Shown one piece after another: positions 1 to 64,000 of a stretch of DNA of 64,000 nt. The stretch spans positions 1 to 64,000 of the forward strand of contig NZ_NHOY01000105.1 of assembly GCF_002252755.1 (NCBI RefSeq). The letters are read 5' to 3'. This DNA is from Halorubrum sp. Hd13. GTDB lineage: Archaea > Halobacteriota > Halobacteria > Halobacteriales > Haloferacaceae. Below the pieces are notes generated by a model that worked only from the letters and a program-made list of their open reading frames with translations, did not search any database and was not told where the DNA came from. Made by a program: the position numbers and the translations under genes. The stretch's first letter is position 1; every line of letters starts with the position of its first letter.

Positions 1-337
1 CGAGGGTCGCGCGACCGTCGGCGACCTCGACCGGCGACTCGGTCGGGACGCCGGCCCGGCGGGCGGCGGCGACGTACGACGGGGGCGGGGCGGCCACGCG
101 GGCGACCGTCTCCGCCTCGCTCTCTCCGACGATATCGACGTCGTCCACGCGGTCGTGACCGCGGAGGGCCTCGACGGCTTCGACGCGGCCGATCCCCCTC
201 GCCGCCAGCCCGGTGACGTCGCCTTCGTCCCCCGCCACGGTCCCCGTGACCCGGAGCGACGCGTCGGGGGCGGAGCGGGAGGCCTCGCCGAGCCAGGAGT
301 CGGCGGGGAGGTCGAGCCGCAGTCGCGTCCGGCTCAT
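1..337 (-). CDS. N-terminal part of a Bat-like (HTH-10 family) transcriptional regulator, cut by the window edge
   Basis: Reading from the ATG at 337 the frame is open to the edge of the window (112 codons seen). The start MSRTRLRLDLP and the segment RVEAVEALRGHDRVDDVDIV, followed by a stretch ending APPPSYVAAARRAGVP, look like the N-terminal sensor half of haloarchaeal bacterio-opsin-activator-like proteins, whose C-terminal HTH-10 DNA-binding domain would lie to the left. The HTH itself is not visible, so the family call rests on resemblance. It is divergent from threonine synthase at 511, with a 173-nt gap between them. That gap holds the AT-rich stretch ATCTTAAGTA near 435, a possible TATA element for the right-hand gene. 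Confidence 0.5.
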   Translation of the reverse strand, partial: MSRTRLRLDLPADSWLGEASRSAPDASLRVTGTVAGDEGDVTGLAARGIGRVEAVEALRGHDRVDDVDIVGESEAETVARVAAPPPSYVAAARRAGVPTESPVEVADGRATL

Positions 338-510
338 CGGTTCCCCCTCGCGGCGGCCTTCGTGCCGTCGTTTCTTGACATTCGTCTGACGGTACGGCGC
401 CTCGCTCCCTCCCGGTGTCCCTTCATTCGTTTCGATCTTAAGTAGTCGGTCGGCGGCCCGAGATCGTCGAGATCGGTGCATCGAAGTCGAGCGCGGCCGA
501 CCGGCCCCAC

Positions 511-1752
511 ATGGAGACGACGGACGCGTTCACTGGACTCTCGTGTGTCGACTGCGGGGAGACGTTCGACGCGGCGACGGCGACCCACCGCTGTCCCGAC
601 TGCGACGGGATCTTGGACCCCGCGTACGACTACGACCGGATCGACCTGACGCCCGCGGCGCTCGCGGAGCGGCCCTTCGAGTCGATGTGGCGGTACGCGG
701 ACCTGCTCCCGTTCGCGCCGGAGACCGCGGTGTCGCTCGGGGAGGGCGCGACGCCGCTCGTCGAGTGTCCCGCGCTCGCCGACGCGATGGGCGTCGGGCG
801 GGTCCTGCTGAAAGACGAGGGCGCGAACCCGACGGGGACGTTCAAGGACCGCGGGCAGTCGCTCGCGATGACGGCCGCGCGCCAGCACGGCGCCGAGACG
901 GTCGCGCTGAACAGCGCCGGCAACGCGGGGCAGGCGGCGGCCGCGTACGCCGCGCGGGCGGACCTGGACGCGCACGTGTTCCTCCCGTCGCGGGCGGGAT
1001 TCACGCAGAAGGCGATGACGGAGGTCCACGGAGCGGAGCTCACCGTGGCCGGCCCGATGGACGGGAACTCTCAGATCGGCGACGCCGGGGCCGCGTACGC
1101 CGAGGCGATGGACGACCACCCCGACTGGTACTCGACGAAGACGTTCGTCACGCCGTACCGCCACGAGGGGAAGAAGACGATGGCGTTAGAGCTCCTCGAA
1201 CAGCTCGACTGGGAGGCGCCCGACGGCGTCGTCTACCCCACCGGCGGGGGCGTCGGGCTGGTCGGGATGCACAAGGCGGCCCGCGAGGTCAGCGATCTGG
1301 GGTGGACCGACGGGCTCGTCCCGATGTACGCCGCGCAGGCGGCCGGCTGTGCGCCCGTCGTCGACGCCTACGAGGCGGGCGCCGACAGCCACGAGCCCGT
1401 CCCCGACGACGAGGTCGACACGGTCTGTAACGGGATCGCGATCCCGGACCCGGGCGCGAGTCACCTGATCCTGGACGCGGTCAGGGAGTCCGACGGCGGG
1501 GCGGTGGCGACGACGGACCGGGAGATCCTCGACGCCGCGGTCGACGTCGCCCGGACGGAGGGGCTGGAGGTCGGCGCGACCTGCGCGGCCGCCGTCTCGG
1601 GGGCGTTCGCGCTCGCGGAGTCCGGTGAGTTCGGCCCCGACGACACCGTCGTCCTGCTGAACACCGGCGCGGGCAACAAGGACGTCGACGCGCTCCGAGC
1701 GCACCTCGGCGAGCGCGAGGCGGCCGCCGAGAGCGGAGCGGAGGACGTCTGA
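511..1752 (+). CDS. thrC: Threonine synthase
   Basis: A 413-residue PLP enzyme that converts O-phosphohomoserine to threonine, the last step of threonine synthesis in the cytoplasm. The N-terminus has a small zinc-ribbon-like segment (CVDC, then CPDC, residues 12-32), usual for archaeal threonine synthases. The PLP lysine is K112 in NPTGTFKDRG, and the substrate/PLP phosphate region NSAGNAGQAAAAYAA follows. Near the C-terminus LLNTGAGNKD is the usual closing motif. Length and motif order are complete. It stands alone between a divergent regulator and a convergent cupin gene. A cysteate-synthase or other fold-type II enzyme is less likely given the full set of threonine synthase motifs. Confidence 0.93.
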   Translation: METTDAFTGLSCVDCGETFDAATATHRCPDCDGILDPAYDYDRIDLTPAALAERPFESMWRYADLLPFAPETAVSLGEGATPLVECPALADAMGVGRVLLKDEGANPTGTFKDRGQSLAMTAARQHGAETVALNSAGNAGQAAAAYAARADLDAHVFLPSRAGFTQKAMTEVHGAELTVAGPMDGNSQIGDAGAAYAEAMDDHPDWYSTKTFVTPYRHEGKKTMALELLEQLDWEAPDGVVYPTGGGVGLVGMHKAAREVSDLGWTDGLVPMYAAQAAGCAPVVDAYEAGADSHEPVPDDEVDTVCNGIAIPDPGASHLILDAVRESDGGAVATTDREILDAAVDVARTEGLEVGATCAAAVSGAFALAESGEFGPDDTVVLLNTGAGNKDVDALRAHLGEREAAAESGAEDV

Positions 1753-1799
1753 TCGCCCGAGCGACCGGCGGCGACGCCGCTTCGTCGGTCGAGCACCGC

Positions 1800-2276
1800 T
1801 CACATCTCCCAGTAGTCGACGTCGCCGTCGGTCTCGTAGTACCCCTCCAACGAGCGCTCCTCGCGGCCGCCCGGGGGCGAGCCGACGTAGACCCCGAACG
1901 TGCCGGAGTCGGGATACACCGTCACGTCGGGCTCGGTCATCGTCGACAGCGCGAGGTACCGCACCGGCTCGTCGCCATCGTTGACGACGCGGTGGGCGCC
2001 GGACTCGTCCGCCGCGAACGCGACGTAATCACCGGCCTCGATCGCGTACATCTCGCCGTCGTGCCGCAGGGTCGCCTCGCCCGCGAGGACGTAGAGCGCC
2101 TCCTCGTTGGCTGTGTGGTAGTGGTACGGCCACGACTTCGCCCCGGCCGGGAGTTCGTAGAGGCTACAGCCGATCCCCTCGCCGCCGGCCGCCTCGGCGA
2201 GCTGCTTCCGCCGGAACCGGGTCTCGCCGCGGTCCGTCTCCGTCCAGTCGAGTTCGTCTTCGCTAACTCGTGGCAT
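1800..2276 (-). CDS. Cupin-domain protein, single-domain
   Basis: 158 residues from the ATG at 2276, which begins MPRVSEDELDWTETDRGETR. A single cupin barrel is seen with the metal-ligand pattern PYHYHTANEEALYVLAGE and the second half GDYVAFAADESGAHRVVND, so the usual His/His/Glu...His set is present. The family includes sugar-phosphate isomerases, dioxygenases and simple binding proteins, and substrate cannot be read from sequence. A longer reading frame upstream runs antisense through the 6-phosphogluconate dehydrogenase gene and was not used. The start is 97 nt from the divergent gnd gene, so both may share a control region. Confidence 0.8.
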   Translation of the reverse strand: MPRVSEDELDWTETDRGETRFRRKQLAEAAGGEGIGCSLYELPAGAKSWPYHYHTANEEALYVLAGEATLRHDGEMYAIEAGDYVAFAADESGAHRVVNDGDEPVRYLALSTMTEPDVTVYPDSGTFGVYVGSPPGGREERSLEGYYETDGDVDYWEM

Positions 2277-2372
2277 GGTGGTCGCACGAGAGCGGCGATC
2301 AAAACGGTTGGGGAACGCGCTTGCGACCGCCGAACCGGAACCACTACGGCGGGCGGTCGCCACCCCTCGCGC

Positions 2373-3278
2373 ATGGAACTCGGCGTCATCGGACTCGGGC
2401 GGATGGGGCAGATCGTCGTGAACCGGTCGCTGGCGGCGGGTCACGACGTGGTCGCGTTCGACCTCTCGGCGGAGGCGACCGCGACGGCGGCGGAGGCGGG
2501 CGCGACGCCCGCGGACTCGCTCGACGACCTCTGCGACCGGCTCGGCGAGGAGAAGCGGATCTGGCTCATGGTGCCCGCCGGCGACGCGGTCGACGCCACC
2601 CTCGCGGACTTGGAGCCGCACCTCGACGGCGACGACGTGGTCGTCGACGGGGGGAACTCTCGGTTCCACGAATCCGTCAGGCGCGCCGAGGAGACGGACG
2701 CCGCCTACCTCGACTGCGGCACGTCCGGCGGCCCCGCCAGTGCCGAGGCGGGCTTCTCCCTGATGATCGGCGGCCCCGAGTGGGCCTACGAGGCGCTCGT
2801 CCCCGTCTTCGACGCGGTCGCGACCGGGCCGGACGGCCACGACCGGATGGGCGAGTCGGGGTCGGGCCACTACGTGAAGATGGTCCACAACGGCGTGGAG
2901 TACGCGCTGATGCAGGCGTACGGCGAGGGGTTCGAGCTGCTCGCCGAGGGGCGGTACGACCTCGACATGGAGTCGGTCGCTCGGACGTGGAACAACGGCG
3001 CAGTCATCCGGTCGTGGCTCCTGGAGCTGTGCGAGGAGGCGTTCCGCGAGGAGGGGTCCGACTTGGGCGACGTCGCCGACCGCGTCGCCGGCGGATCGAC
3101 CGGCACGTGGACGGTCGAGGAGGCGCTCGAACAGGAGGTCCCCGTCCCGCTCATCTACCAGGCGCTCGCCGAGCGGTTCGACTCGCGGAACGAGGGTCGC
3201 TTCTCTCGACGGCTCGCCAACCGGCTCCGGTACGGCTTCGGCCGTCACGAGGTCGCGCGGCGGTCGGACGGCGCGTAA
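2373..3278 (+). CDS. gnd: 6-phosphogluconate dehydrogenase, decarboxylating (short archaeal type)
   Basis: 301 residues. It oxidises and decarboxylates 6-phosphogluconate to ribulose 5-phosphate, the oxidative pentose phosphate route found in haloarchaea. The start ATG at 2373 gives MELGVIGLGRMG, placing the Rossmann dinucleotide motif GxGxxG at residues 7-12. The substrate loop CGTSGGPASAEAG and the catalytic-lysine segment HYVKMVHNGVEY are intact. At about 300 residues it belongs to the short, tetramer-type branch, generally NAD-preferring. The ATG was chosen over an upstream in-frame extension because that extension runs through the divergent cupin gene and its promoter. Confidence 0.92.
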   Translation: MELGVIGLGRMGQIVVNRSLAAGHDVVAFDLSAEATATAAEAGATPADSLDDLCDRLGEEKRIWLMVPAGDAVDATLADLEPHLDGDDVVVDGGNSRFHESVRRAEETDAAYLDCGTSGGPASAEAGFSLMIGGPEWAYEALVPVFDAVATGPDGHDRMGESGSGHYVKMVHNGVEYALMQAYGEGFELLAEGRYDLDMESVARTWNNGAVIRSWLLELCEEAFREEGSDLGDVADRVAGGSTGTWTVEEALEQEVPVPLIYQALAERFDSRNEGRFSRRLANRLRYGFGRHEVARRSDGA

Positions 3279-3354
3279 CGGCCGGCCGGCTCCGATTTTT
3301 TAACGGCCGTCGCGAGGCGGTCGATTATCAACGTCACTCACGCGCCGGGTAACG

Positions 3355-3363
3355 CTTATATAC
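3355..3363 (+). promoter_or_regulatory. TATA box of the 3392 gene
   Basis: CTTATATAC lies about 33 nt before the ATG at 3392. An archaeal TATA box placed so close fixes the start at 3392 and argues against an upstream GTG at 3368, which would lie upstream of the expected transcription start. Confidence 0.6.
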
Positions 3364-3391
3364 TACCGTGCCAGAGGTTATCACGCATAGC

Positions 3392-3736
3392 ATGTTCGAG
3401 CGATTTTCCAGCGGCTACTACCTGGGGGAACTGTACGTCGAGCCCCACGACGGCGACCGCGCCGTCATCCGGCGGGCCGACCACGAGCAGGTCAACGAGC
3501 AGCTCTACGCGGACGGCGAGGGGGTAGAGCGACTCGACGCGCCGCTCGTGATGAAGGTCGGCGCCGGTCACATCCCGGTCGCCGGCGACGACGACGTGCC
3601 GAGCGGGACGCTCGCGCTCCCCCACGAGCTCGCGGACGAGACCCTCCCGGACCGGAAGAACGTCCTGCTGGCGGACGCGGATCGGGCGGAGGCGCTGTTG
3701 CGCTGGGAGGGCTGGGAGCCACACGTGAACGCTTAA
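3392..3736 (+). CDS. Conserved haloarchaeal protein (DUF5802-like)
   Basis: 114 residues beginning MFERFSSGYYLGELYVEP. The sequence (EQVNEQLYADGEGVERLDAP, then PLVMKVGAGHIPV and a C-terminal acidic stretch) matches my memory of a small soluble family found across haloarchaea and named only as DUF5802. No catalytic motif, membrane segment or signal peptide is visible. An in-frame GTG at 3368 would add eight residues but sits ahead of the expected transcription start. Function is unknown. It follows the gnd gene by 113 nt and has its own TATA box, so it is probably transcribed alone. Confidence 0.75.
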   Translation: MFERFSSGYYLGELYVEPHDGDRAVIRRADHEQVNEQLYADGEGVERLDAPLVMKVGAGHIPVAGDDDVPSGTLALPHELADETLPDRKNVLLADADRAEALLRWEGWEPHVNA

Positions 3737-3780
3737 GACTCGGGTACTGGTTTCGATTTTCGCGGCGGTGTCGTCTGTAG

Positions 3781-4240
3781 CTTATAAGTCGTCGACCGGC
3801 GAGCGACGCTGAACTCCTCCAAAGCCCCAGCCGCGAGGACTCGCGCGACTCGTTGCGTTCCTCGCTCAGTCACTCACTCCGTTCGCTCATTCGCTGCGGT
3901 ACTAACGTCGTCGTGCTTCGCCCTCGCGACAGCGAGGCGCGAAGCGCCTCTGGCAGCCGGCGGCGAAGCCGCCGGCGACTGCCCCTTTGAGTCCCGCCCT
4001 CCGCGACCGCGCCGCGCCTCACGCCTCCCCAGCCTCGTCACCGGACTACGTCCGGTTGCAAGCGAGAGCTTCGCTCTCGCCCTGTCGGTGGTCCTCCGCT
4101 TCGCTCTGGACCACCGACTCCCTCGCGCGCGCTCTCGCCGGCGGTGTAGCCGCCGGCTGTCAGAGGGACCTTCGGTCCCTCGCTACTCGCGCCCGGTGGC
4201 CCGCTCGGAGGCGCGCGCCACTGCGGTTATTTATAAGTGA
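3781..4240. repeat. Long structured intergenic repeat, copy 1 (about 460 bp)
   Basis: This gene-free stretch shares an ordered set of boxes with a second element at 60334-60632: a TTATAA at each edge (3782 and 4231), CAAAGCCCCAGCCG at 3820, TGCCCCTTTGAGTCCCGCCC at 3980, CCTCACGCCTCCCCAGCCTCG-like box at 4017, and a closing stem-loop with GCTCGGAGGCGCGCGCC. Between the boxes lie many perfect short hairpins with GAA, TTC or TGTAG loops: GAGGCGC/GCGCCTC near 3930, GCCGGCGGC/GCCGCCGGC near 3957, GCGAGAGC/GCTCTCGC near 4061, GCCGGCGG/CCGCCGGC near 4138 and GAGGGACC/GGTCCCTC near 4161. No reading frame in it looks coding. It may be a non-autonomous mobile element or a structured RNA. Confidence 0.75.
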
Positions 4241-4299
4241 AGTCGGAGTCCCCTCGCCGCAGACGCATCTTTTAGGTCGGCGGCGGTCGCGGGTTCGGT

Positions 4300-5208
4300 A
4301 TGATCGACAGGCTGCTCGGGCGCGCCGAGCTGAAAGAGAAGATCGCGGAGTTAGCGGAGGAGAAGCGCCACCTCGAACGCCGCGCCGAGGCCGAGGAGGA
4401 GCGCCGGTCCGACGCGGTCGCCGACCGCCAGCGCGCCGAGGAGCGCGTCAACGATCTCGAACACCGGATCGAGTCGCTGGAGGAGCGACTGAGTCGGACG
4501 GAGGGCGAGGAGGCGTCCGTCGAGTTCCGGCGCGTGAGCGACGCCCGCGGCGACCGCCTGACCGACATCCTCGACCGGTTTCGGGCGGTCGAGAGCGACG
4601 ACCCGGAGGGGCTGCTCACGGCCTTCGTCCCGAGCGACGACGCGGTGCCGACGAGCGTCTCCGACTGGTTCGGTGACCGAGCCCGACTCGTCCGACGGGC
4701 CGCGCCCGCGGTCGTCCTCGCCGACGACTCGGGCGCCGTGAGCGCGGCGATCGCGCCCCCGATCGCGCCCGAGCCCTTCGACCGGTGGGACGACGCCTTC
4801 CGACTGGCGGAGACGTGGTTCCGCCCGACCGGCCGGTTCGCCTTCGCCGTGGTCCGCTCCGACACGTTCGCGATGGGCACGTACGAGGGGACCGAGCGCG
4901 TCGCCTTCGAGGGGTTCACCTCCGACGTGAAGGAGGCCCACTCGAAGGGCGGCTTCTCGCAGGGGCGCTTCGAGCGCCGCCGCGAGGGACAGATCGCCGA
5001 CCACCTGAAGAAGGCGAGCCGCGAGCTGGCCGCCGTCGCCGACGCGGACGACGTCGACCGCGTGATCCTCGTCGGCGAGCGGAGCGTGCTCGGCGAGGTG
5101 CGCGACCACGCCGACGTCACCGACGTCTCGGACGCGACCGGGAAGCCGAAGGCCGCCCTCGAAGACGCCTTCCGCGACTTCTGGACCGCCCGGATCCACG
5201 GGATCTGA
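4300..5208 (+). CDS. Archaeal Vms1/ANKZF1-type peptidyl-tRNA hydrolase (ribosome rescue)
   Basis: 302 residues. Residues 1-70 form a charged coiled coil (LKEKIAELAEEKRHLERR and on). The rest is an eRF1-like VLRF1 domain with the segment HSKGGFSQGRFERR; Q221 in GGFSQGR is in the place of the catalytic Gln of the Vms1 release loop. Family members cleave nascent chains from tRNA on stalled large ribosomal subunits. Length and the basic patch after the loop (RRREGQIADHLKKA) fit the archaeal type. A TATA-like CTTTTAGG lies near 4268, about 30 nt ahead. Catalytic activity has not been shown for this protein; the call is by motif. Confidence 0.82.
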   Translation: MIDRLLGRAELKEKIAELAEEKRHLERRAEAEEERRSDAVADRQRAEERVNDLEHRIESLEERLSRTEGEEASVEFRRVSDARGDRLTDILDRFRAVESDDPEGLLTAFVPSDDAVPTSVSDWFGDRARLVRRAAPAVVLADDSGAVSAAIAPPIAPEPFDRWDDAFRLAETWFRPTGRFAFAVVRSDTFAMGTYEGTERVAFEGFTSDVKEAHSKGGFSQGRFERRREGQIADHLKKASRELAAVADADDVDRVILVGERSVLGEVRDHADVTDVSDATGKPKAALEDAFRDFWTARIHGI

Positions 5209-5425
5209 CGCGGTCCGTGGACGCGGACGCGAGTCCGCCGCGACCGGTGGTATGCGGATTATAACTATGTCTCTCGAAGGCGAATTATGGCGTGGAGGGA
5301 CGACACACGCTCCCTCTCCCCCCCTCGTCGATCGGCTTTTTTATGTCTCGCGTCCGGGCTCGGGAGCGACGCGTGTTCCCGCCGAGAGGAACAGGCATTT
5401 GTCGGCGTCGCACGGTGGTGGATCC

Positions 5426-7606
5426 ATGACACGGTCGGGGTCGGATCCCGCGGTTCGGTCTGTTCTCGCCGTCCTCCTCGTCGCGATGCTGCTCGCGGCC
5501 GCGCTGCCGGCCGCCGGGAGCGCGGCGGTCGGGGAGCGTGCGGGCGCTGCCGAGCACGTCTCCCACGGATCGGTCGGTCCCGCGTCGCTCGACGGGGGCG
5601 AGAGCGTCTCGTCCGCCGCCGACCGAGCCGCTCGGACGGCTCAGGCCGACGACTCCGACGCGATCCGCCTGCGAAACGAGCTGTTCGCGACCGACGAACG
5701 CGGAACGGTCGGGGTCACGACGCGGGCGGAGATCCCCGACCGCGTCACGGAGCTTCGAGTGACACTCCTCAGCGCGAACGACGCCGCGGTCGAGGCCGAC
5801 GGCTTCGAGCCGGCCGACGACGCCGGCGCCGACGGATCGACGTGGGCGTGGGACGGGGAGACGGCGACCCCCTCGCTCACCTACGCGATGGACGCGAACG
5901 ACACCGTCGAGGAGGCGGGCCCGCTCGGCGCCCGCGGCTCCTACCGGTTCGTCGACGCGGGCGAGTGGGCGCTGGTCCGGACGCCGCGGACGAGAGCGAG
6001 CTGGTCGTACACCGGCCGGTACGACGGACAGGTCCGGCTGACGCGCGAGAACGCCGTCGACGGCGAGGGAGTCGCATCGCAGGCGATGGCGTTCCTCGGC
6101 CCCTACGAGGAGCACGTCCGCGAGGCCGGCGGCCAGCGCTACCGGCTGATCGTCCCCGCGTCGGCCGACCTCGAAGCGCCTCCCGAGGAGGTGTTCGGCG
6201 TCTTCGAGTCGGTGTCGACCGCGCTGCAGGTCGGCGCGCGCGACGAGACGGTGTTCGCGGTGGCGGCGCCCACCGGCGACGTCGGGTGGGGCGTCCGCGG
6301 GCTCCAGGTCGGCGACGCCGACTTGTGGGTCCGGGACGCGGAGCCGGCGGGTACCGCGACCGACGTCTGGACCCACGAGTACGTCCACACGCGGCAGGCG
6401 TACCGGACCGACGCGAGCGGCCGGTGGATCACCGAGGCGAGCGCGACCTACTACGCCGCGCTGTTCGCGCTCGACCGCGGCGCCGCCGACTTCGAGGAGT
6501 TCGAGCGGACGCTGGCGCGCGGCGAGCGCGACCCCGACGCCTCCGCGGTGCTCGCCGACCCCGGAACGTGGGAGCGGAACCCGGACTACACGAAGGGGGC
6601 GCTCGTCGCGGGCGAGATCGACCGTCGGCTCCGCGTCGCGACGGACGGGAGCGCCTCGCTGGCGACGGTCCTCCGCGAGCTGAACGCCGCTGACGGACCG
6701 GTCACCAACGAGGATATCCTCGACGCGATCGAGGCGGCCGCGGCCGAGGGGGCCGACGCCGAGACCGCGGCGGCGGTCCGCGCCGAGGCCGAGCGCCTGA
6801 CGACCACGCGGGCGACGGCGGAGACGTGGGACCGCGGGGCCCACGCCGAGGCGTTCGGCGAGACGCCGGCGCAGGTCGGCTACGCCCTCGCCGACGACGG
6901 CGTCCGGGCGACCGGCGAGTACCGCGACCGTCCCGTCGCCCGCGGCCCCGTGGAACTCGTCGCGGGCGAGACGCTCGCGGCGGCGGTCGACGTCGCCAAC
7001 ACCGGCGGCGTCGCGGGCGAGTACGACCTCGCGCTGACCGTCGACGGCGACGCGGTCGCGACGCGGACCGGCACGGTCGACGCGGGCGCGGAGACCACGG
7101 TGCGCTTCGAGCGCGCCTTCGCGGAGCCCGGCGAACACGCGGTCCGGGTCGCCGGCGAGCGGCTGACGGTCGTCGTCTCGGAGCCCGCGCCGCCGTCGGT
7201 TCGCGGCGTCTCGACCGCCGCAGAGCGCGTGACCGCCGGCGACCCGGTCCGCGTCACCGCGACCGTCGGAAACGACGCGAGGCTCCCCGCGGGCGCCGAC
7301 GTCGAGTTCCGCGTCGACGGGGAGACGGTCGCCACCGCGCCCGTCAGACTCGATTCCGGCGACCAAACGACCGTCGCTCGGAACGTCACGCTCGGGGAGT
7401 CGGGAGGCACCCGCGTGATCGGCGGCGATCGGGAAGCGAACGTGAGCGTCGTCGGCCCGGTCGACGGGGCGTCGACGACCGTCACCGTCGAGCGGAACGG
7501 CCCCGTCGCCGGCGCGACCGACGACGGCGTCCCCGGGTTCGGTCCCGTCGCCGCCGTGCTCGCGCTGATCGTCGCCGCCGTGACGTTCGGCCGGCGCCGC
7601 CCCTGA
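5426..7606 (+). CDS. Secreted HExxH metallopeptidase-like protein with CARDB-type repeats and a PGF-CTERM anchor
   Basis: 726 residues from the ATG at 5426. Residues 1-32 are a Sec signal peptide (hydrophobic VLAVLLVAMLLAAALPAAG). The middle carries HEYVHTRQAY (H317-H321) and, downstream, WITEASATYYAAL, the third-ligand region of gluzincin peptidases. Two immunoglobulin-like CARDB-type stretches follow (VANTGGVAGEYDLALTVDG and GNDARLPAGADVEFRVDG). The C-terminus GVPGFGPVAAVLALIV plus RRR is a PGF-CTERM sorting signal, known to be processed by archaeosortase A and lipid-anchored. So the enzyme should sit outside the cell on the S-layer side. Substrate unknown. An upstream ATG at 5252 would bury the signal peptide and was rejected. 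Confidence 0.8.
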   Translation: MTRSGSDPAVRSVLAVLLVAMLLAAALPAAGSAAVGERAGAAEHVSHGSVGPASLDGGESVSSAADRAARTAQADDSDAIRLRNELFATDERGTVGVTTRAEIPDRVTELRVTLLSANDAAVEADGFEPADDAGADGSTWAWDGETATPSLTYAMDANDTVEEAGPLGARGSYRFVDAGEWALVRTPRTRASWSYTGRYDGQVRLTRENAVDGEGVASQAMAFLGPYEEHVREAGGQRYRLIVPASADLEAPPEEVFGVFESVSTALQVGARDETVFAVAAPTGDVGWGVRGLQVGDADLWVRDAEPAGTATDVWTHEYVHTRQAYRTDASGRWITEASATYYAALFALDRGAADFEEFERTLARGERDPDASAVLADPGTWERNPDYTKGALVAGEIDRRLRVATDGSASLATVLRELNAADGPVTNEDILDAIEAAAAEGADAETAAAVRAEAERLTTTRATAETWDRGAHAEAFGETPAQVGYALADDGVRATGEYRDRPVARGPVELVAGETLAAAVDVANTGGVAGEYDLALTVDGDAVATRTGTVDAGAETTVRFERAFAEPGEHAVRVAGERLTVVVSEPAPPSVRGVSTAAERVTAGDPVRVTATVGNDARLPAGADVEFRVDGETVATAPVRLDSGDQTTVARNVTLGESGGTRVIGGDREANVSVVGPVDGASTTVTVERNGPVAGATDDGVPGFGPVAAVLALIVAAVTFGRRRP

Positions 7607-8050
7607 TCAGAAGGGGGCGTCGGGCCCTTCGTCGGTCCCGCCGTCGCGCTCGTCGGCCTCGCCGGCCTCGCCGCTCTCCCCGTCCGTCGTCTCTAACTCG
7701 CCGACGTCGCGCTGCCACGCTTCGACGCCCCCGCGGAGGCTCTCGACGCGCGCGTCCCCGATCCCGGCGTAGCTCCCGATCAGCTGTGCGGCCTGCCGGC
7801 TGGCGATCCCGTGCGGGCAGACGGTGACGATCCGCGAGGCGCCGGTCAGCCCCTCGACGCGGGTCGTCAGCTCGGGGAACGGAACGCACTCGCTGCCGGG
7901 GAGGTGGCCGCGGTCGAACGCCCGCCGGTCGCGGATGTCGACGATCCGGAGACCGCCCTCGTCGTCCTCGCTCCCGTCCGCGTCGCCGTCGGCTCCGTCC
8001 TCTTCGTCGAGAAGCGCCGCGAGCTCCTCGGGGTCGACCTCACCGTCCAT
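7607..8050 (-). CDS. Rhodanese-like sulfurtransferase
   Basis: 147 residues beginning MDGEVDPEELAALLDEE. A single rhodanese domain: IVDIRDRRAFDRGHLPGS is the family's CH2A segment and TVCPHGIASRQAA holds the active-site cysteine loop. The C-terminal 30 residues are an acidic Glu/Asp/Gly tail typical of haloarchaeal proteins. Such proteins carry sulfane sulfur for thiolation or cyanide detoxification; the acceptor is not evident. Its ATG shares one base with the stop of the cupin gene upstream (TGATG), so the two are translationally coupled. Confidence 0.85.
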   Translation of the reverse strand: MDGEVDPEELAALLDEEDGADGDADGSEDDEGGLRIVDIRDRRAFDRGHLPGSECVPFPELTTRVEGLTGASRIVTVCPHGIASRQAAQLIGSYAGIGDARVESLRGGVEAWQRDVGELETTDGESGEAGEADERDGGTDEGPDAPF

Positions 8051-8376
8051 CAGGGGAGCGGGCAGAGGCTCGCCGTGAGCACGGCTCGCTCGTCGGTCTC
8101 GTTGCGCGCGCCGTGGACCTCGCCGCGCTCGTTCGGGACCACCGCGGGCGCCGAGAGCGCCTCCTCGGCGTCGTCTCTGACGACCGTCGGCTCCCCCTCG
8201 ATAACGTGGAAGACGTTGGTCGAGTCGGCGTGTTCGTGCGGGTCGACGGCGGCGTCCGGGCCGAGGACGAACGCCTTGACGAGCACGTCGTCGGTGACGA
8301 CGAGCTCGGCGGTCTCCACCTCGCCCGGCGCGGGGTCGAGGTCGGCGACGGCGTCCGCGTATCTGTCGAGCGTCAT
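8050..8376 (-). CDS. Small cupin protein, co-translated with the rhodanese
   Basis: 108 residues starting MTLDRYADAVADLDPAPGEV. The cupin signature is VDPHEHADSTNVFHVIEGEP, with the second half VPNERGEVHGARN, so metal ligands HxH, E and H are present. Its stop overlaps the start of the rhodanese gene by one base (TGATG), which points to joint production, perhaps sensing or oxidising a sulfur compound such as a small thiol, though this is inference. Before the start the sequence GGTATAAAAGG near 8398 is a good TATA box on the minus strand, 21-25 nt from the ATG, so the pair is likely leaderless. Confidence 0.8.
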   Translation of the reverse strand: MTLDRYADAVADLDPAPGEVETAELVVTDDVLVKAFVLGPDAAVDPHEHADSTNVFHVIEGEPTVVRDDAEEALSAPAVVPNERGEVHGARNETDERAVLTASLCPLP

Positions 8377-8419
8377 GCCTCACGGTGGTGGCCGTCGGTA
8401 TAAAAGGTCCGTGGCGAGG

Positions 8420-9376
8420 TCACTCGCGCGCGCCGGGCGGGAGCGGGTCCGCGTGCTCGGCGATCGCCTCCGCGACCCGGTGCGGCTCCTCGTGGACGAC
8501 CCAGTGCGTCGCGGCGTCAAGGGTCACCAGTCGACCGTCGGTGCAGTGCTCCACGCTCCGGCCGGCCATTCGCTTGGTGAGGAAGCGGTCCTTCGCGCCC
8601 CAGATCACCAGCGTCGGGACCTCGACGCGGGTGTGCTCCGGAGTTGGCCGGTCTCGAACGATCGCCCGGTACCAGTTCACCATCGCCTCGAAGGCGCCCT
8701 CGCGGTTCCACGCGCGGCGGTAGCGACGAACGTCCTCGTCGCCGAACGTGCCGGGGTTGCTGGAGTCGCGGAGCCCGCGGACGGCCAGCCGCCAGTCGCC
8801 CGCGCTGGCGACCGCCTCGGGGAGCTTCGGGAGCTGGAACGCGAGCACGTACCAGCTCTTGAGCCGCTGGTCCCACGAGCTCCGGAGCGTCTCCTCGAAG
8901 ACGGTCGGATGCGGGACGTTCGCGGCGACGAATTCGGAGACGCGGTCGGCGTGGTGGAGCGCGAGCCACCACCCCACCGCCGCCCCCCAGTCGTGGCCGG
9001 CGACGGCGGCGGTGTCCCGCCCGTACGCGTCGACGATGCCGACGACGTCGCGGGCGAGCTCGTCGATCCGGTAGTCGCTCACGGCCGGCGGTTTCTCCGA
9101 GAGGTTGTACCCGCGCTGGTCCGGGACCACGACGCGGTACCCGGCGTTGGCGAGCGTCGCGATCGCCTCGTGCCAGCCGTACCAGAACTCCGGGAACCCG
9201 TGGAGTAGGACGAGCAGCTTCCCGTCTTCCGGCCCCGCCTCGACGACGTGGAGCCGGACGCCGTTCGTCTCCACGGCCCGCGACTCGGCCGGCACCGACT
9301 CGGGAATCTCGTCGCCCGGGACGTCGGCGTCGAGGGCGTCGACGCCGCGGACCGCCTCGGTCGTCGCATCGCTCAT
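8420..9376 (-). CDS. Alpha/beta hydrolase, epoxide hydrolase-like
   Basis: 318 residues from the ATG at 9376 (MSDATTEAVRG). The fold-defining motifs are complete: oxyanion HGFPEFWYGW, nucleophile elbow GHDWGAAVG with Asp129 as nucleophile, acid D in WGAKDRFL and histidine in ATHWVVHEEP. An Asp nucleophile with a HGFP oxyanion motif marks the epoxide hydrolase/haloalkane dehalogenase branch, acting through a covalent alkyl-enzyme ester. Two Tyr residues in the cap (NWYRA and another) favour epoxide hydrolase. An upstream ATG at 9403 is possible but places the start ahead of AT-rich sequence. Natural substrate unknown. Confidence 0.8.
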   Translation of the reverse strand: MSDATTEAVRGVDALDADVPGDEIPESVPAESRAVETNGVRLHVVEAGPEDGKLLVLLHGFPEFWYGWHEAIATLANAGYRVVVPDQRGYNLSEKPPAVSDYRIDELARDVVGIVDAYGRDTAAVAGHDWGAAVGWWLALHHADRVSEFVAANVPHPTVFEETLRSSWDQRLKSWYVLAFQLPKLPEAVASAGDWRLAVRGLRDSSNPGTFGDEDVRRYRRAWNREGAFEAMVNWYRAIVRDRPTPEHTRVEVPTLVIWGAKDRFLTKRMAGRSVEHCTDGRLVTLDAATHWVVHEEPHRVAEAIAEHADPLPPGARE

Positions 9377-9628
9377 ATCTGCCCCTTCGCGGGCCCGCGG
9401 CAAATAGCTACGCTCCCGCCGTCTCCGAGATCGAAATCCTCAAGCCGTTGGCAAGCGCTCTCTGGGGTATACTCGTGTTGCTGACGCGCGGCTCGACGAG
9501 ACGCGGGCCGGCCGATGGCTCACCGCGTCAACGGAGATCCGCGCCCCAGTCGGGCCGCCGAAAATTCGCGGTCCGACCGGTCGGGCCGTCCCGCGGCGTC
9601 GCGACGACGGAGACACCCACCGCATAAC

Positions 9629-11077
9629 ATGGCACCGGACACCTCACACGCGGACGAGACCGTATCGAACGTCGTTCTCGTCACGATAGACTCGCTGCGA
9701 GCCGACGCGATAGCACCGTACGACACCGATCGGATCTCGCCGGTACTCGACGACCTCGCCGACGACGGAACGACGTTCGACCGGGCGTTCGCGACCGGGA
9801 ACTGGACGCCCTTTTCGTTCCCGTCGATCCTCGCGTCCGAACCCGTTTTCGCCCGGAACGGCGACATCGGCGTGACCGGCGCGCGGACGCTGGCTTCGGT
9901 GCTCTCGGAGGCGCGGATCGAAACCGGCGGCTTCAACGCCGCCAACGGCTTCCTCACGTCTCACTGGGGGTACCCCGAGGGGTTCGACGAGTTCGAGCCG
10001 TTCGTCACCAGCGTCGGGTCGAGCCGGTACAGCCGGTATCTCGCGGCCCACCCGACGGTCGAAGCGTGGATCCAGCTGCTCGCCTCGCCGTTCCGCCGAC
10101 TCAAGTCCAAGGTCAGCGGCCAGAGCGACGACCGCCCCTTCCTCGACGCCTCGCGCATGTTCGACGTCGAGGACGCCGCGACGGAGTTCATCGACGACGC
10201 CGACGGACCGTTTTTCCTGTGGACCCACTACATGGACACGCACACGCCGTACGTCCCGGCGCCGCGGTACATCCGCGAGGTGTCCGACGGGCTCGTCGGG
10301 ACCCACCGGATGCTCCACGCGCACACCCGCACGAGCCTCGGACTCGAGGTTGGCGAGCGGACCCTCCGCGACCTCCGGACGCTGTACCAGGCGACCGTGC
10401 GACAGGTGGACGCCAGCGTGGGCCGGCTGCTCGACGCCCTGGAGGCGGCCGGCGTCGCCGACGAGACCGCGATCGTCGTCGCGGGCGACCACGGCGAGGA
10501 GTTCCAGGAACACGGCCACCTTGCGCATTACCCGAAGCTGTACGACGAGCTGATCCGCGTCCCGTTCATCGTCAACGTCCCCGGCGAGGACGGCGGGCGC
10601 GTCTCCGAACACGTCGGCCTCGACGCGATCCCGCCGACCGTGGCCGACCTGCTCGGCGTCGAGTCGCCGCCGGAGTGGCGCGGGGAGTCGGTGACGCCCG
10701 CGGTCCGAGGGGACGCCGACCCCGATCAGGAGCCCGTCGTCTCCGTGACCGTCCGCGGCGAGGAGGTGACCGAGCAGCCGATCCCGCGGTCGATGGCCGA
10801 CGGCGACCTCCTCGTGAGCGTCCGTGACGCCGAGTGGACGTACGTCGAGAACGCGGACACGGGCGAGACGGAGCTGTACCACCGTCCCTCGGACCCGACC
10901 CAGCAGGAGGACCTGTCCGCGGACCCGACCGACGAGGAGCTGGCCGTCGTCGAGCGCTTCGCGCCGATCGCCGCGGACCACGTCGCCGAGCTCCGCGACC
11001 GGGAGGGGGACGCCGCCGGGGACGACGAGGTCGACGAGGACCTCGAGGCCCGGCTCGAGGCGCTTGGCTATCGGTGA
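9629..11077 (+). CDS. Sulfatase-superfamily protein lacking the formylglycine cysteine
   Basis: 482 residues from the ATG at 9629. The alkaline-phosphatase/sulfatase metal motifs are present: VVLVTIDSLRADAIAP near the N-terminus and VVAGDHGEEFQEHGH in the second half, plus HYMDTHTPYVPAP. The position where classical sulfatases have C/S-x-P-x-R reads GNWTPFSFPSIL (W59, T60), so no formylglycine can form; Thr60 or a nearby Ser could be the nucleophile, as in phosphoglycerol-transferase relatives. No signal peptide is apparent. Its stop overlaps the GtrA gene start by one base, and GtrA proteins usually serve cell-surface glycan or lipid-linked sugar pathways, so a role in surface polymer modification is reasonable but unproven. 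Confidence 0.8.
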   Translation: MAPDTSHADETVSNVVLVTIDSLRADAIAPYDTDRISPVLDDLADDGTTFDRAFATGNWTPFSFPSILASEPVFARNGDIGVTGARTLASVLSEARIETGGFNAANGFLTSHWGYPEGFDEFEPFVTSVGSSRYSRYLAAHPTVEAWIQLLASPFRRLKSKVSGQSDDRPFLDASRMFDVEDAATEFIDDADGPFFLWTHYMDTHTPYVPAPRYIREVSDGLVGTHRMLHAHTRTSLGLEVGERTLRDLRTLYQATVRQVDASVGRLLDALEAAGVADETAIVVAGDHGEEFQEHGHLAHYPKLYDELIRVPFIVNVPGEDGGRVSEHVGLDAIPPTVADLLGVESPPEWRGESVTPAVRGDADPDQEPVVSVTVRGEEVTEQPIPRSMADGDLLVSVRDAEWTYVENADTGETELYHRPSDPTQQEDLSADPTDEELAVVERFAPIAADHVAELRDREGDAAGDDEVDEDLEARLEALGYR

Positions 11078-11499
11078 TGGTCCGGGCGATCCTCCGCAAC
11101 CTCGTCAGCGGACCGATCGCCGTCCAAATGCGCCGGTTCGTCACCGTCGGCGCGTTCACAGCGGGGATTCAGATGGGGCTGCTCTGGCTGTTCGTCGACG
11201 CCGCCGGGATCAACTACCTGATCGGCGCGGCGGTCGCCATCGAGATCACGATCATTCTCTCGTACGTGTTCAACAACGCGTGGACGTTCGAAGCGAGCCA
11301 GAACACGGGCACGATCGAGTACCTCTCCGGGCTGGCGAAGACGAACCTCGTCCGCGGGACCGCCATCCCGATCCAGCTCGGCGTCCTCTACGCGCTCGTG
11401 GAGTGGGGCGGAATCCTGTATCTCATCGCGAACGCGGTCGCCATCTTCCTCAGCGGGGTCTACCGGTTCGTCCTCGACCGGCGGTGGACTTGGGGTTGA
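11077..11499 (+). CDS. GtrA-like membrane protein
   Basis: 140 residues with four predicted transmembrane helices (GAFTAGIQMGLLWLFVD, IGAAVAIEITIILSYVF, then two more). The segment SYVFNNAWTF and the closing YRFVLDRRWTW are typical of the GtrA/DPMS-like family, thought to help move or anchor polyprenyl-linked sugars in the membrane. The ATG overlaps the TGA of the sulfatase-family gene (TGATGG), so the two are coupled. Length equals the usual family size of about 130-150 residues. Confidence 0.87.
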   Translation: MVRAILRNLVSGPIAVQMRRFVTVGAFTAGIQMGLLWLFVDAAGINYLIGAAVAIEITIILSYVFNNAWTFEASQNTGTIEYLSGLAKTNLVRGTAIPIQLGVLYALVEWGGILYLIANAVAIFLSGVYRFVLDRRWTWG

Positions 11500-11522
11500 C
11501 CCGGGACCAGTCAGGCGACCTC

Positions 11523-12224
11523 TTAAAAAGGAAGCCGCGGTTCGACCCGGGCGAGGACGTCGCGGATCGCCTCCTGCTTGTAGTAACCGACCACGGAAGC
11601 GAGGACGACCGTGAGGATGAGCCCGAACCCGGAGAGGAACCGCCCGCTCGCGAGCTGGCCGCCGGCGTAGACGGTGAACACGTACGCGGGAAGGCGACCC
11701 ACGCTGATCACGGCGATGAACGTGGGGAGCTTCCACTTCGTGAGACCGCTTAAAAAGCAGATCGCGTCGTCGGGGAGGCCGGGGATGATGACGAACGCGA
11801 ACAGCCCCGGGACGCCGACCGTGTCGACGAACTCGTCGAAGCGGGCGACCACGTCCGGGTGAAGCACGTCCTCGACGAACGACCGGCCGTACCGCTTCGC
11901 GAGCGAGAAGGCGATGGCGCTCCCGATGAGGACGCCGGTGACGCTGTAGACCGTGCCCCAGAAGGGGCCGAAGAGGTAGCCGGCGACGAGTGCGACGACC
12001 TGCCCCGGGATGGGCGCGACGATCACTTGGAGGGCTTGGATGGCGATGAACACGAGCGGAGCGAGCACGCCGAACTGCCGGAGCCACACCCGCAGGGCCT
12101 CGGCGTTCGTGATGAACCCCAAGTACTCCCGGACGAGGAGGTAGAGGCCCACGAACGCGAGCAGGACGGCGACGACCGCGAGGATCCCCCGCCGTCTGTC
12201 CGACGCCGAGGCGAAGAGTCTCAT
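11523..12224 (-). CDS. TVP38/TMEM64 (DedA superfamily) membrane protein
   Basis: 233 residues, five or six hydrophobic segments. The family core is clear: VIVAPIPGQVVALVAGYLFG followed by GTVYSVTGVLIGSAIAF and the loop FVIIPGLPDDAICFLSGL with conserved acidic residues in a re-entrant region. DedA/TVP38 proteins act as proton-driven lipid or ion transporters or scramblases; the substrate here is unknown. It is convergent with the sulfatase-GtrA pair, with only 23 nt between the stop codons. The start at 12224 gives MRLFASASDRRRG followed directly by the first helix. Confidence 0.87.
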   Translation of the reverse strand: MRLFASASDRRRGILAVVAVLLAFVGLYLLVREYLGFITNAEALRVWLRQFGVLAPLVFIAIQALQVIVAPIPGQVVALVAGYLFGPFWGTVYSVTGVLIGSAIAFSLAKRYGRSFVEDVLHPDVVARFDEFVDTVGVPGLFAFVIIPGLPDDAICFLSGLTKWKLPTFIAVISVGRLPAYVFTVYAGGQLASGRFLSGFGLILTVVLASVVGYYKQEAIRDVLARVEPRLPF

Positions 12225-12374
12225 TCGTGTTGTATCCGGCTAGCGGTGGACTTGAAGGTTGTTAAAACCGGAGTTCGGACAGCGGAGCGTGAGACCGCGT
12301 TCGAAACGGGCGGACCGAGCCGCCCAGGGTCGGCGAGGCGTCGCTGCGGGGTCGACAGACGGATGCGGGAGACG

Positions 12375-12400
12375 TGGGCCGGCGCGAATTCGAATACGGA
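12375..12400 (-). repeat. tRNA-Pro 3'-end relic 1 (former attachment site)
   Basis: TGGGCCGGCGCGAATTCGAA here matches the first bases of the tRNA-Pro gene on the same strand (TGGGCCGGCACGAATTTGAA at 12665) with two mismatches. It covers the acceptor and T arm only. The preceding ATGCGGGAGACG is also shared with relic 2. Confidence 0.65.
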
Positions 12401-12481
12401 CGAGACGGTCCGGGTCGCTCCCGTCGGTCGCTTCCCGGGCGTGCGACTCGTCGTCCCTCGCTCGCTTCGCTCGCGAGGGCG

Positions 12482-12503
12482 TGCGGTTACGGTCACCCGA
12501 ACG
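12482..12503 (-). repeat. tRNA-Pro anticodon-arm fragment
   Basis: GCGGTTACGGTCACCCGAAC resembles the anticodon-arm part of tRNA-Pro (GGTTACGGCCACCCGAA on this strand) but is about 80 bp further from relic 1 than in the intact gene. It is best read as a broken-up second tRNA copy. Confidence 0.5.
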
Positions 12504-12534
12504 CGGTCGCTAGCTGGGTGAAATGCGGGAGAAG

Positions 12535-12561
12535 TGGGCCGGCACGAATATTGAATCACGG
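12535..12561 (-). repeat. tRNA-Pro 3'-end relic 2 (former attachment site)
   Basis: TGGGCCGGCACGAATATTGA matches the tRNA-Pro gene 3' end for 15 bases exactly, then with a one-base insertion. With relic 1 and the intact gene this makes three spaced copies in about 290 bp, as expected from repeated integration at the tRNA 3' end. Confidence 0.7.
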
Positions 12562-12664
12562 TCGCAAATCGGAGAGTTGCTCCCTGATTCGAATTCGCCC
12601 GGCGGCAGCTTCACCGCACTACGGACTCCTCGCTGGCGCTCGTCGTTGCGAAGTGGGGTGAAAA

Positions 12665-12737
12665 TGGGCCGGCACGAATTTGAATCGTGGTTACGGCCAC
12701 CCGAAGGCCGAAGGATACCAAGCTACCCCACCGGCCC
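12665..12737 (-). tRNA. tRNA-Pro (anticodon CGG)
   Basis: 73 nt. Acceptor stem GGGCCGG pairs perfectly with CCGGCCC, discriminator A. Anticodon stem CGGCC/GGCCG encloses the loop TTCGGGT with anticodon CGG, reading CCG. T arm is CACGA-TTCAAAT-TCGTG. CCA is not encoded. The 440 nt between the TVP38 gene and this tRNA hold no gene; they contain partial copies of the tRNA and a hairpin CCCTCGC...GCGAGGG near 12455. Confidence 0.95.
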
Positions 12738-12832
12738 GCACTCGACAGAAGGCCGTTCGTTCTTTTAACCTTTCCGAATGTCGGAAGCGGGCTCCGGGTC
12801 GCCGACCGGCCGGTTCCCGACGAACGGCCGGG

Positions 12833-13213
12833 TCACGCCTCGAAGTACCGGTCCCGGTGCTCGCGACAGCCGGGGTTGAAATCGGCGCCGCACCGCGGAC
12901 AGGCGTCGTCGTCACAGTCGAGGTATTCGCGGGCCGAGAGGGTCGCGCCGCAGACGCCGCAGAGCACCGCCGGCTCGTCGAAGCGGTCGCGGGGCCAGGG
13001 CTCGGCCGGGTGGTCCGCCGCGGTGTCGTGGCAGGCGTCGCAGGGGTAGTACGTCGCACAGCAGCCGAAGCGGAGCGCGATCACGTCCACGGGGTCGTCC
13101 CAGTGCGCGCACCGCGTCTCCGAGTCGACGGCGACGCCTCGCAGCGGGACCGCGAACCGGTCGTCGGTCGCCGGCGCGGTCGTCGTCCGGCGATCAGTAG
13201 GAGTCGTACCCAT
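12833..13213 (-). CDS. CHY-type zinc-finger protein
   Basis: 126 residues. The CHY zinc-finger pattern runs through most of it: CAHWDDPVDVIALRFGCC, then YYPCDACHDTAADH, then CGVCGATLS and CPRCGADFNPGC, giving ligands for several zinc ions. Such proteins are small, soluble and thought to bind partner proteins or act in redox or ubiquitin-like pathways in eukaryotes; the archaeal role is unknown. The start overlaps the end of trmY by 20 nt, so it is probably translated from the same mRNA. The last residues run to 25 bp from the tRNA-Pro upstream side with a short AT stretch between. Confidence 0.8.
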   Translation of the reverse strand: MGTTPTDRRTTTAPATDDRFAVPLRGVAVDSETRCAHWDDPVDVIALRFGCCATYYPCDACHDTAADHPAEPWPRDRFDEPAVLCGVCGATLSAREYLDCDDDACPRCGADFNPGCREHRDRYFEA

Positions 13214-13814
13214 CGGTGTCGAGCCAGTTGTGGACGACCGAGACCGCGTGGTCGGCGTGGAGCAGTTCGGGACCGACGCGGACGCGGCGCTCCGCGCGCT
13301 CCGCGAGCAGTTCCTCTTCCCCGTCGGTGAAGTCGCGGTGGTCGGAGAGAGCGAACACGGGATCGGTCGGCGGGGCGGCGTCGACGAGGGGGTCGCCGTC
13401 CTCGTGGAGTTGGACGAGCGTCGGGTCGACGGACGCGCCGGTGCCGCCCGCGTCGAGCAGCCGGTCCAGCGTCGCCTCCAGTCCCATCCGGCGGAGTTCG
13501 ACGCCCGGCGAGACGTCCGCGGGCATGTGGCCGATCGCGTCCGCCTTCGCGGCGAGCGCGTCTCGGATCCGCGCGGCGACGTTGCGCTCGTCCGGGTGGA
13601 GGTGGCGGAGGCTGTCCGAGTCGAAGCTGACCGTCAGCTCGTCGGCGACGACGAGGTGGACCCGCACGGACTCGCGGATCCCGTGCGAGAGGAAGACGCC
13701 GCTCGCGACGCACCGACAGAGCAGGTCCAACCGGCCCGCGCCGGGCAGGTCCGACAGCGAGACCTCGTCCGGGTCGGTCGGGACCTCGTGACCGATGACG
13801 ACGAACTGGCGCAT
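13194..13814 (-). CDS. trmY: tRNA (pseudouridine(54)-N1)-methyltransferase
   Basis: 206 residues beginning MRQFVVIGHEVPT, the hallmark of TrmY. The SPOUT-family enzyme methylates pseudouridine 54 in the T loop of archaeal tRNAs, giving m1-pseudouridine. Other family segments are GAGRLDLLCRCVASGVFLSH, then VRVHLVVADE, and DPVFALSDHRDFTDGEEEL near the end, the knot region that binds S-adenosylmethionine. Length is slightly over the usual 195-200. It overlaps the CHY zinc-finger gene downstream and is divergent from a 47-residue zinc-finger gene at 13865, 50 nt away. Confidence 0.92.
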   Translation of the reverse strand: MRQFVVIGHEVPTDPDEVSLSDLPGAGRLDLLCRCVASGVFLSHGIRESVRVHLVVADELTVSFDSDSLRHLHPDERNVAARIRDALAAKADAIGHMPADVSPGVELRRMGLEATLDRLLDAGGTGASVDPTLVQLHEDGDPLVDAAPPTDPVFALSDHRDFTDGEEELLAERAERRVRVGPELLHADHAVSVVHNWLDTDGYDSY

Positions 13815-13864
13815 ACGCGGGGGTCGCCCCCGACACTCATAAGCGACCCGACCCGACGATCCGT

Positions 13865-14008
13865 ATGAGCGTTACCGGAATCTGTCAGATCTGCGAGGCC
13901 GCGCCGGCGCGCCACGGCTGTCCGCAGTGCGGGCGGGCCGTCTGCGAGGACCACTGGAGCGACGACGCCGGCCTCTGCACGGAGTGTACGCAGGGCCGCC
14001 GGCAGTGA
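13865..14008 (+). CDS. 47-residue HIT-like zinc-finger protein
   Basis: A very short gene: MSVTGICQICEAAPARHGCP then CGRAVCEDHWSDDAGLCTEC. Eight Cys/His ligands in CxxC...CxxC...CxxH...CxxC order suit two cross-braced zinc ions, as in HIT or B-box type fingers. Haloarchaea carry many such micro-proteins. It is divergent from trmY with 50 nt between, where CATAAGCG near 13838 is a TATA-like element on either strand, and ends 36 nt before the pyrF stop. Function unknown. Confidence 0.75.
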   Translation: MSVTGICQICEAAPARHGCPQCGRAVCEDHWSDDAGLCTECTQGRRQ

Positions 14009-14044
14009 CTCGGCCCCGAAGCCGGCCGGTCGTCGACGGACCGC

Positions 14045-14875
14045 CTACCGGTGTCGGTTCAGCCGCTTTTTGAGCCGCTTGGCCGCGTCGCCCGCGGCGC
14101 CGAAGTACGTCGCCTCGTCGTCCGGGCGGCTCGACTCCTCGCCGGCGAAGATGATCCCGCGCGAGGAGTTGACGAGCCCCACGTCGACGGCGGCGTCCGG
14201 GCGGTCGGCGAGCCCGTGTTCGACCGCGGCCTCAGCGTCGCCGCCCTGCGCTCCCACGCCGGGGACGAGGAAGGGGATCTCTGGGACGATCTCGCGGACC
14301 TCGGCCAGCTCCTCGGGGGCGGTCGCGCCGACCACGAGGCCGACGTTGTCGTTCGCGTTCCACACGTCCGCGAGCGCCGCGACCCGTTCGTAGAGCGGCT
14401 CGCCCGAGGCGAGTTCGAGGTCCTGGAGGTCGCTCCCGCCGGGGTTCGAGGTGCGACAGAGGACGAAGACGCCCTTCTCCGCGCGGTCGAGGAACGGCTG
14501 GAGGGAGTCGCGACCGAGGTACGGGTTCACCGTGATCGCGTCGGCGTCGTCGAGCGCCGCGGCGTACCGCCGCGTGGTGTTACCGATGTCGGCGCGCTTG
14601 GCGTCGAGCAGGACCGGGACGTCCCTGCCGTGGGCGTAGGCGATCGTCTCCCGGAGCGCGCGCCAGCCGTCGGCGTCCTCGTAGAACGCGGCGTTGGGCT
14701 TGTAGCACGCGGCGTGCTCGTGGGTCGCGTCGATGATCCGGCGGTTGAACGCCCACCGCGGCAGGTCGGCGTCGGCGACGGAGTCGGGGAGCCGGCTCGG
14801 GTCCGGGTCGAGGCCGACCGAGACGACGCTGTCCGTCGACTCGATCCGGGCCGCGAGCGTCTCGAAGAAGCTCAT
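14045..14875 (-). CDS. pyrF: Orotidine 5'-phosphate decarboxylase
   Basis: 276 residues from the ATG at 14875 (MSFFETLAARI). It makes UMP from OMP, the last step of pyrimidine synthesis. The catalytic Lys/Asp network is in VLLDAKRADIGNTT, the phosphate-binding end in VPGVGAQGGDAEAAV, and SSRGIIFAG closes the barrel. The length fits the longer OMPDC subfamily common in haloarchaea and mycobacteria. An upstream in-frame ATG at 14944 would add 23 residues overlapping the methyltransferase stop; the inner start keeps the normal family N-terminus. Confidence 0.93.
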   Translation of the reverse strand: MSFFETLAARIESTDSVVSVGLDPDPSRLPDSVADADLPRWAFNRRIIDATHEHAACYKPNAAFYEDADGWRALRETIAYAHGRDVPVLLDAKRADIGNTTRRYAAALDDADAITVNPYLGRDSLQPFLDRAEKGVFVLCRTSNPGGSDLQDLELASGEPLYERVAALADVWNANDNVGLVVGATAPEELAEVREIVPEIPFLVPGVGAQGGDAEAAVEHGLADRPDAAVDVGLVNSSRGIIFAGEESSRPDDEATYFGAAGDAAKRLKKRLNRHR

Positions 14876-14940
14876 GCCCGCCACTGCGGCCGGGGGCGCG
14901 CTAAACGTTGCGTTCCGCTCGGGCTCCCTTCGGTCGTCCG

Positions 14941-15711
14941 TCACTCACCCGGAGCGACCGCACGACCGTGCCCGGCGTACGCCGTGATCGTCCCGAAGAG
15001 GTACCGCTCCTCGGTCACCGTCTCCGCGTTGTCCGCGAGCGCCCGCCGCGCGGCCGTCGTCCGCGCGTCCAGTCGGTCGAGCGGGTCGTCCGAGTCCAGG
15101 TCGAACAGCCGCCCGTTCACCCGCGCGAAGCCGGCGAGAGCGGCGTTCGCGGGTCGGTTCCCCCGCGGCGCGAACGCCGCGACGACGACCGCGTCGGCCA
15201 GCTCGCACCAGTCGCTCACGACCGCGTACGGGTCGGGGAACAGGGACGTGACGAACGTCGCGAGCACCGCGTCGGCCGACCGGACCGGCGGGTCGGTCGC
15301 GTCGCCCCGCACGAACTCGACGTTCTCCCACCCCCGCCGCTCCGCCAGTCCGCGGGCCCGGCCGAGCATCGCGCCGGTGATGTCGACGCCGACGACGCGC
15401 CCGGTCGGGCCCACGGCCTCCCGGAGCGCCGGGACGTTGACGCCGGGGCCGCAGCCGAACTCGACGACGGTGTCTCCGGGGTCGAGGTCGAGCGCGCGGA
15501 CGCACCCCGTCCGCACGTCCCCGACCGACGCGGTCGCTCGCGCGAACCAGTCGTACACCCGCGCCCACGCACCGTAGCCGCGTTGGATCCGCCGCGCGAC
15601 GCGCTCGTCGTCGGCCGCCTCGGGTGAGCCGTCGCCCGAGCGCGCTCCGCTCGCCCCGCTCCCCTCACCCGCTCGGGCCCGCGGTCGCGACCGTCGACGG
15701 TCCCGGGTCAC
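14941..15711 (-). CDS. SAM-dependent class I methyltransferase
   Basis: 256 residues if begun at the GTG at 15711, which overlaps the upstream gene's stop (GTGA). The first 30 residues are Arg/Gly/Ser rich and may not be conserved. The methyltransferase core is plain: VVEFGCGPGVNVPALREAVG is the SAM motif I, VVGVDITGAMLGRAR the acidic loop, and FVRGDATDPPVRSADAVLA motif II. It resembles UbiE/phosphatidylethanolamine-type enzymes, but the substrate cannot be told. The 4-base overlap says it is co-translated with the Cys-containing protein upstream, so the two probably share a pathway. Confidence 0.82.
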   Translation of the reverse strand: MTRDRRRSRPRARAGEGSGASGARSGDGSPEAADDERVARRIQRGYGAWARVYDWFARATASVGDVRTGCVRALDLDPGDTVVEFGCGPGVNVPALREAVGPTGRVVGVDITGAMLGRARGLAERRGWENVEFVRGDATDPPVRSADAVLATFVTSLFPDPYAVVSDWCELADAVVVAAFAPRGNRPANAALAGFARVNGRLFDLDSDDPLDRLDARTTAARRALADNAETVTEERYLFGTITAYAGHGRAVAPGE

Positions 15712-16475
15712 GACCGAGCGCGGACCGCCGCGGGCGCGGTCTTCGGCCACCACAGCTCCGGCCCGTCGCGCGCGACCGTGGAGTAACACCGCTCGCTCCC
15801 GTCGCAGTCCCGCGGCCGCTGGTAGTCGATCCCCCGCTCCCCGAGATACGTCACGTAGCCGTCGTCGACGCGGTCGAGCTTCTCGTGGCAGACCCACTTC
15901 TCGCCGTAGACCCGCGCGCCCACGCCGCGGTAGGGACAGGTGAACTCGGTCCGCTCCGCGCCGGCCTCGCTGTCGGTCCCGTCGATGCTCACGCCCACGG
16001 ACCGGTACGCCAGCCGGAGCCGCCGGACGACGCGCTTCGGCGACGACGCGCCGAGGAAGAGCCCGTGCGCGAGGACGTAGCCGAAGCCGTGGAGCAGCCG
16101 CTCGAAGCGGGTCAGGTCGTCGGGGTCGTCGTCGAGCATCGACCGCAGCGTCGCGTACCATCCGGCGATCTCGGCCACCTCGTCGGCCGCTTCGTCGGCC
16201 GCCGCGAGCGCCCGGCGCTTCTCCGGGAGGGGCGCGGCGCCGTCCGAGAGGCGGAACGACGGCACCGCCTCGACGTGTTCGAGCACGTCCTCGCGGAGGA
16301 CGTCGCCGTCGGCGTACGTCTCGGTCAGCCGCTCCAGTTCGGGGTACCAGTCGCGTCTCAGCCTGCCGTACGTTCCGTCGAGGAGGTCGTCGATTCGGCC
16401 GCTCGCGTCGCCGTCGGCCGCCGCGGGGAACGCGTCGACGACCCGCCGCAGTTCGGCGGGGTCCGGTCCTGCCAT
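15708..16475 (-). CDS. Unknown haloarchaeal protein with four C-terminal cysteines
   Basis: 255 residues, no recognised family. The N-terminal half is helical and charged (DPAELRRVVDAFPAAADGD; YPELERLTETYADGDVL). The C-terminal third carries four cysteines: FTCPYRGVGARVYG, KWVCHEKLDRV, RPRDCDGSERCYST. That spacing could hold a metal or an Fe-S cluster. The gene is followed by a methyltransferase whose GTG overlaps its TGA. The two thus form a co-translated unit; a modified small molecule or protein is a guess only. Lead gene of the pair, 70 nt from the aldehyde dehydrogenase stop on the same strand. Confidence 0.65.
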   Translation of the reverse strand: MAGPDPAELRRVVDAFPAAADGDASGRIDDLLDGTYGRLRRDWYPELERLTETYADGDVLREDVLEHVEAVPSFRLSDGAAPLPEKRRALAAADEAADEVAEIAGWYATLRSMLDDDPDDLTRFERLLHGFGYVLAHGLFLGASSPKRVVRRLRLAYRSVGVSIDGTDSEAGAERTEFTCPYRGVGARVYGEKWVCHEKLDRVDDGYVTYLGERGIDYQRPRDCDGSERCYSTVARDGPELWWPKTAPAAVRARS

Positions 16476-16545
16476 GCTTTCACGTGGCGGGCGACGGTCT
16501 TGAATCCGCAGGTCGCCGCGCCGTCGCCGACCCGATACCCTCCGG

Positions 16546-18252
16546 TTATCGCAGCCCGATCCGCGCTTTCAGCCGTCGCACGCCCCGACTCGCCTTCCGG
16601 CCGAGCGCGGTCGCGGCGAACGCGCCGCGGACGAACCAGTCGGTCGGGATCCGGTCTGGGAAGCCGAGCGGGCCGACGCGGGACACCCCCACCGTCCGCG
16701 ACTCCGTGTACCGCCGGATCCCCTCCGGACCGTGGCGGCGGCCGAGCCCCGAGTCGCCGAACCCGCCCATCGGCGCGTCGGCCGCGCCCCACGTCGCGAG
16801 GAAGCCGTCGTTGACGTTGACGGTGCCGCAGTCGATCTCGCGGGCGACCGCCGCGCCGCGCTCGCGGTCCCCGGTCCACACGCTCGCGTTGAGGCCGAAC
16901 GGCGAGTCGTTGGCGGCGGCGACCGCGGCGGCCGCGTCCGGGACGGGCGTCACGACGACGACCGGTCCGAACGTCTCCTCGCAGGCGACCGTCGCGTCGG
17001 GCTCGACCCCCGTCAGAACGGTCGGCTCGTAGCAGTACGGCGCCACGTCCGGACGGTGACGCCCGCCCGTTTCGACTGTCGCGCCCGCCTCGCGGGCCTC
17101 GTCCACGTGACTCCGGACGCGGTCCAACTGGTCGGCGTCGATCAGCGAGCCGAGGTCCGCGTCGTAGTCGTAGCCCGTGCCGAGCGTGAGCGCCTCCGTC
17201 TCGCGGACGAACGCGTCGCGGAACGGCCGGTAGGCCGACTCCTCGACGTATATCCGCTCGGCCGAGAGGCAGAGCTGCCCGGCGTTCGAGAAGCAGGCGT
17301 CGATCGCACCGCGGGCCGCCTCGTCGACGTCGGCGTCGTCGAGCACGACGAGCGGGTTGTTGCCGCCGAGCTCCAGCGAGCAGTCGATCAGGTTCCGGCC
17401 CGCGCGCTCGGCGACGGTCCGGCCCGTCTCGGTGCTCCCGGTGAACGCCACGTAGTCGACCGCGTCGATCAGCGCGGGCCCGACCGTCGGCCCCTCGCCG
17501 GTGACGACTTGGAAGAGGTCGTCGGGAAGCCCGGCGACCTCCAGGAGCTCTGAGAGCGCGAGGGCCCCGTACGGCGTCTTCTCGTCGGGTTTCACCACGA
17601 CCGCGTTGCCCGCGGCGAGCGCCGGGAGCGCGTCGGCCATCGACAGCGTCAGCGGGTAGTTCCACGGCGAGACGACGCCGACGACGCCGACCGGGTCGTA
17701 GGTGACCGTCGCGGTCGCGAACCCGGGCATGACCCCGCACCGGCGTTCCTCGGCGAGCGCGCCGGGCGCCTCGTCCGCGAGGTAGTCGCAGCCGGTCGGC
17801 ACGTCGAACAGCTCCTCGACCGCGGTCCGCCGGGACTTCCCGGTCTCCAGCTGGAGGAGGTCGAGGAGCTCCTCGCGGTGCTCCAAGACGAGGTCGCCGA
17901 ACCGGTCGATGAGGGCCGCGCGCTCGGTCGCGGGGACTGCCTCCCACTCTGCCTGCGCCGACCGGGCGCGCTCGACCGCGGCGGCGACGTCGGCCGCGTC
18001 GCAGGCCGGGACCGAGCCGAGTCGCTCGGTCGTCGCCGGCGCGAACACGTCGAGCGCGTCGCTCTCGCCGGACGTGACGCCGTCCGCGGGCGGTTCGCCG
18101 TCGCCGGACGAGTCAGTCGATGCTGGCGAATCCGCGGGCGCCGCGCGACGCGCGCGATCCGCGAGGTCGTCGAGCCGTCGCGTCGAGAGGTGAGGCGCGT
18201 CCGCGAGCGCGGCGGGCGCGGCCGTCTGGGACGGCGGGTCCGTCGAGGACAT
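16546..18252 (-). CDS. Aldehyde dehydrogenase (succinate-semialdehyde dehydrogenase-like)
   Basis: 568 residues, about 90 more than a typical family member; the extra length is an acidic N-terminal region (residues 1-75) before the Rossmann part. Core motifs: VVSPWNYPLTLSMADALPAL, FTGSTETGRTVAERAG (NAD loop), LELGGNNPLVV with the general-base Glu, and SNAGQLCLSAER with nucleophile C328. It ends in a basic helix (RKASRGVRRLKARIGL), possibly membrane-associating. Oxidises an aldehyde to the acid with NAD(P); the substrate call to succinate semialdehyde is only by general likeness. No partner gene is seen beside it. Confidence 0.87.
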   Translation of the reverse strand: MSSTDPPSQTAAPAALADAPHLSTRRLDDLADRARRAAPADSPASTDSSGDGEPPADGVTSGESDALDVFAPATTERLGSVPACDAADVAAAVERARSAQAEWEAVPATERAALIDRFGDLVLEHREELLDLLQLETGKSRRTAVEELFDVPTGCDYLADEAPGALAEERRCGVMPGFATATVTYDPVGVVGVVSPWNYPLTLSMADALPALAAGNAVVVKPDEKTPYGALALSELLEVAGLPDDLFQVVTGEGPTVGPALIDAVDYVAFTGSTETGRTVAERAGRNLIDCSLELGGNNPLVVLDDADVDEAARGAIDACFSNAGQLCLSAERIYVEESAYRPFRDAFVRETEALTLGTGYDYDADLGSLIDADQLDRVRSHVDEAREAGATVETGGRHRPDVAPYCYEPTVLTGVEPDATVACEETFGPVVVVTPVPDAAAAVAAANDSPFGLNASVWTGDRERGAAVAREIDCGTVNVNDGFLATWGAADAPMGGFGDSGLGRRHGPEGIRRYTESRTVGVSRVGPLGFPDRIPTDWFVRGAFAATALGRKASRGVRRLKARIGLR

Positions 18253-18346
18253 CGGTTGTCAAAAGGAGGGTCGGGAGCGGGAAAGCCGTGCCGGTGGCCC
18301 GGCCGCCGACCGGTCCGGTCGGGACCGGGGGCAAGCCACTCGCCGG

Positions 18347-19366
18347 TCACTTCGGCGCGCCAGTCGCCGGCTCGACCGGGGTCGACGTGCCCCCGTTTTC
18401 GGAGAGCATCTCGATGATCTCCAGCAGGAGCGACACGACGAGCGGCCCGACGATGATCCCGACCGCGCCGACGGTGAGGATGCCCCCCACGAAGCCGACG
18501 AGGTAGAGCCCGGGCGATATCTTCCCCGTCCAGTCGGCGAGCTGCGTCCGGATCACCGCGTCCGGGACGAAGGAGACGACGCCGAGCCCGAAGACAACCA
18601 CGAGGATCGCTCGCGTCGTCTCCCCGATCAGGAGGTCGCCAGTGCCCAGCGCGACGACGAGCACGCTGGGCCCGACGACGGGAACGAACTGGAGGACGCC
18701 GGCGATGACGGCCAACAGGACCGGCGAGCGGTACCCGAGGAGCGCGAACAGCGCGAGCGCGAGGACGAATGTCGCGGCGGCCGTGGCCGCCTGGAGGATG
18801 TAGATGGAGTACAGCGTCGTGCGCGTCCGGCGGTGCAGCCGCATCGGGATGTCGCGGTACTCGGGGGGTACTATCTTGAACACGGCAGTGCCGACCGCGC
18901 CCGGCCGGAGGAGGAGCCCGTACACGAGGATGGTGAACACGATGAGTTCGAGCGCGAGCCGCGGCGCCGCGGCGGTGATCGCGAGCGCGAGGTCTCGGAG
19001 CGCGATCCGGACGGCCGACACCACCGGCGCCGCCTCGATGGGGAACCGGAGACCCAGCGCCTCTACGACGAGGACGTCGGGGATCTGTCCCAGCAGGTCG
19101 ATCAGTCGGGACCGCTGCCGGTACAGGACGTACAGCAGCGGGACCACGAGGAGCGCGGCGGCGAGGAAGGCGAGGACGGTGGACGCGGCGCAGGCGATCC
19201 GGCGCGACAGCCCGCGACCGACGAGTCGCTGCCGGAGCGGGTAGAGGACGTACGCGAACGTGATCGCGAAGACGACGGTCCGGAGCACCTCCGCCAGCAC
19301 GAACGCCGCGATCGCGGCCGTCGCGACGAGGAGCGCGCCGAGGACCCGAGAGCGAGAGAGTATCAT
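18347..19366 (-). CDS. AI-2E family (PerM-like) membrane protein
   Basis: 339 residues starting MILSRSRVLGALLVA. Seven or eight transmembrane helices in the family order: two N-terminal helices (FVLAEVLRTVVFAITFAYVL), a long soluble stretch, then the conserved C-terminal block FVPVVGPSVLVVALGTGDLL and GKISPGLYLVGFVGGILT. Family members export small molecules or act as Na+/H+ antiporters in halophilic bacteria; substrate unknown. A frame extension to 19492 runs into the promoter of the divergent aminotransferase and was not used. The start is 154 nt from that gene. Confidence 0.88.
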   Translation of the reverse strand: MILSRSRVLGALLVATAAIAAFVLAEVLRTVVFAITFAYVLYPLRQRLVGRGLSRRIACAASTVLAFLAAALLVVPLLYVLYRQRSRLIDLLGQIPDVLVVEALGLRFPIEAAPVVSAVRIALRDLALAITAAAPRLALELIVFTILVYGLLLRPGAVGTAVFKIVPPEYRDIPMRLHRRTRTTLYSIYILQAATAAATFVLALALFALLGYRSPVLLAVIAGVLQFVPVVGPSVLVVALGTGDLLIGETTRAILVVVFGLGVVSFVPDAVIRTQLADWTGKISPGLYLVGFVGGILTVGAVGIIVGPLVVSLLLEIIEMLSENGGTSTPVEPATGAPK

Positions 19367-19520
19367 GGCGTCCCGTCGCGGCGACGGCTGAAAGTCATTC
19401 CGACGGTGCGGGGGACGGAGGCGCGGCGACGGCGGCGATTGCCGCTCGAGCGGAGCCGCTCGAGACGGACACCCCGTCAGGGACCGTAGCAACTAACCTC
19501 GCGCCACTCCCACGTCGGGT

Positions 19521-20693
19521 ATGCGCATCGACCCGTTCGGCCTCGAACGCTGGTTCGCGGAGTACGAGCACGAGGCCGACATCATGTTGGCCGAGAGCGG
19601 GATCCGCTCGCTCGACGCGAGCCGCTTCGATCTGGACCCGGGGAAACTCGACTACGTGATCCCGACGAACGGCGATCCGGAGTTCCGCGCGTCGGTCGGC
19701 GACCGGTACGGCCGGAGCGCCGACGAGGTGCTGTTCACCTGCGGGACGCAGGAGGCGAACTTCCTCACGTTCCTCTCGCTGCTCGGGGACAAGGCGGGCG
19801 TGGGCGACGGGACGCCGAGCAGCGACGGGGCGGGCGACTCCGCCGCCGTCGGATCGGGGTGCCACGCGGTCGTCGTCACCCCCACGTATCAGGCGCTTCA
19901 CGCCGTTCCGGACGCGTTCGGCGACGTGACCCGCGTCGAGCTGGAGCCGCCGGAGTGGGGGCTCGACCCGGACGCGATCGCCGACGCGGCCCGCGACGAC
20001 ACCGCCGTGATCGTCGTGAACAACCCCAACAACCCCACCGGCCGGTACCACGACGAGGCGGCGATGCGGGCGGTCTACGACGTCGCCGTCGAGCACGACG
20101 CGTACCTCCTCTGCGACGAGGTGTACCGACTGCTCGCGGCGGAGCCGCACCCCCCGGTCGCGAGCTTCGGACGCCACGGAATCTCGACGACGAGCCTCAC
20201 GAAAGCGTACGGGCTCGCGGGGCTCCGGTTCGGCTGGATCGCCGGTCCCGAGGCGGTCGTCGAGCGCGCGTGGCGGTGGAAGGATTACACCACCATCTCG
20301 CCGTCGCTGTTCGGCCAGTACGTCGCGAAGCAGGCGCTCGGCCGGCGCGAGACGAAGATTTTAGCGGAGAACCGCGAACTGGCGGAGACGCACCGCGCGA
20401 TCGTCGCGGAGTGGCTGGACCGCCACGGCCTCGACTGGTACGACCCGGTCGGCGTCAACGGGTTCGTCACCGTTCCCGACGGCTTCGACGACGCCGAGTC
20501 GTTCTGCCGGACCGTCGTCGAGACGGAGAGCGTCGTGCTGGCGCCCGGCGGGCTGTTCGGCTTCCCGGACCGCTTCCGGATCGGGTTCGGGCTGCCGACG
20601 TCGGAGTTGGAGGAGGGGTTGGAACGGGTGGGCCGCGTGATCGAGACGGCGACCGCCGAAGGCGGGGACGTCGACGCGGCGGGAGGTGCCTGA
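19521..20693 (+). CDS. PLP-dependent class I/II aminotransferase
   Basis: 390 residues. The fold-type I pattern is complete: VVNNPNNPTGRYHDEAAM, CDEVYRLLA with the PLP-ring Asp/Tyr, and STTSLTKAYGLAGLRFGW with the Schiff-base Lys. RIGFG near the end holds the substrate-carboxylate Arg. The N-terminus MRIDPFGLERWFAEYEHEAD is like the haloarchaeal/Thermus aspartate- or capreomycidine-like clade that lacks the usual long N-terminal arm. A 15-residue insertion rich in Gly/Ser/Asp lies near residue 105. Substrate not assignable. The next gene starts one base after its stop codon, so the two are probably co-transcribed. Confidence 0.85.
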   Translation: MRIDPFGLERWFAEYEHEADIMLAESGIRSLDASRFDLDPGKLDYVIPTNGDPEFRASVGDRYGRSADEVLFTCGTQEANFLTFLSLLGDKAGVGDGTPSSDGAGDSAAVGSGCHAVVVTPTYQALHAVPDAFGDVTRVELEPPEWGLDPDAIADAARDDTAVIVVNNPNNPTGRYHDEAAMRAVYDVAVEHDAYLLCDEVYRLLAAEPHPPVASFGRHGISTTSLTKAYGLAGLRFGWIAGPEAVVERAWRWKDYTTISPSLFGQYVAKQALGRRETKILAENRELAETHRAIVAEWLDRHGLDWYDPVGVNGFVTVPDGFDDAESFCRTVVETESVVLAPGGLFGFPDRFRIGFGLPTSELEEGLERVGRVIETATAEGGDVDAAGGA

Positions 20694-20694
20694 G

Positions 20695-20979
20695 ATGGGC
20701 TTTTTCAGCGACATCAAAGACGACGTGGTCGGCTTCGTCCGCGACCCGACCGACGAGCAGAAGGTGCTGTTCGTCGCCGTCGTCGTCATGGCGATCGCCG
20801 ACCGCGCGTTCTGGTGGATCGACTTCCCGTTCGTCGTGCGGACGACCGCGGCGGTCGGAGTCGGGTTCATCGGTCTCTTCGTCGCCAGCTACCTTCTCAC
20901 CGGACAGTTCGTCCCGCCGGACGGGGACGCGGACGACGAGGACGAGCGGGAGGAGTACGTCGACGAGATGGATCCGTAA
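20695..20979 (+). CDS. Small two-helix membrane protein
   Basis: 94 residues beginning MGFFSDIKDDVVGFVRDP. Two predicted transmembrane segments (VLFVAVVVMAIADRAFWW; AAVGVGFIGLFVASYLL) and an acidic cytoplasmic tail with DDEDEREEYVDEMD. No family recognised beyond conserved haloarchaeal type. It begins 1 nt after the aminotransferase stop, which indicates joint transcription; the short in-frame lead MPE upstream is inside that gene and was not used. Confidence 0.7.
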   Translation: MGFFSDIKDDVVGFVRDPTDEQKVLFVAVVVMAIADRAFWWIDFPFVVRTTAAVGVGFIGLFVASYLLTGQFVPPDGDADDEDEREEYVDEMDP

Positions 20980-21063
20980 CTCGGCTCGCAGCCGCGGTCG
21001 GCACCCCTTCGTTCTGGGGTGCGAACCCGCGGCGAACGCCGGCGTCGGCGCCGTTCCAAACCG

Positions 21064-21069
21064 TTTATA
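21064..21069 (+). promoter_or_regulatory. TATA box of eIF5A
   Basis: TTTATA centred 27 nt before the ATG at 21094, which predicts a leaderless eIF5A transcript. Confidence 0.65.
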
Positions 21070-21093
21070 CCCGCCCCGAAAAAAGTAGCGGGC

Positions 21094-21471
21094 ATGCCGC
21101 GAGAGCAGAAGCAGGTTCGCGAACTCCAGGAGGGCAGCTACGTGATGATGGACAGTGCGCCCTGCAAGATCAACCACTACAGCACAGCAAAGCCCGGAAA
21201 ACACGGGAGCGCCAAGGCGCGCGTCGAGGGCAAGGGGGTCTTCGACGACAGGAAGCGCTCGCTCTCTCAGCCGGTCGACGCGAAGGTCTGGGTCCCGATC
21301 ATCCAGCGGAAGCAGGGACAGGTCGTCTCCGTCTCCGGGAACGACGCGCAGGTCATGGACCTCGACACCTACGAGACGTTCACGATGCGCATCCCCGAGG
21401 GCGAGGACTTCTCCTCGGACGACAACATCGAGTACCTCGAGTACGAGGGTCAGCGCAAGGTCGTCGGGTAG
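21094..21471 (+). CDS. eif5A: Translation initiation factor 5A (aIF5A)
   Basis: 125 residues. The SH3-like N-terminal domain holds the loop [17 protein letters not shown], whose Lys (in PGKHG) is the residue converted to deoxyhypusine or hypusine in archaea. The C-terminal OB fold begins near [18 protein letters not shown]. The factor helps ribosomes through polyproline and other stalling sequences. The agmatinase-family gene starts 7 nt after its stop, a meaningful neighbour because haloarchaeal hypusination is reported to start from agmatine. A TATA box at 21064 suggests a leaderless transcript. Confidence 0.96.
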
Positions 21472-21478
21472 TCGAGGC

Positions 21479-22327
21479 ATGTTCCCCGGAGCGACGACCG
21501 ACCGCGAGGCTGCTTCCTACGTGGTTGTCGGCGCTCCCCTCGACGCCACGACCACGTTTCAGCCCGGTGCCCGGTTCGGACCGGACCGGGTCCGGCGATT
21601 CGCAGAGACGTACGACGACTACGACCGCAGGACGGACAGCTACTTCTCCGCGCTCGACGTCCACGACGCCGGCGACGTCCCCACGTGGGACGACGTCGAG
21701 GCGTACCTCGATCACCTCGCCGCCGAGCTCCGGAGCGTCGCGCTCGACGACGCCGTCCCCCTCCTCGTCGGCGGCGAACACACCGTCACCTACGCCGGCG
21801 TCCAGGCGGTCGATCCAGACGTCCTCGTCGTCTGCGACGCACACCTCGACCTTCGAGACGCGTACGACGGGAACCCCTGGAGCCACGCCTGCGTCACCCG
21901 TCGGTGTCTCGACGACCTCGGCGTCGACCGGGCGGTGATCGTCGGGGCTCGCACGGGCTCGGAGGCCGAGTGGGACCGCGCGGCCGACACCGACGTCGAG
22001 GTCGTGCCGCCCGAGGAAGCGCGCGCGTGGCTCGACGGGGTCACCGGAGACGACCGCGATGGCGCTTCCGACCCCTTCGCGGGGGAGTCGGTGTACTGTT
22101 CCGTCGACGTCGACGGGCTCGACCCCGGCTTCGCGCCGGGGACGGGGACGATGGAGCCGTTCGGGCTCGTCCCCCGCGAGGCCCGCGACCTCGTCCGGGC
22201 CGTCGCGGCTCGCGCCGACGGCTTCGACGTCGTCGAAGTGAACGACCGCGACGACGGACAGGCCGCGGCGGTCGGCGGCAAGCTCCTCCGGGAGTTCGTC
22301 CGGGCCCACGCGGCGGGCGGCGACTGA
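21479..22327 (+). CDS. speB: Agmatinase / ureohydrolase family
   Basis: 282 residues. The di-manganese motifs of ureohydrolases are present: LLVGGEHTVTYAG, VVCDAHLDLRDAYDGN and CSVDVDGLDPGFAPGTGT. The family hydrolyses agmatine to putrescine and urea. Directly after eIF5A (7 nt) it probably acts in hypusine formation; work on Haloferax proposed that agmatine is attached to eIF5A and an agmatinase-like enzyme then removes urea to give deoxyhypusine. That role here is inference from context. The substrate loop usually SHACVTRR is present as WSHACVTRRCLDDLG. Confidence 0.9.
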   Translation: MFPGATTDREAASYVVVGAPLDATTTFQPGARFGPDRVRRFAETYDDYDRRTDSYFSALDVHDAGDVPTWDDVEAYLDHLAAELRSVALDDAVPLLVGGEHTVTYAGVQAVDPDVLVVCDAHLDLRDAYDGNPWSHACVTRRCLDDLGVDRAVIVGARTGSEAEWDRAADTDVEVVPPEEARAWLDGVTGDDRDGASDPFAGESVYCSVDVDGLDPGFAPGTGTMEPFGLVPREARDLVRAVAARADGFDVVEVNDRDDGQAAAVGGKLLREFVRAHAAGGD

Positions 22328-22357
22328 CCGCTCCGAGCGGCCGCGGGCGCCGACCGC

Positions 22358-22609
22358 CTACGACAGCTCGGAGAGCCGGCGGCGGGCCGCCGTGACGGCC
22401 GCCATCGCGTCGATCCACTCGCGCGGATCCGTACACCAGATCCGATCGCCCTCGACGCTGACGCAGAATACCGAATCGGTGGAGGGCGAGAGGGTGACCC
22501 CGTCGACGTCGGGGCGGTCGCCGAGGTAGGAGTCGATCAGTCGTCGCGCCGTCTCCGCCTCCGGCTGGAGGCGGCTGCCGGCCGCGTACTCGATGGCTAT
22601 CTCTGCCAT
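22358..22609 (-). CDS. Rdx/SelW-like small protein without the CxxC pair
   Basis: 83 residues. The start MAEIAIEYAAGSRLQPEAE, helix ETARRLIDSYLG, then FCVSVEGDRIWC follow the order of the thioredoxin-like Rdx (SelW/SelT/SelH) fold, where IEYCxxC normally stands at residues 6-11. Here the two cysteines are replaced (EYAAGS), so redox chemistry at that site is lost. Two Cys remain further on. A minus-strand TATA-like element (TTATTAATC, near 22635) lies upstream. It follows nadC by 56 nt on the same strand but has its own likely promoter. Function unknown; family call is by pattern only. Confidence 0.5.
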   Translation of the reverse strand: MAEIAIEYAAGSRLQPEAETARRLIDSYLGDRPDVDGVTLSPSTDSVFCVSVEGDRIWCTDPREWIDAMAAVTAARRRLSELS

Positions 22610-22665
22610 ACCCTCGTCTAGGAACTACATGATTAATAACTACTGTTTTCTGGCAGGGCTTGCGG

Positions 22666-23493
22666 CTACGTCGGACTCGCGTCCCCGTCGGTTCGAAACG
22701 AGTAGTCCAGCGCGGGCGCGCTGTGGGTGAGCGCTCCGAGCGACACGACGTCGACACCGGTCGTCGCGTATTCCCCGATGTCGTCGAGTCCGATCCCGCC
22801 GCTTGCCTCAGTGAGGACGCCCTCCGGGACGCGATCGACGGCCCGCCGCATCGTCGCCGGGCTCATGTTGTCGAGGAGAACGACGTCGGCCCCCGCGTCG
22901 GCGGCGCGAGCCGCCGTCTGAGGCGACTCGGCCTCGACTTCCACGTTCGTGGCGAACGAGGACCGTTCGCGGAACCGCTCTACCGCGGTTTCCAAGCCCA
23001 GCTCGGCGATGTGATTGTCCTTCACCATGACCATATGCGACAGATCGAGTCGGTGGGTGTCGCCGCCGCCGGCCGCGACCGCTCGCTTCTCGACGCCGCG
23101 GAGCCCGGGCGTGGTCTTTCGGGTCGCCGCCACCGTCGGCGGGTCGTCGGTCGCCGCTCTCGCGAGGCGAACCGCCTCGCTGGTTCGCGTGGCGACGCCC
23201 GAGGCGTGACCGGCGACGTTGACCGCGACCCGCTCCGCGCGGAGAACTCCCCGAGCCGGCCCGGAGACCGACAAGACGGCCTCGCCTGCCGCCACGCCGG
23301 CGCCTGACTCGACGAGCGGCTCGGCGTCGACGCCCGAGGTCTCAAACACGGACGCGGCCGCCTCGATCCCCGCCGCCACGCCGGCTTCCGTGGCGACGAG
23401 ACGACCGGCCGCCTCCCCCGGCACGTCGTTCGTCACGTCGTGGTGGCCGAGATCCTCCCGCAGCCACGACTCGATCGTCGCCTCGGTCAACAC
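22666..23493 (-). CDS. nadC: Nicotinate-nucleotide pyrophosphorylase (quinolinate phosphoribosyltransferase)
   Basis: 275 residues from a GTG start at 23493. Converts quinolinate and PRPP to nicotinate mononucleotide, third step of de novo NAD synthesis. Motifs: VAGHASGVATRTSEAV, AATRKTTPGLRGVEKRAVAA, HRLDLSHMVMVKDNHIA and DVVLLDNMSPATMRRAV, EASGGIGLDDIGEYA, all standard for QPRTase. The start overlaps the nadB stop by 7 nt, so the two are translated as a unit. Confidence 0.95.
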   Translation of the reverse strand: MLTEATIESWLREDLGHHDVTNDVPGEAAGRLVATEAGVAAGIEAAASVFETSGVDAEPLVESGAGVAAGEAVLSVSGPARGVLRAERVAVNVAGHASGVATRTSEAVRLARAATDDPPTVAATRKTTPGLRGVEKRAVAAGGGDTHRLDLSHMVMVKDNHIAELGLETAVERFRERSSFATNVEVEAESPQTAARAADAGADVVLLDNMSPATMRRAVDRVPEGVLTEASGGIGLDDIGEYATTGVDVVSLGALTHSAPALDYSFRTDGDASPT

Positions 23494-25154
23494 CCTTCGT
23501 CACCCCCTCGCGGACCGCGGACCCCGGTCGACCCCGACCGACCGCCGTCGGATCTCGGGGCCCCATCGGTTTCGGCGACGCCGCCGTCGACCAGACGGTG
23601 ACACCCCGCCGAGGGCGACTCGGCGGCGTCGCGCGCGATGAGCAGTCCGCAGACCACGGCGTTTCGCAGCTCCGAGAGCTCTCGGCTACGGCGCGTCCGC
23701 GCGTACGCGTCGACCTCGCCCTTCAGTCGACGCAGCGAGGCCGCCGCGTTCCGGACCCCCGAGCGGGTCCGCTCGACGCCCAATCGCTCGTCCATCGTTC
23801 GGCGGAGCCGATCGAACTTCGCCGCCTCGAACGACGTCGGCAACTCCGGGTCGTCGGACGGCAGGTCGGGGACTGAGAGAGCCGCTCCCGGTGGGTCGCT
23901 CTCGGCCGCGGCCGTCTCGCCGGCACGAAGTCCCCAGACGAGCCCCTCCAGCAGGCCCGTGGAGGCCAACCGGTTGGCGCCGTGGACGCCGGTCCGCGAA
24001 CACTCGCCGACGGCGAACAGCCGGTCGATCGAGGCCCGTCCGCGCTCGTCGACCGCCACGCCGCCACAGAGGAAGTGTTGCGCCGGCGCGACGGGGATCC
24101 CGGTAGACGGGTCGAGGCCGCGCTCGGCGCACATCGACGCCAAGTCCGGGAACCGGTCCGCGAAGCCGATCCCGTCGACGTCGAGGACGACGGATCCGGT
24201 CTCTCGGCGTTCGTCCGCGACCGCGCGTGCGACGACGTCGCGCGGCGCGAGTTCGGCGTCCTCGTGGACCGCCGGCATGAACCGCTCGCCGTCCGCGTTG
24301 CGGAGGACGGCGCCGGCCCCTCTGACGGCCTCGCTCACGAGGAACGGATCGGCGTCGCCGTCGACGTCAGCGGCCTCGGCGGCCTCGCCCCCGGGAAACG
24401 CCGTGGGGTGGAACTGGACGTACGCCGCGTCCGCGACCGTCGCGCCCGCGAGCGCCGCCATGGCGATCCCGTCGCCGGTCGCTCCGTCCGGGTTCGTCGA
24501 CGTGCCGTAGCAGGCGCCGATACCACCGGTGGCGAGGACCGTCGAGCCGGCCGCGACCGTTCCCGTTTCACCGCCGCGTTCGAGCAGCGCGCCGTCGACG
24601 CCCGCGCCGTTGCCGAGCAGGTCGAGGACCGCCGTGTCCTGCAGCAGACGGACCCCGGCGAGCCCGTCGAGGTAGTCGAGAAACGGCGGGAGGAGGTGCG
24701 CTCCGGTCGAGGCGTCGACGTGAACGATCCGGTCCGCGGAGTGACCCCCCTCGCGACAGCGGGCGAGCGCGTCGAGACGCGCGTCGGCGGGGTCCGCGGT
24801 CCCGGTCCGGTCCTCCGCGCGGTCGAACGGGACGCCGAGCGTGTCAACGAGCACGTCGGCGACCGCGTCCCGACTCTCGCTCACGAGCGCCTCGACCGCT
24901 TCCGGGTCCGCCTCGCCGTCTGCGGCCGCGAGGACGTCGCGTCGGAACGACGCCGAGTCCTCGGTGGCGACCGCCACGCCGCCCTGCGCCCAGTACGTGT
25001 TGGCGTCGGCCGGGCGGCTCGCCTTGGTCACCACCGTCACCTCGGCGCCGGTCCGGGCCGCGGCCAGCGCCGCCGCGCACCCGGCGACGCCGGCGCCGAC
25101 CACCAGGACGTCCGTCCGTGCGCCGTTCGGCGGCGCGGTCGCCGCCCCGGTCAT
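23487..25154 (-). CDS. nadB: L-aspartate oxidase
   Basis: 555 residues. An FAD flavoprotein that oxidises L-aspartate to iminoaspartate for quinolinate. The FAD-binding VLVVGAGVAGCAAALAAARTG starts near residue 15. The succinate-dehydrogenase/NadB signature is AQGGVAVAT, with HPTAFPGG and SEAVRGAGAVLRN, then CGGVAVDERGRAS and GECSRTGVHGANRLASTGLLE. The last 40 residues are a low-complexity tail. Start and stop overlap nadA (ATGA) and nadC, so nadABC is a single operon. A longer upstream frame is antisense or nadA shadow. Confidence 0.95.
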   Translation of the reverse strand: MTGAATAPPNGARTDVLVVGAGVAGCAAALAAARTGAEVTVVTKASRPADANTYWAQGGVAVATEDSASFRRDVLAAADGEADPEAVEALVSESRDAVADVLVDTLGVPFDRAEDRTGTADPADARLDALARCREGGHSADRIVHVDASTGAHLLPPFLDYLDGLAGVRLLQDTAVLDLLGNGAGVDGALLERGGETGTVAAGSTVLATGGIGACYGTSTNPDGATGDGIAMAALAGATVADAAYVQFHPTAFPGGEAAEAADVDGDADPFLVSEAVRGAGAVLRNADGERFMPAVHEDAELAPRDVVARAVADERRETGSVVLDVDGIGFADRFPDLASMCAERGLDPSTGIPVAPAQHFLCGGVAVDERGRASIDRLFAVGECSRTGVHGANRLASTGLLEGLVWGLRAGETAAAESDPPGAALSVPDLPSDDPELPTSFEAAKFDRLRRTMDERLGVERTRSGVRNAAASLRRLKGEVDAYARTRRSRELSELRNAVVCGLLIARDAAESPSAGCHRLVDGGVAETDGAPRSDGGRSGSTGVRGPRGGDEGC

Positions 25155-26284
25155 AGCTCCAGCATGCGGTCGAGCGCGGTCGCCGCCGACTCCCGCTCGG
25201 CCGACGCGACCTCGATCACGTTCCGCTCGCGTCCCGCGACGAGCTCTTCGAGGATCCAGAGCAGATAGTTCGGGTCGATCTGGCGCATCGCGTTGCAGTC
25301 CATGCAGGCGTCGCCGCAGAGCGGAACCACTTCGACTTCCGGGTGCCACCGGTCGAGGTGCTTCGCGAGGTGGATTTCCGTCCCGATGGCGACCGTCTCG
25401 CCCGGGTCGGCGGACGCGACGGTCTCTCGGATCGTCGCCGTCGAGCCGACGGTGTCCGCGGCCTCGACGACCTCGTGGCGGCACTCCGGGTGGACGACGA
25501 CCTCGGCGTCGGGGTGCGCCTCGCGGACCTCGTCGACGTGGCGCGGCCGGAAGCGCTCGTGGACCTGGCAGTACCCCTCCCAGAGGATCACGTCGCTGTC
25601 GGCGACGGCGTCGGCGTCCTGTCCCGCCGGGTCCCACGGGTCCCAGACGGTCGTCGAGTCGTCGAGCCCGAGGTCGACGGCGGTGTTGAACCCGAGGTGC
25701 TTGTCCGGGAGGAACAGCACCGCGTCGCCCCGGTCGAGGGCCCACTCGAAGGCGTCCGCGGCGTTCGAAGAGGTGCAAACGAGACCCCCGTGGTCCGCGC
25801 AGAACGCCTTCAGGTCGGCGTACGAGTTCATGTACGTCACGGGGACGACTTCCCTGTCGCCCGCCGCCGCGGTCAGCTCCTTCCACGCGGCGTCGACCTG
25901 TAACGCCTCGGCCATGCCGGCCATCGGGCAGGAGGCCTCCATCGACGGCAGGTGGACCGTCTGATCCTCGTCGGTGACGATATCGGCCGACTCGGCCATG
26001 AACGTCACGCCGCCGAAGACGACGTTACTCGCGTCCGTCTCGGCCGCTCGCGTCGAGAGCTGATACGAGTCGCCGACGAAGTCCGCGTTCTCGACGATTT
26101 CCTCGCGCTGGTAGTTGTGGCCGAGGACGACGACGTCATCGCCGAGCGCGTCGCGCGCGGCGTCGAGCCTGGACGCCCGCTCGTCGGGCCCGAGTTTCCG
26201 GTACTCCGCCGGAAGCGGTTCGAGCCCGTCGTATTTGAAGAGACTCAGCTCCGTATCGATGTCTGTTGATTCGAGTGTTGGCAT
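25151..26284 (-). CDS. nadA: Quinolinate synthase
   Basis: 377 residues from the ATG at 26284 (MPTLESTDIDTELSLFKYD). It condenses iminoaspartate with dihydroxyacetone phosphate using a [4Fe-4S] cluster. Typical segments are VVLGHNYQREEIVENADFVG, MEASCPMAGMAEAL, VCTSSNAADAFEWA, and CGDACMDCNAMRQI, which supply the cluster Cys ligands. It leads the nadA-nadB-nadC operon; its stop overlaps the nadB start (ATGA). Upstream the minus-strand AATTTATACAAA near 26330 is a strong TATA element, 49 nt from the ATG. The 293 nt between this gene and the next amidohydrolase stop hold only that promoter and no gene. Confidence 0.95.
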   Translation of the reverse strand: MPTLESTDIDTELSLFKYDGLEPLPAEYRKLGPDERASRLDAARDALGDDVVVLGHNYQREEIVENADFVGDSYQLSTRAAETDASNVVFGGVTFMAESADIVTDEDQTVHLPSMEASCPMAGMAEALQVDAAWKELTAAAGDREVVPVTYMNSYADLKAFCADHGGLVCTSSNAADAFEWALDRGDAVLFLPDKHLGFNTAVDLGLDDSTTVWDPWDPAGQDADAVADSDVILWEGYCQVHERFRPRHVDEVREAHPDAEVVVHPECRHEVVEAADTVGSTATIRETVASADPGETVAIGTEIHLAKHLDRWHPEVEVVPLCGDACMDCNAMRQIDPNYLLWILEELVAGRERNVIEVASAERESAATALDRMLEL

Positions 26285-26577
26285 TCGATCGTTCTCTCTG
26301 CGAAGTATCAGATTCAATGGCTCGTTTTGTATAAATTTTTTCTTCAAATTGGCCGTCAACGGTTTCGATTCCTTCGTCGTGGGTTTCGTGAGGAACAACC
26401 TTCGAACGAGGGCGTCGCCGCTCGCGGGCGGAGCGGCGTCGCTCACGAACGGGCCGCCGTCCGCGACGACGAGTCCGCCCGTCGCGTCCCGCGCGCTCAG
26501 CAGTCACCGCGGAGCAGAACGAGATCGGACCGGGGACCGCGCCGCGACCGCCGTCTGGCGTCGGGCCGGTCGTCAGT

Positions 26578-28155
26578 TCAGCGCCCGTCGTACACGACCT
26601 CGCCGTCGACGACCGTCATCGCGACGCCGACGTCTCGGATCGCGTCCGACGCCTCCCACGGCGACGCGTCGAGCGCGACGAGGTCGGCGCGCTTGCCGAC
26701 CGCGACCGTGCCGAGCCGGTCCTCGTCGAAGCCAGCGTAGGCCGCGCCGCGGGTGTACGCGCGCAGCGCCTCGGTCACCGTCAGCCGCTGCGCCTCCGCG
26801 GGGGCGTTGACCGCGTGGTGGACGCCGAGGAGGGGGTCCATCGGCATCCCGTCCGAACCGAACGCGAGGGCCACGCCGGCGTCGAGCATGTCGCGGTAGC
26901 GGTTCGTCTCGGCGGTCCGTTCCGGCCCGAGTCGGGTCTCGTAGAGCCCGTCCTCGCCCGCCCACTTGAGGAAGTTCGGCTGGACGCTGGCGACGACACC
27001 CGACGCCGCGAGCCGGTCGATCGCCTCGTCGTCGGCGAGTTCGACGTGCTCGATCCGGTGGCGCGCCTCGCCGGGGTCGGTCTCGGAGGCACCCTCGTAG
27101 GCGTCGAGGACGGCGTCGACCGCCTCGTCGCCGATGGCGTGGGCGGTGAACTGGTAGCCGGCCGCGGTCGCCGCGGCCACCGTCTCGGACAGCTCCGGGG
27201 GGTCGACGACCCACTGCCCGGTCTCGTCCGGGGCGTCCGCGTACGGCTCCGAGAGTCGAGCGGTCCGGCCGCCGAAGCTCCCGTCCGTGTACGACTTGAT
27301 CGCGCCCGCCCGGACCGTGTCGCTCCCGTCGTTCGTTCCGAGGCCGACCTCGCGGAGCGCGTCGAGGTGGTCGCTCCAGTAGTTGATCCGGACGCGCGCG
27401 GTCAGTTCGTCCTCGGCCTCCAGATCGCGGTAGGCCCGCGGCGCGTGGGAGTTCCGCACCATGTCGTGGAAGCCGGTGATCCCCTTCGCGGCGCAGTCGG
27501 CGAGCGCGGCCTCGACGATCTCCCGGGTCTCGGCCGGTCCGGGCTCGATCGCCTCGTAGATCGGGTCGATAGCGCTCTCTAACAGGACGCCGGTCGGCTC
27601 TCCGTCCGCGTCGGTCGGCACCGTCTCGTCGGGGGCCGCGGCGAGCGCGTCGGCGAACCGGTCGAGGGCGACCCCGTTGACCGCGGCGACGTGCATGTCC
27701 TCGCGGAACGCGGCCACGGGTCGCTCCGTCGAGACGCGGTCGAGGTCCGCCCGCGTCAGGTAGCGGTCCTCCGCCCACGTCGACTCGTCGTAGCCGTAGC
27801 CGAGGACGGGGTCGGCGGGGGCGTCGGAGCCGGACTCCGCCTCCACCTCGGCCGCCCGTTCCGCCAGCAGGTCGACCGCCTCGTCCGGGGAGTCGGCGGC
27901 CGAGAGGTCCGCGTGGACGAGGTAGCGCCCGACCGTCGTCAGGTGGGTGTGCGCGTCGACGAAGCCCGGGAGGAGGACGCGCCCGCCGAGGTCGACGACG
28001 TCGGTGTCGACCCCTTCGAGGAACTCGACCTCGCGGGTGCTGCCGAGGCGAACGATCGCCCCGTCGCGGACCGCGACCGCCTCGTGGGTCTCGTCGGGCG
28101 CCGCGAGCGTGTGGACCTCTCCGTTCACGAACAGTCGATCCGCGGCCGCTGTCAT
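26578..28155 (-). CDS. YtcJ-like metal-dependent amidohydrolase
   Basis: 525 residues from the ATG at 28155. The amidohydrolase signature LLPGFVDAHTHLTTVGR carries the HxH metal pair; further residues are in the TIM-barrel segments GFHDMVRNSH, AHAIGDEAVDAVLD and FGSDGMPMDP. The C-terminal strands return to the beta-sandwich (VGKRADLVALDASPWEAS). This subfamily (often annotated YtcJ/exoenzyme regulator) hydrolyses amides of unknown identity. A longer frame upstream starts at 28206 and is inside the divergent UspA promoter region. Confidence 0.87.
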   Translation of the reverse strand: MTAAADRLFVNGEVHTLAAPDETHEAVAVRDGAIVRLGSTREVEFLEGVDTDVVDLGGRVLLPGFVDAHTHLTTVGRYLVHADLSAADSPDEAVDLLAERAAEVEAESGSDAPADPVLGYGYDESTWAEDRYLTRADLDRVSTERPVAAFREDMHVAAVNGVALDRFADALAAAPDETVPTDADGEPTGVLLESAIDPIYEAIEPGPAETREIVEAALADCAAKGITGFHDMVRNSHAPRAYRDLEAEDELTARVRINYWSDHLDALREVGLGTNDGSDTVRAGAIKSYTDGSFGGRTARLSEPYADAPDETGQWVVDPPELSETVAAATAAGYQFTAHAIGDEAVDAVLDAYEGASETDPGEARHRIEHVELADDEAIDRLAASGVVASVQPNFLKWAGEDGLYETRLGPERTAETNRYRDMLDAGVALAFGSDGMPMDPLLGVHHAVNAPAEAQRLTVTEALRAYTRGAAYAGFDEDRLGTVAVGKRADLVALDASPWEASDAIRDVGVAMTVVDGEVVYDGR

Positions 28156-28206
28156 GGAGAGTTCGGCGGGTGGCAGCGTGTTAACCGTTCGGGAAACGGC
28201 GACCAA

Positions 28207-28212
28207 TTTATT
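28207..28212 (+). promoter_or_regulatory. TATA box of the 28237 UspA gene
   Basis: TTTATT in CAATTTATTCG is centred 27 nt ahead of the ATG at 28237, consistent with a leaderless mRNA. Confidence 0.55.
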
Positions 28213-28236
28213 CGATGACGCCGCGAATCGCCGCGT

Positions 28237-28686
28237 ATGTACGACCGCATCCTACTCCCCACGGACGGCAGCGAGGGCGTCGACCGCGCGATCGACCACG
28301 CCGTCGACGCCGCTGACCGATACGACGCGACCTTGCACGTGCTGTACGTCGTCGACAGCGACGTGATCAACGCCTACTCCGGCGACGAGTTCGTCGACGG
28401 CTCGGAAGGCGCCGAGGAGACGCTAGAGGAGCGCGGTCGCCAGGCGCTCGACGAGGTGGCGGCCCACGCCGGCGACGCCGGCGTCGACGTCGTCACCGAC
28501 TTGGTGTACGGCGTCCCCCACGAGGAGATCCTCCGGTACGCCGACAGGGAGGACATCGACCTGACGGTGATGGGCTCGAAGACGCGCTCCGGCGACTACC
28601 GGCGGATGCTCGGCTCCGTCACCGAGCGCGTCTCGCGTCGGTCGACCGCCCCGGTCAGCATCGTGAAGACGACGGTCGAGGAGTGA
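28237..28686 (+). CDS. Universal stress protein (UspA family)
   Basis: 149 residues, a single UspA fold. MYDRILLPTDGSEGVDRAI opens it and VMGSKTRSGDYRRMLGSVTE carries the G-2x-G-9x-G-S/T nucleotide-binding loop, so an ATP-binding member is likely. The gene is monocistronic with a TATA box 27 nt ahead of the ATG. UspA proteins accumulate in stress or stationary phase; partner unknown. It is divergent from the YtcJ-like amidohydrolase, 81 nt apart. Confidence 0.9.
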   Translation: MYDRILLPTDGSEGVDRAIDHAVDAADRYDATLHVLYVVDSDVINAYSGDEFVDGSEGAEETLEERGRQALDEVAAHAGDAGVDVVTDLVYGVPHEEILRYADREDIDLTVMGSKTRSGDYRRMLGSVTERVSRRSTAPVSIVKTTVEE

Positions 28687-28764
28687 GGCGACCCCGACGA
28701 CACCGGCGGAAGGCGACGAGTCTCGAGCCGGCGACGCCGCGGCCCCTCCGACGCGGCCGTCACG

Positions 28765-28995
28765 CTACCCGGTAAGCGGGAGGAGGATCCCGAACACGAA
28801 CGGTGAGAGAAGCGCGACCGCCGTCCCGAGGAACTCCAGATCGAGCAGCAGGGTCTCCTCCCATCCGGGTACCTGCAGCCCGCCCGCGTGGATGATCGCC
28901 TTCCCGACCGCGCCGGTCAGGAACAGACAGACTCCGAGCAGCACACTCCGCTTGGTGGCTTTCGAGTAGTCCAACTCACCGTAGCGTCCCGCCAT
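28765..28995 (-). CDS. Small two-helix membrane protein
   Basis: 76 residues: an N-terminal hydrophilic MAGRYGELDYSKATKRS then two transmembrane helices (VLLGVCLFLTGAVGKAIIHA and FLGTAVALLSPFVFGILLPL). The N-terminal KATKRS-then-helix arrangement resembles a small haloarchaeal family of unknown function. It ends 78 nt after the UspA stop (convergent) and starts 86 nt downstream of the permease stop on the same strand. Confidence 0.65.
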   Translation of the reverse strand: MAGRYGELDYSKATKRSVLLGVCLFLTGAVGKAIIHAGGLQVPGWEETLLLDLEFLGTAVALLSPFVFGILLPLTG

Positions 28996-29081
28996 GTCAC
29001 TCGCTCGGACGGTCTACTAACGATTCCCATTTCGACGGGTTCGGGCCGGGCAACGGCGAGCGCCCCGCTCGTCGCGACCCC

Positions 29082-30479
29082 TCACTCCTCTTCCCGTTTC
29101 GAGACGGCCGCGGCCTCGTCCAACGGTTCCGACGCGTCCGGTTCGCGGTCGAAGTACGTCCCCAGCGCGCCGGTACGGTCGGTTCGCGAGCGTGCGTACG
29201 CGAGATACCAGACGGCACTTCCCGCGCTGATCCCGACGGCGCCGACGACGGAAATCAGCCCCATCTGGGCGATCAACAGAACGCCGCCGATCACGCCGAG
29301 GACCTGTACCACGGGGTAGCCGGGAGAGCGGAACTCCGGGTCGTAGAAATCGCCGCCGACCTCCCGGAAGACGATCACGGAGACGTTCTCCAAGGAGAAC
29401 ACGAGGATGAGAAAGGCGCTAGCCAGCTTCGCGAGGTCCACGACCGGGACGAAGGCGATGAGCGTGAGCAACACCCCACCGGTCACGAGCACGGCGTTCA
29501 CCGGCGTCAGAAACCGTGGACTGATCCGCCCGATCCGCTCGGGCAGTAGCGAATCACGGCTCATCGCGAGGAGGAACCGCGACGTCCCCAAGACGCCCGC
29601 GTTCGCCATGCTGGTGAGTGCAAGCACGGCGGTGACGGCGACGACCGTCACGCCCGCACCTCCGAACACTCGCTCGGCGCCGTCGGCCATCGGGGTCAGG
29701 GAGGTGCCGCCGGTCGGACCACCGTGAACGAGGGTATCTGCCGGGACGACGCCGACGATTACGCCCACGACGGCGGTGTAAACGGCCAACATCACCCCGA
29801 TAGAGATGAGCATCGCGCGCGGGATGTTCCGTCCGGGGTCGCTGATCTCCTCCGCGACGGAGGCGACTTCCCCGATCCCGGCGTACGAGACGAAGACGAA
29901 GGCGGTGGCAGTGGCGATCCCACCGAGTCCGTGGCTGACGAACGGCGAATACTGAACCGGGTTCGAGAGCCCGACTCCGCCGACGACGTATGCGCCGAGC
30001 ACGAGGACGACGAGGCTCACGAGGACGCCCTGCACCTGACCGCTCTTTTCTGTCCCGAACATGTTGAGTAGAATAACGACTCCACCGAGGCCGAGCGCGA
30101 CCGCCTTCACGAGGGTCGCCGGGACGTTCACGAGTAGCAGCAGGTACGCACCGAGGCCGACAAGCGCGAACGCGCTCTTGAACACGAGCGAAAACCAGAC
30201 ACCGATACCCGCGACCGTGCCGAACAGCGGGCCCATGGCGCGATCGATGTAGAGATACGTACCGCCGTCTTCCGGCATCGCCGTCGCCATCTCCGCCTTC
30301 GAGAGTGCGTTCGGAAGGACGATCAGCCCGGCCAACAGGTAGGCGACGATGACCGCCGGCCCCGCCTTCTTAAATCCGACCGCGGGGAGCACGAAGATCC
30401 CGCCACCGATCATCGCGCCCATGCTCAGCGTCACCGCCGAGTACAGGCCGAGGTCCCGTTTCAGGTCTCCTTCGCTCAT
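29082..30479 (-). CDS. APC-family amino acid permease
   Basis: 465 residues with about 12 transmembrane helices. The consensus first helix of the amino acid/polyamine/organocation family is clear: LGLYSAVTLSMGAMIGGGIF, followed by PAVIVAYLLAGLIVLPNALS and SYAGIGEVASVAEEISDPGRN. The C-terminus is short and acidic; unlike many haloarchaeal members there is no fused UspA tail. Substrate unknown. Upstream sequence is very AT-rich (TTTTTTCGGTAAAAAGCAAT near 30537), probably the promoter. Confidence 0.88.
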   Translation of the reverse strand: MSEGDLKRDLGLYSAVTLSMGAMIGGGIFVLPAVGFKKAGPAVIVAYLLAGLIVLPNALSKAEMATAMPEDGGTYLYIDRAMGPLFGTVAGIGVWFSLVFKSAFALVGLGAYLLLLVNVPATLVKAVALGLGGVVILLNMFGTEKSGQVQGVLVSLVVLVLGAYVVGGVGLSNPVQYSPFVSHGLGGIATATAFVFVSYAGIGEVASVAEEISDPGRNIPRAMLISIGVMLAVYTAVVGVIVGVVPADTLVHGGPTGGTSLTPMADGAERVFGGAGVTVVAVTAVLALTSMANAGVLGTSRFLLAMSRDSLLPERIGRISPRFLTPVNAVLVTGGVLLTLIAFVPVVDLAKLASAFLILVFSLENVSVIVFREVGGDFYDPEFRSPGYPVVQVLGVIGGVLLIAQMGLISVVGAVGISAGSAVWYLAYARSRTDRTGALGTYFDREPDASEPLDEAAAVSKREEE

Positions 30480-30687
30480 TACGCCATCTCCATTTTGCAA
30501 AGGGTTATTTCTTCGGTATCCTCAACAGAGAGACGGTTTTTTCGGTAAAAAGCAATACAGTAATATTTTTGTGGTTTCGGCGACGATTCGACACCTGTGG
30601 ATCGTTTCGCTCGCTCCCCGGACGCCGCGCCCGCGCCCCGAGCGAGACGAGACGCTACGGGCCTCGCGGTCGGACGGCGGTGTTCAC

Positions 30688-31086
30688 ATGTTCATCAATC
30701 ATCTGAGAGCGGACGAACGGACGACGCTCGTGGAAGAGGCACTCCGGCTGTCCGTGGAGGTCGGCGTCGAAGGGGCCGCGGTGTTCGGCGGCGGTCTCCT
30801 GCTGTACTTCGTCGTCGGGGGACTCCTAACGAACGCGATACGACCGAGGACACCGTACCCCCTGTTCTCGATCCAGTCCGACCCGGTGCTCCTCTCTCTC
30901 GGGGCGTTGGTCGGCGCTTTCACCGTGCAAGCCGCCGGCTCGCTGCTCTTGTATCGGTTCTACGTCGGGGACGAAGACGGGTCGGCCGCGTCGATCGCAT
31001 TGGGTCTCGTCGCGTTGGGGGCCGGCGGTGGACTCCTCCAGATGACACTGCCGGCGGCTTGGGAACTGCTGATCCCCCTCGTCTGA
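30688..31086 (+). CDS. Unknown membrane protein, three helices
   Basis: 132 residues, start chosen at the ATG at 30688 (MFINHLRADERTTLVEEALR) which follows the AT-rich region shared with the divergent permease. Three hydrophobic helices are seen (GAAVFGGGLLLYFVVGGLL, LLSLGALVGAFTVQAAGSLL and IALGLVALGAGGGLLQMTL). No family recognised; the short basic loop between helix 1 and 2 has RPRTPYP. The longer open frame upstream would have to cross the permease promoter. Confidence 0.55.
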   Translation: MFINHLRADERTTLVEEALRLSVEVGVEGAAVFGGGLLLYFVVGGLLTNAIRPRTPYPLFSIQSDPVLLSLGALVGAFTVQAAGSLLLYRFYVGDEDGSAASIALGLVALGAGGGLLQMTLPAAWELLIPLV

Positions 31087-31162
31087 CCCCGGCGGCCACC
31101 GACCGGCCGACGGCCTCTCCCGGGGTCCCCGGGCGTCCTCGGTCTCCCAGCGACCGCGTACG

Positions 31163-32116
31163 TCACAGTCTCGCTTCGACGTCGCCGGCGACGGCCGACA
31201 GCGCTTCCTCCGCGACGGCGACGCGGTCCGAGAGACTGCAGAACCCGTGGGCCATCGCCGGGTAGTGGCGGTGCTCGACCGGCGTCCCCTCACCGTCGAA
31301 CCGCTCCGCGAGCGCCGCCCCGTCGTCCCGGAGGGGATCGAACCCGGCGGTGACGACGGTCGCGGGCGGAAGCCCGCCGAGGTCGCCCGCGCGGAGGGGC
31401 ACCGCGAACGGGTTGTGCGCGTCCACGGGGCTCCGGAGGTACCGGTCGTAGAACCACCGCATGTCCGCGCGGGTGAGCAAGGGGCCGTCGGCGTTCTCGC
31501 GGTACGAGTCGGTCTCGAAGTCGTCGCCCGCGATCGGGTAGAGGAGGAACTGGCCGGCGACGTCGACGGCGCTGTCGCCCAGTTCCCGACGGTGCAGACA
31601 GGCCGCGAGCGCGAGCGTCGCCCCGGCGCTGGTGCCGGAGACGCCGAGCCGGTCGGGGTCGCCGCCGACCGCCGCCGCGTTGTCCGCGACCCACTCCACG
31701 GCCGCGGCCGCCTCGTCGACGGCGACGGGGAAGGGGTGTTCGGGCGCGAGCCGGTAGTCGACGGAGACGACGACCGCCCCCGTGCGAGTCGCCAGCTCGC
31801 GACACGGACCGTCGATGGAGTCGAGGGTGCCGAGCGTCCAGCCCCCGCCGTGGAAGTGGACGAGGGTGCGGGCGGGCGGCGTCGATCCGTCGAGGGCCGC
31901 CTCGGGTCGGTACACCCGCACCGGCAGTTCGCCGTGGGGACCGTCGAACGCGAGGTCCCTGACGTCGGCGACGGCGGGCTCCGGGTCGCCGGAGAACACC
32001 TCGTCCTCGACGCGCCTCGCGGCGCCGACGGAGAGGGCGTGCCACTCGGGGAGCCCGAGCGCCTCGATCTCGTCGACGACGGCCGCCAGTTCGGGGTCGA
32101 GTTCGTCCGCGCGCAT
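31163..32116 (-). CDS. Alpha/beta hydrolase of the hormone-sensitive lipase (HSL) type
   Basis: 317 residues. The oxyanion motif HFHGGGWTLG and nucleophile elbow VSGTSAGATLALAA (GxSxG with Ser) identify the HSL/esterase family; the acid is in FDPLRDD and the His in MAHGF near the C-terminus. These enzymes cleave esters of short to medium acids and related amides. The start MRADELDPELAAVVDEIEAL is the family's helix. The region 31087-31162 before its end holds no gene. It is divergent from the XPB helicase, 49 nt apart. Confidence 0.85.
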   Translation of the reverse strand: MRADELDPELAAVVDEIEALGLPEWHALSVGAARRVEDEVFSGDPEPAVADVRDLAFDGPHGELPVRVYRPEAALDGSTPPARTLVHFHGGGWTLGTLDSIDGPCRELATRTGAVVVSVDYRLAPEHPFPVAVDEAAAAVEWVADNAAAVGGDPDRLGVSGTSAGATLALAACLHRRELGDSAVDVAGQFLLYPIAGDDFETDSYRENADGPLLTRADMRWFYDRYLRSPVDAHNPFAVPLRAGDLGGLPPATVVTAGFDPLRDDGAALAERFDGEGTPVEHRHYPAMAHGFCSLSDRVAVAEEALSAVAGDVEARL

Positions 32117-32165
32117 GGCGGACGGAGGCGGTGCCCCTTTGTAAGTCGGTCGGCAACGTCAGGCG

Positions 32166-33602
32166 ATGAACGTCCGGCTGACCTACGAGGACGGGACGAT
32201 TCGGGTCGACGCCGGAGACTCGGCCGGGGGCGCCTCGGAGGAGTCGACGGACGACGAAGCCGGATCGACCGACTGCGAGCCCCTCGCGTCGCTCCCGCCG
32301 CTCCCGGGCGTCGAGGCCGACCCGCGCTCGGGGACCGGCCGCGCACCGGCCTACCGCTACGCCGCGATCCGCCGCGCGCTGGAGGTCGCCGGCGCGAGCG
32401 TCGAGGACCACGTGCTGGACGCGAGCGACCGGGCCGCGCGGGAGGCGGGGCTCCCGGACGCGCTCGCGACCGACTACGACCTGCGGGAGTACCAGCGCGA
32501 GGCGCTCGACGCGTGGCGCGACGCGGGCGACCGCGGCGTGCTCGAGCTCCCGACCGGGGCGGGAAAAACCGTGATCGCGATCCGCGCGACGGTCGAACTC
32601 GGCGTCCCGACGCTCGTCGTCGTTCCCACGGTCGACCTCCTCGACCAGTGGCAGCGCGAGCTCGAGCGCGAGTTCGACGTGCCGATCGGGCGGTTCGGCG
32701 GCGGCGAGCAGCGTCGGGAGGCGATCACGGTGTCGACGTACGACTCGGCGTACCTGAAGGCCGGCGGCGTCGGCGACGCCTTCGAGCTGGTCGTCTTCGA
32801 CGAGGTCCACCACCTCGGCGGCGAGGGGTACCGCGACGTCGCCCGGCTGCTCGCGGCGCCCGCGCGCCTCGGGTTGACGGCGACCTTCGAGCGCCCGGAC
32901 GGCGCCCACGAGACGGTCGCGGAGCTGATCGGTGACCGCGTCTACGCGCTCGACGTCGACGACCTCGCTGGCGACCACCTCGCGCCGTACGACATCCGCC
33001 GGATCGAGGTGGAGCTGACGCCCGAGGAGCGCGAGCGCTACGACGAGAAGCAGGGCGCGTTCGTCGAGTACGTCCGCGAGGCGGGGATCACCTTCTCCAG
33101 CGGGAGCGACTACCGGGAACTGGTCAAGCGTTCCGGCAACGACCCCGCGGCCCGCGAGGCCCTCCTCGCGAAACAGGACGCCCGCGAGATCATGATGAAC
33201 GCCGACCGGAAGGTCGACCGGTTGGAGTCGATCCTCGACCGGCACCGCGACGACCGCGTGATCGTCTTCACCGCCCACACCGACCTCGTCTACCGGCTCT
33301 CGGAGCGGTTCCTACTTCCGGCGATCACCGCGGAGACGGGGGCGAAGGAGCGACGGGAGATCTTGGAGCGCTTCCGCGAGGGGACCTACGGCCGCGTCGT
33401 CGCCGCGAACGTGCTCGACGAGGGGGTCGACGTGCCGGACGCGAACGTCGCGGTCGTCCTCTCCGGGTCGGGCAGCGAACGGGAGTTCACCCAGCGGCTC
33501 GGGCGGGTGTTGCGGCCCAAAGAGGACGGCGGGCGGGCGATACTCTACGAGGTCGTCAGCGCGGAGACCGCGGAGGAACGGGTGGCGAGCCGGCGGCGCT
33601 GA
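32166..33602 (+). CDS. XPB/Rad25-like DNA helicase
   Basis: 478 residues, a superfamily 2 helicase of archaeal XPB type. Motifs in order: LREYQREALDAWRD (Q-like), LPTGAGKTVIAIRA (Walker A), VFDEVHHLGG (DEVH box), RLGLTATFER (motif III), VIVFTAHTDLVYRLS, and QRLGRVLRPKEDGG (motif VI). The N-terminal 95 residues are the damage-recognition-type segment. XPB unwinds DNA in repair and transcription and normally works with nuclease Bax1; no Bax1 (DUF790) gene follows here, the next 281 nt being non-coding. Confidence 0.9.
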   Translation: MNVRLTYEDGTIRVDAGDSAGGASEESTDDEAGSTDCEPLASLPPLPGVEADPRSGTGRAPAYRYAAIRRALEVAGASVEDHVLDASDRAAREAGLPDALATDYDLREYQREALDAWRDAGDRGVLELPTGAGKTVIAIRATVELGVPTLVVVPTVDLLDQWQRELEREFDVPIGRFGGGEQRREAITVSTYDSAYLKAGGVGDAFELVVFDEVHHLGGEGYRDVARLLAAPARLGLTATFERPDGAHETVAELIGDRVYALDVDDLAGDHLAPYDIRRIEVELTPEERERYDEKQGAFVEYVREAGITFSSGSDYRELVKRSGNDPAAREALLAKQDAREIMMNADRKVDRLESILDRHRDDRVIVFTAHTDLVYRLSERFLLPAITAETGAKERREILERFREGTYGRVVAANVLDEGVDVPDANVAVVLSGSGSEREFTQRLGRVLRPKEDGGRAILYEVVSAETAEERVASRRR

Positions 33603-33658
33603 ACGGCGAACGTCCGAGAGATCATATTTGCATCGACCCGAGCGACCGCGGCGGTTGC

Positions 33659-33716
33659 TTATAAACGGTCGGTGGCGCGTGCCTGCGAGGCCGCCTCGCG
33701 GCCGAGTGGCACGCGC
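33659..33716. repeat. Solo terminal stem-loop of the structured intergenic repeat
   Basis: TTATAAACGG followed by GCGCGTGCC, a GC-rich loop with GGCCGC/GCGGCC, then GGCACGCGC: a perfect 9-bp stem with a nested hairpin. In reverse orientation it matches the 3' end of the elements at 3781 and 60334 (TTATAA next to GCGCGTGCC/GGCACGCGC). The 281 nt between the helicase and the next small ORF otherwise show nothing but weak hairpins. Confidence 0.6.
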
Positions 33717-33883
33717 GAGGTCGCCCCCGCGAGCCACGACGCGTGTCCCTTTCACGAGCCATTCTTCGGCTTTCGTAGGCGGCTCACTCATCGAAGCCCG
33801 TCCACTATCGTGATTGCGAGTCGCTCGGCGCTACCGCCCCGTCGACCCTGTCGTTTGTCACTGTCGAGAAAAAAACGGCACGC

Positions 33884-34087
33884 ATGGGCAGCGACGGTCT
33901 CATCGAGCTCGATCAGGAGTGTTGGATTGCGTTCGCGAAGTACAATCTGTTGCTGGCAACGGCGTTCGGTATTCTCGCCGTGGGCGCCCGGACAATACTG
34001 GCGGACAACGTCTTGCTGATCGTCGAAAACGGAGCGCTCGCGCTGTTGTTCGGCGCCATCCAGACGTACGCCTGGCTCTCGTCCTGA
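33884..34087 (+). CDS. Possible 67-residue membrane protein
   Basis: MGSDGLIELDQECWIAFAKY followed by two hydrophobic helices (NLLLATAFGILAVGA and NVLLIVENGALALLFGAIQT). The base composition is less GC-rich than neighbours. No TATA box is obvious at the right spacing; AAAAAAAC lies 7 nt before the ATG. No family recognised. The two-helix pattern favours a real small membrane protein, but translation is not established. Confidence 0.4.
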   Translation: MGSDGLIELDQECWIAFAKYNLLLATAFGILAVGARTILADNVLLIVENGALALLFGAIQTYAWLSS

Positions 34088-34152
34088 CGCGTTTCGGCTC
34101 CGGCGACCACTCAAAAATGACGAGCTACCGGGATCCGACGGCTCCCGTCGAT

Positions 34153-34851
34153 TCAGTCGTCGCCGTTCATGTCGAGCGAGCGCTTCTCGCCGAGCTCCTC
34201 CTCCAAGCTCCCGCGCTCCCAGCTCCGAACGGCGTCGCCCTCGACCTCGGCGCGGAGCTTCTCCTCTAAGAGGTTCACGGCGACGCTGTTGGCCCCCTCC
34301 GGGATGATCACGTCGGCGTGCTTCTTCGACGGCTCGATGAACTGCTCGTGCATCGGCTTCACCGTCGAGAGGTACTGGTCGATGACGCCCTCCAGGTCGC
34401 GGCCGCGATCGATGACGTCCCGGCGGATCCGGCGCAGGATCCGGACGTCGGCGTCGGTCTCGACGAACAGCCGCAGGTCCATCATGTCGTTTATCTCCTC
34501 GTCGTACAACGCGAGGATCCCCTCCAGCACGATGACGTCGGTGGGTTCGACCGTCACGCGCTCCGCCTTCCGGTTGTGGATCTCGAAGTCGTACTGCGGC
34601 ATCTGCACGGACTGGCCCTCCAGCAGCGCTTCGAGGTGCTCGCGGAGGAGCTCCCACTCGAACGCCGACGGGTGGTCGTAGTTGACGGACTGTCGCTCCT
34701 CGAAGTCGAGGTGCGAGAGGTCCTCGTAGTAGTTGTCCAACGGGATGCGGGTGACGCTGTCGCCGAGGTCGCGGGTGACGAGCCGGGAGACGGTCGTCTT
34801 CCCCGCGCCGGTCCCTCCCGCGATCCCGATCACGAACGAGGGAATGGTCAT
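34153..34851 (-). CDS. udk: Uridine kinase
   Basis: 232 residues. It phosphorylates uridine and cytidine in pyrimidine salvage. The P-loop is GIAGGTGAGKTTVSRLV near residue 9, followed by IPLDNYYEDLSHLDFEER with the substrate-binding region, and VIVLEGILALYDEEINDMMD, then RRIRRDVIDRGRDLEGVIDQ, the LID/base region. A 30-residue acidic extension follows the family core, usual in haloarchaea. The start is 237 nt from the divergent CBS-domain gene; a perfect 18-bp palindrome lies 18-35 nt before the ATG, where a TATA box would be expected. Confidence 0.93.
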   Translation of the reverse strand: MTIPSFVIGIAGGTGAGKTTVSRLVTRDLGDSVTRIPLDNYYEDLSHLDFEERQSVNYDHPSAFEWELLREHLEALLEGQSVQMPQYDFEIHNRKAERVTVEPTDVIVLEGILALYDEEINDMMDLRLFVETDADVRILRRIRRDVIDRGRDLEGVIDQYLSTVKPMHEQFIEPSKKHADVIIPEGANSVAVNLLEEKLRAEVEGDAVRSWERGSLEEELGEKRSLDMNGDD

Positions 34852-34868
34852 GTGCTGGCTCGAACGCC

Positions 34869-34886
34869 GGAGGGTTTGAACCCTCC
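34869..34886. promoter_or_regulatory. Perfect palindrome in the udk core-promoter position
   Basis: GGAGGGTTTGAACCCTCC is an 18-bp near-perfect inverted repeat (8-bp arms around TG). It lies 18-35 nt upstream of the udk ATG, and no separate TATA box is seen there. A repressor binding here would block transcription, but RNA hairpin formation is also possible. Confidence 0.45.
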
Positions 34887-35088
34887 TCTTCGGTTCGCGG
34901 CCACGAGCCGAGCGAGGCGTCAAGCGCGTCGCGAACTGGCGCCAGGTGCGTCGCGATCCGGAGTCGAGCGCGTCGCGGCGACGGGACGAGGGAACCGTCG
35001 TTTTCAGTGCCGATCGGCTGGCTACGGTCGGAACGGATATAACGATACCGGGGGCAGCTTTTAGCCGTTTGCGTGGGATCCACGGTCC

Positions 35089-35718
35089 ATGCGAACAGAC
35101 ACCACGGTTCGTGACGTGATGCATCGCGAGTTCCTCGGCGTGAGCGAGTCCGACGGCCTGACCGACGCGGCGGCGCTGATGGTCGAGGAGGAGACCGACT
35201 GCCTCGTCGTCGTTCGCGGCGGCGAGCCAGTCGGACGGCTCGGCTCTCGGGACGCGCTCGGTGCGCTCCTCGACGCCGACGTCCAGAGCGAGGGAGACGC
35301 AGGCGGTCCCACGGTCGGGTCGGTGATGGGACCGCCCCTTCCGACGGTGACGCCGGACGACTCGCTCGCGGCAGTCGAGGAGCGCCTCGTCTCCGAGGGG
35401 GCCGACCGCGTCGTGGCGGTCGAGGGCGGCGAGGCGGTCGGCGTCGTCACCGCCGGCGACGCGCTCGCCGCGGGCGCACCGCGGACCGGCGACGGGGCTC
35501 GCGAGGCCGCAGTCGCCGACGAGTCGCTCCACGGAACGCGGCGCGGCGACGAGGGGATGCTCGGCTCGGACGGCGGCGTCGACTCGACGAGCGATGCCGC
35601 CGCGACGGACGCGTCGGGATCGGCGACGCAGGGCGTCTGCGAGAGCTGCGGGGCGCTCGTCCCGGACCTGGTGACCGCCAACGGGCAGGCCATCTGTCCG
35701 GAGTGCCGCGAGGTGTGA
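35089..35718 (+). CDS. Paired CBS-domain protein with a C-terminal zinc ribbon
   Basis: 209 residues. Two CBS motifs form one Bateman module: TVRDVMHREFLGVSESDGL and GSVMGPPLPTVTPDDSLAAV, each ending in GVVTAGDALA-like strands. After a Ser/Asp/Gly-rich linker (about residues 125-178) the C-terminus has CESCGALVPDL...CPECREV, a zinc ribbon. CBS pairs bind adenine nucleotides; the ribbon could dock on nucleic acid or protein. The TATA-like CTTTTAGC near 35057 gives a near-leaderless transcript. Partner unknown. Confidence 0.85.
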   Translation: MRTDTTVRDVMHREFLGVSESDGLTDAAALMVEEETDCLVVVRGGEPVGRLGSRDALGALLDADVQSEGDAGGPTVGSVMGPPLPTVTPDDSLAAVEERLVSEGADRVVAVEGGEAVGVVTAGDALAAGAPRTGDGAREAAVADESLHGTRRGDEGMLGSDGGVDSTSDAAATDASGSATQGVCESCGALVPDLVTANGQAICPECREV

Positions 35719-35814
35719 GCCGTCCGACCGGCTCTCTTCCCGTCGTCCCGACCGGCGGCCGCGACCGGATCGCGTCGGTACCCTCATCCCGCGGCGCGCC
35801 GAACGAGCGAACGA

Positions 35815-36348
35815 ATGTCAGACGACGAGCGCCCGACGGTCGCGCCGGCGACGGTCGACGACGTGGACGACGTCACCGACCTGTGGGTCGCGCTGGCGGA
35901 GGACCAGCGAAGCCACGGCTCCACGCTGCTCGCCGAGCCGAACCGCACAGCGGTGCGCGAGTGGGTCGCGCGTTCCGTCGTCACCGGTGAACTGCTCGTC
36001 GCTCGCGACGGCGACCTCGACGGCGCCCCGGTCGGCTTCGTCGGCTTCTCGATCGACCGCGAGGGCTACGAGCGCGACCGCGTCCGCGGAACGGTGAGCA
36101 ACCTGTTCGTGGTCTCCGAACGCCGCGGCGAGGGTATCGGCGCCGACCTCCTCGACGCCGCCGAGCGCGCGCTGGCGGCGGCGGGCGCCGAAACGGTCGC
36201 GCTGGAGGCGCTCGCCGACAACGACCGGGCCCGCGCGTTTTACGACAGTCGCGGGTACGACCTCCACCGCGTCGAGCTGACGAAGTCGCTGTCGGAGCGG
36301 GTCGGCGACGAGTCCGACGCCGGGGGGTCCGCGGGCGGAACCGAGTGA
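35815..36348 (+). CDS. GNAT N-acetyltransferase
   Basis: 177 residues. The acetyl-CoA pyrophosphate loop is RRGEGIGADLLDAAE (Q/R-x-x-G-x-G/A), preceded by the strand VSNLFVVSE and followed by LEALADNDRARAFYDSRGYD, the standard GNAT C-terminal half. The N-terminal part APATVDDVDDVTDLWVALAE is the acceptor side, not assignable to a substrate. The last 20 residues are Gly/Ser rich. It lies 96 nt after the CBS gene and 68 nt before the tRNA-Thr gene. Confidence 0.87.
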   Translation: MSDDERPTVAPATVDDVDDVTDLWVALAEDQRSHGSTLLAEPNRTAVREWVARSVVTGELLVARDGDLDGAPVGFVGFSIDREGYERDRVRGTVSNLFVVSERRGEGIGADLLDAAERALAAAGAETVALEALADNDRARAFYDSRGYDLHRVELTKSLSERVGDESDAGGSAGGTE

Positions 36349-36416
36349 CCGCGGACGAACGTCAGGCTCGCCGAAAGCGACACGCACTCATAGGAGGCCC
36401 GAGTACGCCAATCCGC

Positions 36417-36490
36417 GCCAGGGGAGCATGGGCGGTTCATGCACTCGACTTGTAATCGAGACTTCCGGGGTTCAAATCCCTGCCCTGGCT
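36417..36490 (+). tRNA. tRNA-Thr (anticodon TGT)
   Basis: 74 nt. Acceptor GCCAGGG/CCCTGGC is perfect with discriminator T. D arm GCAT-GGGCGGTTC-ATGC, anticodon stem CTCGA/TCGAG with loop CTTGTAA and anticodon TGT, T arm CGGGG-TTCAAAT-CCCTG. CCA not encoded. The DNA right after it changes character and holds a decayed transposase, so this tRNA probably marks the left end of an integrated island. A direct repeat of its 3' end on the right was not found by eye. Confidence 0.95.
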
Positions 36491-36674
36491 TGCTCGCTCT
36501 TCCGTAAACTGGTGTTACCAGAAAAATTAGTGCCTCTATTCGGGCAGAATCGGATATACAAACGAACCGCCCCGCTTTCGGCCAGAGGCCAGCGGAACTC
36601 GCGGAACATGGCGTAATAGAATTTCGGCCCGAGAGGCTCGACGCTATTATCGAGCGGCGTCTCAAGAAGATCTG

Positions 36675-37453
36675 GTGAGAACGCTCTTTTTCACCTGCGG
36701 CGCAGAGAGCCTCCACGCCCGCGACGGCTCCGACCGTATCTGGTGTGGCCGCTGTGACTGGAAAGCCACGTCCACCCGCCTGACGATCATTCTACGATTC
36801 GGAACTCATCCTCGGTGAGCTCCTCAACGCCTTCATTCTCCACGCTAACACACTGCTAAACATAACCCGGGCGGCCCTCCTCTCACCGTGTTACACGACA
36901 CTTCACGACCAACTCAGCGAGTTCGAAACGCGTTCTGTCGGGGATTTCCGACTGTCTGGGAAATGCGCTCCCAGACAGTCGATGGGCCAACACAGGTCAA
37001 AGAAACACACCAGGTGTGTGCCGGATTTGAATACAAAGACCAGCCGCGGTCGAGTCCATGCCGCGGCGGGTCGTCAGAGGGCGGACGCACCCGCTGGACA
37101 GAGGATCAGGGAGAGGACTGACGCTCGTCGCGGCAGGCCGCGACGTGCTTCGGGTGGTGTCAGCTCAGGAGGGAAGCGACCACGAGGGCGATCTCGGGCC
37201 AGTTATTGAGGAGGTCGACGACTTCTCTCAACTGCTGGGAGAGGTCCGGACCGACGGACTGCCGGCCTCCCGAGGCATGGAGCATGAAGTCTGCGCCAAC
37301 GCCGTCGCGCCCGATCACTTCGTGACCGGGCGGATCGACCGGCTGGTCGAGGAGTCGGTCGCGACGGGCGCGTGCGACACCCGCGAAGCGGCCCGCGAGG
37401 CATCGGGTGGGGCGTCACGTCGGGTCGGCCCGCGACACCGTGCCTGCTCTTGA
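36675..37453 (+). pseudogene. Decayed transposase (zinc-ribbon/DDE, IS1595-like)
   Basis: Transposase-like sequence in three frames. Frame 1 from 36675 has FFTCGAESLHARDGSDRIWC then GRCDWKAT, the N-terminal zinc ribbon. A shifted frame continues FYDSELILGELLNAFILHAN, then TTLHDQLSEFETR. A third segment, VDGPTQVKETHQVCAGFEYK, is the DDE start with the usual GPxxVxET region, followed after another shift by LTLVAAGRDVLRVVSAQEGS and GPVIEEVDDFSQLLGEV. Stops and at least two frameshifts show it is dead. The whole 36491-37661 stretch has no intact gene. Family name is by pattern only. Confidence 0.6.
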
Positions 37454-37661
37454 CACTTGTATCACGCCGTGTACACTGAAGACGTCGTGAACGGTGTAGC
37501 TCCCGAAACATGATACTGGCCCAACAAAAATCCGTAGACACCCTCATCTGACGGGGAGACCGTGGGGGACGGTCGGGTGGGGGCACCGACCGAACAGTCG
37601 CTCGGTTCGTCCCGACCGGCGCCCGACCGAGCCCGAACCAGCGATCCGTCGATACCTGACA

Positions 37662-39416
37662 ATGGCAACACCGTCAGATCACGACCACGAACACGACAAC
37701 GATGGCACAGGCCGTTGGGACTTCCCGCCGCTCTACCCGTCCCCCGTTGAGGAACCGCCAGTTGGGGAAATCCCGGACGAGGGGCTCCCCGAGGATCCAA
37801 CGGATCACGAGGCGTTCATGGACTGGGTCGAGAGCCAGTGTGACACGACGAACGATAAACAACCCGTCGAACAGTACGACGGGACGCTGGGCGTCTCGAA
37901 GTCGTTCGTCGACAACCACGAGTCACCCGTCGGCCTCATCCAATGGAACGACGACCTTGACCAGCGGTATTCGGACCCCGGCAGGTTCGCGGGCGATCGT
38001 TGGTGCACCGGGACGCTGGTCGCCGACGATCTGTTTCTGACGGCGGGGCACTGTTTCGACTCCGCCCCGGGCGTGCCGGTGAAAGGTGGCCAGCGGATCC
38101 GTCCCCACGAAATCGCGACGAACATGCACGTCGACTTCAATTACCAAGTCGACCCGTCGGGGAACCTCAGGCAGGAACAGCAGTTCGACATCGTCGAGCT
38201 CGTCGAACGCGACAGGGGCGGACTCGACTACGCAGTGGTCAGGCTCTCGGGGACGCCCGGCAACCGGTTCGGGTCGGCGACGCTTGCTACCTCGCCCGTC
38301 CAGCAGGGCGATTCCCTCTGCATTATCCAGCATCCAAGGGGTCGCCCGAAGAAGATCGAAGCCGGGACGGCGACGCACGTCCATACGAGTTCGACCTCGG
38401 GACAGCTTGGGGAGGACTACTTCGGGTACGGTGACATCGACACGCTCCGCGGCAGTTCCGGGTCGGGGGTCCTCCGGGAATCCGACGGCGCCATCGTCGG
38501 CGTCCACACCAACGGCGGCTGCCGCGCCGGACGCGGGGGTCACAACCACGGAGTGAAGATCGGTCCGATTCTCAACGAGTCGGACGTTCTTACCGCGTTC
38601 TCATTGAAGAACCCGATCGAGGGGAAGATTCCCCTCAGCGAAAAGAACTTCCCATCCGAGAAGATGAAATTCACCGACGAGGGGGTCGGCGGGAACAAAT
38701 TCCTCAACGATCCGCCGGTAGGGACCGGCGGCCGAGGGACGGTCAAACACGTCGACGACCGAAAGGCGACCGGGCTGGACAAACCGCCCGGCGACCCCGC
38801 CGGCCAAGGTGGGGGTGTCGGTGGCGACGTTCCCGGGGCTGGTGGCGGTCTTGAGTACACCCCAACGCGACCGTACATCCCAGAAAAAAACAAGTTCACC
38901 GACGAACCGGGCGGTACGCTCCCATTCCGCGACACGCCGATCGGCGGCGGCGACGGCGGCACCTCCCCGTACATCGACCGTCGAAAGGCGACCGGGCTAG
39001 ACAAGCAGTTCGACGACATGGGGCTGGGACAGATGCCGTTCAGCCCGATTCAGCAACAGGGGCAGAGGCAACCGCAGGGATACGGATACGGCTTCGGGCA
39101 CGCCGGAGGGAGCAAAGCCGGCGGCGGAGAGCGTCCGTTCGTCCTCCAGACGCCACATCACGTGGGCCGAGGTTCCGGCGCCGACCTGCAGGGGACGGGA
39201 CAGGGCCAGGGTCAGGGTCAACCCCACGGCCACGGCGGGACCGACCGGACGGCTGGCGGCGGAGGTGGGGAGCTGCAGTCAACCTACGAACAGCTCCTGA
39301 GCGACATGCAGCAGTTTCTCCAGCAACAACAGACGCAACTGCAGGCCATCAACGACCAGTACCGTCAGTTGGCCGCCGAGTACCAGCAATTCCTCTCGCA
39401 GGGGTCCCAGCGGTGA
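37662..39416 (+). CDS. Trypsin-like serine protease with repeated Thr/Asp/Lys-rich C-terminal motifs; candidate graspetide-type substrate
   Basis: 584 residues, no signal peptide (MATPSDHDHEHDNDG...). Residues 85-310 are an S1-type protease: WCTGTLVADDLFLTAGHCF gives H130, GLDYAVVRL gives D189, RGSSGSGVL gives S266, so the triad is intact. Two near-identical repeats follow: 332-374 and 407-448, sharing EK-x-KFTDE, (N/R)D-x-P(V/I)G and RKATGLDK. Gly-rich linkers come next (GTGQGQGQGQPHGHGG), then a Gln-rich helix to the end (YEQLLSDMQQFLQQQQTQLQ). A GTG-started ATP-grasp ligase gene follows by 124 nt. I infer the repeats are cross-linking sites; this is not shown by sequence. Promoter not clear; AT-rich ACAAAAATCC near 37525. 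Confidence 0.8.
   Translation: MATPSDHDHEHDNDGTGRWDFPPLYPSPVEEPPVGEIPDEGLPEDPTDHEAFMDWVESQCDTTNDKQPVEQYDGTLGVSKSFVDNHESPVGLIQWNDDLDQRYSDPGRFAGDRWCTGTLVADDLFLTAGHCFDSAPGVPVKGGQRIRPHEIATNMHVDFNYQVDPSGNLRQEQQFDIVELVERDRGGLDYAVVRLSGTPGNRFGSATLATSPVQQGDSLCIIQHPRGRPKKIEAGTATHVHTSSTSGQLGEDYFGYGDIDTLRGSSGSGVLRESDGAIVGVHTNGGCRAGRGGHNHGVKIGPILNESDVLTAFSLKNPIEGKIPLSEKNFPSEKMKFTDEGVGGNKFLNDPPVGTGGRGTVKHVDDRKATGLDKPPGDPAGQGGGVGGDVPGAGGGLEYTPTRPYIPEKNKFTDEPGGTLPFRDTPIGGGDGGTSPYIDRRKATGLDKQFDDMGLGQMPFSPIQQQGQRQPQGYGYGFGHAGGSKAGGGERPFVLQTPHHVGRGSGADLQGTGQGQGQGQPHGHGGTDRTAGGGGGELQSTYEQLLSDMQQFLQQQQTQLQAINDQYRQLAAEYQQFLSQGSQR
38655..38783 (+). repeat. Protease C-terminal repeat unit 1
   Basis: Encodes residues 332-374 (SEKMKFTDEGVGG...RKATGLDK). 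Compared with unit 2, about half of positions are identical, concentrated in KFTDE and RKATGLDK. Confidence 0.8.
38880..39005 (+). repeat. Protease C-terminal repeat unit 2
   Basis: Encodes residues 407-448 (PEKNKFTDEPGG...RKATGLDK). It is separated from unit 1 by a Gly-rich linker of about 30 residues. Confidence 0.8.
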
Positions 39417-39540
39417 CGCCCGCTCGCAACCGCCCCGACCGACGGGTCGCGTCATCGGTCGGTGACGCCGGGCGGGCGCGGCGGAACGGCCCGGCCCCGA
39501 CCGGAGACGATCGAGGAGTGCCAATCCGGAGGGCTCTCCC

Positions 39541-40533
39541 GTGATCCTGGTCGTCTCCGAGGCCGACGATGACCACGCGCGGGCGGTCCTGGACCGGCTC
39601 GAGCGCCGCGGCGTCGCCGCCAGGCTGCTGGACACGTCGGCGTTCCCGCAGCGACTGTCCCTGTCGATGACGTACGCCCGGACGGACCCGGACGGGACCG
39701 GGGCCGACGGCGATGACGAGCCGGCGCTGCACGCCCGACTGGGCGACCTCGAGTTGGCCGACTGTGGCGCGGTCTGGTGGCGCCGTCCCCAACCGTTCGA
39801 CCTGTCGCCGGAACTCACTGGCAACGTCGACCGGTCGTTCGCCTACCGGGAGTGTCAGGCCGCGATCGGCGGCCTCTGGCGGACGCTCGACGCGGAATGG
39901 ATGAACCACCCGACCCACGACGAGGAGGCCGCCCGCAAGCCCTACCAGCTACGGGTCGCCCAGCAGATCGGGTTCGAAATTCCCGAGACCTGCATCACCA
40001 ACGACCCGGCCCGGGCTCAGGCGTTCGTCGACGCACACGGCGCCTCGAAGACCATGTACAAGGCGTTCACCGGAACCGAAGCCGCCTGGCGGGAGACACG
40101 CGTCCTCCGGGACGGCGAGACGGATGTCATCGCCGCCGTGCGGCACGCGCCGGTCATCTTCCAGGAGTACGTCCCTGCGGGCGTCGACCTCCGGATCACG
40201 GTCGTTGACGGCGAGGTGTTTCCGGCGGAGATCCACTCTCAGGAGACGGCCTACCCCGTCGACTACCGCATGAACGTCGATCGGGCCCGGGTCGAACCCG
40301 CCGACCTGCCCGACGACATCCGCGACCGGCTCCGGGAGTACGTCGACCGGCTGGGGCTGGTGTACGGGGCGATCGACATGCGACGGCGACCGGACGGGCA
40401 GCACGTCTTCCTCGAGATCAACCCGTCGGGACAGTGGCTGTTCATGGAGGAGCGTACCGGTCAGCCCATCACCGAGACTGTCGCCCGGGTCCTCGCGGAG
40501 GCAGACGCGCAGACACCGCCCGCCCGCCACTGA
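39541..40533 (+). CDS. ATP-grasp peptide ligase of the MvdC/MvdD (microviridin/graspetide) type
   Basis: 330 residues from a GTG at 39541 with CGGAGG 9-14 nt ahead. The order matches ATP-grasp ribosomal peptide maturases: a pre-ATP-grasp domain (ILVVSEADDDHARAVLDRLE), the WWRRPQPFDL segment, EEAARKPYQLRVAQQIGFEIP, the hinge FQEYVPAGVDLRITVVDGEV (E209) and the metal site FLEINPSGQW (E292, N294). Such enzymes join Thr/Ser/Lys side chains to Asp/Glu carboxylates of a partner peptide using ATP. RimK or other ATP-grasp ligases are less likely given the WWRRP and SGQW motifs. It is directly downstream of the repeat-bearing protease, the obvious candidate substrate. Confidence 0.82.
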   Translation: MILVVSEADDDHARAVLDRLERRGVAARLLDTSAFPQRLSLSMTYARTDPDGTGADGDDEPALHARLGDLELADCGAVWWRRPQPFDLSPELTGNVDRSFAYRECQAAIGGLWRTLDAEWMNHPTHDEEAARKPYQLRVAQQIGFEIPETCITNDPARAQAFVDAHGASKTMYKAFTGTEAAWRETRVLRDGETDVIAAVRHAPVIFQEYVPAGVDLRITVVDGEVFPAEIHSQETAYPVDYRMNVDRARVEPADLPDDIRDRLREYVDRLGLVYGAIDMRRRPDGQHVFLEINPSGQWLFMEERTGQPITETVARVLAEADAQTPPARH

Positions 40534-40642
40534 TGGAATCGACTTTTCGGGACCGGTCCGATCCGGTCCGGTCGAGGCCTGGCGACGAGGGAGCGCGCTC
40601 CGGATCAGAGCGTCCCTCGTCAGTGGCCCGCCCGGTGGAACG

Positions 40643-41431
40643 TCAGGCGCACACCTCCTCCGGGGCCAGCGGCGTCGCCTCCCGCAGGCAGGTCTCGAAG
40701 ATGTCGATGGCCCACGCATAGACCGCTTCGTCGTCGGTGACCAGCGCACCTCTGAGCACGTTCCGGTCGTCGGTCAGATCGATCCTGACCGTGTCGTCGA
40801 CGATCCAGACCGCGATCGGGACCTCCTCGCAGACGTACAAGTCAGCGTTCGCGTGGGCGAGCAGTTCGTTGACTCGTTGGGCCGTCGGGGGATGACTTCT
40901 GGCGGCGTCGACGACCGCCGGCGTAACGACGAGTTCCAGTCGCGTACCGTCAACGACGACATCCCGAAGGTTCTCGACGATCCGTGGGGCCGACGCACAG
41001 GTAACGGCTCGGATCCGTTCGCCGGCGCGGTGGAAGGCCGCGAGCTCCCGGAGCAGGACGGTCGCGTCGCTCCCGTCCACCAAGACGACCTCCGCGTTCC
41101 GCAGTCGCCGGACATCGAACGTCACGACCTCGCTTGAGAGCCACTGGAGCGGTTCCCGGAGACGGCGTTCGGCCTCGAAGTCGCCCACTAGGTCTTTGAA
41201 CCGTTCACAGACCCAGCAGCCGAGCGGCGTCGTCGTGTACTCCCGTTCCGACCGCTCGATCCAGCCTCGGCCTTCGAGTTCCCGGAGAATGCGTGCGACG
41301 GTCACGCGGGAGGCGTCGACCGACTCGACGAGTTCGCGACGGCCGCGGGGCGACTCCTGGAGCAACTCTAGGATCGCGACGCGGTTCGCGGAGTTGGCCA
41401 GATACGCGATCTCGTCGAGCGCCGCCTCCAT
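40643..41431 (-). CDS. Winged-helix transcriptional regulator
   Basis: 262 residues from the ATG at 41431. The winged helix is N-terminal: LANSANRVAILELLQESPRG then VTVARILRELEGRGWIERS and YTTTPLG as the wing. The C-terminal part (VVLVDGSDATVLLREL, then VTPAVVDAARSH, VPIAVWIVDDTVRIDLTDD) is a haloarchaeal ligand-sensing half like those of TrmB/IclR-type regulators. A minus-strand TATA box (TTTATACG) is centred 27 nt before the ATG, favouring it over a GTG at 41446. It is convergent with the ATP-grasp gene (109 nt apart) and may control the cassette; that is inference. Confidence 0.85.
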   Translation of the reverse strand: MEAALDEIAYLANSANRVAILELLQESPRGRRELVESVDASRVTVARILRELEGRGWIERSEREYTTTPLGCWVCERFKDLVGDFEAERRLREPLQWLSSEVVTFDVRRLRNAEVVLVDGSDATVLLRELAAFHRAGERIRAVTCASAPRIVENLRDVVVDGTRLELVVTPAVVDAARSHPPTAQRVNELLAHANADLYVCEEVPIAVWIVDDTVRIDLTDDRNVLRGALVTDDEAVYAWAIDIFETCLREATPLAPEEVCA

Positions 41432-41454
41432 GTGTAACTGTACCACGATTTTTC

Positions 41455-41462
41455 GTATAAAT
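41455..41462 (-). promoter_or_regulatory. TATA box of the winged-helix regulator
   Basis: TTTATACG on the minus strand, centred 27 nt ahead of the ATG at 41431, implies a leaderless transcript and decides the start. Confidence 0.65.
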
Positions 41463-41728
41463 CTATGGACCTCACATAATCTAAATAATTACGCGTTCGT
41501 CGGCGGGAATCGTCGTGCACCCGGAGCACCGACCGTGACTCATCGGCCTGTCGCTCCGTGGGATGTCCTCGGCGGTCCGGAGTCGATCGGGGGAACCGGC
41601 GACCGCGGACAGCGACGTGGACGTCGCGGCCGCCACGGTCGCTACGATCGTCGGCCGGGACGTGCCGCGCGATCCGATCCTCGCTCGGCGGGCCGAGTCG
41701 ATGCGCCGATCGCTTCGCGGGACGGTGA

Positions 41729-41962
41729 AGCGAGCGATTCCGAGCTGGGCGCCCACCGTCCACTCGGGGCTGTTCGCCCGCGGGCGGATACAGGTGGATC
41801 GCACAGTTTCACCCGGACGAAGAGGAGCAGGCCGTCACCGATCTGTTCGCGTCGGAAGCCGGAGCGGCGACGCGCCGGGGCGGCCCCCTGTACGTCGCCG
41901 CCGGCGACGAGTCGACCCTCTCGGCGCTGTGGGACGCGGTCAGCGACGACTCGCGGGGATAA
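41729..41962 (+). pseudogene. Coding-like fragment without a start codon
   Basis: The frame ending at TAA 41962 reads YRWIAQFHPDEEEQ, then AVTDLFASEAGAATRRGG and ALWDAVSDDSRG, an acidic protein-like sequence with haloarchaeal codon use. It has no ATG/GTG start, only a stop at 41726-41728. Another frame upstream (41563-41760) is also protein-like (PATADSDVDVAAATVATIVG; RRAESMRRSLRGTVKRA), so a frameshifted or truncated gene is likely. Not recognised. The region 41432-42015 holds no intact gene. Confidence 0.4.
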
Positions 41963-41987
41963 CTGGGTCCGTTTCTCGGAGAGTCAC

Positions 41988-41994
41988 TTATATA
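41988..41994 (+). promoter_or_regulatory. TATA box of the 42016 gene
   Basis: TTATATA centred 25 nt before the ATG at 42016, as for a leaderless transcript. It supports this short gene being real. Confidence 0.6.
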
Positions 41995-42015
41995 CGCCCC
42001 ACACCGATCCGCGGT

Positions 42016-42222
42016 ATGGACCGGACCGACACCGCGCTGCTCGGCGTCGCCGGGGTCGTCGCCGCTCTCGTCCTCGCCATCGTCTTCGCCGCGGGCGTCC
42101 TGTTCGGCCTCGACGAGTCCGTGACTCGGCCGATCCGGCTGCTCGCCGTCGAACCGTTCGCGTGGATCGTCGTCGCGGCGCTGCTCGTCGCGGTCGTCGG
42201 TCACGCGTACATCGACGGCTGA
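42016..42222 (+). CDS. Small two-helix membrane protein
   Basis: 68 residues: MDRTDTALLGVAGVVAALVL, second helix FAWIVVAALLVAVVGHAYI. The linker (FGLDESVTRPIRLLA) is conserved-looking. A strong TATA box lies 25 nt ahead. Function unknown. It is convergent with a UspA gene whose stop is 36 nt away. Confidence 0.65.
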   Translation: MDRTDTALLGVAGVVAALVLAIVFAAGVLFGLDESVTRPIRLLAVEPFAWIVVAALLVAVVGHAYIDG

Positions 42223-42257
42223 CGACGCGGACGGGGGGCCGGGCCGTCGCTCCCGCG

Positions 42258-42677
42258 TCAGCGAACGACCGTCACGGGGACCGGCGAGTTCTGGAACACC
42301 GACTTCGCCACGTTGCCGACGAGGAGCCGGTCGGCGAGCGACCCGCTGTGCGTCCCGATCACGACCGCGTCGAAGTCGTCAGCGCGCTCGACGATCCGGC
42401 TCGCCGGCGACCCGACCTCGGACTCCACCTTCACCTCGACACCGTACTCCGTGGCGATCTTTCCCGCCCGTTCGAACACGTCCTCGGAGAGCTCTCGGAC
42501 CCGCTCCTCGCTGTCGTCCGCGAGCGCGATTCCCGTCGCCGCACCCATCATCCCGGAGGGCTCGCCGACGACGTGTAACACCGTCACGTCGGCGTCCCGA
42601 TGTACGTCGAGCGCGTAGCGGAGCGCCCGTTCGGCGAGCTCTGAGTCGTCCATGGCCACCAGTACGCGCTCTACCAT
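42258..42677 (-). CDS. Universal stress protein (UspA family)
   Basis: 139 residues starting MVERVLVAMDDSELAERAL. The nucleotide-binding motif GTHSGSLADRLLVGNVAKSV is present. The minus-strand TTTATT at 42701-42706, 26 nt ahead of the ATG, makes a leaderless monocistronic unit. Like the other two UspA genes in the window it is probably a stress or growth-phase protein; target unknown. A longer frame upstream is antisense to the CinA gene. Confidence 0.9.
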   Translation of the reverse strand: MVERVLVAMDDSELAERALRYALDVHRDADVTVLHVVGEPSGMMGAATGIALADDSEERVRELSEDVFERAGKIATEYGVEVKVESEVGSPASRIVERADDFDAVVIGTHSGSLADRLLVGNVAKSVFQNSPVPVTVVR

Positions 42678-42748
42678 GGTACACGTACACGCGCCACGGG
42701 AATAAACGCTTGCGGGCTCGGACGACTCGACCGGCGTCGGGCCTTTGC

Positions 42749-43267
42749 TTACTCCCCGTCGTCGATCTCTCGGACCGCCCGCAGTAAAGCGTCGAGCGCG
42801 GCGTCGACCGCGGCGCGTTTCACGGCGTCGCGGTCCCCGTCGAGGGCGACGCGCTCGCTCCGGACGAACGACGCCTCGGTCCCCCACGGCGCTGCGTACG
42901 CGACGCCGACGTACACGAGCCCGACGGGCTTCTCCGCGGTGCCGCCGTCCGGTCCGGCGATTCCGGTGGTGGCGACCGCCCACGTCGTGTTGGCGTGATC
43001 GCGCGCGCCGGCCGCCATCTCCTCCGCGACCGCCGCGCTCACTGCCCCCTCGGCGTCGAGCGACTCGCGGGAGACGCCGAGCACCTCCCGCTTCGCGTCG
43101 TACGCGTAGGTGACGAACCCCCGGTCGAAGTAGGCGCTCGCGCCGGGGACGTCCGTCACGCGCGACCCGACCAGCCCGCCGGTCAGCGACTCCGCGACCG
43201 CGAGCGACTCGCCGCGGTCGGTCAGCAGTTCGCCGAGGACCTCCGCGGTCGACTCCGTCTCGTCCAT
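42749..43267 (-). CDS. CinA family protein (nicotinamide-nucleotide amidohydrolase, PncC-like)
   Basis: 172 residues, the single C-terminal CinA domain. Motifs: LAVAESLTGGLVGSRVTDVP, TYAYDAKREVLGV, and VATTGIAGPDGGTAEKPVGL. Family members deamidate nicotinamide mononucleotide to nicotinate mononucleotide, recycling NAD breakdown product; activity here is by family. It starts 59 nt from the divergent methyltransferase. Confidence 0.87.
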   Translation of the reverse strand: MDETESTAEVLGELLTDRGESLAVAESLTGGLVGSRVTDVPGASAYFDRGFVTYAYDAKREVLGVSRESLDAEGAVSAAVAEEMAAGARDHANTTWAVATTGIAGPDGGTAEKPVGLVYVGVAYAAPWGTEASFVRSERVALDGDRDAVKRAAVDAALDALLRAVREIDDGE

Positions 43268-43326
43268 GCCCTTCGTCTGACCCGCACGCCCGTGGGATTT
43301 ACGCTCGGGGGGACGCAAGCGCTCCC

Positions 43327-43950
43327 ATGACGGACTGGGACGAGCGATTTGCGTCCGGCGAGTATCCCCGGGAGCCGGAGCCGTCGCCCGTGTTGCGCTC
43401 GTACGAGCCCGCGATCTCCGACGGACGCGCGCTCGACGTCGCCGCGGGCACCGGCCGGAACGCGGTGTTCTTAGCCGACGCCGGCTACGACGTCGACGCG
43501 CTCGACGCCTCTCGCGAGGGGCTACGGATCATCGGCGAGCGCGCCGCGGACCGGGGGATCGGCGACCGGATCGAACCGGTCCTGGGCGACGTCTCCACGT
43601 ACGCCTTCCCGAGCGAGGCGTACGAGCTGATCACGATGAGCTTCTTCCACGTGCTCGACCGCTTCGCCGACCTCGCCGAGGCGCTCGTCCCCGGCGGCTA
43701 CCTCTTCGTCGAGGGACACCTCCGGTCCGCGTCGCCGACGCCGTCCGGTCCGAGCGACGACCGGTACCGGTTCGCCGCCAACGAACTCCTGCGGGCGGGG
43801 CTCGGCCTGACAGTGCTGTACTACGACGAGACGACGGAGGAGCGCCCCGACGACCGACGCCGCGCGACGGCCCGCCTGCTCGCCCGCCGGTCGACCGGCG
43901 GGCGACAGTCGTATCCGCCGCGGCCCGGCGGGGAGCCGGCCGATGACTGA
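43327..43950 (+). CDS. Class I SAM-dependent methyltransferase (TehB-like)
   Basis: 207 residues. Motifs: LDVAAGTGRNAVFLADAGYD (SAM motif I), DALDASREGLRII, and GDVSTYAFPSEAYELITMSF. The short form with WDERFASGEYPREPEPSPVL at the N-terminus is like tellurite-resistance-type (TehB) enzymes. Small polar substrate likely, not specified. Its last 8 nt overlap the next gene, which encodes a sensor-like domain. Confidence 0.85.
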   Translation: MTDWDERFASGEYPREPEPSPVLRSYEPAISDGRALDVAAGTGRNAVFLADAGYDVDALDASREGLRIIGERAADRGIGDRIEPVLGDVSTYAFPSEAYELITMSFFHVLDRFADLAEALVPGGYLFVEGHLRSASPTPSGPSDDRYRFAANELLRAGLGLTVLYYDETTEERPDDRRRATARLLARRSTGGRQSYPPRPGGEPADD

Positions 43951-44443
43951 GGGCGGATCGCACGGGGAGTCGCTCCGCGCGCTCGTGGCGTCTGCCGTCG
44001 GCGACGACCTCTCGGGGTCCGACGACCCGGTTGCTGTCGTCGAGCGCGGTGACGACCCCGGACCCGCGGCGCGGCTCTCCGGGCTCGTCGCCGGCGACGA
44101 CTCCGTCGCGGGCGTGGTCCCGCGGATCGACGCGTCGATCGCTCGCTCGGTCGCGGACGGGGTCGAGGGGACGGTGCGACTCGTCTTCACCGGACGCGCG
44201 AGCGATCGGTTCGACGGGCCCTCGGGCGCCGCCGTCCGTTCGATCCTCTCGGGCCACGGCGTCGAGGCGTACCGCCACGAGGGCGACTCGCCGGTCGGGG
44301 TCCTCCTCGTCGGCGACCGCGCCGTCGTCGGGCTGTTCGACGACGCCGGGCTCGCCGCGATCCTGTGGTCCGACGCGCCGCCAGTCCGCGAGTGGGCGGC
44401 CGCGACCTGTCGCCGGTTCCTCTCGGCCGCCGAGCCGGTGTGA
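43943..44443 (+). CDS. Orphan regulator-type sensor domain without DNA-binding part
   Basis: 166 residues. VPRIDASIARSVADGVEGTV, then LVFTGRASDRFDG, then DSPVGVLLVGDRAVVGLFDD and DAPPVREWAAATCRRFL follow the pattern of the ligand-binding half (FilR1/TrmB-like middle and C-terminal domain) of haloarchaeal transcription regulators, but no helix-turn-helix is present. It overlaps the methyltransferase gene by 8 nt. A role as a partner or ligand sensor is only a guess. Confidence 0.55.
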   Translation: MTEGGSHGESLRALVASAVGDDLSGSDDPVAVVERGDDPGPAARLSGLVAGDDSVAGVVPRIDASIARSVADGVEGTVRLVFTGRASDRFDGPSGAAVRSILSGHGVEAYRHEGDSPVGVLLVGDRAVVGLFDDAGLAAILWSDAPPVREWAAATCRRFLSAAEPV

Positions 44444-44490
44444 CGGCCCGCAGCGCGGCGCGACGACCGCGTGCGCACGCGGCACACCGC

Positions 44491-44499
44491 TTTTAAATA
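44491..44499 (+). promoter_or_regulatory. TATA box of the 44520 gene
   Basis: TTTTAAATA centred 25 nt ahead of the ATG at 44520, giving a leaderless transcript. Confidence 0.55.
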
Positions 44500-44519
44500 C
44501 GCCCGGCGAAGCGACTCGT

Positions 44520-44780
44520 ATGAAGGCAGCGCTCCTGCTCATCGTCGGTTTCCTCGGACTGGTTCAGACGCTCGCCCCGCGCCCCGTCGTGCGGGCGTGG
44601 ACGAAGGTCGTCTACCGCGACGCGGGCGACGCGGAACCCCGAGAGTGGGCCTACGTCGCCGCGCGAGCCGAGGGAGCGGTGCTCGCGCTCGTCTCGATGG
44701 CGGGGCTGTACCGCCTCGCGACGGCCGAAGCCGACGACAGTGGGCCGATCCAGGCGCCCGACGAGCCGACGGACGAGTAG
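44520..44780 (+). CDS. Small protein with N-terminal hydrophobic helix
   Basis: 86 residues: KAALLLIVGFLGLVQTLAP then RPVVRAWTKVVYRDAGDAEP and a second hydrophobic segment GAVLALVSMAGLYRLA, with an acidic tail. Possibly membrane-associated. No known family. A TATA box 25 nt upstream supports expression. The preceding reading frame continuation is not used because the ATG follows the TATA. Confidence 0.6.
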   Translation: MKAALLLIVGFLGLVQTLAPRPVVRAWTKVVYRDAGDAEPREWAYVAARAEGAVLALVSMAGLYRLATAEADDSGPIQAPDEPTDE

Positions 44781-44825
44781 CTCGGGCGAGCCCCGCCGCG
44801 AGCGACCGCGACCGCGGTTTCCGCC

Positions 44826-44889
44826 GCTGGGCTCAGTCGTCGCTGGGCTCAGTCGTCGCTGGGCTCAGTCGTCGCTGGGCTCAGTCGTC
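44826..44889. repeat. Four tandem 16-bp units at the tdk stop codon
   Basis: GCTGGGCTCAGTCGTC is repeated four times in a row. The last unit contains the tdk stop codon (TCA on this strand), so the repeat lies across the end of the gene and extends past it. In tdk sense the unit is GACGACTGAGCCCAGC. Confidence 0.9.
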
Positions 44890-45603
44890 GCTCGGGTCCA
44901 CCGGTTCCTCTGGGAGTTCGGTCGACGTCTCGCCGTCGGTCGACGTGTCGGGAGCGGCCGCTTCGTCGGACGTCGCCTCCTCGTCGGCCAGATACGACCG
45001 GCCGCCGTCCGGACGCTCACCGGTTCTCAAGACGTGGCAGTCGCGGCACCGCGCCTCGTACGACTCCTCGGCGCCGACGAGGATGGTCGGGTCCTCGGTG
45101 TGGGCGGGCTCGCCCTCGATGAGCCGCTGGTTCCGTGAGGCGGGTTCGCCGCACACCGAGCAGATCGCCTGGAGCTTGTCGACGTACTCGGCGGTCGCCA
45201 TGAGCTGCGGGAGCGGCTCGAACGGCTCGCCCCGGAACGTCTGGTCGGTGCCGGAGACGATCACGCGGGTGCCGGCGTCGGCGAGCCCGTTACACACCTC
45301 GACGAGCGCGTTCGAGAAGAAGTTCGCCTCGTCGACCGCGACGACCTCCGGGTACGGCTCGTCGTCAAGGATCGCCAGCGGCCCGTCGCCCTCGTTATCG
45401 ACGACGGTCGCGTCCCACTGGCGACCCGTGTGACTGCCGATCGTCGTCTCCCCGTAGCGGTCGTCGACCGCGGGCTTGTACACCGCGACCGACTGCCCGG
45501 CGATCTCGGACCGGCGGAGGCGGCGCAACAGCTCCTCGGTCTTCCCCGAGAACATCGACCCCGAGATGACCTCGATCCACCCGGATCGAGTGATGGCGTG
45601 CAT
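44881..45603 (-). CDS. tdk: Thymidine kinase
   Basis: 240 residues. It phosphorylates thymidine in salvage. P-loop GSMFSGKTEELLRRLRR, Walker B VVAVDEANFF, and a zinc ribbon CSVCGEPASRNQ...CRDCH identify the type II (TK1-like) enzyme. The C-terminal 45 residues are an acidic/Thr/Pro tail (SDEAAAPDTSTDGETS) ending in DPSDD at the tandem-repeat boundary. Length is about 40 residues more than bacterial homologues because of that tail. Start gives MHAITRSGWIEVISG. Confidence 0.92.
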   Translation of the reverse strand: MHAITRSGWIEVISGSMFSGKTEELLRRLRRSEIAGQSVAVYKPAVDDRYGETTIGSHTGRQWDATVVDNEGDGPLAILDDEPYPEVVAVDEANFFSNALVEVCNGLADAGTRVIVSGTDQTFRGEPFEPLPQLMATAEYVDKLQAICSVCGEPASRNQRLIEGEPAHTEDPTILVGAEESYEARCRDCHVLRTGERPDGGRSYLADEEATSDEAAAPDTSTDGETSTELPEEPVDPSDD

Positions 45604-45682
45604 GAGCGATCGGGCTGGTGCCAGCGACTAAACCGTTTCTCTCCCGGCCCGTCGCAGGGGCGGAACGGCGGTCGGATCGCGG

Positions 45683-46138
45683 TCAGACGCCGCTCGCGAG
45701 CGCGACGACCACCGCGGCGGCGACGACGTACACCGCGGCCGAGACCGCCCAGTCGCGCCGGATCGTCGCGAGCCGCTGCCGGGGGATTCCCCGGGCGCGC
45801 GGGAGCGGGACGAGCGCGAAGAAGCCGATCATCAACGCGAGCATGACCGGCGACGCGACGGCGAGCGCGACCGGGGCGCCGACGCCGAGTCCGACCTGAA
45901 CCGCGGAGACGAGACCGACGAAGAGGAGCCCCGAGCCGCCGCCGGCGACGTAGTGGACCCACGTGGCCAGCCGCTCCGGGGCCCGGTCGACCGACGTGTT
46001 TGTGAGCACGCTCGCGGCGACCCTGGGAGCCGTCGTCCCCTCCGGGAGCCGAGGCATCACGCGGTCCATCGCGAGCGTCGCGAGCAGTCCGACGACCGGC
46101 CCGAGTGCGAGGCCGGCGAGCAGCGAGAACGTGGCCAT
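45683..46138 (-). CDS. Unknown four-helix membrane protein
   Basis: 151 residues with four transmembrane helices: LLAGLALGPVVGLLATLAMD, VHYVAGGGSGLLFVGLVSA, LAVASPVMLALMIGFFALVP, and WAVSAAVYVVAAAVVVALAS. Between helices 1 and 2 is a soluble loop with PEGTTAPRVAAS. Arginine-rich loop PRARGIPRQRLATIRR precedes the last helix. No family assigned. It ends 79 nt after the tdk start on the same strand. Confidence 0.65.
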   Translation of the reverse strand: MATFSLLAGLALGPVVGLLATLAMDRVMPRLPEGTTAPRVAASVLTNTSVDRAPERLATWVHYVAGGGSGLLFVGLVSAVQVGLGVGAPVALAVASPVMLALMIGFFALVPLPRARGIPRQRLATIRRDWAVSAAVYVVAAAVVVALASGV

Positions 46139-46165
46139 CGCCGATCGGTACGGCCGCGACCGGCT

Positions 46166-47230
46166 TCAGTCTCCCGACGGGTCGATCTCCTCGCCGCCGA
46201 TCACGACCCGCGAGACGTCCGCGGCGCCCGCCCGCCGGACGATCGCCCGGACGAGGTCGCGCGCGCCGGCGAGGTTGTCGGAGTCGCCGTCGAGGGCGAG
46301 CAGGTCCGCGTCGGCGCCGGGCTCGACGACTCCCCGGTTTAGCCCCGCGATCTCGGCGCCGTTGACGGTCGCCATCCGCAGGACGTCGCGCGCGGGCAGG
46401 TCGGCCAGCTTGGCGGCGAACTCCATCTCGCGGAACATCGAGGGGGAGTCGAGCATCACGTTATCGGTGCCCAGCGCGACGGTCGTCCGCTCCGCGAGCT
46501 CGCGGACCGGCGGCACGCCGACGTTCGTCACGAGGTTCGAGCGCGGGCAGACGACGACCGGCGTGCCGCGGTCTTCGAGGCGTTCGAGATGAATCTGTTC
46601 GGCGTGGACCATGTGGACGAGGAAGTCCGGGTCGAGGTCCATCGCCGGGTTGACGTCGTCGGCGTCGCGCTCGCCCGCGTGGATCCCGAACAGCTTCCCC
46701 GCCTCGCGGGTCTCCCGCCGCACCGCGTCGAAGTCGGCGTCGCGGGCGCCGGAGGCGCCGTAGCCGTCGGCGACCGAGAGGACATCGGGGTCGTCGCGGC
46801 CGAACACGACGGGGTCGACCGCGCGCTCGCCGAAGGCGACGCCCTCGCCGGCGACCGCGTCCCGAAGCGCGGCCACGCCGTCGACGCCGCCCTCGCGGAA
46901 CTCCAGGAAGGTGGCGGTGCCGGTCGACTCCATGTACCGGAGCGTCCGGGCCATCGCCGCCACCTTCTCCTCGCGGCTCGCCGACCGCAGGAGCCGGTGT
47001 TTGAGTCCGTCCGGCGGGGCGACGAGCTCGTCGAGCGAGAGCCCCTCGCCCGCCTCCTTGGCGATGGAGTCGCCGATGTGGGTGTGGGCGTTGACGAAGG
47101 CGGGGAGGATCACGTCGTCGCTCTCGACGGACGCCTCTTCGATGCGGACGATCTCGCCGCCGTCGACGACCACCCGTCCCTCGACGGGCTCGAAGGCCTC
47201 GCCGACGAGTATCGTCCCCTCCAGATGCAT
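46166..47230 (-). CDS. Amidohydrolase, cytosine/adenosine-deaminase-like
   Basis: 354 residues. PAFVNAHTHIGDSIAKE carries the HxH pair, FGIHAGERDA and HMVHAEQIHLE the metal Glu/His, and ALGTDNVMLDSPSMFRE the Asp. The sub-barrel order and length (about 350) fit purine or pterin deaminases of the ATZ/TRZ family. An opening MHLEGTILVGEAFEPVEG gives the beta-sandwich. Substrate not determined. It runs toward the membrane-protein gene, 28 nt apart. Confidence 0.85.
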   Translation of the reverse strand: MHLEGTILVGEAFEPVEGRVVVDGGEIVRIEEASVESDDVILPAFVNAHTHIGDSIAKEAGEGLSLDELVAPPDGLKHRLLRSASREEKVAAMARTLRYMESTGTATFLEFREGGVDGVAALRDAVAGEGVAFGERAVDPVVFGRDDPDVLSVADGYGASGARDADFDAVRRETREAGKLFGIHAGERDADDVNPAMDLDPDFLVHMVHAEQIHLERLEDRGTPVVVCPRSNLVTNVGVPPVRELAERTTVALGTDNVMLDSPSMFREMEFAAKLADLPARDVLRMATVNGAEIAGLNRGVVEPGADADLLALDGDSDNLAGARDLVRAIVRRAGAADVSRVVIGGEEIDPSGD

Positions 47231-47296
47231 ACCTCACGGTCGCCAGCCCGGGGTTAAAACGTCACGGGAACGGGGCGGTGGAGGGCCTCAGCCTCC

Positions 47297-48559
47297 CTAC
47301 TCGAACTCGTCGAGCGTCGTCGCCATCGCCCCGCGCACCTCGCTCACGAGCCCGTCCGGGTCGAGGTCGAGCACGTCCGCGGCCGCGCGTCCGACGCGGT
47401 CGGTGGCCGGCTCGGGCGCGTACACGCCGAGGCGCCACTGGTTGCGCTGTGCGGTCCGGAGCGCGGAGACCAACGGCGACTGTCGCTCCAGCCGGCGGAT
47501 CTCGCCGCTGACCGTCACGCGGGCGGTCGACTCCCGCATGGACGGCTCCGGCGGCACGTCGAGGATCACGTGCTCGCGGTCGACGCCGGCCTCCTCGGCG
47601 ATCTCGCGCTCCAGGCCGACCTCGGCGTCGCGGTCCGCCTCGTGAACGCGCTCGGGGACGTCGTCGTACTCGGCCCACACCGCCAGCTTGTAGAGGTCGC
47701 GCTCGTCGTAGCGGCGGGAGAGCTCGCTGGTCGCCCGGCAGTCGCGGATCGCGGCGAGGAAGTCGTGGTCGTCCATGCGCCGGAGATCGGTCGCCGTCGT
47801 CGCTGTCGCGTCGAGCAGGTCGCTCGCGGACCGCCGCAGCATCGCCTTCGAGATGCGCGCGACGTGGTGCGTGTAGACGACCGGATTCATCAGCGCGCGG
47901 GCGAGCAGGAGGCTCTCCGCGGTCTGGACGTTCCCCTCGTCGAGGACGAGCTCCGGGCCGTCTCCGTCCGGGCCGACGCCCGCCGCGTCGCCCTCTCGCT
48001 CGACGAACGTCAGCTCGCGGACGAACCGCTCCGTGTCGATGGTGCCGTACGGGACGCCGGTGTGGTAGGCGTCGCGCACGAGGTAGTCCATGCGGTCGAC
48101 GTCGAGCTCGCCCGAGACGAGCCCGGCGTACGTCCCCTCGCCGGCGACGAGTCCGGCGATCCGGTCCGGGTCGAGGTCGCGGTCGCGGAGCACCTCGCCG
48201 ACCGCGCCGGTCGCGAGCAGCTCGCCGACGTCGTCGTGGTACTTCCCGGTCCGGCGGTGGGTGAGCGACTCCAAGTTGTGGCTGAACGGCCCGTGTCCCA
48301 CGTCGTGGAGCATCGCCGCCGCCTCGATCCGCTCGGCCCGCTTCCCGGCGATGCCGAGGTGGTCGAGCGCCCGGCTGGCGAGGTGGTAGACGCCGAGGCT
48401 GTGCTCGAAGCGGGTGTGGTTCGCGGAGGGGTAGACGAGCTGGACCGTCCCGAGCTGTTTCACGTGGCGGAGGCGCTGGACCGCGGGGGTGTCGATCAGC
48501 TCGGCGGCGACACCGTCGATCTCGATGTGGTCGTGGACGGTGTCCTTGACCGTGATCAT
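47297..48559 (-). CDS. HD-domain phosphohydrolase, paralogue A
   Basis: 420 residues from the ATG at 48559. The HD core is HTRFEHSLGVYHLASRAL, LHDVGHGPFSHNLE and ELDVDRMDYLVRDAYHTGVP, the SAMHD1/YdhR-like dNTP triphosphohydrolase arrangement (H...HD...D). The C-terminal third is a haloarchaea-specific acidic region. Substrate may be nucleotides, but is not shown. A close paralogue at 49101-50339 shares length and all motifs, with a UspA gene between. Confidence 0.85.
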   Translation of the reverse strand: MITVKDTVHDHIEIDGVAAELIDTPAVQRLRHVKQLGTVQLVYPSANHTRFEHSLGVYHLASRALDHLGIAGKRAERIEAAAMLHDVGHGPFSHNLESLTHRRTGKYHDDVGELLATGAVGEVLRDRDLDPDRIAGLVAGEGTYAGLVSGELDVDRMDYLVRDAYHTGVPYGTIDTERFVRELTFVEREGDAAGVGPDGDGPELVLDEGNVQTAESLLLARALMNPVVYTHHVARISKAMLRRSASDLLDATATTATDLRRMDDHDFLAAIRDCRATSELSRRYDERDLYKLAVWAEYDDVPERVHEADRDAEVGLEREIAEEAGVDREHVILDVPPEPSMRESTARVTVSGEIRRLERQSPLVSALRTAQRNQWRLGVYAPEPATDRVGRAAADVLDLDPDGLVSEVRGAMATTLDEFE

Positions 48560-48632
48560 GGGGAGCGGTTCGTCGGCATCTGGTAAAAGGAGTGGGAGGG
48601 CCGGCGGCGGCCGGCGGGAACCGCGGCTATTA

Positions 48633-48639
48633 TTTATAA
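48633..48639 (+). promoter_or_regulatory. TATA box of the 48663 UspA gene
   Basis: TTTATAA centred 27 nt before the ATG at 48663, as for a leaderless mRNA. Confidence 0.6.
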
Positions 48640-48662
48640 GGGTCGTCCGCAAAGGTCGGTGT

Positions 48663-49067
48663 ATGTACGAGTTGCTCATCGGGATCGATAACGCGACCGA
48701 CAGCCGCGCGGTCGCGCAGGCGGAGGCCGTCGCCGACCTCCCGCACGCGGCCGACGAGACGAAGGCGACCCTGTGTCACGTGTTCCAAGACAACCCCGAG
48801 GGAGCCTCTGTCCACCAGCTGTCCGCGGTGCGGCGGGCCCGGGAGACGCTCGAAGCGGCGGGGGTCACCTGCGTCCACTACGAGGCGAGCGGCGATCCGT
48901 CCGACGAGTTGCTCTCGGCCGCCGCCGACATCGACGCGAACGCGATCTGCGTCTCCGGGCGCAAGCGCCGACCGTCGGGGAAGGCCGTCTTCGGGAGCGT
49001 GACGCAGGACGTGATCCTCGGGAGCGATCGACCGGTGTTCGCGGTGCCGGCGCCGCGGGAAGAGTGA
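48663..49067 (+). CDS. Universal stress protein-like, short form
   Basis: 134 residues beginning MYELLIGIDNATDSRAVAQA. The USP fold is recognisable (ICVSGRKRRPSGKAVFGSVT with the nucleotide loop) though the opening differs from the standard DGS motif. The TATA box at 48633 fixes the start. It is set between the two HD-domain genes and transcribed opposite to both, so it divides the paralogues. Stress role inferred. Confidence 0.8.
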   Translation: MYELLIGIDNATDSRAVAQAEAVADLPHAADETKATLCHVFQDNPEGASVHQLSAVRRARETLEAAGVTCVHYEASGDPSDELLSAAADIDANAICVSGRKRRPSGKAVFGSVTQDVILGSDRPVFAVPAPREE

Positions 49068-49100
49068 GCGGGGACGACTGATCGGGGACGCCTGAACGGG

Positions 49101-50339
49101 TTACGTCCGCGTGCCAACGGTCCGGAGCCCGAGCACGTCGCGCGCGGCCTCGCCGACCGCGTCGACGTGCTCCGGCGGACAGTAGACGCCGAGCGTCCAG
49201 CGGCGGCGCTCGGCGCTCCGCAGCCCGCCGACGAGCTCTGAGGCGTCCTCCAGCCGCTGCGGGACGCCGTCGACGACGACGGTGGAGCCGGACTCCTTCA
49301 ACCCGGGCCGAGAGGGGACGTCGACGACCACCGCCTCGCGGTCCAGTCCGACGGCGTCGGCGATCTCGCGCTCGGCGGCGACCTCCTCGGCGTGACCCGC
49401 GTCGACGGTTCCCGCCGGCACGTCGGCCAGCCCGACCCACACCGCTCGCTTGTAGAGGTCGCGGCGCTCGATGCGCCGGCCGAGCTCGGGGACGGTCTCG
49501 CGGAGCTCGACGAGCAGGTCGTGGTCGGCCATGCGGCGGAACGTCGCAACGTCGGCGTCGGTGCGGTCGAGGTAGCGCTCGCAGGCGCGCTCCAGCATCG
49601 CGCCGGCGACCCGCGAGACGTGGTGGCGGTAGACGACCGCGTTCATCAGCGAGCGGGCGACGAGCAGGCTCTCCGCGGTCGGGACGTTTCCCTCCGCGAG
49701 CACGAGCTCCGCCCGCTCGGGATCGACAGAGCCGGAGTCGCTGGCTCCGTCGCTCCCGGCCGAGCCGCCCTCGCCCGCCAGTCGGAGCTCGTTGACGAGC
49801 CGTCCGGTGTCGACCGTGCCGTACGGGACGCCCGTGTGGTGGGCGTCGCGCACGAGGTAGTCCATGCGGTCGACGTCGAGCTCGCCCGAGACGAGCGCCC
49901 CGAGCCCGCCGTCGCCCGCGATCAGCGAGGCGACGCGTTCGGGGTCAAGCCCGTTGCGCTCCAAGACTTGGCACACCTCCCGGTCCGCGTCGGTCAGCAG
50001 CCACGCCACGTCGTCGTGGTCGCGCCCGGTCGCGCGCCGGATGATCCCCTCGGTCTGGTGCCCGTACGGGCCGTGGCCGGCGTCGTGGAGGAGCGCCGCC
50101 GCGCGGACGTGAGCCGCGGTGTCGTCGTCGAGGTCGAACCCCTCGACGGCGCCGCGCGCGAGGTGGTAGACGCCGAGGCTGTGCTCGAAGCGGGTGTGGT
50201 TCGCGGAGGGGTACACCAGCCTGACGGTGGACAGCTGTTTGATGTGGCGCAGTCGCTGGAAGGCGGGCGTGTCGATCAGTTGGGCGGCGAGGTCGCCGAG
50301 CCGGACGTGACCGTGGACGCTGTCCTTTATCGCCTTCAT
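49101..50339 (-). CDS. HD-domain phosphohydrolase, paralogue B
   Basis: 412 residues. Motifs match paralogue A residue for residue at key places: SANHTRFEHSLGVYHLA, LLHDAGHGPYGHQ, SGELDVDRMDYLVRDAHHTG, and the downstream AESLLVARSLMNAVVYRHH. Roughly half or more of the sequence is identical to the gene at 47297-48559. An ancient tandem duplication is the plain explanation. Differences cluster in the C-terminal acidic region and in a Gly/Ser insert near residue 195. dNTP or other nucleotide hydrolysis inferred. Confidence 0.85.
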   Translation of the reverse strand: MKAIKDSVHGHVRLGDLAAQLIDTPAFQRLRHIKQLSTVRLVYPSANHTRFEHSLGVYHLARGAVEGFDLDDDTAAHVRAAALLHDAGHGPYGHQTEGIIRRATGRDHDDVAWLLTDADREVCQVLERNGLDPERVASLIAGDGGLGALVSGELDVDRMDYLVRDAHHTGVPYGTVDTGRLVNELRLAGEGGSAGSDGASDSGSVDPERAELVLAEGNVPTAESLLVARSLMNAVVYRHHVSRVAGAMLERACERYLDRTDADVATFRRMADHDLLVELRETVPELGRRIERRDLYKRAVWVGLADVPAGTVDAGHAEEVAAEREIADAVGLDREAVVVDVPSRPGLKESGSTVVVDGVPQRLEDASELVGGLRSAERRRWTLGVYCPPEHVDAVGEAARDVLGLRTVGTRT

Positions 50340-50454
50340 CGTCCGGGCGTCGGCCGCAGACGGATTGGTCGTTTCGACTCGGCGCCGGCGTCGGTCGGGG
50401 GGCGAGCCGGCCCGCGGACGACGCGGGCTCGGGGCGGCGACCGTCCGGGGCGGG

Positions 50455-51024
50455 TCACTCGTCGACGATCTCGACGTCGAACCGCTCCTCTAAGGCCCGG
50501 ACGACGGAGCCGCCGACGCCGGCCGTCGCGGCGCGACCGTCCTCCACCGCGAACAGGTCGTCCTCGTCGACGTCGAACTCGTCCGCGAGCTCTTCGACGG
50601 TGAGCCCGGCGTCTCGCCGGGCCGCCGCCACCTCGTCGCCGTAGCCGGAGACGAGGTACGGGAGGCGGTCGGACTCGTAGCTCGTGCCGTCCTCCTCCCA
50701 GTGCTTGGAGTCGCCGGTCACGGAGTCGTACATCTTTGCCTGCTTCCGCGCGAGCTCCTTCTTCCGGCTCTCAGATCCGGACGACTCGGCGCTGGCGCCG
50801 CCCGGGCTCCCCCCGGAGCTACCGCCGCGACTGCCGCCAGAGCCGGAGCCGCCCCCGCCCTGCGGCGCGTTGCCCGCGTCGTCGTGCGGCCGGCAGTCCG
50901 AGCACACCAGCAGCTTCGCGCCGGCGACCGTGGCCCGCTGGAGCTTCGTGGTCTCCCGCCCGCAGAGCTCACAGGCGTCGCCGTCGTCGCCGCCGCCGCC
51001 ACCGCCCGTTGAGTACTTCGTCAT
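50455..51024 (-). CDS. mbf1: Multiprotein bridging factor 1 (MBF1), archaeal type
   Basis: 189 residues. The N-terminal zinc ribbon is CELCGRETTKL...LLVCSDCR, then a long Gly/Ser linker (residues 52-90). The C-terminal Cro-type helix-turn-helix is DEVAAARRDAGLTVEELADEFDV and closing AVEDGRAATAG. Archaeal MBF1 binds the small ribosomal subunit and acts in translation quality or general transcription. The middle SRKKELARKQAKMYDSVTGD is the core-binding basic piece. Confidence 0.9.
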   Translation of the reverse strand: MTKYSTGGGGGGDDGDACELCGRETTKLQRATVAGAKLLVCSDCRPHDDAGNAPQGGGGSGSGGSRGGSSGGSPGGASAESSGSESRKKELARKQAKMYDSVTGDSKHWEEDGTSYESDRLPYLVSGYGDEVAAARRDAGLTVEELADEFDVDEDDLFAVEDGRAATAGVGGSVVRALEERFDVEIVDE

Positions 51025-51105
51025 ACCGCGAGTGGTAGACCTGGACGGTTAAAAAGTCGTGGAGGGGCGGCCCATCGGGCGAGCGGCGGGTCGACGGCGA
51101 CTGTC

Positions 51106-52425
51106 TCACGCCCCGCCCGGTCCGAGGTACCCCCACGCGAGCAGTCGGTCGCCGTCGCCGTCGACCCACCGCTCGCCGATGTCGTCGCGGTAGTACATGT
51201 TCGGCATCACGACGTCGTCGATGCGACCGTACGCCTGCTCGCGAGCGGCCTGCATCGTCTCGCCCGTTCCGGTGACGACGATCGGCATCCCGCTCTCGCC
51301 GGCGGCCCGCCACTGGCCGTCGACCCGCTTCGCGTCTTCGAGGTGGATTCCCTCCCTGCTCTCCGTCTCGAACACCACGGCGGCGTTCCGCGAGTTCTCG
51401 TCGTACGTCTTCTCGTCGTCGAACGGGAACGGCGGGAGCACGATGCGCACGGCGATCTGGTAGCCGTTGTGGACCTCCACCTCGGGGTCGTTGCCGTGCG
51501 CGAGGTCGTAGAAGAACTCGCCGGTGGACGACTCGATCGACTCCTCCTGTAACGCGATCGTCGGGTACCCGAACCGCGGCGTGAACTCCAGCGGGTAGAT
51601 CCCGTGCTCGTTCACGATGCAGTTGATGTCGATACTGCCGACGTACCCCTCGTCGGCGAGCCAGCCTTCGATTTTGCCGAAGGTTTCTTCGAATAACTCG
51701 TTCTGGCCCGCCCAAAACATCGAAGTCCCCATCTCGCCGGTCGAGGGATCGATGTTCCCTGGGAACAACTTCTTGTGCTCGAAATTGAAGTTGACCTGGT
51801 CGATGAACTCGTCGCCGTTGAAGAAGCCGCAGATAGCGATTTCAACGCCCTCTACTTTGCGTTGCAGCTGGAAGCCCTTCATCCGGTGGCCCCACGCCTT
51901 CTTGTACGCGTTCAGGACGCCGACGACGTCGCTCCCGTCGCCCTCGTTCCCGACGTACAGCAGCCGCTTGACGTTCTGGACCTCGCCGAGCGGTTTGATG
52001 ACGTACGGGGCGGGGTTCTCCTCCACGTGTCGGATGCCGTCGTCGAAATCGCGGAAGACGTGGTGTTCGATCGTGTTGACGCCGTGGTCTTCGAGGACCT
52101 CCATCGCGTACCCCCGGTCCTCTTCGAGGCGGTCGGTGTTCGGCGTCCCGCCGACGACGGCGTTCCCGTCCTCGCGGAGCTCCGCGGCGAGCGCCCCGGT
52201 GCCGACGTCGGAGCCGACCCAGATGTCGTCGAAGACGACGACGTCGGCCCAGTCGACCTCGGCCTCCCAGTCGTCGGTCTTCCGAACGAACCCGTCGCCG
52301 ATCTCCCGGTCGCTCTCGGCCTCGATGTAGTACTTCACCTCGTGGCCCTCGCGGTGGACCTGCCAGGCGAGGTCGGTGATCAGCGCGGCCTCGGCCGAGA
52401 CGAACAGGAAGCGAGCGGGGTCCAT
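51106..52425 (-). CDS. PurD-like ATP-grasp protein of unknown substrate
   Basis: 439 residues. ATP-grasp pieces: VNTIEHHVFRDFDDGIRHVE, APYVIKPLGEVQNVKRLLYV, FLDQ-like IAICGFFNGDEFIDQVNFNF, GSIDINCIVNEHGIYPLEFT, and PRFGYPTIALQEESIESSTG with the metal-binding Glu. The C-terminal half is like glycinamide ribonucleotide synthetase, but the N-terminus (MDPARFLFVSAEAALITDLA) lacks the usual GSGGREHA of PurD. A carboxylate-amine ligase is likely; the substrates are not clear. It stands alone, 81 nt upstream of MBF1. Confidence 0.7.
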   Translation of the reverse strand: MDPARFLFVSAEAALITDLAWQVHREGHEVKYYIEAESDREIGDGFVRKTDDWEAEVDWADVVVFDDIWVGSDVGTGALAAELREDGNAVVGGTPNTDRLEEDRGYAMEVLEDHGVNTIEHHVFRDFDDGIRHVEENPAPYVIKPLGEVQNVKRLLYVGNEGDGSDVVGVLNAYKKAWGHRMKGFQLQRKVEGVEIAICGFFNGDEFIDQVNFNFEHKKLFPGNIDPSTGEMGTSMFWAGQNELFEETFGKIEGWLADEGYVGSIDINCIVNEHGIYPLEFTPRFGYPTIALQEESIESSTGEFFYDLAHGNDPEVEVHNGYQIAVRIVLPPFPFDDEKTYDENSRNAAVVFETESREGIHLEDAKRVDGQWRAAGESGMPIVVTGTGETMQAAREQAYGRIDDVVMPNMYYRDDIGERWVDGDGDRLLAWGYLGPGGA

Positions 52426-52473
52426 ACGGCGGTCTCACGCGGCGAGGACTTGAGTGTGGGTGTCGGTCCCGCG

Positions 52474-52839
52474 CTACTGTCCGACGACGTCCGGTTCGAG
52501 CGCGCCGACCGCCTCGAGGATCGTCTCGACGTCCCCCTCGTCGACGCCGTTCTCCCGGAGCGCCTCGCCGAGGTAGGTCGCGACGCGACCGAACGCCTCC
52601 GCCGTGACTCCCATCCCCTCGTGTGCCTCCCGCATGTCGGCCCCCTCGTACGAGACCGGGCCGCCGGCGACGGCGCTGACGAACTGCACCTGATGGGCGT
52701 ACAGCGCCTCCCTATCGACGCCCTCGAAGTACGGTTCGAGGAGCGGATCGTCGAAGACGCGGTCGTAGAAGTCGGACACGACGGCCTCGACGGCTTCGCG
52801 ACCGCCGATGTCGGCATAGATCGATTGGCTCTCGGTCAT
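52474..52839 (-). CDS. Truncated haemoglobin, group I
   Basis: 121 residues. A 2-on-2 globin: DIGGREAVEAVVSDFYDRVF (B helix, Tyr near B10), YFEGVDREALYAHQVQFVSA and GGPVSYEGADMREAHEGMGV with the proximal F8 His in AHEGM. Group I globins commonly turn over NO to nitrate or bind O2. A near inverted repeat AGAACATGTTCG is 40 nt before the ATG and TCTTATGCC near 52866 is the TATA box between, so the regulator would bind next to the core promoter. Its neighbours (orphan GluTR domain, DUF2249, cupin) share this site. Confidence 0.85.
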   Translation of the reverse strand: MTESQSIYADIGGREAVEAVVSDFYDRVFDDPLLEPYFEGVDREALYAHQVQFVSAVAGGPVSYEGADMREAHEGMGVTAEAFGRVATYLGEALRENGVDEGDVETILEAVGALEPDVVGQ

Positions 52840-52879
52840 CAATTCGATCGCATTTCTTGCGGCATAAGACTGGTTCGAA

Positions 52880-52891
52880 AGAACATGTTCG
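52880..52891. promoter_or_regulatory. Inverted-repeat operator of the globin promoter
   Basis: AGAACATGTTCG, one base off the CGAAC-N2-GTTCG pattern, 40 nt ahead of the globin ATG and just upstream of its TATA box. Confidence 0.6.
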
Positions 52892-52934
52892 GTGATATCG
52901 TCCGCGATCCGCCGGGCGGGCGACGCGTGCGTGT

Positions 52935-52946
52935 CGAACACGTTCG
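52935..52946. promoter_or_regulatory. Inverted-repeat operator of the 52984 gene
   Basis: CGAACACGTTCG, a CGAA-N4-TTCG inverted repeat, ends 37 nt before the ATG at 52984. No clear TATA box between them. Confidence 0.6.
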
Positions 52947-52983
52947 GGTGAATCCTGATCCGCGTGGCGGCCGGCGATCCGAT

Positions 52984-53334
52984 ATGCGACACGAACGGCT
53001 CGACGCGCGACGGACATCGGCCGTTCGAGCGCCCGACGACGGTTCGGCCGACGAGGAGTCGGCCGACGGCGACTTCGAAGATCCGGACCACGTCCGGCGG
53101 CAGATACTGGGCCGAGCGGAGCGGATCGAGCGCCGCGAGGTCGCGGAGGCGATATCGTCGCTCGAGGCGCGCGGCGGCCTCACCGACGAGCAGCGCGAGA
53201 CGGTCCGTCTCCTCGGAGCCGCGATAGCCCGGGAGCTGACGGCGGCGCCCGAGTCGGCCCTAGAGGGAACCGCGCGGGACGAACCGGCGGCCGTTCGGGC
53301 CGTCGCGCGGTTGTTCGACGTCGAGAGCGAGTAG
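52984..53334 (+). CDS. Orphan glutamyl-tRNA reductase dimerisation domain-like protein
   Basis: 116 residues. HVRRQILGRAERIERREVAE and the rest (ISSLEARGGLTDEQRETVRL, then ARELTAAPESALEGTA, RAVARLFDVES) match the C-terminal dimerisation helices of archaeal HemA: ERALxxLEARGxLTxEQxxxV... ...LLxxPxxxLRDAA. No catalytic or NADPH-binding part is present. It may bind HemA to tune haem synthesis, but this is a guess. Start ATG at 52984; a longer frame upstream is antisense to the globin. Confidence 0.6.
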   Translation: MRHERLDARRTSAVRAPDDGSADEESADGDFEDPDHVRRQILGRAERIERREVAEAISSLEARGGLTDEQRETVRLLGAAIARELTAAPESALEGTARDEPAAVRAVARLFDVESE

Positions 53335-53348
53335 CCGCGACCCCGCCC

Positions 53349-53582
53349 CTACGCCTCGACCTTCGGGAACTCGGCGACGAACTCGTCCGCCGCCTCCTGC
53401 CGGACCTCGTAGCGCTCCTCGTCGAACGCGGGCACCTCGGCGGCCATCTCGTAGTACAGGGGCTTCGGTTCGTGGTCGTTGACGATGGTGAGCGTCTCGC
53501 CGGGTTCCATCCCGTCGAACTCCTCGTGGATCCGGTCGTGTCTGTTCACCGGCGGAATGTCGCGAACGTCTAGTCGTGGCAT
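53349..53582 (-). CDS. DUF2249 protein
   Basis: 77 residues beginning MPRLDVRDIPPVNRHDRIHE. The pattern GMEPGETLTIVNDHEPKPLYYEM is the DUF2249 core (LxVNDHDPxPL). These proteins occur near NO and denitrification genes in many microbes. A CGAA-N4-TTCG inverted repeat (53623) is 40 nt before the ATG. Its stop lies 15 nt after the stop of the orphan GluTR-domain gene (convergent). An upstream in-frame start would pass over that operator. Confidence 0.82.
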   Translation of the reverse strand: MPRLDVRDIPPVNRHDRIHEEFDGMEPGETLTIVNDHEPKPLYYEMAAEVPAFDEERYEVRQEAADEFVAEFPKVEA

Positions 53583-53622
53583 GCGTCCGAGCGTTCGCGA
53601 CGCCTCCGCATCCGTGTTGAGA

Positions 53623-53634
53623 CGAACACGTTCG
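53623..53634. promoter_or_regulatory. Inverted-repeat operator of the DUF2249 gene
   Basis: CGAACACGTTCG identical to the 52935 site, 40 nt upstream of the ATG at 53582. Confidence 0.6.
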
Positions 53635-53757
53635 GGCACAGCCACACCCCGCCGAGACCCGTGGATCCGAACGTGACGGGTTCATCGACGCAACCGATCG
53701 AACAGGACGCGAACAGCCCCCGCCGCTCGCACGGCCGATGCGGCTCGTTCCGCGGAG

Positions 53758-54153
53758 GTGAGTGACGTGCCCGCGACGAGCCTCGACGCGGAGCGAACCT
53801 ACGACGAGGAGCGGTTCTCGACGAGCGGCGTGTTCCGAAGCGACCGCTCGAAGGTCGTCTGCGGCTACTTCGAACCGGGGCAGTTCATCCCCGTTCACGC
53901 CCCCGAGAGCGACATGACGATTACGGTCCAGTCCGGGACGGGAACGGTCCGAGAGGGCGACACCGAGCACCCTGTCGCCTCCGGCGACGTTGTCCTCGTC
54001 GAGGCGGGGACCGAGCGCGGCGTGAAGGCGGACGACGACGCGCGCCTCGAAGCGGTTCTCGTCACCGCGCCGCCGCCGACCGACGCGGAGCACGACCCGG
54101 TCCGAGAGGGGATCCGACGCGGCGTGTTCGACCCGCGAACGGAATCAGAGTAA
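53758..54153 (+). CDS. Cupin-domain protein near NO-type genes
   Basis: 131 residues from a GTG start at 53758 (SDVPATSLDAERTYDEERFS). The cupin barrel has VHAPESDMTITVQSGTGTVR and VASGDVVLVEAGTERGVKAD. Metal ligands are fewer than usual (H then E). It is divergent from DUF2249 with 175 nt between; near 53690-53712 lies GATCGAACAGGACGCGAACA, two half-sites of the shared operator but no clean palindrome. Cupins next to DUF2249 are common in denitrifying haloarchaea; a role in NO or anaerobic response is inferred. Confidence 0.75.
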   Translation: MSDVPATSLDAERTYDEERFSTSGVFRSDRSKVVCGYFEPGQFIPVHAPESDMTITVQSGTGTVREGDTEHPVASGDVVLVEAGTERGVKADDDARLEAVLVTAPPPTDAEHDPVREGIRRGVFDPRTESE

Positions 54154-54222
54154 GACCCCTCGGTGGGAGAGCGGGGCCGGTCGCGTCCGCCCGATCGTTC
54201 GGTTCGCCCGCTCACCGACGGT

Positions 54223-54336
54223 CTAGGCGCTAAACTTCGTGGAGACGGGGCGGGGGGTCACGCAGGCGTTGGTGGGGTACCGACCCGGGACGACCGGCCA
54301 CTCGACGTCCACGTCGACGCGTACGATAGATGGCAT
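54223..54336 (-). CDS. Possible 37-residue protein divergent from katG
   Basis: ATG at 54336 gives MPSIVRVDVDVEWPVVPGR then YPTNACVTPRPVSTKFSA and a TAG at 54223. A minus-strand TATA box TTTTATAT is about 32 nt ahead, so a near-leaderless transcript is plausible. The DV-repeat start and Pro content are protein-like. No known family. The rest of the 54154-54474 region holds the katG promoter and an ATCAC/GTGAT inverted repeat. Confidence 0.4.
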   Translation of the reverse strand: MPSIVRVDVDVEWPVVPGRYPTNACVTPRPVSTKFSA

Positions 54337-54346
54337 ATGTAACAAA

Positions 54347-54365
54347 ATCACTGTATTTTTGTGAT
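54347..54365. promoter_or_regulatory. ATCAC-N9-GTGAT inverted repeat in the katG upstream region
   Basis: ATCACTGTATTTTTGTGAT lies in the AT-rich stretch between katG and the divergent small ORF, close to that ORF's TATA box and about 110 nt before the katG ATG. Likely regulator site, not tested. Confidence 0.45.
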
Positions 54366-54436
54366 ATAAAAACTATTCTTCATACTTTTAAAATACGGGT
54401 TGTTTTTACCGGGTTTTTCCCTCTGAAGAGGACACC

Positions 54437-54444
54437 TTTTTATT
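54437..54444 (+). promoter_or_regulatory. katG TATA box
   Basis: TTTTTATT is about 34 nt before the katG ATG at 54475, giving a leader of a few nucleotides. Confidence 0.55.
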
Positions 54445-54474
54445 TGAGGTGACGGAAGCCCCGGACGACACTGA

Positions 54475-56628
<2,154 letters not shown>

Positions 56629-56839
56629 GTCGCGACGCCGCGCTCGTCGCGGATGCCGTTTTCATCCGCACGATCGGTCGTCCAGTGAGCGACCCGATTC
56701 CGTCAGTCGGCGGTTTCGCACTCTACGGTGAGTCCCCCGCCGGCGTCGAGAACCGCCCCGGGACCGACGGACCGGGAGCGGCCGCGGCGGTGCCCCGATC
56801 GTCCGAAGAACTTTATCAATTACCGTCGATCACTGTAGA

Positions 56840-57994
56840 ATGGCGCCCCGCGACGGGGAGCCGGGGGGAGATTCGTCCGCCGGCGAGAATTCCGAGCCAG
56901 ACGCCGAAGTAGCGCTGAGTGACGTTCGATCTCCGTTGGCGTCGCGGCTGATCGCCGCGTTCCGGTCGCTCGACCGTCGCGGCCTGTTCACCGTCGCACT
57001 GCTCGTTGGGGGGGTTCCGTTTGCGGCGAGCGCGGTCATCGCATTCCGAGGCGGGTTCGGACTCCGGTTCCTGCGGACCGGGTCGGTCTACGTTTGGACC
57101 GTCGGGCTGTTCGTCGGGGGACTTACGTTCGGGTGGTGGGCCAAGCGATACCCGGAACTGTGGGTGACACTCAGACCCGTCTTCGACGTGCCTGAGAACG
57201 AGTATCGAGCCGTCGTTCGATCTCGGATCGCCGAGATGTACGACCTCGGGCGAGTCCTGCTGTGGTTTCCCGTCGTCCTGCTGTCGGGCGTGATCTACGA
57301 TTTGGTGTTGGTCGGGGCCCCGTACGTGATCTACGTACGGAGCGCGGATCCCCTGGTTTCCGTCGCCGCTCCGACGGTGCGTCTTCCCTTCGACGTGTAC
57401 GCCTACTCGCTGAGCGTCATCAACTACGCGTTCGGCATCGTGAGTCTGGTGGGACTCCTGATAGCCGTTCACGTCGCGGTAATCCACGTCCGCTTGGTCA
57501 GCGACGTAATGCGTCTGCGAATACGAGACGTTCGAACGGCCGCGGTCGAACTCACGCCGCTCGCGCGGTTCGACGTCGTCATCTCGTTGGGGTGGTTCGC
57601 CTCTCTGACCTTCGGGATGGTGATCTTGATCGCCACCGAGTACGATCCTTGGACGGATCCGCTGTTTCTATCGACGTTCCTCCTCGTGTTCCTGTTCGGC
57701 GTCGTCCTGTTCGCGGTCCCGCAGCTTTCGATCCACACCGCCCTTCAGTCGGAGAAGCGGACGCTCTTGGGCGAGATCGACGCGAAGTACGAGCGCATGT
57801 ACGAAGACCTCTCCAGTACGGGCGATTCGGAACACTCGTCCGAGGAGGTCTCGACACGGTTGGACGTCCTCGAGGCCCGTCGGCGGAACGCGACGGAGAT
57901 CCGAACGTGGGCGTACGACCTACCGGGCGTGGCGTCGCTCCTGGTCTCGTCGGTGATTCCGCTGATCCTCCAGTTCGGCCAGATGATCGCGTGA
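56840..57994 (+). CDS. Unknown multi-spanning membrane protein with C-terminal coiled coil
   Basis: 384 residues. An acidic N-terminus (1-30), then about seven transmembrane helices (LFTVALLVGGVPFAASAVIA, VWTVGLFVGGLTFGWW, VLLWFPVVLLSGVIYDLVLV and on), and a soluble tail with charged helix LQSEKRTLLGEIDAKYERMY followed by a last hydrophobic segment. Less GC-biased than the neighbours. No family assigned. It may be a sensor or anchoring protein. An upstream TATA-like CTTTATCAATT near 56811 lies 25-30 nt before the ATG. Confidence 0.65.
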   Translation: MAPRDGEPGGDSSAGENSEPDAEVALSDVRSPLASRLIAAFRSLDRRGLFTVALLVGGVPFAASAVIAFRGGFGLRFLRTGSVYVWTVGLFVGGLTFGWWAKRYPELWVTLRPVFDVPENEYRAVVRSRIAEMYDLGRVLLWFPVVLLSGVIYDLVLVGAPYVIYVRSADPLVSVAAPTVRLPFDVYAYSLSVINYAFGIVSLVGLLIAVHVAVIHVRLVSDVMRLRIRDVRTAAVELTPLARFDVVISLGWFASLTFGMVILIATEYDPWTDPLFLSTFLLVFLFGVVLFAVPQLSIHTALQSEKRTLLGEIDAKYERMYEDLSSTGDSEHSSEEVSTRLDVLEARRRNATEIRTWAYDLPGVASLLVSSVIPLILQFGQMIA

Positions 57995-58190
57995 CCGGGG
58001 TGCGTCACGGGAGGCGATACGCCCGCTTGCTCGCGTCGCTACCGCAACGCCGCATGAACCGGCGTGAGTCTCGGTCGTCAACACCCGGGCGCGTGTCAAT
58101 GGCCGTTTCGGGTGACCTGATAGCGCGGGAGACCGCCTCTGAGGCTCCGGCCGCGAGAACGCGCGCGGGCCGGGAAGCGTTCGGCTCGCC

Positions 58191-59174
58191 TCACCAAACC
58201 GGCGCGAGCAGTACCGCGACCGTCGCCGAGATGAAGACGAGCTTCAGGGCGGTGTTGACGGCGATCACCTTCGTGCCGAACTCGGCGCCCCAGATCCCGT
58301 ACTGGAAGGGGATCGAGCGCCGGAAGGTGGAGACGGCGAACGAGAGGATACCGCCGATGAGCAGGCTCGCGACGGCGGTCCGAGTGGTGAACACGCCGGC
58401 CTCGGTCCCGGCGAGGGTCACGGCCCCGGCCGTCGTGTCGAGCGTGTAGACGGCGATCACGGGGACCGCGGCGCCGGGCAGGCCGAGGACCCCGGTGATC
58501 GGCTCGGCGACGCTCGTCAGGGCCTCGACGTCGTAGTTGGTGACGAGCGCGATCACGAGCGTGTACACGACCGCGAGGCGCGGGACGATCCGGCGGAGGG
58601 TCGACCACGACTTCTCGCCGGCCTCCCGGACGCGTTCGCGGCTCGTTCGCTCGTCGTCGTCGGGCCCGCTCGCGTCGACGTCGGCGAGCGCGGCGCGGTC
58701 CACGTTGCGCTCCGAGAGCAGGGCGCCGCCGGCGAGCACGCCCGTGACCGTGATCGCGAGGGCGATTCCGGCACGGGCGGAGACGTAGACGACTCCCGTC
58801 TCCGCGCCCAGGATCGGGATCAACACCGGGATGTAAAACGTGAACACGTGCTGGACGAAGCCGAAGAACGTGTTGATGGTGACGGCGACGAGCGTCGCTC
58901 GGTCGTCGAGTAGGCCCGACTCGCGGTACTCGGCGAGCGTAGCGTAGCCCGCGGTCGTCGACGCCGCGGTCGTGAGGATCGCGGTGCCGACCTCGTCGGG
59001 GAGGTTCGCGGGCCGGGTGAGCCACCCGGCCAGCCCGGCGACGTACCGGATCAGCCCGAACGCGACGGCGACGTTGGCGGCGAAGACGCCGATCGCGATG
59101 AACGCCGCGATCCGCGCGAGCCGCGGGGCGACCTCGGCGAGCAGGGCGACGACCTCGGCGGCGACCGATTGCAC
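58191..59174 (-). CDS. Nucleoside recognition (Gate-domain) membrane protein
   Basis: 327 residues, eight or so transmembrane helices. The Gate/nucleoside-recognition pattern: FAANVAVAFGLIRYVAGLAG, then TAILTTAASTTAGYATLAEY (first gate), and later YTLDTTAGAVTLAGTEAGVF and SFAVSTFRRSIPFQYGIWGA. Related proteins are spore-maturation-type or nucleoside transporters. A soluble acidic loop (DVDASGPDDDERTSRERVRE) lies in the middle. Substrate unknown. It is divergent from the beta-propeller gene at 59360. Confidence 0.8.
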   Translation of the reverse strand: MQSVAAEVVALLAEVAPRLARIAAFIAIGVFAANVAVAFGLIRYVAGLAGWLTRPANLPDEVGTAILTTAASTTAGYATLAEYRESGLLDDRATLVAVTINTFFGFVQHVFTFYIPVLIPILGAETGVVYVSARAGIALAITVTGVLAGGALLSERNVDRAALADVDASGPDDDERTSRERVREAGEKSWSTLRRIVPRLAVVYTLVIALVTNYDVEALTSVAEPITGVLGLPGAAVPVIAVYTLDTTAGAVTLAGTEAGVFTTRTAVASLLIGGILSFAVSTFRRSIPFQYGIWGAEFGTKVIAVNTALKLVFISATVAVLLAPVW

Positions 59175-59359
59175 GACCGGCGGTACGCGACCGCCAACCT
59201 AATGCGCGTCGAAACGGGCGGACGGGCGAGCGGTTTCGGAACGGCCAGCGATCCGGGCCGGCGGCCCCCTCGGACCACCGAGCGATCCCGATTCGACGGC
59301 CGTCCCGGACCGCCGAGCGCTCGCGGGGCTTATGAGACCAGCGCGCGAACCCCTCGCCG

Positions 59360-60277
59360 ATGGCACCCGCGGAGGACGACATCTCGATCGAGGAGAAGCG
59401 CGTGTACGCCGGGACGGCGGACCGCACCGACGCGTACGTCGCCACCGGGAACGGGGTCGTCCGGGTGGCGCTGTCGGCGGACAAGGTCGGCGCGTTCGAC
59501 ATGGTCGCCCGCGATCCGGCCCGCGACGTCGCCGTGCTCCCCCGCGACGGCGACCCGGACCTCGTCGGGATCGCGACGGCGGACGGCCTGCGAGTCGCCC
59601 GCGTCGACGACGACCCCGAGTTCGGCCGGAGCGCGGGCGACGCGGCCCCGGCGGTCGCGGTCGGCGCCCACGACGGCGCGTTCCTCGTCGCCCTAGAGGA
59701 CGGCGGGATCGATCGGGTCGCGGTCGGTGGCGGGGACGCCGGCCCGACCGCGGGGGTCACCCGGCTCGGGTCCGTGTCGGAGCCGCGCGCGGTCGACGGC
59801 CCCCTCGTCGCGGCCGCGGACGGGGTGCACCGGGTCACCGGGAGCGAGGGCGCGGGTGAAGACCTCGCCCTCACCGCGGTCGGCCTCGACGACGCCCGCG
59901 ACGTCGCCGGCGCGGGGATGCCTCTCGCAGCGACCGGGTCGGGGCTCTACTGGCTCGGTAACGGCTGGATGACGGCGCTGGAAGGGACCGCCGAGGCGGT
60001 CGCGGCCGACGGCGACGGCCACGCGCTGGCGGTCGTCGACGGCGAGCTTCTGGTCCACGCCGGCGACGCGTCGGGGGCCGTCGCGTGGGACGCCGAGACG
60101 TGGCGACTCGCCGACCTCCCCGTGGACGAGGAGGCCGTCGCGCTCGGCTACGGGCCCGGGATCTCCGTAACCGTCACCGCGGCCGGCACGCTCTGCGTCG
60201 ACGCGGGGGACGGCTGGCGACACCAGGTGGTCGGCGTGCGGGACGTCGCGGGCGTCGCGCTCGCGGTCGTCGAATAG
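59360..60277 (+). CDS. HVO_0234-family beta-propeller protein
   Basis: 305 residues made of repeated four-strand blades: TDAYVATGNGVVRVALSAD, GIATADGLRVARVDDD, GAFLVALEDGGIDRVAVGGG, AATGSGLYWLGNGWMTALEG and similar. The start MAPAEDDISIEEKRVYAGT is typical of the haloarchaeal family known as HVO_0234. No signal peptide. Function not known; probably a protein-binding scaffold. Confidence 0.8.
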   Translation: MAPAEDDISIEEKRVYAGTADRTDAYVATGNGVVRVALSADKVGAFDMVARDPARDVAVLPRDGDPDLVGIATADGLRVARVDDDPEFGRSAGDAAPAVAVGAHDGAFLVALEDGGIDRVAVGGGDAGPTAGVTRLGSVSEPRAVDGPLVAAADGVHRVTGSEGAGEDLALTAVGLDDARDVAGAGMPLAATGSGLYWLGNGWMTALEGTAEAVAADGDGHALAVVDGELLVHAGDASGAVAWDAETWRLADLPVDEEAVALGYGPGISVTVTAAGTLCVDAGDGWRHQVVGVRDVAGVALAVVE

Positions 60278-60333
60278 CGTGTCGATCGATTATAAACGGT
60301 TGCTGCCGCGGTGAGTATCTAACAAGATCCGAC

Positions 60334-60632
60334 CGTTCGTTTATAAATAACTGCTGGTGGCGGATCGATGGTGTCTGCCTGCAAAGCCCCAGCCGTGAGG
60401 CGGTCACACGCTCGCTGCGCGCTTCAGTCGCTCGTTTCACTCGCTCCTTCCAGTGCTTACATCGCCTGTGACCGCCTCACGGCTGCCCCTTTGAGTCCCG
60501 CCCCGCACGGCACCGCGGCCTCACGCCTCCCCAGCCTCGCGGCTCCCTTCGGTCGCCGCGTCCCTCGCGCGTGCTCCTCGCGCCCGCTGGGCGCTCGGAG
60601 GCACGCGCCGACCGCAACGTTCGTTTATAAAT
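60334..60632. repeat. Long structured intergenic repeat, copy 2 (299 bp)
   Basis: Flanked by the 15-bp direct repeat CGTTCGTTTATAAAT at 60334-60348 and 60618-60632. Inside, CAAAG at 60382, a CCC, then CAGCCGTGAGGCGGTCACA; after a 58-nt loop the perfect complement TGTGACCGCCTCACGGCTG (60467-60485), a CCC and CTTTG. This gives a 19-bp stem, a symmetric CCC/CCC internal loop and a 5-bp outer stem. Then GAGTCCCGCCCC, CCTCACGCCTCCCCAGCCTCG at 60519, and a second stem GCGCGTGC...GCACGCGC with nested GCGCCC/GGGCGC. No gene in 60278-60659. Confidence 0.85.
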
Positions 60633-60659
60633 GAGCGACCGTCTCTGACCCGGCTCCCC

Positions 60660-61610
60660 CTACGCGGTCGGCAGCTGGATCTCCTCGCCGTCGGCGTAAA
60701 CGGTGGGGTTCCGGAGGATCCCGTCGAGGTGGATCGGGGCGTCCGTCTCCCCGCCGATCCCCGCGTCGTCGCCGATCGCGATGTGGACCGTGCCGCCCGC
60801 CTTCTCGTCGAGCAGGACGGAGCCGACCAGTTCGTCGACGCCGACGTTGGTTCCGATCCCGAGCTCGGCGAGGTTGTACGCGGCGTCGCCGACCGACTCC
60901 GCGGCCGCCTCGACGTCGGCGCGGATCGCGTCGTCGTCGATGCTCGTGACGAGACCGTCGTCGACCTCGAAGGCGAGCGTCTGGTCCTCGTCGAGCAGGC
61001 CGTGGGGCATCATCGTCCCGTCGACGACGAACGTCCCGGTCGCGGTCTCGGGCGCGACGAACACCTCGCCGGCCGGCAGGTTCGAGAAGTCGCCCGGGTC
61101 GCGGACCATCCCGGTGTCGGAGAGCCACTCGCGCTCGCCGATCCCGAACGTGATATCGGTGCCCTCGGGCGAGGTCACGCGCACTTCGTCGGCGTCGGCG
61201 ACCTGCGCGAGGACGTCGTCGCACGCGGCCTCGATGGCGGCGTAGTCGGCGTCGAGCCCGGTCGCGAACACGTCTTCGGTGATGCCCGGAAGCGTCGCGC
61301 CGCGGGCGCCGGCGTCGCAGGCGGCCCCCCGAGCGCGGGTGTGGCTGAGGCTCTTCGTCGTCGGCGCGAGGAAGACGTCGCTCTCGGCCATCGCGGCCGC
61401 CACGGGCGCGGGCGGCTCGGTCCCGTGCTGCTCGGCCGGCGGGTACCGGAGGACCGTCGCGTCGTCGGTGACGGCGGTCGCGGCCGCGTACAGGGCCGCG
61501 CCGATCGGTTCGCGTTCGTCGTCGGTGACGACGACGACCGACTCGTCTTGCGCGACGTTCAGACACTGGTTCACGGCGGTCTCCGCCGCCTCGGAGAGGG
61601 TCGGTGACAT
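60660..61610 (-). CDS. Aminopeptidase, M29/leucyl-aminopeptidase-like
   Basis: 316 residues. Key segments are LPAGEVFVAPETATGTFVVD with the catalytic Glu, ITFGIGEREWLSDTG, ELGIGTNVGVDELVGSVLLD, KAGGTVHIAIGDDAGIGGET and HLDGILRNPTVYADG near the end, typical of the aminopeptidase T/M29 and related 2,5-dihydroxypyridine oxygenase group. The set favours a metallo-aminopeptidase. Removes N-terminal residues from peptides in the cytoplasm, by family. It starts 177 nt from the divergent GAPDH gene. Confidence 0.8.
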   Translation of the reverse strand: MSPTLSEAAETAVNQCLNVAQDESVVVVTDDEREPIGAALYAAATAVTDDATVLRYPPAEQHGTEPPAPVAAAMAESDVFLAPTTKSLSHTRARGAACDAGARGATLPGITEDVFATGLDADYAAIEAACDDVLAQVADADEVRVTSPEGTDITFGIGEREWLSDTGMVRDPGDFSNLPAGEVFVAPETATGTFVVDGTMMPHGLLDEDQTLAFEVDDGLVTSIDDDAIRADVEAAAESVGDAAYNLAELGIGTNVGVDELVGSVLLDEKAGGTVHIAIGDDAGIGGETDAPIHLDGILRNPTVYADGEEIQLPTA

Positions 61611-61786
61611 ACGCGATGATCGGTTCTCACGGGCGTTAGGCCTTCGGGTCCGCTTTATTTACTCTCTTACGAAACTCAGTTACATTGTCGGGTCGTCCGA
61701 ATTTACCGACCCGTTACTCACGCCGTAGTTAATTTCTTGCCAGAATACTCGAAAAGATTATGCCATTACGGAATGGAGTGAACGCC

Positions 61787-62854
61787 ATGATACGCGTGGG
61801 CGTCAACGGCTACGGCACGATCGGCAAGCGGGTCGCGGACGCGGTCGCGGCCCAGCCCGACATGGACCTCGTCGGCGTGACGAAGACGACCCCGAACTAC
61901 GGCGCCGAGGCCGCGATCCGACGCGGCTACGACCTCTACGCGGCGATCGAAGACCGGGTCGGCGAGTTCGAGGACGCGGGCGTCGGCGTGACCGGGACGC
62001 TCGCCGACCTGCTCGACGCCGTCGACGTCGTCGTCGACTGCTGTCCCTCCGGGATCGGCGAGCGCAACCGACCGACGTACGAGGCCCACGACGTGCCAGC
62101 GGTCTACCAGGGCGGCGAGGACGCCGCGATCGCCGACGCCTCGTTCAACGCCCGCGGGAGCCACGAGGGCGTCTGGGACGCCGACTCGCTCCGCGTCGTC
62201 TCCTGTAACACCACCGGGCTCTCCCGACTCCTCGCGCCGCTCGACGAGACGTACGGCGTCGAGAAGGCGCGCGTGACGCTCGTCCGCCGCGGCGGCGACC
62301 CGAGCGAGACCGACCGCGGGCCGATCAACGACGTCGTGCCCGATCCGAAGACCGTCCCCTCCCACCACGGTCCCGACGTGAACACGATCCTCCCGGGCGT
62401 GGACGTCGACACGGCCGCGCTGAAAGCGCCGGTCACGGCGATGCACACACACAGCGTCAACGTGACCCTCGAGGCGGAGCCGACCGCCGCCGCGGTCGCG
62501 GCCCTCCTCGGCGGCGAGGGCCGCCTGTTCCTGATCCCCGAGCGCGCCGGGATCGACGGCGCCGGCGCGCTGAAGGACTACGCCGCCGACGTCGGGCGAC
62601 CGCGCGGCGACCTCTGGGAGAACTGCGTCTGGGAGGAGTCGATAAGCGTCGAGGGCCGAGACCTCTACCTGTTCCAGAACGTCCACCAGGAGGCCGACGT
62701 CGTGCCGGAGAACGTCGACGCGATCCGGGCGCTGGCGACGGACACGCCCCGCGCGGAGTCGATCGCCCGGACGGACGAATCGCTCGGGATCGGCCTCGAA
62801 AGCCTGCTCTCCGACGGCGGTACCGGGCGAAGCCCGCTCACGGCCGACGACTGA
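61787..62854 (+). CDS. gapB: Glyceraldehyde-3-phosphate dehydrogenase, archaeal type II
   Basis: 355 residues from the ATG at 61787 ([20 protein letters not shown]), with GGAG about 10 nt upstream. An earlier ATG at 61760 is also in frame. The active-site Cys is in [38 protein letters not shown] and [11 protein letters not shown] are archaeal family marks, and [11 protein letters not shown] the C-terminal. In haloarchaea the type II enzyme works mostly in gluconeogenesis. The 175-nt space from the aminopeptidase has CTTTATTTAC near 61653, a fair TATA box. Confidence 0.93.
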
Positions 62855-62899
62855 CTCGCTCCGCGCCGGCGACGGCAACTCTCACTCCGACGGCGACTC

Positions 62900-63079
62900 T
62901 CACTCCGACGACGGCCGCGTCACGAGAAACGTTCTCCCGCCGCGGCGCTCCAGTGCCACCTCGCTCCCGCGCACGCGGTTCGTACGGACGCGGTCGGCGA
63001 TCCGGTCCGTTCGACAGTCGGTGACGTCCACGCGCGTCGGCGTCGCGTATCGGGGCCGATCGTGTGTACTCGCGCTCAT
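62900..63079 (-). CDS. Possible 59-residue Arg-rich protein
   Basis: From the ATG at 63079: MSASTHDRPRYATPTRVDV then TDCRTDRIADRVRTNRVRG and SEVALERRGGRTFLVTRPSS. A small basic protein; no family known. Its 3' end runs through an 18-bp direct repeat (CTCTCACTCCGACGGCGA at about 62879 and 62897), so the exact C-terminus may vary. Short conserved-looking haloarchaeal proteins are common, so it may be real. Confidence 0.4.
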   Translation of the reverse strand: MSASTHDRPRYATPTRVDVTDCRTDRIADRVRTNRVRGSEVALERRGGRTFLVTRPSSE

Positions 63080-63146
63080 ACCTCAGCGTTCGGGGGGATC
63101 GCCCGTATAAGCGAGCCATGCCCGGAGTGAAAGTGAAAGTAAACTC

Positions 63147-63168
63147 ATCGGCGGCGAACGCCGCCGAT
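63147..63168. terminator. Hairpin after the 63184-63483 gene
   Basis: ATCGGCGGC-GAAC-GCCGCCGAT is a 9-bp perfect hairpin just past the stop of the minus-strand gene. On the minus strand it is followed by GAGTTTACTTTCACTTTCAC, pyrimidine rich, so it may terminate that transcript. Confidence 0.4.
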
Positions 63169-63183
63169 CCCGGCGGCGCGGAC

Positions 63184-63483
63184 CTACCGACGGAGCCCCG
63201 CCTCTTCGTCCCCCTCGACGAACCGGACGGTGAAGTAGTCGTACCCGCCGTAGGCGGCGTCGAGCGCGCCGAGCCACCAGTTCCAGCGCTCGACGACCGA
63301 GGAGCCGTCGGGCGCGTCGTCGAGGTGATCGACCACGCCGTCGACGGTGAGCGCGTGCCCGCGGTCCTCGGAGGGTCGACCGGAGTCGGCGAGGTCGCAG
63401 GCCGCCCGGGCGACCGCCCGCCGCTCGGCCTCGGTGCCGCCGAACGCTTCCTCCAGCGCGCTCTCTAGACGCGTTCTGTCCAT
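63184..63483 (-). CDS. Unknown small haloarchaeal protein
   Basis: 99 residues from the ATG at 63483 (MDRTRLESALEEAFGGTEAE). Helical N-terminal half with AERRAVARAACDLADSG, then GVVDHLDDAPDGSSVVERWN and WWLGALDAAYGGYDYFTVRF. Looks soluble; no motif recognised. A possible 24-residue extension upstream passes over a weak TATA-like TATATGAG (minus: CTCATATACC) so the inner start is preferred. Confidence 0.6.
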   Translation of the reverse strand: MDRTRLESALEEAFGGTEAERRAVARAACDLADSGRPSEDRGHALTVDGVVDHLDDAPDGSSVVERWNWWLGALDAAYGGYDYFTVRFVEGDEEAGLRR

Positions 63484-63576
63484 ACCCGGGACTAGGAGAG
63501 CCGGGTATATGAGTCGCGTGGTAGGGGGTGACACGTCCGGTGTCGACGAGGGCATGCCCGAGGCCGCCGTCGGGGG

Positions 63577-64000
63577 TTACAGCCGCGCCGCGAGCGCGAG
63601 GAAGAGGAGACTGAACGGCGCCGTCAGGAGCGTCAACAGCGCGCCGGCGGCGCCCTCTCCCGTCGCGACGGCCATCGTGACGCCCACGACGAGCGAGGCG
63701 GAGCCCAGGATCGCGAGGATGACGCGTTCCGGGACGCTGGCCCGATCGGGACCGTCGCTCCGTGCGAGCGCCTCCTCGATGCCCCGCTCGATGTCGTCCG
63801 CGAGCTCGGTCGGGACGAATAGCCACGGGGTCGACCGGTACCACGCGTTCCCGCGGTAGGCGAGCAGGAAGACGGTCGCCCACGGGAGGTCGATCCGCCG
63901 CGTCCGGACCACGGCGCCGAGGTCGTCCGAGCGCGTTCGGTCGTGGCTCCTGTCCGTCCGCTCGATCGTCCCGGCGGTCGGGTCGAGCCGCAGATCCGTC
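63577..64000 (-). CDS. Unknown membrane protein, cut by the window edge
   Basis: The frame is open from the right edge to the TAA at 63577, 141 codons, no start seen. Soluble part ends WATVFLLAYRGNAWYRSTPW and FVPTELADDIERGIEEALAR, then two transmembrane helices VILAILGSASLVVGVTMAVA and GALLTLLTAPFSLLFLALAA close it. The first residues visible (TDLRLDPTAGTIERTDRSH) suggest a beta or PH-like soluble domain. No family assigned. Confidence 0.6.
   Translation of the reverse strand, partial: TDLRLDPTAGTIERTDRSHDRTRSDDLGAVVRTRRIDLPWATVFLLAYRGNAWYRSTPWLFVPTELADDIERGIEEALARSDGPDRASVPERVILAILGSASLVVGVTMAVATGEGAAGALLTLLTAPFSLLFLALAARL

Follow-up and report, generated by a model that had tools for sequence, protein, structure and literature searches.

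A haloarchaeal protease that very probably carries its own graspetide-like precursor as a C-terminal tail

The graspetide class rests on the linkages that its ligases make, an N-terminal leader and a small precursor being merely usual features. The two genes described here, which lie in a 64,000-nucleotide stretch of Halorubrum sp. Hd13 (contig NZ_NHOY01000105.1, positions 1 to 64,000; hereafter the window), depart from the usual layout of an N-terminal leader on a small dedicated precursor. Microviridin (MdnA/MdnB/MdnC) resembles the window system in its ligase fold (5ig9 being the nearest structure), its PF-type leader and the Thr/Lys-to-Asp/Glu bonds of the kind predicted here, but it is an interlocked three-bond cage made by two ligases from a small free precursor with an N-terminal leader. 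Several cores within one chain, as predicted in the window, are found in AMdnA and are modified by AMdnC (PMC5934393).

Corallotide (group 15, Corallococcus) is similar in having a large precursor with a long repeat tail, several short Lys-to-Asp rings and one ATP-grasp synthetase, and the text of PMC13097080 describes this single synthetase as proven to make repeated KxxxD rings in the large precursor. As presented in the same text, corallotide differs in the spacing of its rings (KxxxD, against K/T-x4-D in the window), in its precursor, a protein of its own whose N-terminal domain is helical, where that of the window would be fused to a protease, in its oxygenase partner and in being reported from Corallococcus only. 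The fuscimiditide system ThfA-ThfB shares an RPF-type recognition motif with the window, and in engineered settings ThfB tolerates a leader at the C-terminal side and can cyclise proteins (PMC13003496, PMC12291112); RPFG has been proposed as the sequence key to recognition by this synthetase, which still works at about half the rate when the leader is moved C-terminal to the core (PMC13003496). Unlike the window system, fuscimiditide is a small peptide with a natural N-terminal leader, its C-terminal leader being man-made, and it additionally has an O-methyltransferase and an aspartimide (PMC13003496, PMC12291112).

Graspetide-type ligases beside unrelated peptidase families, as in the window, have also been described. 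In the text of Makarova et al. 2022 (PMC8939145), branches 7 and 8 lie beside peptidases 'of several unrelated families' with no precursors detected, and the peptidases are proposed to supply peptides by cleaving other proteins, or the precursor to be encoded elsewhere. The text of Carter et al. 2026 (PMC13097080) reports 'diverse families of neighboring proteases' for group 32, read as maturation or resistance. Compared by these descriptions, the peptidases there differ from that of the window in being cast as maturation, peptide-supplying or resistance enzymes, and the idea of a protease as precursor is absent from the texts of both papers, supplements aside. In the present work we describe two genes that are highly likely to form a self-contained graspetide-like system, in which the precursor makes up the C-terminal part of an active protease.

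The protease and ligase genes of the window

The first open reading frame (37662..39416, + strand; 584 aa) encodes a trypsin-like protease with a candidate graspetide-like precursor tail fused to it, and has relatives in loci L033 and L053. Its catalytic domain (residues 115-281; 38004..38504, + strand) matches Trypsin_2 (E=3e-18, 67.4 bits), and the catalytic triad is intact, with H130 in TAGHC, D189 in GGLDYA and S266 in GSSGSG each aligning with the same residue in two bacterial relatives; domain and triad together place the protein among the S1 (trypsin-like) peptidases. Judged by eye, the protease has no signal peptide, its N-terminus (MATPSDHDHEHDND...) being hydrophilic. The AlphaFold model, built on a three-sequence alignment, is poor overall (pLDDT 35).

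A gap of 124 nt (39417..39540, + strand) separates the protease gene from that of a graspetide-type ATP-grasp macrocyclase (39541..40533, + strand; 330 aa, GTG start), and each of the two genes is present in a single copy in the genome. The ligase scores 263 bits against TIGR04187, under the curated cut-off of 350, and 184 and 163 bits against the MvdC and MvdD equivalog profiles, both under their cut-offs of 425 and 475 bits; its MvdD pre-ATP-grasp domain scores over the cut-off. It is a macrocyclase of the MvdC/MvdD/TIGR04187 ATP-grasp type, but no MvdC or MvdD equivalog. The AF2 model (pLDDT 84.8) is closest, among PDB structures, to the complex of MdnC with its precursor (5ig9, E=6.7e-29), followed by AMdnB, CdnC, PruB and PsnB, with RimK further down the ranking, and the nearest PDB relatives are graspetide macrocyclases both by sequence and by fold. 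Residues K133, K174, R218, D279, E292 and N294 are unchanged across 10 relatives, and we take these to be the ATP/Mg-binding positions by analogy with RimK. A previous reading of the DNA from the sequence alone (the sequence-only reading) had proposed an intact trypsin-like protease without a signal peptide, followed by a ligase of the microviridin/graspetide class, and these assignments hold.

The tail and its pairing with the ligase

The part of the tail predicted from spacing counts to be the core (residues 316-490; 38607..39131, + strand) holds candidate ring sites of the form (K/T)-x4-(D/E); its seven K/T-x4-D pairs compare with 2.0 expected, a number reached in none of 1000 shuffles. Within the core lie repeat 1 (residues 333-374; 38658..38783, + strand), with candidate rings KMKFTD, TVKHVD and KATGLD, and repeat 2 (residues 408-448; 38883..39005, + strand), with candidate rings KNKFTD, TLPFRD, TSPYID and KATGLD. 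The sequence-only reading had seen here two near-identical Thr/Asp/Glu/Lys-rich repeats; the repeats do exist, with an alignment score of 108 where shuffles reached at most 56, but they are only 57% identical (24 of 42 residues). A repeat search at the DNA level did not detect them.

Immediately C-terminal to the core is a leader-like recognition motif, RPFVLQTPHH (39132..39161, + strand), which resembles both the graspetide leader motif published as Phhx(1,2)h in the text of PMC8939145 and the RPFG of ThfB (PMC13003496). Within the window's genus, an ordinary gene of 73 aa whose product starts MRPFLLQFA stands ahead of a more distant ligase (L015). A degenerate DNA search found this motif only once in the 3.8 Mb genome, inside the protease, indicating that a separate precursor with a leader of the RPFVLQTPHH form is absent from the genome. 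No small open reading frame with a plausible PF-type leader was found in the 31-47 kb region of the window, where the single small match was dismissed as an antisense shadow. These results agree with the earlier impression that a separate small precursor gene is missing. Towards the end of the protein, a C-terminal helix (residues 536-580; 39267..39401, + strand) is predicted by AF2 in the otherwise low-confidence model.

Ten loci with a ligase of the same clade were found beyond the window (in a haloarchaeon, Actinomycetota and Burkholderiaceae), making 11 in all; the ligase tree supports a single exclusive clade only incompletely. The immediate upstream neighbour of the ligase is a trypsin in three loci, a subtilase in one, an M43 metalloprotease in three, an astacin-like protease in three and a non-protease in one. 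The closest haloarchaeal ligase (L014, 55% identity to that of the window) has a subtilase (S8) directly upstream and no trypsin; the folds of this subtilase and of the window trypsin are unrelated, and both proteins carry K/T/D/E-rich repeats, the motif (SRPFALETPHH in L014, ERPFVLQTPHH in the window) and a similar C-terminal segment. The Burkholderia stagnalis ligase (51% identity) lies downstream of an M43 metalloprotease that bears the same tail, with APFVLSTPHH as its motif, and the C-terminal ends of the S8 and M43 proteins resemble that of the window. An M43 protease also lies upstream of the ligase in a Paraburkholderia locus and a trypsin in a Cellulomonas locus, and five further genomes reached via the Cellulomonas relative have one trypsin, three astacin-like proteases and one M43 protease. 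The astacin-like proteins bear the motifs HEIGHxxGLWHEQSR and SIMHY, their family (M12A-like) being assigned by eye. In L050 (Burkholderiaceae) the tail protein has a non-protease domain, and the protease is therefore not obligatory to the tail/ligase system.

The tail protein is the immediate upstream neighbour of the ligase in all 11 loci, and in 10 of these it is a protease, as the pairing of the two proteins proposed from the sequence alone would have it; within the clade we saw neither a usual separation of the ligase from the protease nor a ligase retained without the repeats. The protease and ligase genes overlap at ATGA in L014 and L026. Barring antisense shadows and chance neighbours in a few loci, the ligase and the tail protein are the only genes common to the 11 loci. 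Position in the published ligase tree, and a YscW homologue or a truncated second ATP-grasp in the locus, would be the marks of branches 7 and 8. Five trypsin-domain relatives located on plasmids (from Agarilytica, Geminocystis, two Sinorhizobium and Shinella) lack the tail, either stopping after the domain or bearing other domains, and no ligase of this clade was found within 5 kb of them.

The spacing of candidate donors and acceptors was examined by counting Thr or Lys followed by Asp or Glu at offsets 1-12 and comparing the counts with shuffles, in five tails first and then in 11. At offset 5 the 11 tails contain 108 pairs against 27.8 expected (z=17.7), which is the repeated donor (Ser/Thr/Lys)-acceptor (Asp/Glu) pattern of graspetide precursors. 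The next-highest value, z=3.5 at offset 11, is likely an echo of the distance between repeats. As a control, the catalytic parts of these 11 proteins gave 31 pairs at offset 5 against 34.4 expected, and on this comparison a chance origin of the x4 spacing was rejected. Candidate rings include TLASTD, TIPTVD, TIATAD and TIAWTD in the Burkholderia tail, TPLAVD, TLLGQD and TIKAVD in Cellulomonas, KHPIID, KHPVID and KHPITD in the subtilase, and KKFRDD, KTPFTD and KQPWTD, or KERLPE and KELQPE, in the astacin-like tails. The donor is mostly Thr in the Burkholderia, Paraburkholderia and Cellulomonas rings, with Lys taking its place in the tails of the S8 and astacin-like proteins, and this interchange of Thr and Lys at one spacing is as predicted for a lactone/lactam-forming ligase. 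The acceptor is Glu in many or all cases in L054 and L056, and L063 has a looser x4 spacing with several TxxKFRDD units.

Close to the motif, a double unit of the form [TS]x4Dx2Kx4DK occurs in the window (twice), L014, L026, L032 and L063, spanning S1, S8 and M43 tails and both domains of life; none was found in the other open reading frames (624,078 residues scanned). In each of the 11 proteins the PF-type motif itself stands ahead of the C-terminal segment, mostly as PF[VA]LxT[PG]HH, with the S8, M43 and two astacin-like tails having the versions nearest to that of the window and two loci having degenerate ones (PFVQAGPF in L033, PFSLAA in L050). Comparison at the sequence level thus establishes the gene pairing, the motif, the residue spacing and the exchange of protease folds (S1, S8, M43, M12A-like) while the tail and the ligase stay.

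Possible roles of the ringed tail

It is very likely that the protease itself serves as the graspetide precursor and that its natural 'leader' lies C-terminal to the core; this position of the motif, within a fusion to a protease, is the reason why we claim a variant architecture. That the ligase acts on the tail of the protease itself was already part of the sequence-only reading; with the tail encoded directly upstream in every locus and kept through the exchange of folds, its candidacy as the ligase substrate is strongly supported by these comparisons. The leader-like motif and its C-terminal position, the fixed x4 spacing and the bacterial occurrences had escaped the sequence-only reading. 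The ligase would dock on RPFVLQTPHH, phosphorylate Asp/Glu side chains using ATP and join each activated residue to the Lys or Thr five residues earlier. The product would be a row of small lactam/lactone rings, with about 7-9 candidates in the window and 18 Da lost for each, leaving a protease whose tail carries the rings as a chain. Ring formation and the type of linkage are inferred from homology. For the role of the rings we can offer only tentative suggestions, ranking self-processing about level with cis-regulation, followed by a stiff digestion-resistant tail. We put at roughly even the chance that this is an exchangeable graspetide module, shared by archaea and bacteria and built into unrelated protease folds with a natural C-terminal leader, whose ATP-dependent rings control, or are released by, their own protease.

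The tail may possibly be a built-in inhibitor or switch, as the sequence-only reading suggested, folding back once ringed so that the protease stays inactive until the tail is removed or altered. Microviridins and plesiocin are described as strong serine protease inhibitors in the texts of PMC13097080 and PMC8939145, and since the proteases have intact active sites, no evident signal peptides and no shared immunity gene, they should need restraint within the cell. However, like tails are found on serine and metallo-proteases of unrelated mechanism, and ring interiors differ within one protease class (L033 against L053, L026 against L063) whereas conservation from class to class is seen in the rings closest to the motif. 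Conservation of the tail thus tracks the ligase, not the active site, and the differing rings within one class argue mildly against a tight active-site inhibitor. A self-processing precursor is also a reading to be held tentatively: here the protease would cleave the tail fused to it, and the small peptides released with their rings would be the product. This reading would account for any protease fold sufficing, with the tail and ligase kept and the protease exchanged, as well as for no other processing gene being present in the loci, and precursors with multiple cores are known (PMC5934393); yet the loci are without a transporter, no conserved cleavage site was found in them and L050 is without a protease.

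We consider it rather unlikely, but worth weighing, that the rings form a stiff stalk, resistant to digestion, by which the protease is protected, assembled or positioned. The C-terminal helix predicted for the window protein would suit such a stalk, as would the precedent of corallotide, which has five Lys-Asp rings in a large precursor, shows some properties like those of collagen and, according to the text of PMC13097080, showed no activity in the assays run, but no partner, anchor or export signal was identified. It is improbable that the protease matures a precursor encoded elsewhere, or gives resistance to it, and that the tail is an irrelevant low-complexity sequence. This is the reading given in the texts of PMC8939145 for branches 7 and 8 and of PMC13097080 for group 32, but against it stand the single leader-like motif of the genome, which lies within the protease, the restriction of the x4 spacing to the tails, the presence of the tail on unrelated folds and the tail-less trypsin relatives with no ligase nearby. 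More doubtful still, and to our mind very improbable, is that the ligase attaches amino acids to the tail without ring closure, in the manner of RimK-like glutamylation: RimK is indeed the next structural relative of the ligase, but MdnC, MdnB, AMdnB, CdnC, PruB and PsnB outrank it in sequence and fold, and the fixed donor-acceptor spacing suits rings and does not suit glutamylation.

With the protease as its own precursor, the chemistry would be that of known graspetides and the architecture of the precursor new as far as the texts on branches 7 and 8 and group 32 go, and the missing precursor would have a simple, testable answer for this ligase clade. If this is true, the window provides a C-terminal graspetide leader that occurs in nature and a natural instance of a full-size enzyme as the target of a graspetide ligase; to our knowledge, both have so far existed only as engineering (PMC13003496, PMC12291112). 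It would also provide an example from archaea, where graspetides are barely described, and one in which an enzyme and its RiPP are one polypeptide. Small rings of fixed Lys/Thr-x4-Asp spacing with interchangeable Thr and Lys may in addition serve protein stapling.

Distribution and genomic setting

The ligase searches were aimed at close relatives of the window ligase and covered 1,990 genomes in total. The combination of protease tail and ligase is rare, occurring in 1 of 52 genomes of the window's genus, 1 of 18 of the genus of L014 and about 2 of 392 of the order. A profile search of genome contigs with a two-sequence ligase alignment gave no matches, and one with a three-sequence alignment found the Paraburkholderia and Cellulomonas loci. 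No ligase was found in the viral contigs searched, and a plasmid search with the L053 and L055 ligases returned the Burkholderia record only.

Several more distant ligases were set aside. The haloarchaeal ATP-grasps of L016-L025 belong to a different group and, where examined, adjoin an HExxH membrane protein, and the ligases of L027-L031, L051, L052, L057, L064 and L065 have precursors that are ordinary, small or not visible, and are without a tail protease. The window locus itself adjoins a tRNA-Thr gene and lies within a stretch of lower GC, both as expected for an acquired island.

Genomic setting of the protease–ligase pair

The trypsin-like protease and its graspetide-type ATP-grasp ligase lie just downstream of a tRNA-Thr gene (36417-36490), and GC content falls to 0.61-0.70 over 36500-41500, compared with about 0.72 in the flanking window sequence. 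Given this adjoining tRNA gene and lowered GC, the two genes resemble an island gained by transfer, although neither an integrase nor att repeats turned up, the att search having used a guessed tRNA end that differs from the real tRNA-Thr. Convergent with the ligase gene is a minus-strand HVO_A0261/FilR1-type winged-helix regulator (40643-41446), which could either be unrelated to the locus or control it.

Other haloarchaeal ATP-grasp loci

In the window's genus (L015:7310-8493), a 73-aa gene starting MRPFLLQFA is followed by a 36%-identical ligase and then by a membrane protein gene; the small gene and ligase are a candidate for an ordinary haloarchaeal graspetide system. The ATP-grasps of L016, L023, L024, L038 and further haloarchaeal loci form a separate, deep clade, possibly representing a peptide-modifying system so far unrecognised. 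At the three loci read (L016, L023, L024), the next gene after the ATP-grasp encodes a membrane protein of ~325 aa that contains HEGGH, HEAGH or HEASH; the membrane protein of L016 gave no Pfam match.

Variation in gene neighbourhoods

A small, apparently beta-rich N-terminal domain replaces the protease in the ligase neighbours of L050 (Burkholderiaceae; 5038-5772, minus strand), L064 and L065. The L050 protein has the (Thr/Lys)-x4-(Asp/Glu) repeat tail and a leader-like PFSL motif; in those of L064 and L065 the C-terminus is a short stretch rich in Ser and Asp (SDDGxxCDSLD). Both Burkholderiaceae M43 proteases are preceded by a small conserved gene (L026:4066-4401; L032:4013-4399) that could encode an inhibitor or chaperone. 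The occurrence of purL a few kb from the system in a haloarchaeon (L014:12222-14429) and Cellulomonas (L033:58-3573) is probably coincidental. Among the plasmid-borne, tail-less relatives of the trypsin domain (L067-L071), a neighbourhood of S8 peptidases or cell-wall hydrolases recurs, with the former adjoining the gene in Agarilytica, Sinorhizobium and Shinella and the latter on a Geminocystis plasmid.

Follow-up and report, generated by a model that had tools for sequence, protein, structure and literature searches.

What does a haloarchaeal serine protease with a long, repeat-bearing tail do directly upstream of a ligase of the type that makes graspetides, the class defined by side-chain lactone or lactam cross-links? 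The question is raised by a gene pair in the 64,000-nucleotide stretch of Halorubrum sp. Hd13 DNA analysed here (the window). The reading we prefer, at a probability of roughly 0.65, is that the protease itself is the precursor and that its tail would be cross-linked by the adjacent ATP-grasp enzyme; gene order, domain families, shared motifs and the selective conservation of homologous tails are the direct observations at its base. The genes and the domain concerned are as follows.

37662..39416, + strand: trypsin/V8-like serine protease with a long C-terminal tail, 584 aa, the proposed precursor (Pfam PF13365, 3e-18; PF00089, 1.7e-10)
38004..38504, + strand: trypsin-like peptidase domain, residues 115-281 (Pfam envelope)
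39541..40533, + strand: ATP-grasp graspetide synthetase with a GTG start (PF21068 above cut-off; TIGR04187, 263 bits; relatives in the PDB)

The protease carries the trypsin-like peptidase signature together with an intact catalytic triad (H130, D189 and S266, read from AGH, GLDYAV and GSSGSG), as is typical of V8/glutamyl endopeptidase-type enzymes. The nearest solved structure to its domain is the glutamyl endopeptidase 1p3c (E 1e-6), which we take to be of the V8/S1B type, and the GVH region is aligned between the two. Glu-cleaving endopeptidases have a His in the S1 site, and from the alignment at GVH the window protease may be predicted to cleave after Glu as well. Its likeness to the glutamyl endopeptidases lies in the protease domain, to which it adds a long tail with putative stapling motifs. 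The N-terminus of the protein is MATPSDHDHEHD, followed by the protease domain, with no N-terminal leader of the Phhx(1,2)h type. Four relatives of the protease domain (L026, L039, L040 and L041) are devoid of the tail; one of them, L039, is cyanobacterial and bears the annotation penicillin-insensitive murein endopeptidase.

The ligase gene lies 124 nt downstream of the protease gene on the same strand. Its TIGR04187 match is below the cut-off of 350 bits, as are its matches to the MvdC and MvdD models, these NCBIfam cut-offs being naming thresholds and no defining property of graspetide synthetases. Solved relatives include 5ig9 and 5ig8 (presumably MdnB and MdnC, the assignment of the two names to the two entries being our assumption), 7mgv (CdnC), 7m4s (AMdnB) and 7drm. 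Judged by these matches, the ligase is a graspetide-type ATP-grasp of the MdnB/MdnC/CdnC (MvdC/MvdD-type) family, and the proposed precursor stands beside it, as in graspetide loci. The microviridin, chryseoviridin and AMdnA synthetases (5ig9, 5ig8, 7mgv, 7m4s) are its closest solved relatives; unlike the window pair, those systems act on small precursors dedicated to them, whose leader at the N-terminus is of the PFFARFL type (Makarova et al. 2022, PMC8939145). A search of the own genome with the ligase returned itself as the single match, with no truncated second ATP-grasp. An HVO_A0261-type regulator adjoins the gene pair and, like the 70% GC of the window, points to a haloarchaeal host. 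A tRNA-Thr gene at 36417-36490 is followed by a stretch (36500-39000) of about 64% GC that holds the protease, compared with 70% for the window, and may mark an integration site; this combination suggests that the gene pair may have been gained horizontally.

Proteases beside graspetide ligases are already in print (Makarova et al. 2022; Carter et al. 2026). In branches 7 and 8 of the former survey, ATP-grasps are associated with peptidases belonging to a number of unrelated families, and no precursor had been identified (Makarova et al. 2022, PMC8939145); the window pair resembles them in being a peptidase-linked ATP-grasp of this kind; a truncated inactive second ATP-grasp is typical of branch 8 and a YscW homologue is often found in branch 7, but neither was seen at the window locus. 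Similarly, graspetide group 32 has diverse neighbouring proteases and group 9 a serine proteinase, although a fusion of protease and precursor, as proposed for the window locus, is unmentioned for both groups in the text searched of Carter et al. 2026 (PMC13097080). In the passages, titles and abstracts of the graspetide literature that were searched, a protease acting as the precursor is not mentioned, and an earlier report may exist.

The protease tail is C-terminal and Gly-rich, comprising 274 residues from about residue 311, and the residues V/I/L/M/F/W/C make up 18% of it versus 25% of residues 1-310. The following features were delimited within it.

38658..38783, + strand: tail unit 1, EKMKFTDE...NDPPVG...RKATGLDK, 42 aa (alignment; in frame in ORF 37662-39416)
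38667..38681, + strand: KFTDE motif 1, residues 336-340, with a predicted Lys-Glu(i+4) lactam (by analogy with corallotide KxxxD)
38760..38783, + strand: RKATGLDK motif 1, with a possible Thr/Lys-Asp linkage (alignment)
38784..38882, + strand: Gly-rich linker separating the units, 33 aa with 11 Gly (read from the translation)
38883..39005, + strand: tail unit 2, EKNKFTDE...RDTPIG...RKATGLDK, 41 aa (alignment; in frame in ORF 37662-39416)
38892..38906, + strand: KFTDE motif 2, residues 411-415
38982..39005, + strand: RKATGLDK motif 2 (alignment)

The two repeats, first pointed out by a sequence-only reading, are not a product of chance, as their local alignment scores 107 compared with a maximum of 56 among 2000 shuffles. 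Their description as near-identical units of 42-43 residues applies to the end blocks (15 of 16 residues shared; 7/8 in EKxKFTDE and 8/8 in RKATGLDK) but not to the middle (9/25) or to the whole (24/41 aligned residues), and the lengths are 42 and 41. Both units have the EK-x-KFTDE start, the RKATGLDK end and a D-x-P(V/I)G centre, as had been reported, and of the Gly-rich linkers said to join them one lies between the units, with a further Gly-rich stretch after unit 2. Among the 15 end-block residues that are identical, six are encoded by different, synonymous codons in the two units (four in EKxKFTDE, two in RKATGLDK), and therefore the repeats are not a fresh DNA duplication; these codon changes suggest that the end blocks are kept by selection on the protein. 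Both units repeat nucleophilic (Thr/Ser/Lys) and acidic (Asp/Glu) residues, as expected of a graspetide precursor.

The closest ATP-grasps found, 51% identical to the window ligase, are located in Burkholderia stagnalis YJ-2 plas1 (L024) and Paraburkholderia antibiotica (L030), and the gene directly upstream of each encodes an M43 zinc metalloprotease (PF05572). Blastp detects no resemblance between the M43 proteases and the protease domain of the window protein (lowest E 1.3), whereas their tails are related to the window tail (blastp E 1e-7 for the pair). Each M43 tail contains KFIDEP, then APFVLSTPHH (RPFVLQTPHH in the window), and then a segment that aligns with the Gln-rich helix at the end of the window protein; KF(T/I)DE is thus the core motif common to the window and Burkholderiales tails, and RKATGLDK is absent from both of the latter. 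At the five other loci examined, M43 relatives with 56-59% identity extend no more than about 60 residues past the protease domain and are without this tail. Related tails beside the closest ligases, unrelated protease domains and tail-less M43 relatives together indicate that the tail travels with the ligase while the protease differs. By these comparisons, a related type of tail is attached to unrelated proteases in a haloarchaeon and in distant soil bacteria, the statistically linked tails numbering three, two of which (those of the M43 proteins) are close relatives.

A protein of 245 aa from genome G1186 (L086:5035-5772, - strand) has a small N-terminal, non-protease domain and is encoded upstream of an ATP-grasp 46% identical to the window ligase. 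It contains FVDTHPG/WWDPP/FDKPP (FDxPP-type) repeats, the sequence GAAPFSLAAAR and an Ala-rich C-terminal segment. Its plan is like that of the window tail by eye only: the tail profile does not retrieve the protein at E<=1, and blastp aligns nothing in it with the window tail, so that it is left out of the case for homology.

Conservation within the tail was assessed on the single M43 pair rather than on the window tail, in a core region delimited after the alignment had been inspected. Identity within this pair is 85% over the protease domain and 66% over the tail. In the core region, all 16 Asp/Glu/Lys residues are kept versus 9 of 33 hydrophobic ones (p 8e-7), and half of the conserved Asp/Glu/Lys codons (8/16) carry synonymous changes; in the protease domain, taken as a control, the corresponding figures are 27/28 and 95/110 (p 0.19). 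The claim that conservation falls on Thr, Asp, Glu and Lys rather than on hydrophobic residues is thereby borne out in the M43 tails for the charged residues and only in part for Thr (9/14 kept), and no conserved hydrophobic core is found in these homologous tails. The accompanying expectation that an alignment of homologous tails would have conserved Thr, Asp and Lys positions and unconserved linkers was likewise realised for Asp and Lys but for Thr only partly and not for the linker, which is kept at 13 of 24 positions versus 53 of 92 in the core region, so the contrast is one of residue type and not of region. The suggested likeness to multi-core RiPP precursors gains from the graspetide ligase next door and from the selective retention of Asp/Glu/Lys, and loses from the absence of RKATGLDK in homologues. 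Because the tails are related while the protease domains are unrelated, and Asp/Glu/Lys are selectively conserved, it is likely that the protease is the precursor.

Beyond the repeats, two C-terminal features may account for recognition by the ligase.

39135..39161, + strand: PFVLQTPHH, residues 492-500, proposed recognition motif (follower), 8/9 identical to PFVLSTPHH of both M43 tails
39267..39404, + strand: C-terminal Gln-rich helix, residues 536-581 (pLDDT mostly >90 in two models), aligning with the C-terminal segment of each M43 tail

In a shuffle control for the 8/9 identity of PFVL[QS]TPHH (100 shuffles), the best 9-mer reached 7/9 and occurred once. The motif lies C-terminal to the core motifs and does not fit the strict Phhx(1,2)h leader pattern, an N-terminal leader of this type being common in graspetide precursors and present in about half of them (Makarova et al. 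2022, PMC8939145). Conventional precursors at more distant ATP-grasps also have PF-type motifs at the N-terminus (MRPFLLQFA in L046, QPFVLKS in L084 and PVPFF in L076-L080). We infer that PFVLQTPHH acts as a leader or follower; with a recognition sequence C-terminal to the cores, the order would probably be the reverse of the usual one. A precedent is fuscimiditide, which is still modified when its leader is moved to the C-terminus (Johnson et al. 2026, PMC13003496): there, too, a recognition sequence after the core directs the ligase, as proposed for the window tail, but in an engineered construct, whereas the C-terminal position in the window would be natural.

Conventional architectures were also seen. 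In genome G249, of the window's genus, a 73-aa small precursor (L046:3610-3831, + strand) has the leader-like start noted above and a core that includes ...TKKKNYEKSDENRDD, and directly precedes an ATP-grasp 32-36% identical to the window ligase; an archaeon thus has a graspetide locus resembling those of the microviridins. In L045, L081 and L083, the ATP-grasp is preceded by conventional precursors that carry about four repeats of the LLTKT...EADDD type, and in the last two a predicted membrane protein follows.

In the proposed mechanism, the ATP-grasp would bind the C-terminal part of the protease, with PFVLQTPHH and the Gln-rich helix as follower, and would cross-link acidic and nucleophilic side chains of the tail upstream of it. 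The likeliest links are predicted to be Lys-Glu(i+4) lactams in both KFTDE motifs, by analogy with corallotide from Corallococcus, for which the repeats are large and the TIGR04187 ligase CorB forms a Lys-Asp macrolactam in KxxxD (Carter et al. 2026, PMC13097080). The precursor CorA resembles the window tail in being large, with repeated Lys...acid motifs, and has several small rings of the sort proposed for the window, although the spacing differs (KIVAD, i.e. KxxxD, versus K-D(i+3) and K-E(i+4) in KFTDE); the corallotide cluster has a hydroxylase and a beta-lactamase, and the sections consulted (Carter et al. 2026, PMC13097080) describe no protease-fused precursor. Thr- or Lys-Asp links in RKATGLDK would be less certain than the KFTDE lactams. 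The product would be a V8-like protease whose Gly-rich tail bears at least one small stapled ring in each unit. As to its role, we favour the idea that stapling would hide the Glu and Asp residues of the tail from the acid-specific protease, the tail being a built-in substrate-mimic inhibitor or an appendage protected until it is cut off. This idea was raised because the graspetides characterised as of 2022 were protease inhibitors (Makarova et al. 2022, PMC8939145). Any given role is, however, held with less confidence than the precursor reading itself, and a specific inhibitor role is weakened by the M43 partners and the non-protease N-terminal domain among relatives.

Three other explanations deserve comparison. 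Previous authors guessed that the branch peptidases cut other proteins (Makarova et al. 2022, PMC8939145) and suggested neighbouring proteases as maturation or resistance factors (Carter et al. 2026, PMC13097080), and small separate precursors do exist at other ATP-grasp loci; by extension, the window protease may act solely in maturation or self-resistance, the true precursor being a small separate peptide that has escaped recognition and the tail an unmodified disordered linker. We regard this as improbable in view of the likeness between the tails that two unrelated proteases carry next to the closest ATP-grasps and of the selective conservation of Asp/Glu/Lys in the M43 tails, and inspection by eye of the listed ORFs around the gene pair revealed no small precursor bearing a PF motif at its N-terminus. 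Least probable of all, to the point of being very doubtful, is an ordinary folded or ligand-binding repeat domain unconnected with the ligase. The recurrence of both end blocks and of the D-x-P(V/I)G centre in two units would suit such a domain, but the hydrophobic content of the tail is low, there is no Pfam match at or above cut-off, and neither of two structure models assigned secondary structure to the two units, the C-terminal helix being the only long confident element. Both models are shallow and weak, since one used a single sequence and gave the genuine protease domain a pLDDT <50 and the other used two sequences only; within this limit, the compact repeat domain that would have spoken against the sequence-only reading is absent from both, and a folded repeat domain was rejected as a candidate.

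More serious, if still rather unlikely, is the possibility that the tail is indeed modified, its role being that of a covalently braced module for anchoring, secretion or stability and not that of an inhibitor or released peptide. The tails occur on an S1 protease, on M43 proteases and possibly on a non-protease domain, so that the N-terminal domain looks interchangeable; moreover, no signal peptide is evident by eye on the window protease or the M43 proteins, and a hydrophobic, signal-like N-terminus is present in three tail-less relatives of the window protease, L026, L040 and L041. No anchor or sorting motif was recognised, however, and the characterised graspetides speak for inhibition, though corallotide proved inactive in the assay that its authors used (Carter et al. 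2026, PMC13097080).

The distribution of the pair appears to be narrow. A lineage-wide archaeal family was considered and rejected, as the protease with the tail was found in one of 391 genomes of the class, its own; three others match the protease weakly and over parts (E 2.4e-4 to 1e-3). ATP-grasp relatives at E<=1e-10 are present in 16 of 382 class genomes, with 4.9e-42 as the next best value. As judged from these searches, the protease-ligase pair is rare in the class. Two viral scans found no relative, and in a plasmid scan the tail query matched one record, that of Burkholderia, and the L086 protein none. Searches for further members in Burkholderiales and Pseudomonadota gave 6/300 for the order (E<=1e-30), 6/398 for the phylum (1e-40), 6/117 for the genus (1e-60), 2/249 for the family (1e-70) and 1/3 for the genus of G1186, with genome G391 counted in the order, phylum, genus and family searches; among these further members only G1186 is close, its tail being similar by eye only. 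Substrates acting in trans were sought in the own genome, G391, G1186 and the Burkholderia record, and none was found beyond the known genes.

The ATP-grasp tree (40 rows, with L028, L054 and L055 left out for want of an ORF) sets 20 other rows apart (97/96) from those of the window, L024, L030, L086, L062 and L063, and is by itself no proof that these six form a clade. The ATP-grasps of L062 and L063 (genomes G574 and G665) lie near that of the window in the tree, with no recognisable precursor or protease nearby. A separate haloarchaeal group of 12 tree rows (L047-L053 and L056-L060) has no recognisable small precursor upstream. In genome G544, a PQQ/BamB-like propeller protein (below the Pfam cut-off; L087:4434-6398, - strand) has a Lys/Glu-rich tail (KEIKEVKDIKEFKFEHKE...), and its gene is followed by those for a protein like the front half of an ATP-grasp and for a full ATP-grasp, a layout resembling branch 8; the propeller protein is another possible enzyme-plus-tail substrate.

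If the protease is the precursor, the puzzle of the peptidase-linked ATP-grasp branches becomes testable with two genes, and a tail that serves as precursor may explain why those branches were left without one (Makarova et al. 2022). More tentatively, at somewhat less than even odds, protein-fused graspetides would exist in nature as a class of their own: unrelated proteases would be the substrates of ATP-grasps and carry stapled C-terminal units, with a natural leader placed C-terminal to these. Such proteases would supply the precursors that the peptidase-associated branches lack, and the tail would regulate or protect the protease that carries it, or be released by it. Such a leader would be the natural counterpart of the artificial construct of Johnson et al. 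2026, and the window protein would be a natural example of an enzyme decorated with stapled rings.

Follow-up and report, generated by a model that had tools for sequence, protein, structure and literature searches.

Three short palindromes ahead of three genes of Halorubrum sp. Hd13 are very probably operators of the haloarchaeal anaerobic/denitrification regulon, situated at leaderless promoters and used by an HTH_10 activator of the NarO/DmsR kind. The basis for this reading is the sequence of the palindromes, their spacing and conservation, the identities of the genes and the candidate regulator genes of the same genome, which comprises 3.81 Mb in 130 contigs. By the window we mean the whole stretch of 64,000 nucleotides that was analysed; positions given without the name of another contig refer to it.

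Boxes and genes of the cluster

The predicted globin operator (52880..52891, minus strand) reads AGAACATGTTCG, or CGAACATGTTCT on the gene strand, and lies 40 nt before ATG 52839 of a truncated (bacterial-type) globin of 121 aa (52474..52839, minus strand; Pfam PF01152, E 1.5e-21). The second predicted operator (52935..52946, plus strand; CGAACACGTTCG) lies 37 nt before ATG 52984 of a 116-aa protein (52984..53334, plus strand; Pfam PF00745), a stand-alone or orphan glutamyl-tRNA reductase (GluTR) dimerisation domain with no catalytic domains. The third (53623..53634, minus strand) is again CGAACACGTTCG, or CGAACGTGTTCG on the gene strand, and lies 40 nt before ATG 53582 of a 77-aa DUF2249 protein (53349..53582, minus strand; Pfam PF10006, E 2.9e-23). 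A shared inverted repeat before three ATGs on both strands is what the original prediction had described, with exact sequences and coordinates, and the profile matches agree with the three gene identities that it gave. It was also right that two of the boxes match CGAA-N4-TTCG exactly; the globin box, being CGAACATGTTCT on its gene strand, is one base off this pattern.

The globin and GluTR boxes (52880-52946) share a single divergent promoter, where they lie back to back with centres 55 nt apart; in several relatives (L076, L079, L082) the centres are about 40 nt apart. A cupin gene beside DUF2249 (53758-54153) has no box at 37-41 nt, and its nearest exact site is 123 nt upstream in the shared intergenic region. 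Boxes at 39 and 41 nt precede similar cupins in two other loci (L290, L298).

The CGAA-N4-TTCG repeat that the original prediction placed at NarO-controlled anaerobic promoters of Haloferax proved to be real. The available part of PMC5746218 places CGAA-X4-TTCG before the denitrification genes and ahbD of Haloferax volcanii, links it to NarO and, citing Hattori 2016, calls the palindrome essential for a nirK reporter. In Haloferax mediterranei, the available text of PMC10062603 describes CGAAYATDKTYG in the nar, nir, nor and nos promoters, where its mutation significantly lowered the activity of the nos and nor promoters, did not significantly lower that of nir and left nar unaffected. The available text of PMC11218638 connects the same operator with 25 promoter regions whose expression was altered, and the induced targets include a globin gene (log2FC 4.16) and DUF2249 genes. 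Since both the operator and its globin and DUF2249 targets have been published in Haloferax, the regulon is known in kind and the Hd13 cluster represents a Halorubrum edition of it; promoter dependence and induction are those shown for Haloferax. The small anaerobic regulon originally proposed is thereby supported, as it is by the conservation and spacing described below, and the haloarchaeal anaerobic regulon would be extended to Halorubrum.

In comparison with the NarO-linked palindrome of Haloferax volcanii, the half-sites and the palindrome are the same, and islands with nirK, norB and ahbD-like genes are found in both cases. Here, however, the boxes belong to globin, orphan GluTR-domain and DUF2249 genes on a contig apart from nirK, and more than one protein is a candidate reader. 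The Haloferax mediterranei operator has the same CGAACATGTTCG/CGAATATGTTCG sites, and globin and DUF2249 genes are common to both systems. Its boxes lie 66-79 nt before the nir/nor/nos ATGs in the part of the published record available, whereas those described here and in other islands are mostly at 37-41 nt, with inner bases that are freer than in CGAAYATDKTYG.

We infer binding in Hd13, a leaderless start, the signal and the roles of the proteins as follows. An HTH_10 activator related to NarO/DmsR would bind, as a dimer, to CGAA-N4-TTCG just upstream of a weak BRE/TATA; with the box ending about 38 nt before the ATG and a weak TATA near -29, transcription would start at or near the ATG. Once oxygen runs out, the bound activator would recruit basal factors and switch on the truncated globin, whose ligand is probably NO or O2, together with the DUF2249 protein. 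The non-catalytic GluTR dimerisation-domain protein would be switched on as well and probably tunes haem supply. The cluster is, on these sequence grounds, a small satellite of the denitrification regulon.

Other boxed genes and candidate regulators

Sites with the strong core CGAAYRYRTTCG at 37-40 nt before an ATG occur twice in the window and on contigs C2, C50 (two), C54 and C55. The C2 box is 38 nt before a MoaD-like gene. On C50, one box lies 38 nt before the gene of a heavy-metal P-type ATPase and the other 37 nt before that of haem O synthase, which is followed by COX2 and COX1. The boxes of C54 and C55, at 37-38 nt, precede a COX1-like gene and a DUF2249-cupin gene respectively; on C54, another DUF2249 gene is preceded by CGAACAGGTTCG at a distance of 38 nt. 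Genes of NirK, an HTH_10 regulator, the P-type ATPase, cytochrome oxidase and haem O synthase form one block on C50 (C50:1-14500, L096). With boxes at 37-38 nt in this block, oxidase assembly genes seem to share the anaerobic operator.

NirK is encoded on C50 and scores over the NCBIfam cut-off (TIGR02376). The original prediction had looked to the nar, nir and nor promoters for the box. One box lies on C2 between the MoaD-like gene and a norB remnant, the only match at nirK carries two mismatches and lies about 76 nt upstream, and a search 30-110 nt upstream of the nar operon found none with 0-1 mismatch. The nar operon was recognised from a type II DMSO-reductase-family alpha/beta pair on C82, which fits NarGH as the operon was read by inspection; its matches with 1-2 mismatches at 43-508 nt were judged to be chance, and it was rejected as a target. 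Membership of katG was likewise rejected, there being no match even at two mismatches 20-140 nt upstream.

Only the C-terminal third of norB is present in the remnant (C2:74646-75534, L103), which matches residues 522-799 of a homologue of 806 residues. Provided that the assembly is correct, the strain, with NirK intact, may produce NO while lacking a complete qNor; a role of the globin towards NO would agree with this.

The HTH_10 profile has 36 matches in this genome. One of the proteins, on C16, combines DmsR_N (E 4.6e-12) with HTH_10 (E 1.2e-15); four Cys are found among the 80 N-terminal residues, two of them as CLC. Its gene lies about 1.7 kb from a strong-core site and adjoins that of a pseudo-SAM protein (TIGR04347, related to NirJ/AhbC models). 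In C16:79195-82500 (L098), the DmsR-type regulator, the TIGR04347 protein, the strong-core site, an HVO_2928-type HTH_10 regulator and a heavy-metal P-type ATPase are found together, a group which could possibly link haem synthesis, metal and anaerobic control. The N-terminus of NarO is said to carry CXnCXCX7C. No C.C.(7)C frame was found near the 36 HTH_10 matches among frames of at least 120 residues with more acidic than basic residues, and a plasmid search for NarO itself gave weak homologues only, none of them named narO.

One alternative is that the operator is the same and its reader another. The available text of PMC11218638 reports bacterioopsin-activator-like genes of Haloferax mediterranei as induced and proposes them as regulators; an HTH_10 protein with a BAT/HVO_0513-like N-terminus, encoded on C50 or C54, could bind the boxes in Hd13 and may sense NO or nitrite, not oxygen. 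HTH_10 genes do adjoin nirK (on C50, about 250 nt upstream) and the DUF2249/COX1-like cluster (C54), and in nirK neighbourhoods some relatives of these two genes have boxes at 37-48 nt. We regard such a reader as possible but somewhat doubtful, as the genome also encodes the C16 protein with DmsR_N and HTH_10, and loss of NarO reportedly abolishes denitrifying growth of Haloferax volcanii. An activator of the NarO/DmsR kind is the reader that we prefer.

Conservation and spacing of the boxes

The DUF2249 gene has homologues in 36 of 52 congeneric genomes. CGAA-N4-TTCG stands at 39-41 nt in all 30 loci compared, window included (40 nt in 20, 41 nt in six and 39 nt in four), and the inner four bases drift (CGTG, CGTA, CACA, CATA, CAAG, CCCG, CCGG). 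In ten of the DUF2249 loci, at 65-69% identity, the gene seems to be orthologous to the DUF2249-cupin gene of C55 and not to that of the window. Globin homologues occur in 34 of the 52 genomes, from which 30 loci were taken. In each of the ten close orthologues (75-100% identity, window included), CGAACATGTTCT is present at 39-40 nt, and the globin box is conserved in its deviating form. All 20 distant loci (39-51% identity) have no box at 37-41 nt; two of them have a site at 64-65 nt.

Similar spacing was observed in other genera. NirK scores over the cut-off in 73 of 148 family genomes, and 20 nirK neighbourhoods of other genera were taken, in which we counted pairs of an exact site and an ATG 28-48 nt on, opening a frame of at least 60 aa with more acidic than basic residues. 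Of 54 such pairs, which are not independent of one another, 42 lie at 37-41 nt (binomial 1e-16), and the mode is 38 nt (23 pairs). Three of the neighbourhoods (L288, L297, L300) have no site. Gap-38 promoters, 21 after a stricter filter, are enriched for A at -33, T at -29 and A/T at -11/-10, and for little else. This base pattern fits a leaderless haloarchaeal promoter with a weak BRE/TATA and an abutting activator box, and such leaderless-looking promoters with a box fixed about 38 nt before the ATG seem to be new. A promoter rule that places the box end 37-41 nt before the ATG makes regulon members callable from sequence.

The three promoters might instead have arisen from one ancestor by local duplication, the boxes being kept by descent without present function. 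Such an origin would agree with the three genes and their boxes spanning less than 1.2 kb. However, the spacers differ wholly among the three promoters, the half-sites are invariant across loci in which spacers and inner bases drift, and the box recurs before unrelated genes elsewhere in this genome and in other genera, all of which makes duplication highly improbable.

As a bare pattern, CGAA-N4-TTCG is frequent, with 194 sites genome-wide. The window has four, a number that 15 of 100 shuffles reach, against 1.91 expected, which is not significant, and the bare pattern was rejected as a regulon finder because it is too frequent. The genome scan for it near starts, which the original prediction had suggested, was weak: 17 of the 66 pairs of a site and an ATG 28-48 nt away lie at 37-40 nt (p = 0.11, not significant), with an excess at exactly 38 nt (9 of 66, p = 0.004). 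GAACRYGTTC has 75 sites genome-wide, and three within 755 nt have a Poisson probability of 5e-7 at the genome rate, a post hoc figure as the region was chosen for them.

The strong core has only 20 sites in the genome. Seven of its nine pairings with an ATG 28-48 nt away are at 37-40 nt (binomial 2e-4), and one of the two off-spacing pairings comes from the box at 52935 when it is paired with an ATG that lies within the globin box. The other sites lie at 63 nt (one), 90/112 nt (one) and 7 nt (one) from a gene, inside genes (eight) or without a called gene (two), the surrounding genes coming from a small and crude codon-usage caller trained on three genes of the window.

Because the bare pattern is so frequent, it is no proof alone, and the fixed spacing, the core sequence and the conservation carry the case. 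In a GC-rich genome a palindrome as frequent as this may give chance matches, and the unenriched window, the genome-wide count and the weak all-site spacing might suggest as much. Such an explanation has next to no likelihood in view of the unbroken conservation at the DUF2249 and close globin loci, the spacing held in other genera and the operator mutagenesis described in the available text for Haloferax mediterranei.

An orphan GluTR dimerisation domain

The GluTR-domain protein is the most interesting part of the cluster, since it has no catalytic domains, appears to be controlled together with haem-protein genes and in several genera lies beside an AhbD-like gene. The orphan of the window scores 22.9 bits against PF00745, exactly at the cut-off of 22.9; seven of eight other orphans are over the cut-off and one is below. 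With the HemA of the same genome it shares 47% identity over 74 aa. Matches occur in 145 of 148 family genomes and are mostly HemA itself. A tree splits HemA domains from orphans with an ultrafast bootstrap of 96 on 92 columns only, three HemA rows with a wrong segment having been left out and identical rows collapsed.

An AlphaFold model of the orphan (mean pLDDT 73.5) forms three helices, beginning at residue 34. VIA-align ranks two C-terminal chains of GluTR highest, 4yvq_A (Z 9.6, rmsd 2.5, 82 aligned) and 5che_B (Z 8.9, rmsd 1.9, 78 aligned), followed by a row at Z 7.2; these are helical bundles at Z <13, where coincidence is possible. Foldseek alone gave no significant match for the model (E > 1), and a PDB sequence search with the orphan gave no real match. 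The orphan resembles the GluTR C-terminal dimerisation domain, the target of the plant regulator FLU, in its PF00745 match and possibly in its predicted three-helix fold. It differs in standing alone, without catalytic and NADPH domains, and in belonging to a clade apart from the HemA domains.

The closest orphan loci in the named collection are those of Halorubrum yunnanense, H. saccharovorum, H. kocurii and H. salipaludis. A box lies 37 nt directly before the orphan in eight of 18 loci examined, two of them with a GTG start. In three others the orphan is the second gene of a DUF2249 operon with a box at 37 nt, and in three, all in nirK neighbourhoods, it stands behind a peroxiredoxin-like gene with a box at 39 nt. 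The remaining four fit no assigned arrangement; in two of these (L087, L088) it follows a radical-SAM gene, which is a fragment in L087 and in L088 is over the TIGR04053 cut-off and scores 341 bits with the model of haem b synthase (AhbD), short of the 500 bits that this model requires.

In other genera, six of the 20 neighbourhoods of nirK match the orphan profile. Two of them (L286, L291) have a gene, AhbD-like by eye, whose end the orphan frame overlaps. The overlap in L293 is with a DUF2249 gene that has its box at 38 nt, and the orphan of L292 has a box of its own at 40 nt. Among 30 genus genomes, eight have both orphan and NirK, three the orphan alone, none NirK alone and 19 neither (Fisher 2.8e-5, a value that ignores shared ancestry); one of the NirK entries in this table consists of two pieces that score below the cut-off. 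Among the matches listed for genomes outside the genus, most of those with NirK show no orphan. The orphan GluTR domain seems to be a recurrent, and apparently new, member of denitrification-operator islands; this recurrence, in some cases with an AhbD-like radical-SAM gene immediately before the orphan, suggests a part in controlling the anaerobic supply of haem.

According to the available part of PMC4726326, plant FLU binds the C-terminal domain of GluTR and lowers GluTR activity. A domain-only protein could pair with HemA and in this way either hold or release it; FLU docks in plants on the matching GluTR site, by a fold different from that of the pairing proposed here. We tentatively suggest, as a possibility rather than a likelihood, that the orphan is a new regulator of haem flux, present only under anaerobic conditions, which pairs with the C-terminal domain of the housekeeping HemA and couples ALA synthesis, as the first committed step, to the last, anaerobic one, for which an AhbD-like radical-SAM enzyme would be responsible. 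This little-noticed non-catalytic GluTR fragment would offer a testable link between oxygen/NO sensing and haem synthesis in archaea. No mention of an orphan GluTR domain as part of a NarO-type regulon emerged from the titles and abstracts of the open-access literature searched. In one locus (L075, 5711-5962), the orphan frame stops early, at 83 aa, and is perhaps a decaying copy.
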